NCBI GenBank assembly: GCA_947184155.2
Contig: CAMXCT020001496.1
Coordinates: 85,348-149,347, forward strand
DNA length: 64,000 nucleotides
Reading direction: 5' to 3'
From: Cladocopium goreaui
Taxonomy: Eukaryota > Sar > Dinophyceae > Suessiales > Symbiodiniaceae
Part shown: positions 1 to 64,000 of the stretch, in pieces
How positions within the stretch are numbered: the first letter of the stretch is position 1
Layout of the letters: each line of letters begins with the position of its first letter
Program-made: the position numbers and the translations under genes
Notes under the pieces: model-generated
Told to the model about the DNA's origin: nothing
The model's input: the letters and a program-made list of their open reading frames with translations, nothing else
The model's database searches: none

Positions 1-2400
1 GTCAAGGATAGACTTACCTCTACTCATCTAGTGGTCGAAAGACACTGTGATAGTGACAGTATCATTGCCCCTCACTGCGATTGTCCAGCTTCAGTGGAAC
101 AACGCTGATGATGGCTGTGATACTGAACGATCCATAACGATCCGACGATCCATCATTGATCGACGTCATGCAATCGGAAGTCTGCAATCTTGATTCACTA
201 GCAGTAGCTTAAAGTATTGCTTATGTATTGTTTATCTCAGAATTCTTTCAACATGTTTCAACATGTTTCAACATGTTTCAACATGTTTCAACATGTTTCA
301 ACATGTTTCAACATGTTTCAACATGTTTCAACGCGTTGATCGGCATTGATCGGCGTTGGCTGAATGGTGGTGCCAAGTGGCGGCAAAACCTGCAAGCACC
401 GCTGCCTGGGTGCCAACTGCATCAAAGTTGCCCTGCAGGGCTCAGGTCTCCCGATGTCTCCCGTGTCGATATTAAAAAGTGAACAGCTGAAAATCCCAAA
501 ATGTGATGATAAGGGATGTCATAAGAGTAACTATAAGATGTGAGAAGGGCTGCGCATGGGACATGAATGTGTTTGGGAAATTGCAGCACTTTCATGCACT
601 TTCTGTCAGTTCATTATACGAAGTTGAAAATATAAAGAAGGTCTCCCACATCCATTTGTTTGCAACTCTCTGAGATGCATTTGCATGGACGCCCAACCCT
701 CGCCTTGTGCAAAGCTAATTCTTTTCCTTTGAGTTCCGTGGCATTTTTTCTGATGGTGCTCGTCAGCAGTAGCTTGTCCGCCGCGAGCATGACCTGTTTT
801 GCACTATTTTGCCATTTTTGGGGATGTGGGGGTGGCAGGATACAGCAGGTCTACAGCAGGTCTACATCGGTCTACTAAATCCAGAATCTGCAATGGCAAT
901 CCTACTTCCATTTGATGATTCCAATGGGCCATAAAGGATGGGCTGCTTGGGTCTGTTTGAGGTTCCCATAGGTTCCCCAATGACCACCAAACGCCTGCAG
1001 CAGAAAGCCAAGGCTTTTTTGCCAAGGCTCCTTTTTCTGACTGAGCCACAAACGCCCGCAGCATGTATTCGTGTCAGAAAAAAAACAACTTGGTCAACAC
1101 ACTGCAAAATCTGTAAATGTCTGTCATCCGGGTCAACCTTTCCAGGGAAAGCTTAGCGGCCGCCTCACGTAAACTCAGTCCAACTGACAAGGACTGAAGG
1201 AAGAGGGCAAATTGATCGACGCCTGCATTGAGTGCCGTAGATGGACTTGGACCAAAAGTTACTTGTTCAATCAAGTGAGACTTTCGACAACAGAAGACTC
1301 AAGACCTTTCGGGAACGAGTTTGAGGGATCTGCTAAGGCCTCTATTCATTCAGTTGTTGTTCGCAATTTGATACACGTAGCGGAGCGATGCGGAGCGGTG
1401 AAGTCTTGAACGGCTTCAGCTTGGGGCTCGGACTAAGCTCACCGAGGCCGGTGGTGTCATGTCTCGCAAAGGCCTTCTCACGATCGACAGCGCGTTTGGA
1501 AAAACAACAACCATTGAAACAGTATGACTGATGTATGACTGATGTAGCTGGGGAGTTGTCCAAAAGCTCCTTCACTGGGACGACAAGTGATGACCACCAA
1601 TGGATATCACCAGAAACACAAATCGTTTATCAAACGTTATATGTGAAAATGTCCTCAAAACATGTCGCACCCCTTCGTGTTTAATCAATCTGAAACATGG
1701 GGCTTGACGACACGCGTTGCAGCTTCACCACTAAACCTTCTCAAGGCAAGCTTGGTTTGGAAAAATGCAACTATCTAAAGGGATGGTTTCCAAGACTATC
1801 CGACACTATCCAGAAATTGAGTTTAATTTGAAGCCAAGGGAGGACAAAAGCTGAGGGGTAAAGGGAGGAGGGAGGTGTGGTGAAAGAGCGGTGTAGGAAT
1901 TGGGTGATACGAAGTGATACAAAGTGACGAAGTGTAAAGTAAGTCTGATGATGTGGCGACGATGTCCCAGGGGGGGCACAGCAAAGGCGGGACGGGGAGG
2001 TAGTTACTGAATGTTACTGGGAACTTTCACGTGAGCGATTCCAGCCCCTGCCAATACCTTGCTAAAGCAAGAGGGACTTCAGCTAGCTTAGCAGAAGCTA
2101 GCTTTCGTGATCAGACAATTCACAATTCTTAGGTTTTGGATGGTTTTGGAGGGGTAGAGTATATTCCAAAAAAAAACTGGGTTTAGACCGGGGGATTCTG
2201 CGGGTTGGATTGCCCAGCGAATGTCCATTGAGGCCCTGCTGTCGTTGTGACACCGGAATTTCGTCAATATTAATCCTAGTCATCGACAACCTCCTTCTCT
2301 GCCCCCGAAATTCCGATGTCGTCATCAACACAAACCCTCAACACATCTCAACACAAGATGGCCATTGTCATCCTTTGCACAGACTCTACTCCTGTTTCTC
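1..2400. other. No supported gene
   Basis: Apart from the decameric repeat at 246-332 I see nothing codable here. Open frames on both strands are short, have no recognisable motif and no convincing AG-G / GC or GT exon borders. This is probably the region downstream of the minus-strand PPR gene. Confidence 0.5.
246..332. repeat. Decameric tandem repeat TTTCAACATG
   Basis: About eight and a half near-perfect copies of TTTCAACATG. The inner CAACATGTTTCAACATGTT phase is close to palindromic. A translated frame through it only repeats FNMFQHVSTC and is not coding. Confidence 0.95.
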
Positions 2401-2419
2401 GGATTGGCCAAAGCTTGCA

Positions 2420-5400
2420 GCCACTCACCCGGTGCATCCACGCAGGTCTTTTCCGCAACACGGTGTAAAGAGCGTCTTGAAGATGACCCAGAAGCTGTGA
2501 AGAGTGCTGAAACTGGAGACCTTCTTCACATGCATTGAAGGCAGTGCTGTACATCAAAATATTGCCTTGCCAGGATGGGTCAGAGAATGTCACAAAATTC
2601 CAACAATCGAAGTCCAACCCCCTAAGTTCTCAAAAGCTCTCCAGTTCGACCTGTTTTGACCTCTGTTCCCTGGCCCTGTTTTTGTTGTTATGTCAGCCAA
2701 TCTGACACATCCCGGCACCGTCCTTGTAGCGAGCTTTCCTTGAAGTCTGCGTAGAGCTGAAGCGCCTGACAGGGTGGCATCCCAAACATTCATCTGGGCA
2801 ATGAGGAAAAGCACCTGCATTAGAGTTTCCGTAAGCTTCCCAATAACAATTTGATTGACTTTGACAAGTAGACTCCCTTCAAAAAGAATGTCAGAATTGG
2901 TACTGGATTCTTTCTCATCTTGGAACTTACAGCTAGTAGCAGTCCTCTTAAACTATTGGCAATGCTGTCGCTCCCAATGGTAATGTGTCATGACATCATG
3001 GCAGTATTGCGCCTTCTGCCATTGGTGTTGAGACTCACATGCTCTGACCACAGCCTCACTTGCTCGCGAAAATGGTTCAGCCAACAAGGCATCTTTGTGA
3101 CCCATTTCAATGGATTGGGGGCCAGGGTCCCGAGCCCAAAAACCTCCCAAAATCCTCGCCCGAAAATGGATGCTGTTGACTACCTGGGAGCATAGTGGGC
3201 AATGGAATTGCATCTGATCATCATAGAATGTAGCTCGGCCATGAAATACAACGCCCATTGCCAACGTCCTCCCTTCTCGCATGCACTTATAGTGGATGTG
3301 TATGTGATCCGATTGCCTGCAAGTCTTTTGTCCAGCAGGTCGTTCAACAACAACAAAGCCCATTGCCATTGTTCACCCTTCTCGCAAGAACTGATTGCTG
3401 CACTGTATGTAATGACATTGGCCTCAATCTCTCTCCTCAGTCTGACACGCTTCCTAGAACCACACAGAGAAAGAGGACAAAAAAGAACATGTTCAAATGT
3501 TCAAACTTAATTCTGATGAACTGATCATCGTTCATCTTTCACTCTAAGCTCCATCACAGTGTCTCCTCCAGAGCCCAAATCAGTCCAAGAGCTCTTTGCC
3601 ACTGCCCAGCTTTTTCACAGCCACTGATGGCACTGTTGTAGGTGATGATGCTGGAGGTCCTCAGCTCCACTCCACACTGAGCATCCAAGAGTATCCAAGA
3701 GTGTTTCCAAAGCTACAAAGATTACACGAGCCTAGATGTCACTGGATGTCACTAGATGTCACAAGATTCTAGATATCCAGATGTTGTCTTCACTTCATAT
3801 TCCAGAAGGTGGATATCTGACATCAGTTTAGCATTTTTTAAAACATATTAAATCCCGCAAAGAACGCACCACAGGCCAGGCACCTGTTTTTTACTGTGTC
3901 CATCAACAGTTGGATTGCTCTTTGCCACTCTCTGCATCGTCCGCAGGCACTGATAGCTGCACTGCAAGTCACATCATTTCCCTGCATTTTTTTGTCTTGA
4001 AGATCCCTCAAAAGTTCAATGGCCCATTCCCATTCCTCACAGGCGCTGATCGCAGAATTGTAGCTGATCAAATCAGAGGACTCATTGGACTCGTTGGACC
4101 AAAGAATGTACAAAGCTCGCTGCCACTGGCCTCCCTTTTGGCAGCCACTTAACACAGCATTGAAGCTAATGAGGCTGGCTGACAGGCCATCCAGGTCCTC
4201 ACAGGCGGCTTACATCAAATATTTAGTCACTGGACCGAAATTCCTGAGTGTGTTAAACTGTGTTAAACTGTGTTGTGTGTGTTTTTCTTGTTTGCGTAAT
4301 ATCTCACTTGACCCTTTCAACCCTCGCAGCTTCCCGACTTGACCCTGGCAGTTTCCTGACTGGATTTCTACCCTGGATATTCATATTGGATATTCATAGA
4401 TACGCTTAGATAATCATATAATATATTATAATATCATATAGATCCTCAGGATTGCTCATGCATATAAATACTCATAGATGCTCATATGTGCTAGGGTCAA
4501 AACATATAAACGTGCTATATGGTTTATGGATGTTTATGGATGTTTATGGTCATCCATATTGGGAATCCTTTCCCCATGGGGTTTTTTTTAATCCCCATGG
4601 ATTGATGACGATGACCATCCTGGGCTCCTTCAACAGTTGAAGAGCAATCTCCCAGCTTTCGGCAACAGCCGTGATCGCGGCATTGCCTGAGGATAGCCAG
4701 TTGGTACAGGGACTGACAGGGTATCTCGGGCGCGTAAAATGGATACAATATGATACAATGACCTGTTCAATGTGTTTTGTATAGGATGTTCTGCTTCGCG
4801 ATTCCAACGGATCATTAAGTTGCCCTCCGGAATTGCTTCAGGATGACTAGACACAATGCAGGATGTTTGATTGCATTGGTGTTTGATGGTCTTGCATCAC
4901 GGTAGGGAATACAGGGACTACACGGTTCAGTCACGTTCTAGCGTGTCATGTGTTTCATAGTCATACTTTCAAACAAGTCTGAGGGATACTGGTGCTGCGA
5001 CTATGGTGCAAAAAAATGCAAATCCGCTTGAATCAGCATCTGCCAGCAAAGCAGCCCAATGACAAGAATGAATTTCTGCATACTCTGTACAACATGTACA
5101 GATTGGGAATTGGCTGGAATTGGCATGCAGCAGGGATTTTGTAGTAGTGGAAGGACCCGCATTAGTCTTGTGGACAGTCCCAAGCTGAATCAACATGCAT
5201 CACCCATCAGATTGCCCCGGTTGCCCCTGTATTGCTTTGTCTAGGCGCTCGTAATGATGTCTGCCTTCATCTGATGCTTCACTGCGTCCAAGGAATGCAA
5301 AGCAAGATGCCAGGCACCATCGGCTCCGTTCGCCATCAATGAGTTGTAGCAGATCAGATTGCCCTCTACATGAACTGCGCGCATATGTTGCAGATATTGC

Positions 5401-8400
5401 AAGCGAAGCTCCCAAATCTCTGAAAACGACCCGGAAGAGATGGCCGAACTGTAGGTGATCACCTGAATGGCAGTTGGCTTTGTTCCCACATACAAAACAA
5501 CCAAATCACAAATGCTCGTTGGATGAAGGACTGGTGCTGGGTTCACAGAAATAGCATGTGCTAGGCAATTATATTGACTCTTTGACAGAATGACCATGAA
5601 ACAAAGATTCAATTTCGTAGCTGTGATGGATGTAAGATGTTCATCCAGAACGTCATTTCTGATTTCAGTCAAAATCCTCTCAATTCACATTTCCAGCAAG
5701 CCTTTGAACCATAGACCCAGCTGCTTAGCCACCAAGGGACACTTCCCTGGAGCTGGATCCATTTCAGTTCCACCATCAGCTCGGCCGCCTGTCAGCTGGT
5801 AAACTTCAACATGGCTCCACCTTTGGTGAATGCTTTTTTTGCCAATGCCCCTTGCACAAAAACATGAACATGATTGAAAGTATATATGATATATTATATA
5901 TAATGATCATATATACGTATAATATATATGGCCTATGGCCCACTTTGAAATGATTGGCGGCATTCGTGATCTGACATAGATGGTCCAAATCCAATCAGCC
6001 AGTCCTCTCTCACTACTCTCTGCAACCCTCATGGTCCTGCTTCAATTACATCCCACAGCTTTCGCACTGACACCATCTGACCCAAACCGCAGCACATAGC
6101 ATGAACCCAAATGCCTTCTGCCAGTCTGATGACTCAATTGCTGTGTTGTAAGTAATCAGATCCACTTTTTCCAGTTGGAACAGCTGCAAAATGCGCATCC
6201 ATGGCATGTCGCAGGTGGCAGCATTTCGCGGTCCAGAAGATCCTGTAGCGGTGCAGTGGGGAGATCTTCGGGTTGCTCAGAAAAAGCTGGTGCTTCGGCT
6301 ATCAGTGTCTAATCAGTTGGAAGTGGAACAGCAGGCAGACCAACTGCAGAGCACAGGAGAAAAACTTTGCTCAGGGACGTTTCCCTCCATCACTTTGGGA
6401 TGGATTATCGCATATGGACACCAGCAGGCAATTTTCGGACTTGTCGGGTCACGATTGAAGGACCAGAGGATAGCCCAGCTTCATCCAGCAAGCTGGACTG
6501 CGCCATACCTAATACCCTCAAAGCAGCATAACTACACTACACAACGCATACAATATATATATATACATATATATATATATACTATTATTGATATATACTA
6601 TTATTGATATATATATATATGTATATTATATCATATATATAATACAATATAATATAATATAATATAATATAATATAGTATAATATAGTATAATATAATAT
6701 AATATAATATAATAGAATATAATATGATATGATATGATATGATATAATATAATATATATATATTATATTATATTATATAATTAATTAATGATGTCAGTTT
6801 AGAGAGAGAGAGATACTGTGGATGGAAGAAATACTGCACCAGTTGGTAGATGTTTTATTCCCTTCCAATCCCATTATTTATCTTGATTCATAGTTACCTA
6901 ATAGTTTCCAACTGGTGCAGGATTGCTTCCATCCACAGTAGGGAGAGAGCGTCTGTGTACTGTAGATCATAGATGCTGCTGTAGCATAGAACATATAAAA
7001 GTCTTTCATACAGGCGGTCTATACTGACCTGTCTACATACATCTAAGCACAAGACAAACCGATGAACCACAAAACACAGCAAACTCAGCGACTACCATAT
7101 GTTTATCGCTTCTGAACAAACCTGAATGAGTCTTCCATTACTAGGAATGTGCAGGACTATTGATGACTGTTGATACATAATAATAATGATACCTGCGTTT
7201 CCTCAATATCATCTTGGGGCTGTAAAGGCTGCAAATCTTCAAAATCCCCCCGGTTTTTTCGGAAATCTGCACCTGGGCATCCCAGATCTCTCATGAGTTT
7301 CAAGCAGTTCAGGGCTTGGGGCCATCTCTGGGTTGCAATCACTGAAGTGAAACTGCTGAGATCCCCCTGGACGCTCCAAACAGCCAGCTGTGACAACATC
7401 TTTGAAGCCATGGACCAGGACTTCATGCCGCTGATGGCGGTGTTGAAACTGATAACATCACAGTGAAGATCTTGATTCCTTCCAGGGAGCGCTTTCTGAT
7501 CACTTGGGGAATGTCTGAACATGAGCATACGAAAGTTCGGGAGCATGCCACGTGTGCCATGGTCACGTTATGTCACGTTACATGTACACGAAGATATTCA
7601 TTCCACCAGTGGTGATGAATTAGAACGAGTACATTAACACTATATCTGAACCACTATATCTGAACCCTTTTTTAGTAGGGAGACGACCATCCGTGACCAT
7701 CCCCTTCTGGAAATTGATGCGTCCCCTGCTCCTTCCAGTGGCCAAAACAGCACAGGCCGCTTCCCATCTCTGGGATTTGGTACATGCGTTGATCAATGTG
7801 TTGCAAGTCACAAGGTTGCCTTGGACAGCAAGAGATAAGTTGTGTGGGAAACCCCGTGCCACAAACCTACCCTTTAAGGGGATGGTTGCAATCCCATTTC
7901 TGGTGACTTTGGGAATGTTGTATCATTGGGTTTGCCACATGTATTTGTGATTTTGTGTTCACTGGAGGTGTACTTCGCACATGATCTAAAATGAAGATGT
8001 GATATAAATGCAGCTGCATATATGCAGTGTAATTGAAGATATGTAACCCCAGCGCCAGGCTAATCCTGGCAATTATGACACAGAATTTACAACGTGCTTG
8101 TCACAGCACAACTCGAACCGTCGAATTGTTTTTGCAGCAATTTCACACGGGGCACTAGATTTATGGTGAAATATGGTGAAATATACCCAATTCAACACAA
8201 ATCATGTTCCGAAATTTGGTTATACCCAATTACACATTTCAAAAACAGCATGTTTCACCATGTTTCACCATATTTCACCATATTTCATCATATTTCATCA
8301 TATTTTATGACATTTCATCATGCAAGCCTTAAAGCAACATCAAACATCCGCAGCGCAGCTGTGTCACCTCGAAGATCATCGAGTTCCCTCACCAGCTGCA

Positions 8401-9945
8401 AGGCTTGGTGCCAGCGGCTCGAGCGACTGCATGCGCCCAGGGCTGCATTGTAGGTGATCACATCCTACGGCAATCATCATAACTCCATAACTCTATTGTA
8501 TTCTACTATATATATATATACGTGTGTGATCGTGTGTGTGTGTGTTATTATATCATGTTGTAATATATTATATATGTATATTATATTGTAATTATAATGT
8601 ATATTTAATATTCTATATTATTTTATAGATATACATGTGACATGTGTGATCATTTGTGTGAAGTTTTACAAACACATGCGGCACATGCCCTCAGGTGGTT
8701 CGACTTTGAAGTGGCACTCAATGAAAACATCAAATGTGGGTGGCCTTCGTTTCAAATAATTCAGAAACAACCTTTACATTTACATCAAGTATTCAAAGCT
8801 TGTCCTGGACTTAATACATTTAATACCCTAACTTGTTGCTGGTGACTTTGGACCACTGCCACAGCATGCCACAGCAATATAAGTGAAGAAACTTACTGGG
8901 AACGTGCCAATGGTATTCTACAATGGGCATGCCATACAATAGAAGTGAGAAGCCACAAGTCTGTTTGAATTTGAACAGGAATTAGAATTGGAAGGTATCA
9001 GCGCAACTTCCGGGAAATAGGCAGCACTCTGTACACTTATGGACTATGGATCAGAGTTGGATGAAAAGCATGCTCATGGAAAATCTCGTGGGACTGCTGC
9101 ATGTATCATCATGTATCAACATGTGCAGTCCTTCTCATCCAAAAAGTTCAGCAAGTGTAGAGCATCTTGCCATTTAACCGCAGAGGAGCATGCGCTGATG
9201 ACTGAGGTGAACGTAACAAGGTTTCCTTGCATATTTTTGCTCGAGAAGTCTGCAAACAACCAAAGAGCTTTCTGCCATTCTGCAACACCCTGACATGCTG
9301 ATAGGGCTGCAGTGAAAGCGAGAACATCTGGTTGTCCGCGGGACAGTTGAAGATCTAGCAGCAAGCGCACGGCACGTTGCCACTGCTGCGCCTTCTTGCA
9401 GGAGTTGATGGCTACATTGTACTTGAAAGTCTGTGGTGAACAGCAAAGATCATCCAATGCATCTTGCCAACCATATTTCTGTGGCATCCAGGCAATGCCG
9501 AGGCAACCTCTTCAGGGAAGCCATGATAGGAGTCCGGACCTCCGCCTCCCTAACTTCGGAGATCCAGGACAGAATGACAAGGCCGGTTCTGGGCAGGACT
9601 TGAGCAAAAGCGCTGAGATGTCGCGTCAAGTCTCACACCTTCCACCCAACCATGGCACTCATCGCGGCACTGAAATATGTGGAAAAAAATCCTGTCAATG
9701 GCCAAAGTGCTAACTACATTTACTTACGTTGCTCTTTTTCGGATTTGCAGGCTAAGCCTCTAAGCCCATCCACTTATCTGACAGTACTTCAATCCTTTGG
9801 ATACTTCTAGAATAGACTTGTCTGCCCTGCCTCGATACAATGCAACCTGCAGTGCTTGCTCCGGCGCAACGTGCCGCGCCTGCACCCAATTGCCCTTGGC
9901 ACGTGGACGTCGGAGAAGTGCTCCGCGAGCTCGTGCCAAGACCAC
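2420..9945 (-). CDS. Pentatricopeptide repeat (PPR) protein, multi-exon
   Basis: At least twelve minus-strand exons carry PPR motifs of the type ITYNSAISGCEKAGQWQRAL. Approximate exons, in transcription order: 9460-9137 (three motifs, YNVAINSCKKAQQWQRAV), 8464-8339 (DVITYNAALGACSRSSRWHQ), 7830-7700 (LVTCNTLINACTKSQRW), 7470-7200, 6195-6080 (DLITYNTAIESSDWQKAF), 5462-5232, 4690-4615, 4205-3885 (NAVLSGCQKGGQWQRALYIL), 3690-3588, 3422-3184 (two motifs, ITYTSTISACEKGGRWQWAL), 3100-2955 and, weaker, 2815-2700 and 2585-2420. An upstream exon 9945-9847 (arginine/alanine-rich) may be N-terminal. PPR proteins bind RNA in organelles and act in processing, editing or translation; no catalytic domain was seen. 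Several borders show AG-G acceptors. Start, stop and some joins are unresolved, and more than one gene is possible. Confidence 0.88.
6545..6780. repeat. AT-rich microsatellite block, (TA)n and (AATAT)n
   Basis: A run of TA dinucleotides passes into about twenty AATAT pentamers with scattered point changes (AATAG, GATATGATAT). It lies inside the PPR locus between coding exons, so it is intronic. Confidence 0.95.
8163..8330. repeat. Degenerate decamer repeat (TTTCACCATA / TTTCATCATA)
   Basis: Two clusters of TTTCACCATR-type decamers (8163-8185 on the opposite strand, 8247-8330) directly downstream of the PPR exon that ends at 8339. Similar in length and composition to the TTTCAACATG array at 246-332. 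Confidence 0.85.
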
Positions 9946-12900
9946 CTGTGAAAATTAATGTCAACCCTGGGTTAAGAAAGCCGTTTTAATTGGGGAGGGT
10001 AGCAAAAAAAAATGTATCCTATCATATCATCACTATTTGGAGGGTACCTCCATCATCATCACAATTAAAAACCAAAATGACCATGGTTTGTGATTGCCAG
10101 CTGGCCCAAGGCAGTTTTGAAAGCGACAAACAGCATCAAAAAGAAAGGTCAGCTGAACAAAAATGGGTATGTCTGAGAGAAGGGTGCTTCCCTACTATGT
10201 AATTGGCTTTATGCTGAGTACCTCACCCTATGTTTTGCACTGAACAAGCATCTTCCGAGTGCACATACACACCCTTCAAACAAGCGCCTGCACGTCCTCG
10301 TTCATATCCACTGCGGTGCCTCAGCGTGGAGATTGCATGGGACGCCATGTCTGATTTATATGTCATATCATGTAATGTCAGATTTGGGTAGGCTCTGCAA
10401 ATTATATCAATCTGGTAGGCCCTGGTAGGCATTGCAGCTCCGCATTTGAAGCCCGAGAGATCCCGAGAGTATACGAATAGATTTGTTGCTACCAAGGCAG
10501 CCGGCGCGCACGACTGGAGCTTGGAGCAGCCTTGGCTGGCCGGAATTCGGCAGATTGATCAATCTTGATCATTACTAAAACGGGTCTTAAACCTGTCCGG
10601 CGCAACAGGGTAAAACGTTGATATATGTTTAATATTCTTTATATACTGCTAAGATCTGCTAAGCGAGTTTGTCCGCTTGAAAAACTGAAGATAAGTGAAG
10701 ACAAGTTGTGGAGTGCGCGCAACTGAACATGGGTGCATATCACATGACAGTGAGAACGTGTAATCATGCGCATAACTTGTAGGCATAGTGCGATCGACAA
10801 GACAACGTGCAGCAGAAAGGGTCACAGCAGAAACACAAGACTTGCAACGGCCACTAATTCGTTCACCCAATGTAAGTGCATTGCTTGTCCATCAGATACT
10901 ATGATATAGATTGTGCAAATATTCTGAGCAATAAAATGTATATATATATATATGTATGTATAAGTAAAGATATATCAGACAGTAAAGTGTTCATACATAT
11001 ACAATACATACTGTTGAATGCCGATCATCAAAATTCAAACGTATAGCACTATCACTGCAGCCAACACGGGGAATCGGAATCTCACTTGCTTCCAACACCC
11101 AAATCACCATGTTTCGAAGCTGGACAATCGACTGGGAGCAGAATTCCTCACCGCCAAGTTACACTCTCGGTTTCAAGAATCTTGTTGGCAGGCCGCCAAT
11201 TGGATGCTGAGAAGCCACCAACTGGCACACACAGAGAATGCGTAAAAAGCAGGATGTAGCTTTGTTCTGAGGGTCGATATTGCCACGAAGTCACCTCGAT
11301 ACTATCCAATACGTGTCCAATCCAGCAGTGACAACATGAGGGTGAGATGTGAGAACATGACATTTTTTTCTCACTCATTCTTGGTGGCTTTGTCTGAAGA
11401 TCAGAAACATTCAGAAACTCTAAGCTCTCATGGGGCGCTTTTTGGGGAACCATGGAACCATCACACCTCGCCGTAAAACCAGGAAGCCTGGTTTTAGCCC
11501 TGCCTGGGGGTGGAGGTCTCGGCATGCCGCGCTGAGGCCGGGCAATCGCAGTGGCATTGTGGAATCACTCTACAGCACTGGAGCACTGAACACTGATGAA
11601 AAAATATGAAACAATAAGGTGAACATCGGAGATCTCAGGCTCCGATTTTACCAGTTTCTAGTCATTGTTTGGAGTGTGGTAGCTCTTGGCAGCTATTGGT
11701 AGCCATTTTTTTGTAGCAATTGGTACCTATTGCTAGGTATTGGAGCCAGCAAGACATTAGGAAATATACGAGACGATTGGAAACATTGGAAAAAATTGAA
11801 ACAGTAGAAAGGATGCATTGAATGAGAAAGCATGAGAAAGGCATGGGAAGACATGAAACCTCTAAGAATATGAGCAAGTCAAGAGCGTTTACACCACACA
11901 AAAACCATGGAAACCAACACAAACAATTGAGTGCATGTGACACAGCCAGAAACAAATGTGCTGGACCTCATACAAACCACATCAAACCACGCCAAACATG
12001 TTTGTGGTCTATGAGGCAATTGGCTAGGATCGGTGAAGCGTCAAGGTTTTCCCACCAAGCAAGAACTCAAACCTCAACGACCTTGATTGAAGCTTGACAG
12101 AGCTGATTTAATTGGGAAACTTGGGCACAAGAAAATCAAGAAACGCACAACCGTGTCGCTCTGATTTAAGCAGAATGCCATCCGCCAGTACTATTTGATT
12201 GTATCAATGTCAAGTGTGCCATGGTCAAAACATGGTACATGAGTTGTGGTCATCCATCTCATATTGGGAATCCTAATAATCTGTATATGAATCCTTATTA
12301 TTTGCTTGATGGTCAAACCCTTTTTTGGGAGAACAACCCGTTTTTTTGACCATGGCACAAATGATGTCAAATGGGCAGGGCAACAATGCTGGAACCTTTG
12401 TGTGGAACAGCAAAAAAAAGCTGGTAAATGGATGTTCATCTCTGTAAAACCGGTCCCGAAATAAGCTTGCCTTGGGAGGAACTGGCTTTGGCCCAAGCTC
12501 CGGGATGTCCCCCCTGCCGCTGTGCAGCGGTGGCTGAACAGAAGTGTCAACATGTCATGCCAAGATGCCTCAAAAAATATCTGAAGACAAGCAACGCATA
12601 GGCAAAGCATGTATTGAACTCAAAAATATACAACTACTACGTAGTCAAACGCTGCTCATATCGTTCAAAACAGATAAATTTACAGCATTAATTGGCATCA
12701 TGATGAGATACGTGCACACCCATGTGCCTTGTGTAAAACTGGTGACCCCAAAAAAGATCATCAAAAGTGGCCGTATTCTCCAAAGGTCAAAGGTGAAAAT
12801 GATCAGATGAACGAAATCTATGTGACCATTTGGAGGTTTCCTAAAATGGTGGTACCCTTACATCATCCATTTTCATAGGATTTTCCACTATAAACCATGC

Positions 12901-13760
12901 ATTTTGGGGTAACCTCATTAGGCAACCCCTAGGAATCCCAATCCCTGAGATCATCACACCAGGGCCTCGCTGGAGGTGGCTCAGGCGCCTCTTCCGTGCT
13001 GGAAATCATGGAAAATCCAGATGATTTTCCCATTCAAACCCGCCATTTACAGATGGGGCCGATAGGGGATTTTCATGGGATTTTCCATTGCCACGTTTGC
13101 CACGTTTGATTACAAAAGGGTATGTCAATGTATGCTTCCTTCTTGTTAACAGAGCATTCAGCATGAGTTGTTGTTTTTGAGTGCTTTGAGATGCTTTGAG
13201 CTCCTGCCCTGGTGACGGATTGTGCCACGCCTCGGGCCAAAGCCCTTTCCGTATGGCCTGACAGTGGAAGCCAGGAGCAGCCAAAATGAGGAGCACGACT
13301 TTGGGGAAGAGCATTTCAGACCTTGGAATGATTTTATCATCCAATATTGCCAATAACTATCAAGGATTGTTGAATAAGGTTTGCTGTGACTTAACATTCC
13401 CAAGAAAATGTTCAGCTTTTTGGGTCTAGCTTGAAATTCGCTGTGGGTAGAGATTGTGATGTGCTTGCTACAGCAGGACCTTCAGGTAAGTCTGATCCAA
13501 ACTTGCAAATAAATGTCTTAAGGATTCTTAAGCATGCGGCTTTACAGCACTGCAGCACTGGCCCACTTTTTCCACGGTATCCCAATAGTCTCATACTTCA
13601 CTGTTATCAAGTAATATCATCTCATACCTAAATGTACCCAATATGTCTTGAGAGATCTTGAGACGATTGTGAATCGATCTTCATCCTTCTGACCAATTTA
13701 TTGATTTTCAAAAATCTCCAGCAAACCTTTTGCGATTTTAGATGATTTTCATTGATTTTA
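9946..13760. other. 3.8-kb stretch without a firm gene
   Basis: No recognisable domain. The best coding-like piece is on the minus strand near 13,320-13,170, where a frame reads MLFPKVVLLILAAPGFHCQA, which looks like a signal peptide, but it has no supporting neighbour exon. The rest is AT-rich with short TA runs (10,935-10,955) and copies of a GGGAATCCTTTCC/CCATGG-like element (12,240-12,300, 12,830-13,090). Confidence 0.4.
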
Positions 13761-13769
13761 GATGTTTGG

Positions 13770-14700
13770 AGGATTTCAGCTGAATTCAGCATGGCCTCAG
13801 CCTCCGGAGCTTCTGGCGGTGGTGGTGGCACCTCGCTGAACTTCAAGCCTGTGGCCTTAGCTGCGCATGGAGTAGCTATACTGATGTAGCATCATGTAGC
13901 TACCATATCAAGATATTAACCTAACATACTACTATTGTCTACAGTACTACTATTAGTATGATTTAGATTGATTTAGTACGTAGGAATGTTATGGAATGTT
14001 ATCATAACCTTAATTATCATCGTCTTCATGATCTTCATGACCATTGTGCAGTAGGTGTATGAGGAGTGCTGCTGAAGCAGTGCAGAAGAGTTTTGTACCT
14101 GCGATACGAGTGCCAGTTATGAGCCCTACTCCCCCTCGCAAAGCTGCAGTCGTTTTTCCTGCCCGAGCACAGTGTATAGCATGGATAGCAATGTCAGTAC
14201 AAGCACAGGGCCTGATCTTTTGCGGGTCAATGCTGCCGCTGCATGGCGCAATGATCCCCACGGCGCAAAACTGAGGCCTACTTGAATGCCAACGCTCAGT
14301 TTGCCACACCGGACAGTCAGCAGATTCCGCGAGCTAAGAGGCACGGCATGAACCCAATGTACATCACGCGTGTACGGGTCATGATCTCACCCAGGTGATT
14401 CTAAACGAACTCAACGCAAGCAAAGAAAAAAAGCCCGGAAGATAAACTATAAGAACCAATAGAGAATGATGACAACTTTAAAGAATGCTGCGCTGGGAGA
14501 GAGTTCTGCGATGCTTAAGGTGCTTTTCGACACAACACGCGGCAATCACCATCACAGCTTCCTATGTTTCTCCATATATCATGATCTTGTTCCTACCTGT
14601 TCGTGGACATCTTGGTCTGCCTCCAGGGCAACATTCACCTTTTGCATATGCAGCCGACAAAGACAGCAACTACAAGACACCAGTTCCTCAATGCATTTGC
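13770..14700 (-). CDS. Coding exons of unknown product, downstream of RPS27
   Basis: The best exon is 14,700-14,597: it opens after GTGAG, closes at CAG before GTAGGA, is open in only one phase, and encodes KCIEELVSCSCCLCRLHMQK followed by VNVALEADQDVHEQ. A second candidate near 14,150-14,080 reads KTTAALRGGVGLITGTRIAG before GTACAA. A third near 13,855-13,770 reads KATGLKFSEVPPPPPEAPEA. The first is cysteine-rich and the third proline-rich; I do not recognise the family. They share strand with all other genes here and may form one transcript. For the 13.8-kb exon the plus-strand frame MASASGASGGGGGTSLNF is an alternative reading. Confidence 0.45.
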
Positions 14701-14949
14701 CTCACTACCTCAAGATGGTGGCACTCAATCAGCCTGCACAGGGAGCAACAGACAGGCTGTCAAGCAATTAATGTACTTTAAGTAATGTGACTATGGCAGA
14801 CGGGTATAGCTGGAGAACTGGTCTGAATCGTTTCAAGAAGATCATGGTCATGCAATGTCGCGCAGCTCAAATTTGAGACACAACATGACATACATGGTGC
14901 CCTTTGCGGAGATGTGCTCGCTCTTTGCACGCTTTTGCGCGTTGCAATG

Positions 14950-15018
14950 ATACATAATAATACAATAATAATACAGTATATATATATACTGTATTATTAT
15001 TATTGTATTATTATGTAT
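14950..15018. repeat. 69-bp near-perfect AT-rich hairpin
   Basis: The left arm ATACATAATAATACAATAAT... pairs with the right arm with only one extra AAT, around a TATATATATA centre. It begins just after the last RPS27 coding exon, where the transcript 3' end is expected. Confidence 0.9.
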
Positions 15019-15092
15019 AGAGGCGTTCCTTGAACTCCAACACGGAATCCACTGAGATCCACTGAGATCCACTGAGAATCTGATCCACCAGC

Positions 15093-16419
15093 CTTGCGAC
15101 GGAAGGAGCATCCTTCTGTGAGTCGCGCGAGACCACCTGTTGGTTGGCAAAGCATCACGTTGCAGTTCCTCAGCGGCGTCCGAATTGCGGCGGCCCAGGA
15201 CGAAAAATATGAATCTGTGCAAAAGCAATATGAGACACATGCGGATATCCTGGATATGGTCTCTCAAAAAGCACGATGTGTTTGCAGTATCAATGTCACG
15301 AGTGACATCCGCCCCTTCCAGCTCACCTCTGCTCTTGAAACCACAAGGAATTTGCGCTGTAGAATACAGGGGCATCTTTCCTTCCAATCACAGAGGATCC
15401 CAGTTTCAAATATTGAGATTCCTAACCTACTGTCCATCAGATCCATTGCTGGCTTTAGATTTGGCAAGTCTCCCACACAGCACGACAGTCTGGGCGTGGC
15501 TGAAGACGGTCGTAATTTGCAAACAGCCTGGGCACCTGGGCACACCCAAATCCTGCAGAATGTGACCAGCGGAATCCAGCATGGGGCCCTGGGGTGGATG
15601 TCACTTTTGAACTTCCAAATCTCCAAGGCATGTCACTTTTGACTTGAAACATCTTGCTAAAATGTACGCATCGGGAAACATCACTATAGGTACCACCTGC
15701 CACATACCCAATGTTAGTGGCGAATACTTGCCAATGTCATCCAAGCTGCTTCACGTCCATGAAGAAGCCTCGGCTATGTCAGATGAACTAATTGGGATTC
15801 GTATGGCTGAGTCAACACATACTGTAATTTCATATAGTTTCATATATATATAATTTCTGCATATGTCTACATCGTTGTCTTTGTGGTCGAATTGATTGCC
15901 GTCTTGATGTCCACTCGTCTTGGGCGTAGGAGACATGTTGTTCCACATCGCAATAATGTATATATATATATACACGGCTCCAAACTGCGTCTGAAGGAGC
16001 TGTTTGGCGATTGGATCATGCGCTTCAACTTGTGCTTGCACTTCTCCTGCAGCTTCAGCTTCCAAACGTTGGTGATACGTTCAGTCTGTGCCGACAGGTA
16101 CATGTCATGCGGAACCAGTTGAGGGCATTTAAGAGAACAGGCAAGTTGCCTTGTTGAAAGAGAGGGCAGACTGTACCAAATTCTTGCAGCATGTTTTTGA
16201 GCTGGTTCTCAAGTGCCAGGAATCTGGTACTTTCTGCGGTGTGTGTGTGTGCAAATCTACAGTAAGCAAAAGAGTAGCTAAGTTGGGTTTCCATTGAGTT
16301 TCCATACAGTTTCCATTGAGTTTGCAATTGCCATTGACTTCCCTGCACCATACACGCCACATATCAATCTACTGCTGCATCACCTCGCGAGCATCAGGGT
16401 TCAGGAGGTCAATATCCAT
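15093..16419 (-). CDS. RPS27: Small ribosomal subunit protein eS27 (RPS27), five exons
   Basis: Component of the 40S subunit, a zinc-ribbon protein of about 84 residues. Exons join in phase: 16,419-16,384 ([12 protein letters not shown]), 16,046-16,001 ([13 protein letters not shown]), a 19-nt micro-exon 15,768-15,750 (FFMDVK), 15,535-15,473 ([18 protein letters not shown]) and 15,168-15,093 ([18 protein letters not shown]). The joined product keeps both zinc-binding pairs, CPGC and CGNC. Introns start with GT, GC, GC and GA and all acceptors are AG-G. The last exon may splice again at AAG before GCTGGT, for the one or two residues that end other eS27 proteins, or read on to a TAA at 15,002-15,000. 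The start is the first ATG before the conserved DIDLLNP. A 42-codon open frame overlapping the last exon is a shadow. Confidence 0.95.
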
Positions 16420-17546
16420 CTGGTCGAGGGCTGAAACGGGAGAATTTCCATCGACCGATCCCGATGGGATCTCAATGGGATACTGAAAACCACGCCAATC
16501 ATCTCCAAACCATTTCCATCCATTTCCTATATTTCCTTTGAAGAGTTTGAAGACTTTGAAGCAAAGAAATCCACAGAAATCATCAATTCTCTCAGGTTCC
16601 ACGAGAAGCTCAGCCTTCCAAAGAAGTTGGGATGCACGGGATGCACCACCGTCAGTTGACTGCGTTTGATGCTCGGGCTTGAGCCGAAAAAAGCCGAAGG
16701 CGTTGAGTTGTCGTTGTCCAAAAAGATCACCAGCACAGAATGAAAGATCTAGTTTGTCCAAGATTGTCCAGGTAAACAACAGATTCACAGTGTGTGTCTG
16801 TGTGTGTAGGTGTTTGCACACAGAGAGGGATATAGGGCAATTCATTAAAGGTCTGGGGTTCCTCAGACAAATGTTGAAAGTTTGACATCAGACCGATGAG
16901 CAGCTTCCGCCTAAGATTACCAAGTTACATCAAATGAAACCAGGCACAAGATTCTGTGGGCAGATTGAGGCAGCTGAACATATAGACTTTCAAGATTTTT
17001 CAGGGCTCCCGTGCTGGTGCCGTTCGGGCAAATGGCCGTGGAGCATCAGGTTCACTGCGACGTTGCAATCCAGAAAGACCCATGAAAGTAAGACTGGACT
17101 GCAGAAGTTGATGAAACGGATCACTCACAGGAATGCAGTCAACTTGATTCGCCGCATGTCATTCCAATGTCTGGTCTTCACATGCTTTGAACGTCGAATG
17201 AGTTTTTGAAGCTTCTTTTTGTGTCTAGATGTCCAGCTCAAGTGAGCCTACTGAACGCGATGAACCTTACTCCTGGAGAAAGACCTTGCCCCAAAATCGA
17301 TGTTGAAAACTCTATTCCCTGCCTGTACGGCTGAAGCACTGGCAAAGCAAGAGCCTCCATTCTGAAACAGCCAATGTGCCGTGGCGCAACTGAGCATGCA
17401 AAATCAATATCTAAGCATGGTATGTGCCTACATCGCTATCAAATCAGTGGAAATCAGGTGGATTGATTGAAACCACACAGGGCCGAAGCATGCTGCCTTG
17501 GAGGCGTTCGTTCCTTCAAGTAGCATGAAATCAATTCACAAATCAC

Positions 17547-19131
17547 CAAAGCACCTCACGAGCACTGGGGCGTTCTTCAGCAGTCTTGGACAAGAGCATC
17601 GCGACCAACTGGCAACCATCAGTAGCGGTGCAAGGTTGAAACTCCAAACCTACCATCCTCGTGCAAAAAGTAAGCTGCTGTGCAGGAGGCAAAGAAAAAT
17701 GTCCAGTTCCCCCTGTAGAGCCGGAGCGGATCATAGAATGTTGCCTTCTTAAAGCAAAGGGCTAGCTCTCTTCTAACACAATCTCACTCCAATTTTCTGC
17801 AACGGTCAAACCGTCAAAAGGCTGAAGTCAAGATAGGTCAGATATGTTCATAGGAAAAAAATGCACGTAGTCACGCAAGCAAGTTGGCCTCTCATCTACC
17901 AACTCATCCATTCAACCCAGGCTGAGGAAAAAAAACCTCAAACTCTACCAAACTTCACCATCATGTGTCGCCATTTAGCCCCCATAGTTCTGATAGTTCC
18001 TCAATGTTCCTCACATTTCTTGTTCAATCCCTTGGATCCCTTGGATCCCTTGGATCCCTTGGTTACCGTGTCCACTTTCGCGCCTTTGCCAGATCCTCAC
18101 TGTAGATCTCTGGGATGGGTTCGTAATGCTCCGAGACCTCAACCAAATACCAGCTGGGAGGGCAAAAATCGATCAAAATCGGCTGCAACCTGCTGGAAAT
18201 CGCTTGAAACATTTGAAACCTTGCGACTGTGGATGTTTAATGATATTTACATCCAAAAATTGTTGCCAGAATGATCAGAGATTCCATGTGAACAACAAAC
18301 TTTTGGGTGATATGGTTTTAGTATTGACCCGGAGCCTGGTGACGGGTGGCGACACATCTTGGATTGCAGCAATGCCGAGGGGATTGCTGTAGAATTGTTT
18401 TCGCTCCAACCTTCTTCTGAACTTCCCATTCCCGATTCAGGACGCGTGGCAATGCAATAAACGAGGCCCAATAAAGACTGGGACCTTAGCAAGAGACAAA
18501 GTCGGGGTATCGTCAACAAGTCCAGAAGCAGTTGCGCCGAAAGATTTCTAAACTATCTTCATTTGGCCTTGGATCTCCACTACCAATCCCTACCCTACAA
18601 CCTGCATCAATGGTGTCAACCAGCCAGGTTTCGTACTCGAAGGCATGGCGGAAGCGGCACCTTAGCGGCAAAAAACATGTCTGCAGTGGTTGGAACATCT
18701 TGGAACGGGAATGATTCGGAATGGTATTTCGCTATCCCATAGGATCCATGTATGGTATATATGCTACAGTAACATTTGGGTATATTGATGGTAAATGTTA
18801 CCATATATAGCATACATGGATCCTATGGCTATGTTGTGATTTGAGTCGTGCTAATATCTTGCCCTTCAAAATCCCCATCTGAATCTGAAAGATGGAGCCT
18901 CACTGTACAAAAATCCAATCTGAAGTGACATCGCCTGAAGCACCTCGAAAAACCCAATCCATCAATTTTTTCCAGCTGAAGCACAGCCTGTGGTCCAGAT
19001 CTTCCCAAATTCCGACCATTTCCCCACGGTTCCTGGCAGTTCCTGGTTGCTGGGTTGCCAAACATCTCGTAGAGCACACACCCCAGTGACCACATGTCGC
19101 TCTTATCGCGGTAAGGCTCACCCTTGCAAAC
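17547..19131 (-). CDS. NEK-like protein kinase, C-terminal half of the kinase domain
   Basis: Five exons join in phase: 19,131-19,064 (CKGEPYRDKSDMWSLGCVLY, subdomain IX), 18,660-18,637 (24 nt, CRFRHAF), 18,484-18,451 (SQSLLGLVYCI), 18,137-18,084 (VSEHYEPIPEIYSEDLAK) and 17,608-17,547 (LVAMLLSKTAEERPSAREVL, subdomain XI with its conserved Arg). Spacing and wording follow NEK kinases (SLGCVLYEM, then HAFE, then Y.PIP..YS.DL..LV..ML). Introns begin GT, GT, GC, GC and GT. The first exon starts in the phase left by the exon ending at 29,059, so this half continues the kinase N-terminal half upstream. Possible tail exons lie at 17,165-17,120 (HWNDMRRIKLTAFL), 17,080-16,990 and 16,725-16,600 (low-complexity, unproven). 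The stop codon was not located. Confidence 0.92.
18736..18828. repeat. 93-bp imperfect foldback in a kinase intron
   Basis: CCATAGGATCCATGTATG... is matched by its reverse complement ...CATACATGGATCCTATGG, with roughly 36-40-nt arms around a short spacer. It lies in the intron between the exons at 19,064 and 18,660. No flanking duplication was identified. Confidence 0.85.
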
Positions 19132-20084
19132 CTGCAGTGAAAGATTGGACTCAGAAACCAAGCAGGGCCGTGAAAAATCGCCTTCAAATACTGTACTACG
19201 TTACGTTGATATATTGGTGTGAGATCTTGTTAGTCCCCAAAAGTCGTCTGCTTAATTCTGCTTAATCCCTTTGATCTCAAGTCCAGCTATACAAATGATG
19301 TGATTTTCATTCCAATGTGTTTAGCCTGAGTGGAAACTAAAGAGGTAATGCATCTATTCTTGAGACGATCTCGGGAGATTCAAACTCCGTCTCGGCCAAA
19401 GGTGTTTTTATCGCGCCAGCCGCAAGCTGTCAAGAGTACTCCGATAGGAGTCTAATGCATGACCTCCATCATGCAAAGGAAACACAAATCAAGGATCATT
19501 ATCTTCTCTCCTGACATTTTGTATGGATTTTCTTTAGATGCATCTTGCACACTGGACTATGACTGCCAAAAAACTGGTTTGTGAAAATGTCAGAAGAGTT
19601 CAGCCACCTTTGTAGAATTTTGTAGACAAAAGTGGCTGCAAAATGTTACACAAAAGTTGCAGTTGGTGAATCACCGCGCTGGAGTTTCACCGTTTCACCT
19701 CAGCCTTGGCCGACTTTGAAATCTCGGATCTTATGCCAGGACCTGCGGTGGCCAGACGTGCAGCCCAAAACGAGGGATCAAAGTGATGAAGTCATATGAA
19801 GTCGCAAAAAATGGCGAAACCATGCCAAATCCACCAGCATTTCCACCAGGGGGGTTCCAACTTTGATAGAATTTCATGGGCAAGACATGGCAAGACTGAC
19901 TCTCACAGAGCCAAGTCCAAACCCGCTGCCTCGTCTGCAAACTCCGAGATCTCATGCTAGTCTTTGCAAAGCCTGCAACTTGAAAGAGCTAAGTGAAAAG
20001 CGCTTCATAAAACTTCGCAGTGCAGGGGCAAAGGGGGCCGAAGCGTGGGTTTCCGACGTTGCGCTGTGACGCTCCCGGGGGCGG

Positions 20085-20325
20085 GTGGCGCTGCGACGCT
20101 GCGACGCTGCGACGCTGCGACGCTGCCGTTGGGCCAGTGACGCTGCGACGCTGTTGGCGCTGCGACGCTGCGACGCTGGAGTGACGCTGCGACGCTGTTG
20201 GCGCTGCGACGCTGCGACGCTGCGACGCGGGAGCGACGCTGCGACGCTGTTGGCGCTGCGACGCTGCGACGCTGCGACGCGGGAGCGACGCTGCGACGCT
20301 GTTGGCGCTGCGACGCTTTCTTCTG
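20085..20325. repeat. GC-rich minisatellite (GCTGCGACG)n
   Basis: Nonamer GCTGCGACG in a higher-order unit of about 50 bp marked by CTGTTGGCGCTGCGACG. All reading frames on both strands stay open (ALRRCDA or SQRRSVA repeats), a composition effect rather than coding. It lies inside the 9.9-kb kinase intron. Confidence 0.95.
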
Positions 20326-20369
20326 CAAGAGTGCACACGGCGTTGCGTCGCGGCGCGACACGGAAACCC

Positions 20370-22385
20370 CGATTGAAGATCGTCAATGAATGTAGAAGTT
20401 TAACGGGGCTGGGAGAATTAAACCCTCATTGAAGATCGTCAATGAATGTAGAAGTTTAACGGGGCTGGGGAGAATTAAACCCTCATTGAAGATCGTCAGT
20501 GAATGTAGAAGTTTAACGGGGCTGGGGAGAATTAAACCCTCATTGAAGATCTCCATGAATGTAGAAGTTTAACGGGGGTGGGGAGAATTAAACCCTCATT
20601 GAAGATCGTCCATGAATGTAGAAGTTTAACGGGCTGGGGAGAATTAAACCCTCATTGAAGATCGTCAATGAATGTAGAAGTTTAACGGGGCTGGGAGAAT
20701 TAAACCCTCATTGAAGATCGTCATGAATGTAGAAGTTTAACGGGGCTGGGGAGAATTAAACCCTCATTGAAGATCGTCCATGAATGTAGAAGTTTAACGG
20801 GGCTGGGAGAATTAAACCCTCATTGAAGATCGTCAATGAATGTAGAAGTTTAACGGGGCTGGGGAGAATTAAACCCTCATTGAAGATCGTCATGAATGTA
20901 GAAGTTTAACGGGGCTGGGGAGAATTAAAACCTCATTGAAGATCGTCCATGAATGTAGAAGTTTAACGGGGGTGGGGAGAATTAAACTCTCATTGAAGAT
21001 CGTCAATGAATGTAGAAGTTTAACGGGGCTGGGAGAACTAAACCCTCATTGAAGATCGTCCATGAATGTAGAAGTTTAACGGGGCTGGGAGAATTAAACC
21101 CTCATTGAAGATCGTCAGTGAATGTAGAAGTTTAACGGGGCTGGGGTGAATTAAACCCTCATTGAAGATCGTCCATGAATGTAGAAGTTTAACGGGGCTG
21201 GGAGAATTAAACCCTCATTGAAGATCGTCAATGAATGTAGAAGTTTAACGGGGCTGGGGAGAATTAAACCCTCATTGAAGATCGTCAATGAATGTAGAAG
21301 TTTAACGGGGCTGGGGAGAATTAAACCCTCATTGAAGATCGTCCATGAATGTAGAAGTTAAACGGGGCTGGGGAGAATTAAACCCTCATTGAAGATCGTC
21401 AATGAATGTAGAAGTTTAACGTGGCTGGGTGGAATTAAACCCTTATTGAAGATCTTCAATGAATGTAGAAGTTTAACGGGGCTGGGGAGAATTAAACCCT
21501 CATTGACGATCTTCAATGAATGCAGAAGTTTAACGGGGGTGGGGAGAATTAAACCCTCATTGAAGATCGTCAATGAATGTAGAAGTCTAACGGGGCTGGG
21601 GAGAATTAAAACCTCATTGAAGATCGTCCATGAATGTAGAAGTTTAACGGGGGTGGGGAGAATTGAACTCTCATTGAAGATCGTCAATGAATGTAGAAGT
21701 TTAACGGGGCTGGGAGATTTAAACCCTCATTGAAGATCTTCGATGAATGCAGAAGTTTAACGGGGCTGGTAGAAATAAACCCTCATTGAAGATCGTCAAT
21801 GAATGTAGAAGTTTAACGGGGCTGGGGAGAATTAAACCCTCATTGAAGATCTTCGATGAATGTAGAAGTTTAACGGGGCTGGGAGAATTAAACCCTCATT
21901 GAAGATCTTCAATGAATGTAGAAGTTTAACGGGGCTGGGAGAATTAAACCTCATTGGGGCTAACGGGAGAATTAAACCCTCATTGAAGATCTTCAATGAA
22001 TGTAGAAGTTTAACGGGGCTGGGAGAATTAAACCCTCATTGAAGATCTCAATGAATGTAGAAGTTTAACGAGGCTGGGAGAATTAAACCCTCATTGAAGA
22101 TCGTCAATGAATGTAGAAGTTTAACGGGGCTGGGAGAATTAAACCCTCATTGAAGATCTTCGATGAATGTAGAAGTTTGAAGGGGCTGGGAGAATTAAAC
22201 CCTCATTGAAGATCTTCAATGAATGTAGAAGTTTAACGGGGCTGGGAGAATTAAACCCTCATTGAAGATCGTCAATGAATGTAGAAGTTTAACCCCCTCA
22301 TTGAAGATCTTCAATGAATGTAGAAGTTTGAAGGGGCTAAATTAAACCCTCATTGAAGATCGGAATGTAGAAGTTTAACGGGGCG
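20370..22385. repeat. About 57-bp satellite, roughly 35 copies
   Basis: Unit starts TTGAAGATCGTCAATGAATG, then TAGAAGTTTAACGGGGCTGG, GGAGAATTAAACCCTCA. Copies vary by single-base changes (GTC/TTC, CTGGGG/CTGGG/GTGGGG) and short deletions; the last copies are truncated. The unit is 19 codons long where intact, which creates 19-residue repeating frames on both strands. It lies between purD and the kinase C-terminal exons. Confidence 0.97.
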
Positions 22386-22559
22386 AGGTAGTGTTCAGAG
22401 GGGGTCGCTGGCTTGATCTTCGAAGATGCAACATATATTCAAAGGGGGTGGCGGGGCTGATGTCTCAAGGTGCAACGTATTGTTCAGAGGGGGTTGGGGA
22501 GTTGATGTCTTGTGATGGTGAAGATGCAACATAGTGTTCAGAGGGGGTTCCAGGGCTAC

Positions 22560-22895
22560 TGTCTCAGCTTGTCCGGTGGCTTCTCGGCTTCTCGGCTTCT
22601 CGGCTTGTCCGGTGGCTTCTCGGCTTCTCGGCTTCTCGGCTTGCCCGGCGGCTTCTCGGCTTCGCGGCTTCTCGGCTTCTCGGCTTGCCCGGCGGCTCCT
22701 CGGCTTCGCGGCTTCTCGGCTTCTCGGCTTGTCCGGTGGCTTCTCGGCTTCTCGGCTTCTTTCTTGGCTTCTCGGCTTGTGCCGGGCTTCTCGGCTTCTC
22801 GGCTTCTCGGCTTGTGTCGTACTTCGCGGCTTCTCGGCTTCTCGGCTTCTCGGCTTGTGTCGGGCTTCTCGGCTTCTCGGCTTCTGGTCGCATTT
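22560..22895. repeat. 9-bp minisatellite (GGCTTCTCG)n
   Basis: Tandem GGCTTCTCG interrupted by GGCTTGTCCGGTGGCTTCTC and GGCTTGCCCGGCGGCTTC. Frames read SASRLLGF on plus and EAEKPRSR on minus without stops. I regard it as non-coding. Confidence 0.95.
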
Positions 22896-23177
22896 CTGGG
22901 CCCCTTTTGCCCGTGCTTTGAAACTTCGGCTGGACGAGCTGTCAAAGGCAAGGTGGGAATTCATTTGTTCCTAAAAACACGCCTATCTACTAAACCAAAA
23001 TTATTATATTAAAAAAGGTGTTTATTTTTGCATCGAAACAGGAAATCAGGCCATAGCCCGGGAAATCAAGCGGTAAATCAAGATTTCTTCATATTTTATC
23101 TTCAGTGTATCAACAAAGTAGATTGTCGATCAAACACAAACCTTGGCAAAACACCCTGGATCTCAAACCCTGCATTC

Positions 23178-28733
<5,556 letters not shown>

Positions 28734-28910
28734 CTAGGGAAACAGATGTCAGTTGGTAGTTTCTTGCAGTACAGAATCCAATCGTGTGCCCAATCTCAGA
28801 CTTATATTTACTCTCCAAATCGATGGAATCGATGGCTATCATTTTCTGCAATGGGCAGTCGAGTGGACTTTGAAATGCCTCGGGCTTCCTTGTTCTATTT
28901 TGAATCACAA

Positions 28911-29023
28911 TTCAATGAATTGGTTTAAGGGAAAATCTACAGGAAACATCAGGAAACCATGGATTGTCCCATGAAGATCATGGGGGTTTCCTGTAAATTC
29001 TCCCTTAAACCAATCCATTGAAC
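28911..29023. repeat. 113-bp foldback element (ATTGGTTTAAGGGA arms)
   Basis: The left arm TTCAATGAATTGGTTTAAGG... and the right arm ...CCTTAAACCAATCCATTGAA pair over about 37 nt with few mismatches, around a core containing CCATGG. It lies between the kinase donor at 29,058 and the purD leader. A related, more degenerate copy is at 35,685-35,776. Confidence 0.88.
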
Positions 29024-29058
29024 AATAGCCACCCCAGCCCAACATGGTCCCAGCTCGC

Positions 29059-32000
29059 CTCTGGTGACATGTAGTAGGGAGTTCCCAACATGGTCACTGC
29101 CACTGCAGTGGTGCTCTCCAGCACACGTGCGATCCCGAAATCACCCACCTGATGCTATGGGACCGTTGGGATCCCTTGATCTCACAATGGAGGATCCGAA
29201 CAAGTTGCAACAAGCTGCACAATGGAGGACTAATAATGACTAATAAAGTGACTAACTATGGACTAATAAACTGAATTTTGTTCTGCTTGTGCTTTACTTC
29301 CAGACTTGGGTGCTGATGCATCAACATGGCCAAGCTGCAGGTGTACTGAACATCCTTGTGCCCTGCCTTGACTGTCCGATGCTCCACATCTAGAAGCCTG
29401 GATGTGGGTGACGAGTTCTGGTCGTGAAACATGAAGGATTGTGAAAATTGCCCGAGACAGAGACGAAGAATAAGAAGGAGCTACAAGTACATTTGAATGT
29501 ACAAAATTTACGAACTCTTTCAACTCAATCTTTGGTTTCCAAGGGGATATTGTCTCTTGCAACTCTTGATCTGCAAGCTTTTGCATCTCAGCTAGCTGAG
29601 ATCTCCTTGCAGCCAAGTTGCATGTTTGACGTTTTCAGATCTCGGTGTAGAATGTGGCAGGAGTGAACCTTTGCCCAGCCAGCCATGATGAGAAACTCTA
29701 TACATCTCTATACCAACACAACCGCACCACACAAGATACCTGTAGTATACTGAGTATCACCTGGGAGTATAGTGTATCTCTCAACTGGAAAAATCTGCAG
29801 TCTTATCTCCGATATTGGGGGTTCCAAGGGCTTGATGCCTGCACCTCAGGTACAGTTACAAGATCTTACAAGTGGAAGGGAAGTTGCTGTGGTTTCTTGA
29901 TTTCAATCTCTTTCTTTACTTGCTGTCATGTTCTCATGCATTCTCCTCCCAGATTGTCCGGTCAGCTTCTATGATTGTCATCGCGCCAAGCGGTGTGCAT
30001 TGTCATCCCACCCCTGGATCCCCCAGCATACTCCATGCCCTTCAGCATCTGCGAGAAGAGGTGCAAGACCGAATCCTCTTGTAATGGCCTAAAGAAAACA
30101 AGGAGACGCCATATATGCGGCCCATAATAAATTACAGCGAAGAATTGCGTCCGCTGGGGGAAATGAAACTAATCTATCCTAAGTTGCGAGCAACCATTGA
30201 CCATCTTCGTGTTCATATTGTGTTCATTACATTGTCCCTGACAAAGCAGCTGCCCTTTGGTATCGCCAAGCTGCAAAGAACTGGGAACGATCTCAGTTTG
30301 GGGGAAATATGGGGGATTATACGTTCTTATCCAGATGTATTCATCTGTACTCAGTGTACTCACGGTAATAAAAAAAAAAACACTCCCGAAGCTATGGTTT
30401 TCAATCGAACCGAACAGCGATGCTTTCTGAGATGCCCGGCTCAGAAGCCTGGGCTAAACTGTCCAACCATATCCGAAGGTCTCCACCTCACGGCGTGCAA
30501 GAGAAAACGTTTCGAAACGTTTCAAAGTTAAAAAATAATGTTCCAATGTTTCCAAAGTGTCAGAATCATTTCCTCGTCTGATGCTAACTAGCAGGACCCT
30601 CCTTGAATATAAATCTTCACAAACCTTCATAATTTTTCTATGATTCTTAGCTTCAAGGGTTTGAACTTTCCATGGATCACTCAGCAGCACCTGCACAGTA
30701 CTCCATGATGTTGACCAAGGCTTGGCCGTGGCCAGCTGGCAGCGGGCTGTTTCGACTTCGGGTCTTTCGTGAAGGGGACGAAGGGAACGAAGGGAACAAT
30801 CCATGACGACACTTTAAAAGTCTGTCACTCACTACAGCCCTGATCATTATAGAAGTTCGATTCAAGGTATAATGTTCAAAGATGTTCAGGTTTCCCTTGA
30901 CCCATTCCTTTGCCTGAGTGAAGGAAGGATGCGACGTGGGTGACCTTATCACGTTTGTGACTAGAACATACTAGAACGTGGTTCTTGTCCTTTCCCACAC
31001 CTAAAACCGTGCAAGAACTCCGCTAGTGAATGACATATCGTCACAAATATCATACTATATGTCTTGATATATATATATATATATATTTATATACAGTTCG
31101 CAAGCTGAGTAAGGTTGAGTTTAGACATATGGAGACGAAGCGCTCAACCCCGCTGTGTCCAGTTAGATTAGTTGTCGGAAACATACCCCAGGTGGTCTTT
31201 CTGGGTCTCGTGGCACGTGCAGGCTAGTGCCAACTGAGACCAACAAAACAACCCAAAAAAACATTTAAAAAAAAAAAAAAAAACATTTTAGGGCACCGCC
31301 CTGCCCGTTGAGGCCCCAAGCAACGTTGGGATGCTTCAGCCTTGAGGATCGACAAGTTTATGCTTTCTGTTCATTCAGTGGCGACATGGATCCAGAAGCT
31401 CTGAGTGCTAGTCCGCTTCAGAACTTCAACTTCCTGGAGGGCCAAAGCTCGATCTTTGTCCTTCACTGCGGCAGTTCTACCTGACCCAAATTAGCAGGAT
31501 GGGTCCCGAAAGGGGGGCGTGCGAAACCTGGTAGATCTGGTAGAAGCTTGGATTATCACAGATTATAGACCTAAACGATCCAAAGACGTTCCAGGACCTG
31601 GAGAAATATGGAGAAATGGAGAAATAACATGAAATGGTCAAAACAAATGTCTTGAGTCGAGCTATGTCGAGCTCAAGAAGTGTTGGTGCACGGGTCCTTG
31701 AGATGGTCAAGGAAAACCACTTTGGCCACGACCTGGCAAAACGATCATCCCATTGAAAAGAGGTCAAAGAAGATAGTGCATTTTCAAAATGGTGGAATCA
31801 TGTGGAAGCAATCACTGCATTATTGCCAATTCCTGGTGGATTGTGGTCCTAATTAGCGTTATTAGTAATTAGGCATGTTTAATCATGTTTAGATAGTTTC
31901 AAACTGGTTTCAGATGTTCGTCTCCAAAGTGGTCTTGACCACTACCCTCGGAGAGCTATCTTTTGAACACAGCGGTTCTAGCCATTGCAAGCTCAACACG

Positions 32001-32496
32001 GCCTATCCCCAGTCTTGTATTGCGGCATGACACAAGGAAAGCACACAACCGAACCATAGGAATCATGGGAAGTTAGTCCATCTCTTGTTCAACTCACAAC
32101 ACTCTCCATCAGCAGCGTGCTCACTGCATGAACCTGCCACCTGCCTCACATTCCAGCTCGTGTTGACTTAATTTGCTAGACACTACCTTTTAAGGAGTCC
32201 TCTAAACATCTTTAAACAGTAAACAACTAGCTATCTGAAACATTCCTGTGCTTCCAACGGCTCCCAACCATTTTCCCGGCACCTGTTCGCGCCCAGGAGT
32301 ATCAGACGACTCCGCCAAATGCCTGAGGGCGCACGGGATCATATTGACATCAGAGTGTTGCATGTTGCCCTCCGAAGGCTGCCACAAACCGCATTCGTGG
32401 CGAATGTGATGGGCTTCCCTGTTGAGTGCACTGAGATGCAGGCGCAGTGCCATACTGACCACGGCCCAGAAAGCGAAGGGTTCGGAATCCATGGGC
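29059..32496 (-). CDS. NEK-like protein kinase, N-terminal half of the kinase domain
   Basis: Exons: 32,496-32,446 ([11 protein letters not shown], glycine loop), 31,480-31,409 ([18 protein letters not shown], subdomains II-III), about 30,735-30,691 ([10 protein letters not shown], hinge), 30,486-30,441 ([15 protein letters not shown]), 30,088-30,028 ([17 protein letters not shown]), 29,668-29,606 ([14 protein letters not shown], catalytic loop) and 29,148-29,059 ([19 protein letters not shown]). Catalytic residues are present (HRD Asp, DFG Asp, APE-type SPE), as expected of an active Ser/Thr kinase; NEK kinases act in cilia and the cell cycle. Introns after these exons begin GC, GC, GT, GC, GC, GA and GC. 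The exon carrying subdomain IV is uncertain (perhaps near 30,930). The last exon ends in phase 0 at SPE and continues at 19,131. Upstream start codon not located. Confidence 0.92.
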
Positions 32497-32784
32497 CTTG
32501 CTGGCAGGCGAGACCAGGAGGAGGCAGGCTCAGGGATAAGTGAAGCTGGGGAGCAGTAGCTGCTGCTGATGCTGCTGGTTGTTTTTCAGAAGCAAAGTTA
32601 GAAATGATGACCCGCCATCAAACCCTGTTTGAAAAGTGTGCCATCAACATATGTATATATAAAACAATATTATCTTAGCATTGTAGAAGTAGAATATTAT
32701 AGAAATATCCAGAAATCAAAAGGTCAGGTGGTTAATCTGGGGTGAACAAAGCTCATCCCAGGCTGTCTTGATTCAAAAGTGATC

Positions 32785-34010
32785 TCAGTCTCCAACCGCC
32801 AAAATCTTCTCGGGGACCATGGAATCGCTGCTATGTAGCACCCTTGGCAGCTCCTGCAAAAGATTGCTACATTGCAATAGGTCGGATTGCAGTATCTGCG
32901 AACCCTGTACGCTCTGCAAGCTGCACGAGTTTTGTGGGGATAAGTCTGAAATATAGTCTGATGCCCACGAAATCCTACGAACAATAAGGGTTCAGGAGGA
33001 TGACCCCTGGATCTCACTGCATCAGCAGTTTCCTCCTCATCACCCGCCTTAGAAAAGTCAGCCAAAACCAAAACTTCAGCATTTTGGTTTGACTCTTGAG
33101 CAACGCCATCATGCAAAATTCCAAAGATGCGTTGACACGCTGCATGGTTGCTACAGATCTACACTGCTGCGACAGCATACAGTATACAAACAAATGAGCT
33201 AGGATTCGCAAGAGTCATGAAGTCCAAATGTAGCGTCCATGGGCATCCAACAACTGCAACAATCACAAGACATCAACTAAGAGACAGGCCGCCATCCCGT
33301 TTCACCACAGTCAGGTGTCCATGGTACGCATCACTTGCACATGATACAACATCTTCAGCATAGAAATCACGCACCCCTTCTGAAAATGGGCCTTGGATAA
33401 CCTTGGTATGCGTATGTTGGTGGAATTCGATCTGCGGTTTTGAAGCTGCTGTCTAGCTGGCAGCTCAGAAAAAGTACGGACAGGGAGGTGTACAATTTCG
33501 AGGTTTGTCGTGATTCATCGCAACATGTGTGTTCTGTCCCCCGCCAATCTTCTCAAAGCACATGTCATTGCACCATTTGTATCCATATGTGTTGCAATGT
33601 GAATCTGTTTTGCCGTCACAAAGACTCTCTCTTTTAAATGGCAAATTCAGGGACTCACTTTGAACCCAAATGCTTGCCGGTCGAACAATGTCAAACAATA
33701 AGCTGGTTTGTCTTTTCATCACTTGGATTGGCAAACCCAAAAAGCACTCTCAATGCCTGAGCCTGGCTGCCTGAGTCTCCAGTGAGTCTCCAGCACCATT
33801 TTCTTGTGGGCAAGCTGCCAGGCACCCAGTGTTGTGCCCATCTCACGCGCGTCCAGACTCAGATGCAGTTTCGGATCTTCCATACCACCGCTGAGCAAAC
33901 GCTGAAGGCCATACAGTATGTATCTCGAAAGTATTGCAAACAGTGGACCGGCACCGTGTTTGACTGTTGAGTTCCGGTCTGCAGGCAACTGTGCGTGGCA
34001 CTTCACCACA
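32785..34010 (-). CDS. Unassigned exons ending at a stop, downstream of AlkB
   Basis: The terminal exon 32,945-32,785 opens after TTTCAG, encodes 52 residues (SVQGSQILQSDLLQ ... LPRVLHSSDSMVPEKILAV) and ends in TGA. Upstream candidates: about 33,125-33,010 (FGILHDGVAQESNQNAEVLV, then acidic AGDEEETADA), 33,600-33,490 (CFEKIGGGQNTHVAMNHD) and 33,930-33,780 (RLLSGGMEDPKLHLSLDARE, GTTLGAWQLAHKKM). Amino-acid make-up suits coding exons but no domain is recognised. They could be a C-terminal extension of the AlkB protein, whose last recognised exon ends at a GT donor at 34,510, or a separate gene. Confidence 0.5.
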
Positions 34011-34509
34011 ATCACATCACCTCATATTCTCAGCTCCAGCTGCTATTGTCATGCAACTTTCTCCGCATGCTGAAGCTGGATCTTCTCTCGCAAAGGGTGC
34101 TTTCTGTCAAGTTAAGAGCAGGCAACATCGAGAAATGGCAAATGCTGCAATAGCAATTGTCCGATGGTGGCTCTTGTCAATGTGCGGCAGTACTGTCGTT
34201 GTGAGCCTTTCATCGCTCAAGTATGCTCAAGTATCATATAGGTTGGGAATGAAAAAAATTGTGCAGCCTAAGTTCAGCAATTTCCTGTCTGAGCAGCTTC
34301 CTTTTAATGCGCGGGAAAGAAGCTTTGCTACCTGGAGGGAACTGTCGGTCTCACTCTTTCATGCCCTCAAAAACCAGCACTCCGGCCGTGCACTGCCCGT
34401 TGACTGCTTTCGGTGATTAAAAAGTCGCCACCTTCAACCTTGCAGGCCTTGCAGGCCTTGCAGGTGCTTTCCCTACTATCCCCAGTCCTTCATCCAGCCA
34501 ATATCTTAC

Positions 34510-35546
34510 CGAGTCTGCCGAAAGGTCAGATTTAAACGTCCGGCTTCACCCTCTCCATCTGTCTCTATGACCTCCACCAACTTCTTCGGGCAGGTCCTGG
34601 GGAAAACTTTGGCGATGCCATGCCTCAAACGTCGCGCCTCTTGGCCAAAGATGAAGATATCACCCGAGCGCAGCAAGGCGCTACGAGGTGAAATGGCATC
34701 ACAGCCATCACAGCCATCGGAATCCTTTGGGATGTCCGGATGGTCCGGATGGTAAAGAAAGCGCGCCGAAGATCCCAAGGATATTGAGATCACTGGAATT
34801 CCGGCGGCAATGCTCTGCTCCTTGGTACGCACAAACCATCACCCACAACGAAACGAACTAAGTCTATTATGTAGTCTATTCATCAAGTTACGAAAAAAAA
34901 ACGTTCAAAATAATCTGAGAGTCACTTTCATCCAAGTCTTGATGAACCCCTAGCGACCCCGAGGTCGAATACCAGTTGACTATGCAGGTATCCGGTTCCA
35001 TCGGTGGAAAGTGCGCCTTGTGCGCCATCGGTTGACATTTCTGCTTCAGATCTGACAAGATGCCCTCGACGAGTTCTTTGAGATTCGATGGCATCGCCAA
35101 AACTGGCCGGCCATCACAATCTGATCGAACATCGCTGTAGGAATGAGTTTGTGTGTCCTGAGCATTCAGCTTGGGGTGGAAGAAGATGGAAGAAGTACAG
35201 AAGGTGAGACTCCAATGCAGTATTTGTAACTAAAGCTGAAAGGCAATACTTGCACAACAAAACATGGAGATTTCGTCAACTCTCAGCATGCATCTGGAGA
35301 GAACGGGAAGGTTGAATATGGCTGAATCATGAATCAATGTTAGCAAGGGCTAAACTCAGAAGTTCAGATCATCCAAAGTCACGACTCAAGCCTTACAAGT
35401 TGATCCTAGCAGCCCAATGACGTCCGAGGCAAAACATCCGGAGCCTCATTGCTCGATCTTCAAATCGTGGAGTGTAGAAACCAGCACGTGCACTGCTCAA
35501 GGATATTACTTGCTTTGCTATGTTGATCTGCATGGCCATCGACAAC
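34510..35546 (-). CDS. AlkB-family 2-oxoglutarate/Fe(II) dioxygenase
   Basis: Oxidative demethylase acting on alkylated nucleic acids (family knowledge). Three exons join: 35,546-35,414 (GFYTPRFEDRAMRL, CLGRHW), 35,157-34,930 (YSDVRSDCDGRP, then CIVNWYSTSGSLGVHQDLD) and 34,821-34,510 (PVISISLG, RSGDIFIFG, RHGI, LNLTFRQTR). The iron-binding HxD is HQD, the distal His is RHGI, and the 2-oxoglutarate-binding arginines are in the LTFRQTR end; all are present. The first intron is GC-AG with exact phase; the second fits best as GA-AG. The third exon ends at CG before GTAAGA, so the protein continues, possibly into the exons at 34,010-32,785. The N-terminus upstream of 35,546 was not found. Which ALKBH subgroup it belongs to cannot be decided by eye. 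Confidence 0.9.
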
Positions 35547-36794
35547 CTTAGGGGGGAATGAAAAAGACACATTCTTCAGCAGTCAGGTCTGGGATTGCGA
35601 AGTCAAGGCAGCTCCACTCTGTTATTTTGTCGTGCAGCAGGGGCACACTCAAAAAATGCGTACCTCATCAATAATGGATTGGTATGGATTGGTTTCAGGG
35701 AAAAATTTAGAAACCCCATATTTCATGGGGAAATCCATGGTTTGCTGCAGGTGTTTCCTTAAACCGATTCACTGAATACAGCACGGTAGCACCCAAAGCA
35801 CCCAAATAAAAATCTTAGTTTGGTAAGTTGGAAACATATTCTGAATGTGGACCACACCATCCATCAATCGCCGTATTCGTGGTGGATAGTCCGGATCGAT
35901 CTCACAGTACCATTGCCTCATTGCATAACAACTTGAGTCCCAAGGCTTGGTGAATAAAACTGAGCCGGGGAAGGTGGGAGGAAAGATGGGAAGCTGAGGG
36001 AAACTAATGGGAATGAGGCGACATGCGAAGGGGAACATGGAAGGGGTGGAGTGAATCAAGTCAAGTGGAGTGACTTGGGTAGAGTGGGGATGGCGTGGGT
36101 TAGGTGGAAAGAGCTGGGTGGAGTGGGTTGGATGAAATGAATAAGCTGGGTATCAAGGTTACATAGCGAGCTATAGGAGGAGGGGAGGGGTTCATGGTCC
36201 AAAGCAACCGTTTGGCAATTGGTCCACTTCAATCCTTGCTAAAGCAATAAGAATATCCAGCCAACTACTGCTAGTTTTTGTGATTGTTTAATGACGGACA
36301 AGGTATCCAAGCCATGAAATACAATAAAACATTGATATCTATGGAGGATAGAAACAGGACCAAGGGTACTGTACCAGGTCATAGCTCTTCTGTGCATACA
36401 TTTATGAACTTCATTGTTCTTTGGATGTCCGCAAGTTGCATCAAGTCCAAGAAGGTTTGGCAATGATCTGCAAGACGCATTGAGTCCAACATCCATCAAT
36501 CTCCATTGCAGCTTGTGATGCTGGTTGGATCCCATTTTTCTTGGGCTCCATGGCCATGGCCATTTTTCAATACTTGGATGTGCATCCCAGTTGTGACTGG
36601 TTGCTTTCCAAAGAAGCACTGAATTCACAAGTAATATACAATACAATGTCTGTGCTTCTTATATATAGATATAATATGTATATGATGTGTATATATGTAT
36701 ATACACATAATGTCTGCATATAATATATAATATATATATACCAATATATTGTAAAATAATAATAGAATATAATAGATACAAAACAGCAGAAACT
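35547..36794. other. No supported gene; AT runs and a foldback
   Basis: Contains the degenerate foldback at 35,685-35,776 and an AT-rich microsatellite at 36,655-36,775. No coding exon with family resemblance was seen. Confidence 0.4.
35685..35776. repeat. Degenerate copy of the ATTGGTTTAAGGGA foldback
   Basis: The left arm GGATTGGTTTCAGGGAAA faces the right arm TTTCCTTAAACCGATTC around a core with ATTTCATGGGGAAATCCATG. Arms and CCATGG-type core resemble the element at 28,911-29,023, so these look like two copies of one small foldback family. Confidence 0.6.
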
Positions 36795-36799
36795 GCAGA

Positions 36800-37790
36800 T
36801 GGAATCCATATCCAGAGCAAGGCGCTTTTTCTTTGCCTTGGCCACTTCCACCGTGAGATCGCGGCCACCCACCAGGTGCTTTGCACCTACCGCCGCCACT
36901 AAGTCCTGGGATGTTGGGTTGGATTTCTATGGATTTATTGGAATACAGATCTTTTTGCAAGATCTAGGTATATATGAATCTATATAATTATGTGTATATA
37001 TATATTATGTACATACGTATAATATTATTATATTCATAGATATTCCTGAATGATTCTGAATGTTCTAGCTGGGCGCTGCCATTGCCTTGATTGCTGAGAA
37101 CTTTCGTGTCTTGAAGTCACTTTGGCAATTTTGGCAATGCCAAACGGCCTCAACATCTGCAACTTGACATGTCTGCACCATGGGATCCAATGGGATCCAA
37201 TGGGATCTCAGGAGCCCCACCTGGGCTTCCTGAAATCGCACATAGAGATAGCCTCTGCAGCGTTTTACGACTCTGCAAGAGCCATACCTGGAGCCACACT
37301 CGCCCTGGAAGGGTTCTGCTGGGTTGTCTGCTGGTCGTGGGGCTGCACCTTTCAACGTTGGTTGTTTAGTTGTTATGCCATGTGCCTTTCAGGGGTAGAA
37401 CGGTAGAACCGATTGAAGATGGAGATTTGAAAATAAACTGGGGCCAAGCTTTGCAAAGCCGCACAACGTGGAAACCTCTTACAGACGTAGATTTGGCAGC
37501 GGTTTAAGGGCAAATCTCTGCTCGATTTTGGGGCTGGATGCAGTCTACAGCAAAAAGTCACTCATCTCAGATTCAAAGTCGCGGCTATTTCCAGTGCCAA
37601 GGTTGATAGAAACCGAAGAAGTACACATACAGTGGCAAATTTACTTTCAGGAAAAGAACAGCACAACATTGATGAGAATCAGGTAGTTTGCCGTTTTTCT
37701 GACGCGCAGACTACCAAGCCCAAGCTGAGCCAAGTTGCTGTTGCAAGTGCTTTTGCACCTCTTCTGACTCCATTTCAGGTGGAACGCCGC
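36800..37790 (-). CDS. RNA-recognition-motif (RRM) protein, partial
   Basis: Exons: 37,790-37,715 (GVPPEMESEEVQKHLQQQLG, the loop and first helix of an RRM), about 37,530-37,483 (RDLPLNRCQIYV), 37,272-37,221 (VVKRCRGYLYVRFQEAQ) and 36,905 to about 36,800 (DLVAAVGAKHLVGGRDLTVE then VAKAKKKR). RGYLYVRF fits the RNP-1 consensus and GGRDLTVEVAK is the usual last strand, so together they make one RRM. The join 37,221 to 36,905 is in phase (GT donor, AG-G acceptor). RRMs bind single-stranded RNA. The first strand (RNP-2) and both termini were not found. An upstream exon group at 39.2-38.6 kb could belong to the same gene. Confidence 0.75.
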
Positions 37791-38595
37791 CTCGCAGCAA
37801 TGAGATTAGGAAATAACTGTCTGTTTGGAGGACTAGCCGCAACAAGTGTTGCTTGATGTTGCTTGAGATATTCCCCCGATCAATAATTACAACCAGCACC
37901 ACATCGCACCATAGTTATAGTCATAGTTCCTTATCACATCATGTAGTGCTTTCACATTCACTGCCAATTCTCTAAGAATTCACCGATGGCATGATAGCCT
38001 ACAAAGGCCACAGGAGGCGCTGATCTACATGACGTCCGGCGGGAAGTGTGACACCTGCAGGGCACAAGGTTTCCATACAGGGGGTGAAAATGCAAATGGA
38101 CAAACTGGACAGATGAAACATGATGAAACCAATTTCAATCTGGAGATTCACGACCATCAGCTGTACAGGCCATAGTGAAAGGCAAGTAGATCAAGTACCG
38201 CAAATCAAATGGAAGCAACAAATAGCAACAATGTAAAATGACAGTATCTTCGCACGTTCAGCAATTTCACAGTATGTGGATCGGGCAGGGATCATGTTTG
38301 CCGAGCAAACTCCGCTGCTGAAAAAAGGCCTTGGCTTAAAGCACTGTTCCGGGAATGCGCAGCGCATTCCAAATCGGGGCCGCTTGCAAGGCATGAATTC
38401 ACTATGGAAAGTAATGCCAAGGTTCAAATTGGGCAATATGAAAGCCTCATTTTGAATCGAACCCCCTTGGCACCCCTTTCACATTGCACTCCACAGCTAC
38501 TTAGACCATCCAGAGACCCTCAAGCTGGCCTGCAGACAGTATGATCCTGCCTCGGTGCAAGATGGAACAAGGGATCATATTGTCTGGCAGCCAGC

Positions 38596-39165
38596 CTGGG
38601 CATCTCTGGATAGTTCTTCTTCAAGTTCCTCTCCCACCTGTTCCCACAGTGCTTGGCAAAAGCGTTCTATGGAGACTTTGTGAGCTTGAACGCTAGGGAT
38701 TTGAAGACATAAGATCCGCCCAGAGAAGAGAAGTTGGACTGGAAACCCGATGGCTGACCACAAGCTGTCAAGCAATTCTTGCGTCAGATCCCAACTCTGC
38801 TGGGAAGGAGGCTTGCCACTGCTCAATTAAAAAGGTCATGACAAAGGTAGTGTGGAGTTCGTCTTCCAGAGTGGAGCATCTCCATGTCTTGTCGGGAAGC
38901 CTCGATGTGGATGGCACTGTCATCATCGTGTCCTACTTGAATGTCATTGAGCGGCTTAAAACTTCTCGTCCGCAATGTTCAATTTCTCAGACTGAATCTG
39001 GGCGCGCTCTTTCGTTGTACTGGAGATACCACATGACCCAAGTGCCTTCAACTTTTTCAGGCTGTCGGGTCCTCCGTGTGAACGGAAGGCAAAGCTTATG
39101 GCCCAGTCCCGAATCGATGCCCACTCCTTCAAACTTCTTCCGAAGAAAGCCTTGCTGGAGGTAAT
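38596..39165 (-). CDS. Coding exons of unknown product
   Basis: Three open stretches on the minus strand: about 39,165-38,965 (SLKEWASIRDWAISFAFRSH, then KERAQIQSEKLNIADEKF), 38,960-38,840 (PLNDIQVGHDDDSAIHIEAS) and 38,820-38,596 (WDLTQELLDSLWSAIGFPVQ, then FCQALWEQVGEELEEELSRD), the last ending at a CAG/GC donor. The composition is typical of soluble proteins. I do not recognise the family. The first two stretches abut in different frames, so there is either an unseen junction or a frameshift. Confidence 0.5.
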
Positions 39166-40737
39166 TTACTTGGACAAAGATGATGAACCTATGAAGACCA
39201 TGGAAGCAGCAGTCATTACTTGACAATGGATGCCAAGGAGCCACACTGATCGAATTGACCAATAGCCACGACGCAAGTTGACAATAGACGAAAAACATCG
39301 AAAAACAGGCAAAAAGTGGCTTGAGCCAAATCGTGAATGTCGACTGATTGTGAATGGTAGAGTGAGTATTGTACAAATTGCCAGATCAACAAAACGCATA
39401 TTTCAGCTACAAAATGCTCCAAATGGCCTCCGCCAAATGAAACTGCCCAGCAGAAGCACCACCCTTCCTCAGAAGTTCCGAAGTACATTCCAGTATATAA
39501 TAAATAGACTGTTTAGCAAATGTTGGAAGCTTTGCCGCAGGGTAAATATGTCCAGAATTCCAACAGAAATCAAAGATTAAAATGATTAAAACACAAAAAA
39601 GCAGGTCCGACAATTCTGATGCACTTGACTTACATGCGTTACATGCGACAAGCCACCGGAATTCCACATAGATTGTCCCTCATGTTTCCAGCCACTTCGC
39701 TCTGGAGATCTCTGGAGTGTCTCCTGCAGCGGCACAAGGTGAAGAATTCCTATTGCCGAGTGTTCAAAATGAAGTTTGCAGGTGATTCTATGAAGATCTA
39801 TGAAGCATCAAGCAAACCCTAAACCCATCTAAACCCCGTATCCATCCGTATCCGTTGTTGTTGAGACAGATCGATTGTGCTCACCGCGCCTTGAACTGCC
39901 AGCCGTGTGTAACCGCGACCTCAAATGAAATGGCAGTGTCCTGTACCCCAAAATTGTCATTTTTCTCCGGATGATCAACAGTGATGAACGATTGGATCTC
40001 GATGGATTTTGGGGTGTACGGGTATACCCTGGTTTGGGCAAACCATGGCAAACCCATATATCATCGTGAAATCGAGAATCACGCTCAATTCCTTCTGGCT
40101 CGAACCATCTCGAACCATAACTCAATCTCAGGCCAGAACCAAAGGATGCAGGACTGCCACTCTGCCACAACATTGCATGGCCCATGGATGGCAGGAGAAA
40201 CTCTGTCGGACCCAGCTGGTGTTGCTGTCTTGCCTGTACATGTACTGATTTGCACTCTTTATACATACTACCACTAGGCTTAAGTCGTATCAATCGACCT
40301 GAAGTCGTATCACACCTGCGTGCGCGCAGTGTTTCGTATAGATTTTGATAGTTCTTTCTTTGATGGGTTATTGATTCGAACACTTTTTCATCGCTGTGCG
40401 CAATGTTTTGTTGACATGATTCTATTTGACCCTACTAGCCCTAGCGTTAAGTCGTATCAGCTCGTAGAAGTTGTATCGGGAGGCCGTGCGCCTGGAAAAA
40501 GTTCAAGTTTGGCATCACCACAACTTTTAGTAATTGGACGATTTCATTGTTTTGGGGCCGTGCGCCTAGAAAAAGTTCAATTTTTGTATTGCGTTGATTT
40601 ATAAAACTTATATTATATTTCATTATTCTTTCAACGGGGCAAACGCTGGTTGCTGCTTTCTGCTTGCTTGCTGCTTGCTGCTCCTTGCTGCTGCCTCCTG
40701 CTGCTGCTGCTGTTGCTGCTGCTGTTGCTGCTGCCTC

Positions 40738-40768
<31 letters not shown>

Positions 40769-41193
40769 CTCCTGCTGCTGCCTCCTGCTATTACATGGAA
40801 ATCTATGTTTGTTGATGATGATGATGTTGCCCATAGCTATTACATGGAAATCTATGTTTGTTAGGAAACAAAGTTAAAGATCTGGGAGGCCGTGTGCCAT
40901 GGTGATTCCTAAATATATCCTTTGAAAACATAGTTTAAACATATGTGAATACCTCAGTGTGCGCAATGTTTTCTTCATTTTTGGAGATATAACAACATTC
41001 CTTGAAAGCCGGTGTGCCATTGGGATTTTGATATTTTGATGTGACTTTTGCCCAGTTGATGTGACTTTCTTCCAACTCGCTGTTACATGGGGTTGATGTG
41101 ACTTCTGCCCAACTGATGTGACTTAAACCCTTCGCTCGTAGTAGACAAAAAATCCTGAAGCTGGAGCGAGAATGGGGCTACCGATGGACCTAC
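39166..41193. other. No firm gene; diverged short repeats
   Basis: Two or more diverged copies of blocks containing GCCGTGCGCCTRGAAAAAGT (40,480, 40,557) and GTGCGCAATGTTTT (40,398, 40,960), plus four GATGTGACTT motifs at 41,036-41,122. One minus-strand frame near 39,560-39,420 is coding-like but unsupported. Confidence 0.4.
40655..40795. repeat. CTG trinucleotide repeat
   Basis: Interrupted (CTG)n with CTCCTGCTG and TTGCTG variants. It is followed by a tandem duplication of TTACATGGAAATCTATGTTT at 40,790-40,862. Poly-leucine, poly-alanine and poly-cysteine frames follow from the repeat. Confidence 0.95.
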
Positions 41194-41294
41194 AAATGTG
41201 GCCACGTTTCCTCTTGAACCATCCATTTTGAGTGGCCATGCAAAGTGTTGGCCATTTCATCCAGGTTTTCACCTTGAGCCTGGCTGTCAGGCAT
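41194..41294 (-). CDS. Possible first exon of an unknown gene
   Basis: ATG at 41,294 opens MPDSQAQGENLDEMANTLHG, then HSKWMVQEETWPH, and stops at a GTAGGT donor. Composition is coding-like. It may instead be an internal exon entered at the ACAG within the same stretch. It follows the bestrophin stop at 41,598 and so could start the next gene. Confidence 0.4.
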
Positions 41295-41597
41295 AGGTTT
41301 CTATCGGTTGATTCCCACAACAACACATACAGAAAAGCGTTGGCAGCTCATCAGTGCTCATTTCTGGCAGATAAACTCCTTCTTGTGTACGTGTGCGTGT
41401 GGTCGATCCACCCAAGTTCTCACATTACTCTTCGGCTGGCTGATTCTTCTTAATTCTAGGGAAGATTCAATAGATATTATATATGGCTACCAAAATGGAC
41501 TTCAGCTAAAAAATGACCAATTTTGTCGGTCCATTGTACTGACATGAAGTGACCCGTACATACCCATACCATCACATACCCACATGTCCAATATAAT

Positions 41598-43140
41598 TCA
41601 AGGCAAATCACTAAGGCGCTTGTTTTTTTGGCACGACTTCGTGACTTCCTCGTCAAGGCCATCGAGGAGCTGGTGCTTTTGAGCGATCAATCGAATGTCT
41701 GCCCGGATGCGCTGTAGTGCGAATCCTGATGCAAAAATTCAGTGGATTGGTCAAGTGAACTAAGTGGGGCGCCATTGGACCGACATTTTGTGGGCATGTC
41801 AGTGCTCAAAAAGTATTCAACTACATGTATCTATATGCTCTATATATCTATTATATTTAGTCATATTAAATCTATATGTCCATTTGTTGTGGGTGCATAA
41901 GTTTGACCCATCAAAGGGCTGAACCCATGTGAAGTCAAAGGCCAAGAGGAGCCAATTCGAATGGTGTGAAAGTATGGACATGGATGAACAGTGGATGTTG
42001 TTGGCACATGGTGACAAAAGTACATTGCGGCAAGGTCCATTGAAGGAAACTCAGTCTCTACTGTAATAGTGTCTAACTTCCGCTCAGTGTCGCAAAGGAA
42101 TATCAGATTCATCATTGCCGAAGGGATGCTCCATCTGCCGAGAAACAAATTCAATGCCCATCAAGCCTGAGCCAGTTGACAAGTAAGAAAATATACGAAA
42201 ATATTAGGAACCTCTAGCCAACACATTCACAATTTCACATATTTCACATTTCCTGAGGCGAAAATCATGAAGTATCATGAAGTTGTTTTTACCCCAATAG
42301 CAGCAAAAAATCACGTTACACGTTGATGGAAGCAGCACCTTATCAAAGTTGATGGTAGTGCTTACGCAATTCTGTCAATGTAAAATCAAACTTTCAAGCA
42401 TTATTAAACATTTACATCTACCACAGCCTTAGTCACTCCAAACCAGCCACGTGTTTGAAAGCTGGCTCCCCATCCTGAAAAGAGCTCGGCCAAGTGGCTG
42501 AAGCTTAAGGCTGATTGCATCAACATTAGGCTCACAGGGTTCACCTGTCCAATGATGGTAAAGGGGAAGCTGATGCAAAATACCAGCAGGATCGTTCGCA
42601 TATGTACCTGGGTGATCCGCGGCTTCCAAGCAAACCCAACATCGAAATCCAACTGCTTCAATGAAGGGTTAAGAAGGGTGGTTTGTTTTCAACCACAGTT
42701 TTCTTCGTTGCTCTTTGCTGGATCTTAATGGATCTTATATACCTTTCACGTCCTTTCACCGAGATACTGCAAACGGCGCTGGACTTTGTTGGTTCACGAT
42801 CATGTCACAGAATTTGTAGCTGCGAAACATGTTCGACGCTAGCTCATACATCCCACTGGCGAGCTCGCTGGAATATACCCCCAGCATTTGCCCGCGGTGG
42901 ACAGTGGTGAAGATCGCATCGAAGCAGCAGTTGATCCGATTCCCAGATTGGGAAATCTGCCGTGCATCAACTGGATGCAAATGTGTGTCGAAGCTCTGCC
43001 ATGATTCTACACCATTGGAAGGATGTGGGTCCTGTTCCTTCGACAATTGAAGTTCAATTAGAGCACATGCAGCATCCAGAAGGCCCAACATTCGATGCTC
43101 GTTGCACTCAATTTCATCGGCTCCAAGTTTGTCTTCACTT
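41598..43140 (-). CDS. Bestrophin-family (UPF0187-type) anion channel
   Basis: Exons: about 43,140-43,010 (acidic, LGADEIECNEHRMLGLLDAA), about 42,945-42,767 (YELASNMFRSYKFCDMIVNQ, SPAPFAV), 42,607-42,545 (HMRTILLVFCISFPFTIIGQ, a membrane segment), 42,166-42,092 (MGIEFVSRQMEHPFGNDESD, IPL) and a terminal exon 41,725-41,598 (FALQRIRADIRLIAQKHQLL ... ending in TGA). The order P.PFA, H.R..LL..., GIE....., E.PFG.D..D.PL is the hallmark order of plant/bacterial bestrophin-like channels, which carry chloride or bicarbonate across membranes. The last join restores PLRFALQRI and needs a GA donor. At least one exon between 42,545 and 42,166 is missing from my model, and the start is not located. Confidence 0.78.
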
Positions 43141-44355
43141 TTGTCCTTCAGGCAGGACAAATTCTGCCAAAGCAAGGTTATGGGCTCTAGCAAAGCAAGG
43201 TCAAGGTGTGTGCAAATTCTGCCAAAAGCCAGGTTTTACCCATCGGTCCAGAGAAATGACCTCCTGGTTATTGGCAGAACACATGGCAAGAGCGATGGCA
43301 TTCGTCCCAACTTCCTGAACCTGTTGACGGGAAGCCTCAGATTGCGACGGCCAAATGTTGGATGAGATCACATGAGATCACATGAGATCACTATTTCAGC
43401 CATCAAACAATGTGCCGAGATCAGCCCCCTTTCGCCTCATCAACAACCACCACTTCACTGCAATATTGAGATGCTGATCACACCCACCGCATCGAAGTGT
43501 CATGGCACCATTTATGGCACCACTAGTTCCATGTCAAGCAGCCCACCACCGTTCATAGGACAACTGAAATCCTCAGTGGCTGATGGCCGTGGTGGGACAT
43601 GGTTTCAGCCTTGCAACCAAGCCACTGAACGCCAGCAGAATCCTTGCGACGGGAGCCGGGAGCACATGGAGTTTTAATATGGTTTACGTGTTCGGCTTTC
43701 AGCTGGCACGGAACACCTTTTATGTGAAACTTATGTTTGAGGAATGTTGCAAGAACATGTAACATATACCTTCTTAAGTTGCGCAAGGATATGGACTTTC
43801 ATCCGGAGAAACTCCACTGCAACAAAAATGCTCCATCAGATTCGCACATCGTCAGAGGTTTGGCGCTAGAATCATTAAAGGAGCTGCGGGCAAGAGTCGA
43901 CAGTGGCAACGCTGTCAACTCGTGAACGCTAATCGGTAAACGAAGTGCTTTCCTGGACAGGATTTCACAGGTATTTCGAGCACAGCAATCTCACGCAACA
44001 CGTACCAATCAACAAAGTTTCAACCACTATCCATATATTATACTATAAAGATCTATAAAGGACCCTACTGATAACATCTGATAACCATTCTGTTGTCTTC
44101 CTAATGATCACCAAGGACCAGCATCTTCCTGCCATCACCCTGGAGTCATCTCAAATCTGATCTGATGTGATTTTCGTGGATATTCTGCCAAGGTCTGCCA
44201 AGTGGGTCTGTCTAAAAATGGGCTATACCATGGTATACCTTCTAAATCACCATTGGGAAAATATGGGAAAATGATAATTAGCCAATGGACCAATGGACCA
44301 ATGGACCAATGAGGTAGCATATTTTTAGGCAAACCCAAGTCATCCCAAGTCTCAC
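43141..44355. other. No supported gene
   Basis: Holds a three-copy ATGAGATCAC repeat (43,361-43,392) and a four-copy ACCAATGG repeat (44,283-44,312). No domain-bearing exon was seen. Confidence 0.4.
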
Positions 44356-47033
44356 TTGCTTTGGCATGGTCTTTGTCAGCAAGACCTTGGGTCGCAGGTC
44401 GCTCCTTTGCGAACGATCGACGTTTCGACATAGACAAAGGGTGACTGACAATGACTGACATATATGTCATACATGTCATATGTATTCAGACTGTATTCAT
44501 ATGTGTTGTGTCCACGTCAAATGTTCGCGGTTCATTTTTCAAAACTCAGCATGAAAATACTTTGCACGAAGTCAATACACTCACGTCAAATATGCATTCC
44601 AGTCCTTTCCAGTCCTTTCCAGTGTGTATGTTGTACGAATGGCATCTGATCTGCCTCTGAGAGGCAGCCACCAATCCTGAGCCCACACAGGGCAGCAGAG
44701 GTACCAATTCGATGGCTCGTTGAGCATCAAGTGACAGCGGTCCACGGCGGCTGATCCAAACCTTTTCCTCGGGAGGTGCCGTTTGCAGGTCTAATCAGTC
44801 TCAGTCCATATGAATTGGATGAAATTGAAGCAATGTTTGCCAAATGTCCCAAATAAATGCAGCAAGAAAGGGGTAGGGGAACATATTTCACATCCTGGAA
44901 CTGATTGCACCAGTAAACTGAGAAATACCCCCAATGAGATTCTTTTACCCGGGGACAGCACTCAGCCAGGCTTGCAGCCAGCAACGTTCTCATCGGAGCT
45001 CAAGTGTGCAAAGGCGACACCAAACATCACTGAACCTGGGAACTGACTCAAAAAGCACAGCCATGCACGGCCAAGCCCCAAACTACCAGCAATTTCAAAG
45101 CCAGCATCTATTGAACTACAAATAGACTGCATGATGACTGACATCTCATCCTGCTAGTCCATCATACTGAGGCTGAAAGGCAAACAATATACTTAATTAA
45201 ATATACTTGATGTATTACAATTGTAATATATATACATATATAATAAACATATTATATATAGATACACAATATATACTGAGTATACTCCAAGATTTGACTT
45301 AGGTTTGTACCTCATGCCATTCTGCACCTTTGCTTTCTGGCCAGGATCGGGGTAGCCCAGTACCATCTAACGCGTCAACCGGCAATGCCGCCGATTGTTT
45401 CAGCCGGAGAACCTGTCAGTCCAACAGAGACAAGCACCTTGGCCACTTTGGGCTGCGCAGCTTGACGGCTAGTGCGAAGAAATCGCACATGGCCTCGAAG
45501 AAACCAGAGACGGAGACATCAAAGTTGAAGAAAAGCGATGGAAAGCGATTGAGATGATGTTTGAATGTGGGTTTGTCAAAAAATGGTTCTGCCCTGAAAA
45601 TCCACTGGGTAATCATTCCCCCATCAAACATATGGGTTATACGGACATACCTAATTTTGAAAGGAACCCTTTTGTCCGACGGCTCAGGCACTCCGCAAGC
45701 TGCATCGCCAGTGCTGCAGGAGGGACATCAGAGCAGACGGCTACCCGGTTGCTGCAGCATTGGAAAGAAAAATGATTGTGACATATTGTGACATGTGACT
45801 GACAATGTGGGTTTGCCTAATAAAAGGGAAAATGGTGTGCCCCAAAATCTCATCGTTGAGAAGACAACATACAGGCAATGCCCCATTTCTTGACACCCGT
45901 TGTCCATCGGAATAGCCGATAAACCCGTGACAGCAGATCTGGAGGCCTACATCCCTCCCTGTAGTAGGGGGTTCATCCACAGGGTGTAAAAATGCGAGAT
46001 GTAGAGGACTGACGTCACAAATTGAGGCATTCTTGATTATATACTGTAGTCATCTGTAGTCAGTACAGGATGAAGTGTGTTTCGGCATTTTTTCGGCGCG
46101 CTTGCTAGTTTCATTCTGAGTCTTTGTGTCCTGTGGGGGTAAAGAACAATCATCCGGAGCGGCTCAGAGGAGTTATGTGAATACTGTAACCTTTGCATGC
46201 TGCGGATAGACGCGAGGGTGAGTCACAAATGGCTCAACGGCCAAACACTATCAAACACTCAAAAAGTGAACGTGCTTTTGCGGTCAGGAATGAATATCCA
46301 CAAGATTTGGGCGGTTTAAAACCATGAAGCCAAATTCAAATCTGGAATTTGAGCATCCAATTGGGTGGACTAGGGGCTAGAGATTATATACTGTGTGAAG
46401 GTGGCGCCAGGAGCCAAATAGTGCACTTCCACTATTTCCAGGCAGCATCTCCGGCTTCATTGCGATGTTTAATTTAACATCAGACACCAAGAAGGGATCA
46501 CAGTTGCTCACAAATTCTCAGACAATCTGCAATGCAAATGTTTCGCACACTGGCTGATACTAGTAGTTTCATTTAAACAGCTGAAAACGTCCAAGTAATG
46601 TGCATTGTAATCATTGTGTGTCCTCATTTCAAAAGATGAGTCTGAAAATGTGCGAGCACTGGGAAAATGAAGACTCCTGGTTACTGCCGGCGTAGCTGAA
46701 AGTGCGGGAAGTGACCCAGCATACCAGCCGAAACAGCAAAGATATGCAAAGATGACTTTGAAAATCGTTGAAAGCAAGAAAGAGTCTAAAGAATTTCTGC
46801 TGGCTGACGACGTCGACAATCACATCGACTATGTCAGTGAGCATCGTTGTGAGACTGTAGTGAAACAGAGAATATCCTTATTCAACGGCGGCGGCATAGG
46901 TGCACCCACGTCTAATGGGATGACTCGACTAGAATTTCCAGGTTACAAGGGTATCTCCATCCTCTTCCACCTCCCACTTGTCCCATGCGGTCGGGCTTGC
47001 GGAATTCAACATGTCGACTGCAACTGATGCATC
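44356..47033 (-). CDS. Gene of unknown product, clean exon series
   Basis: Exons with consistent borders: 47,033-46,947 (CTGCAG acceptor, DASVAVDMLN, WDKWEVEEDGDTL, GTAACC donor), 46,854-46,757 (DIVDVIVDVVSQQKFFRLFL, hydrophobic), about 45,985-45,850, about 45,760-45,665 (CSDVPPAALAMQLAECLSRR), about 45,530-45,435 (FDVSVSGFFEAMCDFFALAV), 45,412-45,311 (VLRLKQSAALPVDALDGTGL, exactly 34 codons, GTACAA donor), about 45,130-44,985, 44,790-44,655 (LQTAPPEEKVWISRRGPLSL, DAQRAIELVPLLP) and 44,444-44,356 (SKRRSFAKERPATQGLADKD, GTGAGA donor). Several exons are hydrophobic. I do not recognise the family, and it may be more than one gene. It begins about 160 nt downstream of the stop of the membrane-protein gene at 47,194. 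Confidence 0.55.
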
Positions 47034-47193
47034 CTGCAGGGACACGACACGGCGTAATCATAAGGGTATTGGGCGCCGATGTTCCATTGCCAGGTTAGAT
47101 TACCATGCAGAGGGCACCAAGTGCTCGTATCATAAAAGGGGTTCTTCTGTATCCATCAGTCTCCCCTTGAGGGTCTACATCTGAAAGCACATG

Positions 47194-50100
47194 TCAGTTC
47201 CCTGAGCAGCTGTCCCCAGCATCATTGCTGCGCTGTGTTTCTCTTGCGCTTGCGGGTTTGGATGTTTGTCGCCAAGTGATGCTCTTGAAGACGTCCATGT
47301 ACAAGTAAAGATCAAGGAGCAACACCGCAAAGAAAGGCAGAACTGGTAACCTCAGCGGAACTTGTTGGTTCTAAAGGTTCCGTAGCAGGACATGTGACAT
47401 GTCGCATCCAACTCTTGGCCAAGCAGCACGCTGTTTTTTGGAGTCAGCCATAGCACAGCTTCCATGCTGATCCACGTGCTGGCCACTGCCAGACTTATGG
47501 CTGGAGAGATGCAGATAGACAAGCACAAACCTGCAGAAATGCTGAGGCAGATCTGCCAGCTCTCCAGTTAATCCGATGCAGCTCCGGGCATCACTGCTGT
47601 GCCCAATACTGTGCTGTCCACGGCACACAAATATACACAATACTGGACCATCCTGGAAAATAAAGTATATAATCCGCCGGCCTGCCGGCTTGTTTTGTGG
47701 ATGTTCTCGTGATACATCTTGTGATAGTTTTAGTTTCACCATGTTTCACCTATGATTTGTTCCTTCGACGGATTTCTGTTTTGAATCGCCATATCTCCTG
47801 CGGATTTTGCTTTTGCTGCCCTCCCCCCCTCCCCCCACCTAGTAAGTCTAGTATAGTCTAATATGGTCTAGTATAGCAGTATATATAGTGTGGTATAGTC
47901 TAGCATAATACTAGCATAGTCTAGTATAGTCTCGTCTTGTCTCTTTTCTCAAGCTACCTAGCGCTGACCTTATTTATCTCATCATCATCGTCATCGTCAT
48001 CGTCATCATCATCATAATCATCATCATCATCATCAGAAGTACGTTCTAACCTTGTGCCCGACACCTTCCATACACACCTGCCACTCCTGTTTTTCCTCTG
48101 CATCTACCAGCTTGGCTCCTTTCTGTTTAATTTCCAAGGTCTTACACACGCCAGCTTCTACACAAACCAACTTTTATACCAGCCAGCTTTTACACAAACA
48201 CTCTTTTACACCAAGCACTTTTTGCAGAAGCCCACTTTCACACCAGCCAGCTTTTACACAAACCCGCTTTTACACAAACTCGCTGTTCCATAAACGACCG
48301 TTTACACCAACCAGCTCTTACACAAAAGAGCTTTTACACGCACCAGCTTCTACGCAAACCAACGGTTCGACCAACCAGTTTTTACACAAACCACGTTTTG
48401 CACCAACCAATTTTTACAAACCAGCTTTTACACAAATCAGCTTTTACACAAACCAGGTTTTACACAAACCAACTGTTATACAAACCACTTTTTACGCAAA
48501 CCACCTTTTACAAACCAGCTTTACACAACCCCTGCTTTGAGCCTGCAGACTGTAGGCCAAAGGCCAGAGAGCCGGCGGAATGCCGAAGGCTGTTAAACGT
48601 AAAGATTTGTAGAGAAGGAAATGGGCCGAAATATGTGCTTGGCGTCTGCGCTGAGTGGCTAAGCTGGCTGCAGCCAAGTCTCTGGATCTGAAGTTGAACA
48701 GCTTCCAAGCCCATTCTGCGAATCTTTGTGAAAAAAGCATAGAAAGGAAGGGCTGAACCTCTGCAGGGAGATTGTGAGCAGCTAGCTGGCTGCTCATCTC
48801 CATTCAGGACCCTCAACTTGCAATTGAAAAGCTGCATGTTGTTTGAATTTGTTTGATAGACTTGATATGATTTGATAGAGAAGCCACTTTGGCCACTTCA
48901 CATTTGAAGCTTTGCCAAGTAAGAACTCAGAGGGGTCACAACTCGTTATTCCCAGCCAGCACACCAGTCTAAACCTGCCAGCCTAGGATGCTCTTTCACA
49001 GCTGGAGCAAATTGACACATGCATCGCAACTCCAGCTTACTAAATCTCTTACTTCGTATCTTTGCCTTGAAATCTTAGGAACGTCACACAAATGCTCACA
49101 GCCCATGCTCCCTTGGAGTGTTTCATACCATTAAAGTGCATGCGTGACTGCCATTTGTCTGGTACTGCAATGCAAAGTCAGAACATTGGCATTGATTTGA
49201 TAAGACAAAGAACTTCAAAGAACTAGCTTGTTCACGACACAAAATATCAAGATAAATCAACTCTGCTACATTCTGTAGAAATGTGGCTTGTATTAACGTC
49301 CTGAGACGTCCCGAGTGTTTAGCTTATCGTTGCAAGCGCTCATAAATCTTGGTCAAGAAACCCATCGCAAAGTTTCTCGCAAAATCCAAACGGATTGATC
49401 AAAACCATCCATCGGATCCATCGGATCCAAGCCCTTTTGCACCCGAACGATGAAGTGCCCAATGAATGGCAGATTGCTGGCCAAGACCACATATATTCCA
49501 TACCTCAGGCACAGGGAACGACCGAGCCACGACCGAGCCACCAGGGACTTGGAAGGTCGTATTCGGCCACGAGGGTTCAACAAAGAAGACCGCTATTTCA
49601 TTTGGGAATGATAATACATGATAATACATGATAATACTACAATTGCGAACCGTACCCAATTTTGCTTTTGATTGCTTTTGTATGCTTTTTGTGATTTGGG
49701 CTTTACCAAATTTACTTCATGACTTCATTGCATGGCACTGCACAGGAAAGCTCGTTCCCATTCGGCTGAAAACCTTTGGACCAAGCCGTTCTTGGACCCG
49801 TGTGTTGAACTCCTCAAGGCAATCGGCTCCTGCAGCTGAAGCGACTGTCAAACCACGGCTTCCCGTGATGGATGACAGGCATTTAAAAGCTTGAGGCAAA
49901 ATCATCAAAATCATAACATCCATTCATGTTCTTAGGGTTGCGCGGCAGCATGATGCACCCTATATGCATCTCTCTGAGTCTCTCTCCGTTGGTATCGGCA
50001 TCCAAGGTGCCTGGTTTGGCCGAATACAAATCTTTGAGGCCCTCATAGACCAGCTCCCGGTCGCATATCAGTTCCGCTCCCGTCTGTGGATGGTGGTGGT

Positions 50101-53100
50101 TATTGCTGCAGCAGAAACACTTGGCTTCTCGGACTTGAAAGGTCTGCAACTGCCTGCGGCAAGGACTCGCTTTGCAAACGCTGACCAGATCCTGATCCCA
50201 GACATTCCCAGACTATCTCACTCTCCAATCATTGCAGATCACTTGGTCCCATTCCCTCGCAGCCTCGGGAGCTCATTCACTTCCTGCATCATACCTGAGC
50301 AAATGAGATGTGAACTTTGACCCTGGGCTATGTTTCTCTGTCTCGATAGAGAACGGTTGAAGAATTGTTCCAAACCGCGTAAATAGTCTTTGCAGGGTTT
50401 GTGACGATGTTGCAGTCGTGTCTTGACAAAACCTCTTGTTGCGCTTGGATGCTCATTCCCAGATAGTTCACCATGGGCAGAAGCATAGAAAATAACAAAC
50501 ACATTGCCACAACTGGAATCAATAAGCCAGCCAAGTAAGTAGAATCAAAGCCTTCTGGGTTGGCCGATATCAACAGGTAGTATGCGATCATCAACGCATG
50601 CCATAGAGCCGCGGTCAAATACCTCGACTCAGCGAAGCAGCGTGGCTTGGATGGACTGCGTATGCAAAAGCTCGGTAGACAATAATGTACCTACAGACAT
50701 TATGTAAATTGGTACATGTGTATGTACATTTAAAAAAAAAAATCTCTGTGTATATATATATATATATCCCTCCAGGGTGGACGTTCGCCCAAAGTTTCAT
50801 TGGAGTTTACTTACGTTGTGGTTTGTTTAGGATTTATTGAAGATTGTTTTAGGGTTTACTTAGGGTTTCTTTACTGGATTTTCTTTAGGGTTTATTTAGG
50901 TTTTATTTAGTTAATTGTCGTGCTATTTAGGGTTGTTTTAGGGCTTTATTCAAGGTTCCTTTAGGGTCTATTTGGAGGGTTGTTTATGGTTGATTTAGGG
51001 TTGGTTTAGGGTTTGGTTAGGGTTTGTTTAGGGTTAGGTGGTTTTGGTGTTTTTGGTGTTTTTTCAAAGTCTTGTGGTTTGTTGAGTTTTAATTAACAGT
51101 TCGAAACATTGTAAATTACGGAGGATATCTTTAAGACAAGCCTATTATATAGCTGTATACATACTGTATGCATATATACACAATATAGCATGCCCCACTT
51201 TGTGAGTTGAAGGGTGGCTGTGCATCAGCAAAAGCAGTGCTCTGGCAGAATCGGTGCACTCTTTGAACTCACAAAAAGATGCCAACATCAAAACAACTGA
51301 AATCTGGAATGATTTGTGAACAAAAAAACATGTAGTCGCACATATGTAAACATGGTGGCATTGATATCTTTAATATCTATGTTTTTAATTCTACGGCACT
51401 AATTGGGTTAGCGGATTAAAATGGTCACTAAAATATGTCCAAGATCAGTGGTATCAAATCGTATGGGTGTCAGCACAAAGCCTTCCAGAACGCCTTCCAA
51501 GGCCTAGAAACAAAATCAAAGCAACCTTCACAGGAAGGATTTCAATGTCATGGATCCGACGACTGAGGCTCAGAAAGCATCCAATTTCGTAAGTACCTGG
51601 GAGCCAATGTTGTTTTTTTATCTCTTTGGGCGAATGAGAATTCAGTAACATGCCAATAGAAGACATAAGCCATCATGAGGCCGTGTGGGGTTGATTCCCT
51701 TACTAACCATCATTCCAGAGAGGTCAACGCAAGGTCATCATATTTCATCCAGATCTGTGTCATGTGCCCAATCGAAGCACTTGACGAATCCCATCTTCTA
51801 GCCTGTGCCAGAACAAATCGCTTCTAGCTGGATTAGGCCAACATGAATATGCCAACCGACTCAAGCCACATGGGCCAATTGACCTTATTCATTTTGAGAG
51901 TAGTGTAATTTTGCTGGAAAAGATTTGTCTCGATGGACACGCGTTTCAAGCTCAATTTTCAGGCGAGCGACACCACAGTCTTGTAAAGTATCGCGGTGAC
52001 CATAGGACCAACATCTTTTTTGATTTGAGAACGAAAGCTCCCAGTCCCAGGATGCCCTTCTGCTTGACCTCCGGATCGCTCTGATCGATACATAGTCGAT
52101 CCAGGAAAACCACCTGTTGTCGACAGGAAAATCTCCTGATCCTTTGCCAAAAGCATAGCACAACCAGAAACCTGGGTTTGGCATGGTTTGACTGTTGGCC
52201 AGTGAGGAGCTATATGCCGAAAACAGACCACGCAGAGATTGTTGATAGTTTGTGCGTGTAGATTTGTGTAGAAGAGGGAGAATCTATTTGCACTATGCAA
52301 TATTGTTTTCCGCCTCTTTTGGGAAATTGTGTGCATATGCAATATTTTTCCAAAAGGGGAAGTCAAATCCCATTAGCTATCACCATGCCCAGCGCGTTGG
52401 CTGCGTGTGTTTCTAGATCCAGCTAAACACAGTGTGCTGGCTGTGCGAACATGCACTACACGGCACAAAACCATCAAATTGGCTGCCAGAGCGCTGCTGG
52501 AAAGGATAACTGACAGCAAACATCAACATCTTATGAGAACGTGTTGTAGCGCTCTATCGTTTTTTGGTAAATTATCGCTTTTTGAGTCTCGGCTCAATTT
52601 CCTAAAAAACAAAGCCCTCTAGAATACACATCCTCACTTCGGCAAATTTAATCAGCTCGTATACCAGCTTGTGGACTTCTTGTCGAAGCTTGGAGTAGAG
52701 TTCCGACAATTCATGACTTACAACAGAGGGCGCAGCAAACGACTGCCCCGAAAACGCGGAATTGGCTGAGCAAAGTTTTCAGCTGACGTGGCCATACTTG
52801 AATACTTGACTATTGAATGCAGAAATATGGTGGAAAGTAAGGATACCGGGTCAGCCGGGAAAAAATATAGACACCTTGTATGGCCAGCTCTCGACTTACT
52901 CATGTTGGGCCCGCCAGATTGATCAGGATGATCCAACTGGCATCAACTACCCAATTTTCTTCTGAACAGGACATCGAGCTGTTAAAAATGAAATGCTTCA
53001 GGTCAGGAAACGCAATGTGACCAAAACACGCTGTCCACAACTCGTCTGGCAGCACCTGGGTGATGCGAAGAATACATGTCAGGACGCTCACCAGCAAGCA

Positions 53101-53400
53101 CGCGATGAACGATGCGCGGGAGTTGAAGACCATCAGCAAAGTGAGTAGTTTCGTCCAGTGTGAAGTCTCCCAATCCTTGAAAACTCAAATGACCAATGGT
53201 AAGCAAACACCCACTGTCTCCCATGATGCTCTTTAGACACTTAATAATACAAATTGACGCTTCAATGTAAAGCTTGCCAGTACTGGCAGCAACAAAGCAG
53301 AACTTAAAATGCTGACAGCTGGCGTGGCTAAGAAAGACGTCAATCGAGTCAACTTTCTGGCTGAGCATGTGTGCAGAAGCTAGCGAAGACGCCTCAAAGC
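47194..53400 (-). CDS. Multipass membrane protein with split TIR-like region
   Basis: Exons: about 53,400-53,320 (VDSIDVFLSH, like TIR strand A), 53,139-53,022 (FIACLLVSVLTCILRITQVL, membrane segment), 52,113-51,969 (VVFLDRLCIDQSDPEVKQKG, MLVLWSPRYFTRLWC; 48 codons), 50,622 to about 50,370 (YLAGLLIPVVAMCLLFSMLL), 50,133-49,959 (AKCFCCSNNHHHPQTGAELI, CDRELVYEGL), 49,829 to about 49,735 (DCLEEFNTRVQERLG) and a terminal exon 47,342-47,194 (LPFFAVLLLDLYLYMDVF, then ARETQRSNDAGDSCSGN and TGA). Less certain exons lie at 49,580-49,440 and 48,800-48,600. The FLSH / FLD..CI.Q.D / LWSP.YFTRLWC series resembles TIR domains, but membrane segments stand between its parts. I recall such proteins as a large dinoflagellate family of unknown function; no ligand or enzymatic role can be read here. 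Confidence 0.68.
47838..48035. repeat. CTAGTATAGT repeat and CAT/CGT trinucleotide repeat
   Basis: 47,838-47,940: degenerate CTAGTATAGT decamers. 47,978-48,035: CATCATCGTCATCGT-type triplets. Both are intronic or intergenic to the membrane-protein gene. Confidence 0.9.
48150..48530. repeat. About 18-22-bp repeat TTTTACACAAACCAGC
   Basis: Roughly eighteen degenerate units built on CAGCTTTTACACAAACC. Plus-strand frames read FYTN/FTQ repeats without stops for 162 codons; this is composition, not a gene. Confidence 0.92.
50828..51036. repeat. Degenerate telomere-like TTTAGGG tract
   Basis: More than a dozen TTTAGGGTT, TTTAGGG or one-off variants on the plus strand within 210 bp. TTTAGGG is the plant-type telomere repeat, which is also reported for dinoflagellates. 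It lies within the membrane-protein gene between the exons at 51,969 and 50,622. Confidence 0.8.
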
Positions 53401-54003
53401 ACACTGCCAAGCCAGCTCTTACTACCAATGTTCTTATGCCTCCAGCATCTGCGTTGCTCTGGGTGATACAGTTATTGGTTGTTGCACATTCAATCTAACT
53501 TGAAATCTTATTCACAGCAAGCATCGCATGTTAGGTATGCCTTAGCCTTCACATGGTACGTCAATGTTGCATTGGCTCCACAGCAACGCCTTGGCGGCAG
53601 GGTGCCAATGCTTGCACCATCCACTCAAGGCCACATCCAGTGGCGCACCTCGCAAGAGTTCCTGAGCGGCATGCCACACTTTGGCTACGGCTAAATCTGG
53701 CTGGAAGGTTTCCTGCGACATGCACAACTAGCCCGTTGTGAAGGGGAAGTCCATGTATCGAAGGAAACTTAGAAGTCAAACTTCCTACATATGGACAGAC
53801 GCAAGAACGGTGGTGAGAAGAGTCAGAGAAAAGAAAGAGTCAGAGAAGAGAGCGAGTGGAAAGAAAATCAAAGTGAGCGAAAGAGCCAAAAAAGAGTCGC
53901 GAAATGCTGTGTTTTCCAATGTTTTCTGGCTCCGGAGGGTCCGCTAAAGCGGCGAGCGCGGAGCGGAAGTTGAGCTGCTGCAAAAGTGCAGCAGCTGTGG
54001 CGC

Positions 54004-54161
54004 GAAGCACATTTCGAAGTCAAAATGTTAAAAACACACCACGTTCGGACCACTTTTGGAAGCTGCGATGTTGAAAAGCGCACGCGTCACGCGGCTGTGG
54101 CGTGAAGCACATTTCCAAGTCAAAATGTTAAAAACACAGCACGTTCAGACCACTTTTGGAC
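54004..54161. repeat. Two direct copies of a 57-bp block
   Basis: GAAGCACATTTCGAAGTCAA... at 54,004-54,060 recurs at 54,105-54,161 with few changes (TTTCGAAG/TTTCCAAG, CACACCACG/CACAGCACG, GTTCGGACC/GTTCAGACC). It contains AATGTTAAAAACACA and ends GACCACTTTTGGA. Confidence 0.85.
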
Positions 54162-54637
54162 GTTGAGCCGCCATTTTTCGTGGCAAGCGCAGATTCTGCA
54201 CTTTGCCAAAAGTGAACCAAACGTGATAGTTTTGCGGCAGTCTCGAAAACCATGGCAGGCATGGAGTGTTTGTGCAAAGATGTATGTCGCGTGGCGGACG
54301 CAGTACAAGAGACATCTCCATCAAATATGTTCGGAGAGCAGGGCGCAAATTTCCTGAGAAAGGTTGCAGTTTGGAGCATCACATTATCAGGTGTGCTAAG
54401 ATGATTTTGCATGACAGGCGCAACACTTCGTATGACTTGGCTTCACTTTTTCGTGGCCGGCGCAGTACTTTAGAGCGATGGGTTGGAAAAATCGGAAAAT
54501 GCATTGGTACGAGGGCGTCAGCTCTTTACTCAATTCAACTTTCCATTTTTAAAGATAGTCTCGCAGAATTGCTTTGTTTTGGACCTGTCAACTTCCACTC
54601 TTGAAGGAAGTCTGGCACAATTGCTTCCTGTCAGTCA

Positions 54638-54760
54638 GATAGATAGATGGATAGATAGACAGATAGATAGATAGATGGGTAGGTAGAGAAAGAGATAGAG
54701 ATGGAGATGGAGATAGAGAGATAGAAAGAGATCGAGATAGATAATTATCAGAGAGATAGA
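54638..54760. repeat. GATA-type microsatellite
   Basis: AGAT/GATA tetramers with GAGATAGAGATGGAGATGG variants. Confidence 0.93.
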
Positions 54761-55117
54761 CAAGGGGGGGCCTGAGAACCCAAAAGCAAAACGACAGCAA
54801 ACAAATTTGAGTAATACTGATAATTGGTTTATTTCTTTTTCGCCTCTTGTCAGCTTCTTTTTAGAAGATGAACATTATGGACGCATTCACTGCAAATTTC
54901 ATTTTTCCCCACCTGCCAGGTGAGGGTTGTTAGATTCTATCAGAGTTGTTCTCCTCGGCTAGCTGTCCTCCTCGTCCTCCGCCTTCTCCTCCTCCTCGTC
55001 CTCCGCCTTCTCCTCCTCCTCTGCCTCCTCCTCCAGTTTCTCCTCGATCATGTCTGCATCAACTTCCACCTCAACTTGCGCCTTGCCAACTCTTCGCCAA
55101 GCTCTTTGCCAACTTCC

Positions 55118-55309
55118 CAGCTCAGTGTGCGCCGCTGGACCTCAACCTGGGACCAAACCAGCTCAGTGTGCACCGCTGGACCTCAACCTGGGACCAAACC
55201 AGCTCAGTGTGCACCGCTGGACCTCAACCTGGGACCTTCCCAGCTCAGTGTGCACCGCTGGACCTCAACCTGGGACCTTCCCAGCTCAGTGTGCACTGCT
55301 GGACCTCAA
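55118..55309. repeat. 41-bp minisatellite, five copies
   Basis: Unit CAGCTCAGTGTGCACCGCTG followed by GACCTCAACCTGGGACC and AAAC or TTCC. As 41 is not a multiple of three, each reading frame is cycled through successive copies. Confidence 0.95.
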
Positions 55310-55321
55310 CGGCCAGATAGA

Positions 55322-55525
55322 ATACCAGAAGATATGCCAGATTGAGTGTTAGAAGATATGTCAGATAGAATGCCAGAAGATATGCCAGAACATATTGCAG
55401 AAGATATGCCAGGTAGAATGCCAGAAGATATGCCAGAATATATGCCAGATAGAATGCCAGAAGATATGCTAGATAAAATGCCAGAAGATATGTCAGATAG
55501 AATGCCAGAAGATTTGCCAGTAACA
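55322..55525. repeat. Short tandem repeat ATGCCAGAAGATATGCCAGA
   Basis: A 12-18-bp mosaic of ATGCCAGAAGAT and ATGCCAGATAGA with minor changes. The plus frame reads MPEDMPDR repeats. Confidence 0.93.
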
Positions 55526-55660
55526 AAACTTATAAATGTCATGGTGGGGATAACTCGAAGTAAAGTAATTTCAGCTCTGCGCGGAAACATTGAGTGACAG
55601 TGTGCAATAGCCAAGCAAGCTCATTTGAGCACGGTCATGCGACGGCGGCTGATTTCCAAA

Positions 55661-55872
55661 TCAACCTCTCCTTTCCTTTCCCTTCCTTTCCTTCCTTTCC
55701 CGTCCTTTCCCTTCCTTTCCCTTCCTTTTCCGTCCTTTCCCTTCCTTTCCCTTTCTTTCCCTTTCTTTCCCTTCCTTTCGCTTTCTTTCCGTTCCTTTCC
55801 CGTCCTTTCCATTCCTTTCCCTTCCTTTCCCTTCCTGTCCCTTCCGTTCCCTTCCTTTCCCTTTCTTTCCAG
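55661..55872. repeat. Polypyrimidine tract (CCTTTCCCTT)n
   Basis: About 210 bp that is nearly all pyrimidine on plus, as CCTTTCCCTT decamers with G interruptions. Long mirror-like homopurine/homopyrimidine DNA can form a triplex (general knowledge). Confidence 0.95.
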
Positions 55873-56552
55873 AATGCGTAGCAAGGGTTCCCGTTGCCCA
55901 ACCGTCCGCAACCCCTCGCAACCGTTCGCGCGATTGCTATATGGCCGTGCCTCTGGTAAGTTCTCCAGAAGGGGTAATTTTTGCGTTTCGCGTGGCAAGC
56001 GTGGCACTTCGTGACATTCAGACGTGTTTTGTAACGTGTCGAAAGTCATTTTGTGTGGCAGGCGCACTACTTTTGCGACGTTTTCAGAAGATGCGTTGCA
56101 GTTTTCGTGGCAGGCGGCACTTTTTGGACGTGTTCATCGTCATTTTGCGTGGCAGGCGCACCTCTTTAGACGCGTCGTGTTGCGTGTTTTTTACGAATCG
56201 CATTGGCAGGGCAGCGTCAAGTGGCGACAAGGTGCAGATTCCGTGGCAGACGTGATTTTGTGAGATGTGCTGAAAATTGACGGAAGCCTCCCACGAAACA
56301 TCGATTTTGAGGTAGCAAATTTAAAGGCTCGGACGAAAACTCGTAGGAAAACGTCAATTTTGAAGCTACAAAGTGTGAAAATTGGAGGAAGCCTTGCACG
56401 AAAGGCTCGTTTTGATGCTCCCACATCTCTCGTCTCAAGTCTCTGGTTTTCCTGTGGCGTCGCCGTGTCTATGGGGGAAGCTGCAAAATATCTCCTTTTC
56501 GAAGGTTTCCAAGCAGGTTGTCATGTCGTTTTGCGTGGCAGGGGTGGAACTT

Positions 56553-56697
56553 TACACTCTACACTCCGCACTCTACACTCCACACTGCACACTCTACACT
56601 CCACACTCCACACTTTCCACTCCACACTTCACACTCTGCACTTTCCACTCCACACTCCACACTCTACACTTTACACTCCATACTCTACACTCTACCT
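56553..56697. repeat. CACACTCTA-type array, copy 1
   Basis: Degenerate (CTCCACACT / CTCTACACT)n. The same motif forms two further arrays, at 57,775-58,165 and 61,622-62,322. Confidence 0.92.
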
Positions 56698-57261
56698 GGC
56701 CTGCAGTTAAGATAGTCAAATAGTACTATGCAATTTTTGAGCCTTCCATGCTAGCATCAACAAAGAGGAAGTTCGGTTCCATTACCTGTGCTACTGGAAG
56801 AAGTTTCTGAATCGGTAACTTTGAATTGGCTTAGTCATTATTTAGTTCTGATTATATTATGTTGAATCACCAATCATTTTAAGTATATGCCATGACTTGC
56901 CTTTACATGAGGCGAGACAGATCAGCATTGAAATGCATCTCAAACGATTGTGATTGCGATGATCTTTTTGTGAGGGATATTCAGGTTGAAGAGGAAATGG
57001 TTTTGGCAGAAGAGAAGGTCCAGGAAGAGGGTGGGGAGCAGCAATGAGATTAGATTTGACCTACATTTGATTAGCCTTAGCAGTGGTGATTGCCCACTGA
57101 GCGAACCTTGGGATTTGGGGAAAGGAATGCTGGCTGCTGATTCTGTTTGTGCGGAGATGACCCCAAAGTTTCAAATGGGTACGTGGTACAAGCCTACTAC
57201 TGAAAAGGAAACCGAATGAATTCGCAGTGAATTCCCATCCTGAATATTTTTAATTTTCCGC

Positions 57262-57529
57262 CTGTACTTAAGCAAATCACCTTGTACAGGAGGGGGGCTA
57301 CCAACCCCCATCCCCTGTGAGGTCCTGAGCGCTCAGGACCTTGTACCTCCTCACCCCAGCGTAGATTGGGGCAGGCCGTTTGACCTTGTAACCCCCTAGT
57401 TGGATTTTTTTTTCATCTGTAGTTAAGATAGTCACCTCGAGGTGGTACAAGGTCCTGAGCGCTCAGGACCTCACACGGGAGGGGGGCTACGGACCCCCAT
57501 ATGCTGTGAGGTGATTTGCTTAAGTACAG
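57262..57529. mobile_element. 268-bp foldback / MITE-like element
   Basis: Perfect 20-bp terminal inverted repeats: CTGTACTTAAGCAAATCACC at 57,262-57,281 and its exact reverse complement at 57,510-57,529. Inner arms also pair: GTACAGGAGGGGGGCTAC...CCCCCAT near each end and two copies of the palindrome TCCTGAGCGCTCAGGA. There is no coding capacity, so movement would need a transposase from elsewhere. No clear target-site duplication: the flanks are TTTTCCGC and CCTTACAA. Confidence 0.75.
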
Positions 57530-57774
57530 CCTTACAAAAAATATTGGTCACATTATGATGTTCAGCAAATCATCTTGTATTGAACAGCTGATTTACCAAA
57601 TCATTTGAACTAATTATGAATTGTTCATTCATAATTTCATAGTAACATAGACCCGGGCAAGCCGGCGGCGGAAGTTTCCCAAACATAAATGACCTATAGT
57701 TCAAAGACACCCTGTCCCGACCGTGTCCTTCCCTCGGCAACCGTTTGATTTTTTCAGCGAGAGACGAAGCAAAG

Positions 57775-58165
57775 TCTTCACACTCCACACTCCACACTCC
57801 ACACTTCACACTGCACTCTTCGCACTCCAAACTTCAAACTTCACACTCCACACTTCACACTTCACACTTCTCACTTCTCACTGCTTCCTTCACACGCCAA
57901 ACCTCACACTTCACACTTCACACTGCGCTCTTCGCATTCCAAACTGAAACTTCACACTCCACACTTCACACTCCACGCTTCACACTTCACACTTCTCACT
58001 GCTTCCTTCACACTCCAAACCTCACACTTCACACTTCACACTGCGCTCTTCGCACTCCAAACTGAAACTTCACACTCCACACTTCACACTCCACACTTCA
58101 CACTTTTCACTTCCCACTGCTTCCTTCACACTTCACACTTCACACTGCAGTCTTTACGCCCCACA
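57775..58165. repeat. CACACT-type array, copy 2
   Basis: (CTTCACACTCCACA)n-like array with a roughly 120-bp higher-order unit containing CTGCTTCCTTCACAC, present about three times. Confidence 0.92.
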
Positions 58166-58206
58166 CTTCCCACTGCTCTAAACCTACGTGCAACAAAAAA
58201 ACACTA

Positions 58207-59385
58207 GTGCCAAAATGGAGAAAATCTGCTAACAAATTTATTTCGCAGCCTTCATGCAGCCACTCCAAGACGATTTATGAAGTCGAGCTGCAAAAGACAT
58301 TACGCATGCAGCCAAAGCAAGAAGCAACCTTGACGCAGCCATTCCAATGCGATCTGCGGAGACTGAGTTGCAAAACACAAGAGAACTACGCGCAATGGCG
58401 TCGGAAATTGTAGCTCCAAAACCGGATCTCGACGCCAGAGCGAAAAAAAAGACGATTTTGAAGCACTTTTTAAAAGGATTTTTAGAAGGAAAATCACTAG
58501 CGCCAAAATGGAGAAAATCTGCTGACAAATCACTGTCGCAGCCTTCGTGCAGCCACTCCAATACGATTTACGAAGTCCAGCTGCAAAAGACAATAGTATT
58601 ACGCATGCAGCCACAGCATGAAGCAACCTTGACGCAGCCAGTACAATGCGATCTGCGGAGACTGAGTTGCAAAACACAATAGAACTACGCGCAACGGCGT
58701 CGGAAATTGTAGCTCCAAAACCGGATCTCGACGCCGAACGAAAAAAAGACGATTTTGAAGCACTTTTTAAAAGGATTTTTAGAAGGAAAATCACTAGCGC
58801 CAAAATAAGAAAATCTGCTAACAAATCCATTTCGCAGCCTTCATGCAGCCGCTCCAAAACGATTTACGAAGTCCAGCTGCAAAAGACAGTAGTATTACGC
58901 ATACAGCCAAAGCAGGAAGCAACCTTGACGCAGCGACTACAATGCGATAAGCAGAGACTGAGTTGCAAAACACAATAGAACTACGCGCAACGGCGTCGGA
59001 AATTGTAGCTTCAAAACCGGATCTTGATGCCAGAGCGAAATAAAGGCGATTTTAAAAGGATTTTTAGAAGGAAAATCACTAGCGCCAAAATGGAGAAAAT
59101 CTGCTGACAAATCACTGTCGCAGCCTTCATGCAGCCGCTCCAAAACGATTTACGAAGTCCAGCTGCAAAAGACAATAGTATTACGCATACAGCCAAAGCA
59201 GGAAGCAACCTTGACGCAGCCATTACAATGTGAGTTGCAAAACACAATAGAACTACGCGCAACGGCGTCGGAAATTGTAGCTTCAAAACCGGATCTCGAC
59301 GCCAGAGCGAAAAAAAGAAGATTTTGAAGCACTTTTTAAAAGGATTTTTAGAAGGAAATTCACTAGCGCCAAAATGGAGAAAAAA
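58207..59385. repeat. About 290-bp tandem repeat, four copies
   Basis: Units begin with GCCAAAATGGAGAAAATCTG near 58,208, 58,502, 58,799, 59,084 and 59,366 (periods about 283-297 bp). Each holds CAGCCTTCATGCAGCC, ACGCATGCAGCCAAAGCA, GGCGTCGGAAATTGTAGC and AAGCACTTTTTAAAAGGATT. A frame of about 110 codons (ETELQNT.ELRA.ASEIVAPK) is repeated on plus, with a counterpart on minus. I regard it as satellite. Confidence 0.93.
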
Positions 59386-59387
59386 AC

Positions 59388-60190
59388 GCATTTCGTGCGA
59401 GACTTCCTTCAAAACTCCATCGGCAACTCATCCACCAGCACCACTTGCAATCCCATTTACATTGCGTGAATGATCCTACAGTTGCAAATCACAATGGAAT
59501 TCTGTCGGCCGCACATGCACGAAAAACACTTGAAACCCCATTTACAATGCGGAACCGATCCGAGAATGATCCGACCATGATCCGAGAATGATCCGACCAC
59601 ACACGAGACCGTCTCGCACCCGTCGCACCGCAGAGGTAGATCATCGACGTTCGGGGACGCACTTTGTCTGGAAAAACACAGGGTTTTGTGCATCTGCTAT
59701 CTCTCAAAAACGCATTTCGTGCGAGACTTCCTTCGAAACTCCATCGGCAACTCCTCCACCAGCACCACTTGCAATCCCATTTACAGTGAGGGAACGATCC
59801 TAGAGTTGCAAATCACAGTGGAATTCTATCGGCAACTCATCCACCAGCACCACTTGCAATCCTATTTACATTGCGGGAACGATCCTATAGTTGCAAATCA
59901 CAATGGAATTCTGCCGACCGCAAATGCACGAAACACAGGTGACACCCCATTTACAATGCGGAACCGATCCGAACATGATCCGAGACCGATCCGACCACAC
60001 ACGAGACCGTCTCGCACCCGTCGCACCGCAGAGGTAGATCATCGACGTTCGGGGACGCACTTCGTCTGGAAAAACACAGGGTTTCGTGCATCTGCTATCT
60101 CTTAAAAAACGCATTTCGTGCGAGACTTCCTTCGAAACTCCATCGGCAACTCCTCCACCAGCACCACTTGCAATCCCATTTACAGTGAGG
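59388..60190. repeat. About 320-400-bp repeat, about two and a half copies
   Basis: Units start AAAAACGCATTTCGTGCGAG near 59,389, 59,708 and 60,108. They hold CTCCATCGGCAACTC, CCACCAGCACCACTTGCAAT, ACGATCCTA.AGTTGCAAAT and GAGACCGTCTCGCACCCGTC blocks. The block order is partly shuffled, with an extra CACCAGCACC copy near 59,840. Confidence 0.88.
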
Positions 60191-60195
60191 GAACA

Positions 60196-61105
60196 ATTTC
60201 TTTGCTAACTCTTTCTGTGACTAACTCTTTCCCTCACTAACTCTTTCTTTGACTAACTCTTTCCCTGACTAACTCTTTCTTTGACTAACTCTTTCTTTGA
60301 CTAACTCTTTCCCTGACGAACTCTTTCTTTGCTAACTCTTTCTTTGACTAACTCTTTCCCTGACTATCTCTTTCTTTGACTAACTCTTTCCCTGACCAAC
60401 TCTTTCTTTGACTAACTCTTTCCCTGACTAACTGTTTCTTTGACTAACTCTTTCTTTCACTAACTGTTTCTTTGCTAACTCTTTCTTTGACTAACTCTTT
60501 CCCTCACTAACTCTTTCTTTGACTAACTCTTTCCCTCACTAACTCTTTCTTTGACTAACTCTTTCCCTGACTAACCGTTTCTTTGACTAACTCTTTCTTT
60601 GACTAACTCTTTCCCTGACGAACTCTTTCTTTGCTAACTCTTTCTGTGACTAACTCTTTCCCGCACTAACTCTTTAACTCTTTCCCTGACTAACTGTTTC
60701 TTTGCTAACTCTTTCTTTGACTAACTCTTTCCCTCACTAACTCTTTCTTTGACTAACTCTTTCCCTCACTACTCCTACAGCGCATGGGCCTTACTAAAAC
60801 TCATGCGGCTGGGTCGGACTATCGGAGCCATGGTAGGGCTTGTGGGGTGTGCCCCTTAACACTAGCTACGAAACATGGCGAGCCTGGACCCTGAAAGTTG
60901 TAATCAATGATAGCCAAAAACCATGATATTGGGGAGTGTGAGCAAAAGCTAGGGAAAACTCTTTCTTTGACTAACTCTTTCCCTCACTAACTCTTTCTTT
61001 GACTAACCCTTTCCCTGACTAACTGTTTCTTTGACTAACTCTTTCCCTCACTAACTCTTTCTTTGACTAACTTTCTTTGCTAACTCTTTCTTTGACTAAC
61101 TCTTT
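60196..61105. repeat. 16-bp satellite (CTAACTCTTTCTTTGA)n with one interruption
   Basis: CTAACTCTTTCTTTGA and CTAACTCTTTCCCTGA alternate through 60,196-60,768 and 60,958-61,105. The two blocks are separated by 189 bp of unrelated single-copy sequence. Confidence 0.95.
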
Positions 61106-61621
61106 CCCTGACATTCTAAAAGTCCGTAACACGGAAGTTTCTCCCCCTAAACTTCCTTTGATTAATTAACATATATTTACACATTGTTTGAGCAAATTAT
61201 GATTGAACAATTCATAATTAAACTGGTTGCAATTCAGATTGATGGGCACCAGAAATGGGAACGGATTCTTGTGACTGATAATTCCTGCTGCTGGGTGACC
61301 AGGTCTTCCTTATCACATCATACTCGGTTGATGTTTCCTCCCACATTGGGTCAAATGACTTGTCATCCTATCAAGATATGATACCATTCATTATGATCCA
61401 TTATTATTGATGGATTATTATAGTAAAGAGTAATATCCCACGAATTGAAAAATTGCCATGGGTCATAGGCTTTGGGTTTTGGATGGTTTTGGGATTACAT
61501 TGATAATGGATTATATGGATAATCGCTATAAATCATGTGATTATGGCCGATTTTTTTGGGTTCAAGATCACAACTTCAAAGAAACAAAAAGTACTATTTG
61601 ACTATGCTAACACCACCCCAG

Positions 61622-62322
61622 CTACACTTTACATTTTTCACTCCACACTTTACATTTTGCACTCCTCACTCCACACTTTACACTCCACACTCCACACTTC
61701 CCACTTTACACTCCACACTCTACACTTTACACTCCACACTTTACACTCCACACTCCTCACTTTACACTCCACGCTCCACACTCCACAGTTTCCACTCCAC
61801 ACTCTAGACTCTACACTTTACACTCCACACTCCTCACTCCTCACTCCACACTTTATACTTTACACTCAACACTTTACAGTTTGCACTTTCCACTCCTCAC
61901 TCCACACTTTACACTCCACACTCCACACTTTATACTCCACACTCCACACTCTACACTTTACACTCTACACTTTACACTCTACACTCCACACTCCACACTT
62001 TACACTCCACGCTTTCCTCTCCACGCTTTACACTCCACACTTTACACTCCACACTTTACACTCCACACTTTTACGCTCCACGCTCCAAAGTCTACACTTC
62101 ACACTCCACACTCTACACTCCACACTCCACACTTTACCCACTGCACACTCCACACTTTACACTCCACACTCCTCACTCCACACTTTACACTCCACACTTC
62201 CCACTTCCCACTTTACACTCCACACTCTACACTTTACACTCCACACTTTACACTCCACACTCCGCGCTCTACACTTTACACTCTACACTCCACACTCTAC
62301 ACTGTCCACTCCACACTGCAGA
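61622..62322. repeat. CACACTTTA-type array, copy 3
   Basis: About 700 bp of degenerate ACTCCACACTTTAC units. All plus-strand frames stay open because the motif lacks stops. Confidence 0.93.
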
Positions 62323-62444
62323 CTGGTAACAGGGGAAATATGTATATACAAGACTGTTCAAATAAACTATTGCAGAAAATTGTTCTGAGTGACTGCATAT
62401 CCATTAACATACGTGTGAGCATTCGGGTTCGTGGGCTGCATCTT

Positions 62445-64000
62445 GCTCTTCTCCCCACCCATTTCCACCCACTCCCTTGCACCCACGCCGTCCGCAGCCG
62501 TCCGCGCAATTCTCCCCACCCATTTCCCGTCCGCAGCCGTCCGCACAGCCAAGCTCGCTCATCCCCAGCGGCTTCTTCTCCCCACCCATTTCCACCCACT
62601 CCCTTGCACCCACGCCGTCCGCAGCCGTCCGCGCAATTCTCCACACCCATTTCCCGTCCGCAGCCGTTCGCGCAGCCACGCTCGCTCATCCCCAGCGGCT
62701 TCTTCTCCCCAACTATTTCCAGCCACTCCCTTGCACCCACGCCGTCCGCAGCCGTCCGCGAAATTCTCCCCACCCATTTCCCGTCCGCAGCCGTTCGCGC
62801 AGCCACGCTCGCTCATCTCCAGCGCCTTCTTCTGCCCACCCATTTCCAGCCACTCCCTTGCACCCACGCCGTCCGCAGCCGTCCACGCCATTCTTCCCAC
62901 CCATTTGCCGTCCGCAGCCGTCCGTGCAGCCAAGCTCGCTCATCACCAGCGGCTTCTTCTCTCCACCCATTTCCAGCCACTCCCTTGCACCCACGCCGTC
63001 CGCAGCCGTGCACACAATTCTCCGAACCCATTTCCCGTCCGCAACCGTCCGCGCAGCCGAGCTCGCTCATCACCAGTGGCTTCTTCTCCTCACCCATTTC
63101 TGTAGCCACTCCCTTGCACCCACGCCGTCTGCAGCTGTCCGCGCACTTCTCCGCACCCATTGCCCATCCGCAACCGTCCGCGCAGCTAAGCTCGCACATC
63201 ACCAGCGGCTTCTTCTCCCCCACCCATTTCCAGCCACGCCGTTGCACCCACGCTGTCTGCAGCCGTCCGCGCAATTCTCCGCAGCCATTTCCCGTCCGCA
63301 GCCGTCCGCACGGCCAAGCTCGCTGATCTCCAGCGGCTTCTTCTCCCCATGCATTTCCACCCACTCCCTTGCACCCACGGCGTCCGCAGCCGTCCGCCCA
63401 AATCTCCCCACCCATTTGCTTCCGCAGCCGTCCGCGCAGCCAAGCTCGCTCATCATCAGCGGCTTCTTCTCCCTACCCATTTCCACCCACGCCGTCCGCA
63501 ACCGTCCGCGCACTTCATTGCCCGTCCGCGGCCGTCCGCGCAGCCAAGCTCGCTCATCACCAGCGGCTTCTTCTCCCCACCCATTTCCAGCCACTCCGTT
63601 GCACCCACGCCGTCCGCAGCCTTTCGCGCAGTTCTCCGCACCCATTTCCCGTCGGTAGCTGTCCGCGCAGCCGAGCTCATCAGCGGCTTCTTCTCCCCAC
63701 CCATTTCCAGCCACTCCCTTGCACCCACGCCGTCCGCAGCCGTCCGCGCAATTCTCCGCACCCATTTCCCGTCCACAGCCGTCCGCGCAGCCAAGCTCGC
63801 TCATCACGCAGCGGCTTCTTCTCCCCACCCATTTCCAGCCACTCCCTGGCACCCACGCCGTCCGCAGCCGTCCGCGCAGTTCTCCGCACCCATTTGCAGT
63901 CCGCGGCCGTCCGCGCAGCCAAGGTCGCTCATCACCAGCGGCTTCTTCTCCCCACCCATTTCCAGCCACTCCGTTGCACCCACGCCGTCCGCAGCCGTCC
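62445..64000. repeat. 127-bp satellite, at least twelve copies, runs off the window
   Basis: The unit contains CTTCTTCTCCCCACCCATTT, CCAGCCACTCCCTTGCACCC, ACGCCGTCCGCAGCCGTCCG, CGCAATTCTCCGCACCC, CCGTCCGCAGCCGTCCGCGC and AGCCAAGCTCGCTCATCACC. Unit length, measured between CTTCTTCT starts at 62,572, 62,699 and 62,826, is 127 bp. Some copies carry internal deletions (about 63,500). Open frames on both strands are by-products. Confidence 0.96.

Follow-up and report, generated by a model that had tools for sequence, protein, structure and literature searches.

The locus raises the question of whether a complete purD gene lies, on the same strand, within an intron of a NEK-like kinase gene, and how messages of both genes could then be obtained. 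The window, a stretch of 64,000 nt from Cladocopium goreaui, contains a NEK-like kinase gene on the minus strand that is interrupted by a phase-0 GC-AG intron (29,058-19,132); its length of 9,927 nt is identical to that given in an initial annotation of this DNA. A complete purD gene, encoding glycinamide ribonucleotide synthetase, is situated entirely within this intron and in the same orientation (28,652-23,178). We assign a probability of roughly 0.8 to the reading that the nesting is genuine and that both genes share one precursor, from which the kinase would be obtained by cis-splicing and purD by spliced-leader trans-splicing.

The kinase model was derived from a spliced alignment to the intronless paralog C2952 of the same genome. 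The raw alignment comprised 21 exons, of which seven weak ones were removed by hand; three borders were changed and one exon was added. The following features were obtained, all on the minus strand:

32,444-32,490, minus: kinase exon with the Gly-rich loop (15-letter peptide; spliced alignment, 5′ border provisional)
31,697-31,732, minus: kinase exon with the ATP-binding Lys (12-letter peptide; spliced alignment)
31,414-31,460, minus: kinase exon with the helix C Glu (15-letter peptide; spliced alignment)
31,322-31,340, minus: kinase exon RLKHPNV (spliced alignment; 3′ border trimmed by hand)
30,691-30,720, minus: kinase exon LVNIMEYCA (spliced alignment)
30,458-30,486, minus: kinase exon, 10-letter peptide (spliced alignment; 3′ border trimmed by hand, provisional)
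30,028-30,088, minus: kinase exon, 20-letter peptide (spliced alignment)
29,614-29,668, minus: kinase exon with HRD (18-letter peptide; 3′ border extended by hand)
29,355-29,389, minus: short kinase exon (12-letter peptide; chosen by hand)
29,059-29,148, minus: kinase exon ending in phase 0 with a GC donor (30-letter peptide)
19,132-29,058, minus: host intron, 9,927 nt, GC-AG, phase 0
19,064-19,131, minus: kinase exon VCKGEPYRDKSDMWSLGCVLYE(M)
18,637-18,660, minus: kinase exon (M)CRFRHAF (spliced alignment)
18,451-18,484, minus: kinase exon (E)SQSLLGLVYCI (spliced alignment)
18,084-18,137, minus: kinase exon VSEHYEPIPEIYSEDLAK (spliced alignment)
17,553-17,608, minus: kinase exon LVAMLLSKTAEERPSARE (spliced alignment)

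The motifs GRGQYG, VVAK, HRD, DFG, SPE, DMW and ERPS appeared in this order, and the joined peptide matched the Pfam Pkinase profile from position 23 to 258 of 263 (1.5e-44). NEK1, NEK2 and NEK7 headed the lists of solved structures and the catalytic motifs were kept, which places the gene in the NEK family. Two N-lobe stretches, of about 23 residues following the Gly loop and about 14 preceding LVNIMEY, were without an assigned exon, neither a start codon nor the C-terminus was found in the model, and one donor in the gene models was TT; the integrity of the host gene is thus only partly shown. Across both gene models the 30 donors were GC (18), GT (6), GA (5) and TT (1), a tally that is partly circular, as the aligner admitted GT, GC and GA donors only. 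It resembles several, not all, species columns in a published table.

The initial annotation had described an exon ending at 29,059 in phase 0 with the residues GTPYYMSPE and the donor GCGAGC, and all of these were found again. It was also right about the start at 19,131, the phase 0 and the preceding CTGCAG of the following exon, but had omitted the first V from its peptide; the exon reads CTGCAG|GTT TGC AAG, corresponding to VCKGEPYRDKSDMWSLGCVLYEM, and ends at 19,064 in phase 2 with the donor GTTTGG. The claim that the two pieces are exactly adjacent was confirmed by two comparisons. A 61-aa peptide spanning the join aligned without gaps to residues 166-226 of a NEK1 chain, and in C2952 the 5′ half reached residue 227 while the 3′ half started at 228 (80 columns, 0 gaps, 63.75% identity). 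A chance match was rejected because of the E-values (4.3e-25 for the joined peptide). Further kinase exons were aligned in the correct order on either side of the intron. The halves might instead be separate transcripts that are joined to each other by trans-splicing, which is compatible with the sequence, and leader trans-splicing is described for the group. Such a joining is, however, unnecessary for halves that lie on the same strand in the right order, the first followed by a GC donor and the second preceded by an AG acceptor, and we regard it as extremely improbable.

Read together across the intron, eight exons (HRD to SARE) form one frame. A dead kinase gene, in which splicing of the enlarged intron has ceased and purD alone is expressed, appears unlikely: although parts of the N-lobe and a splice site are unplaced in the model and the genome has further NEK-like genes with long open frames, these eight exons contain neither a stop nor a frameshift, the same is true of the translated upstream exons, and the catalytic motifs are retained. 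Five NEK-like loci (C2952, C2046, C499, C4669 and C5981) and one kinase on C275 were uninterrupted at the join point; C4669 and C5981 showed no intron at the position of the host intron. A second C275 kinase had an apparent interruption just before APE. An intron of 304 nt on C22 lies one nucleotide off and is in phase 2 rather than phase 0, and no homology to the host intron is claimed for it.

The inner gene was modelled as follows:

23,178-28,652, minus: nested purD gene, 17 exons, ATG at 28,652, stop codon at 23,180-23,178

Two references differed at exon 2 and at several borders, and the final model combines both in one frame. Its 460 codons are open with the terminal stop as the only one, all three Pfam domains are present at full length (GARS_N 1-100 of 100, GARS_A 1-194 of 194, GARS_C 1-92 of 92), and the joined exons matched a solved GAR synthetase with an E-value of 2.6e-120. 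The full purD with its own ATG and in the same orientation, as proposed initially, was therefore recovered. A recent retroposed origin is unlikely, given the 16 introns of the model. Three other purD-like loci were detected in the genome (30 of 30 candidates scored): on C6120, a degraded and incomplete copy of exons 14-17 with approximately 70% DNA identity and an internal inversion; on C5950, a different, fused gene (50-58%); and on C1, a bacterial-looking contig, a single frame of 448 aa (47%).

Alternative splicing could also link the N-terminal kinase exons to purD in a fusion protein. In the stretch from the kinase donor to the purD ATG, 24 AG sites were counted, three of them in frame and one of these open (28,733), which is a raw count. 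The product would, however, contain half a kinase domain, and purD has an ATG of its own where the GARS N domain begins; a fusion is hence highly improbable.

Two inserted repeats were identified in the host intron:

20,018-22,920, unstranded: hAT-like element, 2,903 bp, containing short-unit arrays and a 57-bp satellite
20,010-20,017, unstranded: target-site duplication AAACTTCG, 8 bp, left copy
22,921-22,928, unstranded: target-site duplication AAACTTCG, 8 bp, right copy
28,911-29,022, unstranded: MITE-like hairpin, 112 bp, with TTG at both sides, dispersed in the genome

Without purD, the element and the hairpin, about 1,430 nt of the intron are left. About 2.5 kb of satellite had been noted in the intron previously; it is present there, but as part of the dispersed 2.9-kb element, and that this satellite lies in a transposon-like element is new. 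The terminal inverted repeats of the element match at 18 of 22 positions. Its 8-bp duplication was perfect in five of six copies with two termini and matched at 6 of 8 positions in the remaining one. A further locus, L018, had no right terminus and is not among these six. The left end occurred in 55 exact copies genome-wide, compared with none for a reversed-pattern control. Judged by its 8-bp duplication and short terminal inverted repeats, the element appears to be a hAT-like transposon; the superfamily label rests on features that we presume to be those of hAT elements. The TTG repeat of 3 bp is a weak insertion signature for the hairpin.

These repeats bear on the possibility that purD and the array were misplaced between the two kinase pieces by the assembly. 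The satellite was found on 40 contigs among the matches listed (40 of 312 candidates scored), with 94-98% identity outside the window's own copies, which makes it a place where misjoins could easily arise, and the hairpin on the opposite side is dispersed as well. The perfect 8-bp duplication around the element, as in most of its two-terminus copies, nevertheless indicates that the flanks of the array were contiguous before the insertion and speaks strongly against a wrong join at this place. On the kinase-purD side the sequence is unique except for the TTG-flanked hairpin: for 28,660-29,160 the sole full-length match was the region itself, the others lying in or adjoining the hairpin (40 of 1,584 candidates scored). 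Likewise, 19,050-20,050 matched only itself at full length, the other matches comprising 33-50 bases at the end of the element (40 of 54 scored). The genome was searched for copies of the kinase with a query that begins at PLQED, after the N-lobe exons preceding it, and ends at SAREVL (150 of 222 candidates scored). Within the window four matches were obtained, three with 75-94% identity and a fourth with 42% that extends into the intron, and none of 100 matches outside the window exceeded 61%, in agreement with the earlier statement that no second copy was seen; counterpart halves were thus not found above this value. A misassembly is very unlikely. The initial reading of a 9,927-nt intron hosting a gene on the same strand is the best supported one, given the order of the exons, the exact join of the kinase halves, the open frames and the target-site duplications flanking the two inserted repeats.

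For the preferred reading, nesting with two modes of splicing, the following course is proposed. One intron of a NEK-family kinase is enlarged to 9,927 nt; it holds the complete, intron-rich purD together with the MITE-like hairpin and the 2.9-kb hAT-like element with its satellite. Most probably, the whole block of genes is transcribed into a single precursor. Kinase mRNA would be formed by cis-splicing from 29,059 to 19,131, purD being discarded with the intron, and purD mRNA by trans-splicing of the spliced leader to an AG within the 406 bases that separate the purD ATG from the kinase donor, with a 3′ end of its own. One precursor molecule would normally yield only one of the two products. 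Separation of the messages by the spliced leader fits the group, for which polycistronic precursors resolved by trans-splicing are described, and the minus-strand neighbours. Minus-strand frames were scanned with Pfam over 1-15 kb and 34-49 kb: matches to PPR repeats and to a 2OG-Fe(II) oxygenase exceeded the curated cut-off, and one to bestrophin fell below it. Relics of the 22-nt spliced leader with at most three mismatches were not present in the window, which decides nothing; three partial leader matches were observed in all, none of them inside the intron.

The initial annotation had considered such an arrangement unusual, which was too strong. According to a study of Polarella glacialis, nested intronic genes account for 4,898 (8.4%) and 3,359 (6.5%) of the genes in two isolates, and the paper states that full-length transcripts confirm the nested structure (PMC7245778). 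As in Polarella, a protein-coding gene lies here within an intron of a multi-exon dinoflagellate gene. The example given in that study, however, is an alanine-tRNA ligase gene with 15 genes, several of light-harvesting type, distributed over three of its introns, as opposed to a single intron-rich enzyme gene, and its EvidenceModeler step admitted in-intron genes only in introns above 10,000 bp, whereas the host intron measures 9,927 (PMC7245778). In the Drosophila Gart locus, nesting likewise involves a purine-pathway gene, ade3, whose intron 1 holds Pcp (PMC3160391). The roles are reversed there: ade3 hosts Pcp, which is encoded by the opposite strand, whereas purD is itself the inner gene and shares the strand of its host. 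The assignment of GARS to Gart is supported, for the human protein, by the solved structure 2qk4. In human and mouse, simple nested pairs resemble the locus in that one gene lies in an intron of another. They are on opposite strands in 74.3% (220/296) and 77.8% (193/248) of cases, respectively, so that about one quarter are on the same strand, and the inner genes are typically short and intronless, in contrast to the same-strand purD with its 16 introns (PMC8467205). A nested-gene result was absent from the Diplonema paper.

The locus therefore adds a well-supported case to the nested intronic genes already reported, nesting being described as common in dinoflagellates. It represents a well-bounded same-strand case whose inner gene is rich in introns, and the target-site duplication offers a simple assembly check across a satellite array. 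A tentative and rather doubtful extension is that the two genes compete for a shared precursor: cis-splicing to kinase mRNA would destroy the purD message, leader trans-splicing of purD would truncate the kinase message, and the choice of splice partner would set the ratio of NEK kinase to purine-synthesis enzyme. The locus could also serve to examine whether cis-splicing or leader trans-splicing comes first on a dinoflagellate precursor.

The window forms the right end of its contig (85,348-149,347 of 149,347 bases) in the assembly searched, which comprises 1.166 Gb in 6,202 contigs. GC and GA splice donors and numerous small exons are pointers to a dinoflagellate. More long tandem arrays, with 296-bp and 127/254-bp units, were present near the contig's right end, at window positions 58,197-59,383 and 62,447-64,000. 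Contig C1, of at least 7.2 Mb, carries a purD in a single frame as well as numerous long frames for kinases, and resembles a bacterial contaminant. The features at the nested locus are the following:

32,490-17,048, minus strand, NEK-like kinase, extent of the spliced alignment
29,058-19,132, minus strand, phase-0 GC-AG kinase intron of 9,927 nt
28,911-29,022, hairpin repeat near the kinase donor
28,652-23,178, minus strand, purD from ATG to stop codon (23,180-23,178)
20,018-22,920, satellite-bearing element, placed by its exact termini

Spliced alignment of the minus strand with the intronless NEK paralog of contig C2952, a 445-aa open frame from the same genome, yielded 21 exons. Fourteen aligned exons were retained and seven weak ones removed (two of them past the kinase domain); three exon borders were changed, and one short exon was inserted by hand. 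The edited model has 15 exons and 14 introns, 13 of which measure 73-711 nt and one 9,927 nt. Eight exons, from HRD through SARE, share a single frame with no stop. One donor reads TT, no exon is assigned for about 23 residues past the Gly loop and about 14 ahead of LVNIMEY, and the modelled exons include neither the start nor the C-terminus.

The initial annotation had described the kinase halves as adjacent, with no overlap or gap, and the alignments bear this out: in 80 gapless columns against the C2952 paralog, the 5' half stops at residue 227 and the 3' half takes up at 228, and the joined 61-mer aligned without gaps to NEK1 166-226 (E 4.3e-25). The join position is uninterrupted in the NEK-like loci of C2952, C2046, C499, C4669 and C5981 and in one kinase of C275; the C22 NEK-like locus has an intron displaced by one nucleotide, and a second C275 kinase is apparently interrupted immediately ahead of APE. 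When the portion from PLQED onward was searched against the genome itself (150 of 222 candidates scored), three of the four window matches showed 75-94% identity and the fourth 42%, while none of the 100 other matches exceeded 61%, in agreement with the earlier remark that no second copy of either kinase part was seen.

A full purD with its own ATG had likewise been proposed within the intron, in the same orientation, and was recovered: its ATG lies 406 bases downstream of the kinase exon, and 17 exons, separated by introns of 98-668 nt, make a 460-codon frame whose only stop is terminal. The exon join matched a solved GAR synthetase structure (E 2.6e-120) and all three GARS domains, each at full length. 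Another GARS in the genome is the PurD part of a gene on C5950 (218,000-225,000), in which PurF-like, PurD, PurM-like and PurN-like parts are consecutive; the parts other than PurD are putative assignments made by eye. This gene is apparently a multifunctional purine enzyme alongside the stand-alone purD. On C6120 (79,300-89,200), at about 4,660-5,907 of that locus, purD exons 14-17 recur as a decayed duplicate with an inverted middle piece.

The hairpin belongs to a 112-bp MITE-like family that is dispersed in the genome (scored for 40 of 1,584 candidates) and often shows 3-bp duplications; among the same scored candidates, matches to the interval between the kinase exon and purD were confined to the hairpin and its edge. 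Flanks were inspected in 13 copies, including that of the window; four that had lost an end were excluded. Seven of the remaining nine had the same three bases on both sides, and the other two matched at two of three (printed flanks, by eye); two of the seven, L021 and L023, do not differ in their flanks.

The satellite block lies within a composite that is dispersed in the genome, found at full span in five of six other sampled loci and partially in L018. These five copies and that of the window measure 2.8-3.3 kb, with the 57-bp satellite inside. The inverted termini of the window copy match at 18 of 22 positions, and the left terminus occurs exactly 55 times genome-wide (reversed-pattern control, 0). 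We take the element to resemble hAT elements, and on sequence features it may be termed hAT-like. Perfect 8-bp target-site duplications flank five of the six copies that have both termini, that of the window among them; in the sixth, six of eight bases agree, within a TA-rich stretch. A misjoin inside the satellite is the assembly error most expected at this locus, but it would not produce an 8-bp duplication flanking the array. The duplication implies that the flank towards purD was contiguous with the flank towards the kinase 3' half before the element inserted. As judged from the assembled sequence, the nesting of purD inside the kinase intron appears real.

Because polycistronic precursors thought to be split through leader trans-splicing are described in dinoflagellates, a similar scheme is proposed here. 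Kinase and purD would share a single precursor, possibly together with the minus-strand neighbours, among which a 2OG-Fe(II) oxygenase and a PPR protein scored over the curated cut-off and a bestrophin under it. For the kinase mRNA the 9.9-kb intron would have to come out whole, and for the purD mRNA the leader would have to join an AG upstream of the purD ATG. The gap contains 24 AGs; three share the frame of purD, and for one of the three that frame is open. Each precursor molecule could then normally yield one product, kinase or purD.

The arrangement belongs to a known kind. In two Polarella isolates, 4,898 (8.4%) and 3,359 (6.5%) of the genes are reported to be nested in introns (PMC7245778), about one quarter of simple nested pairs in human and mouse are same-strand (PMC8467205), an older human estimate puts about 63% of nested pairs on opposite strands, and a tick paper (PMC3160391) cites Pcp within ade3 at the Gart locus. 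The Prorocentrum paper gives splice-donor figures for dinoflagellates, and 'nested' is absent from its text as available; no dinoflagellate nested-gene report besides that on Polarella was found in the part of the open-licence literature examined. In the present case the inner purD is intron-rich and on the same strand as its host, and the nesting is clean enough for testing the order of cis- and trans-splicing.
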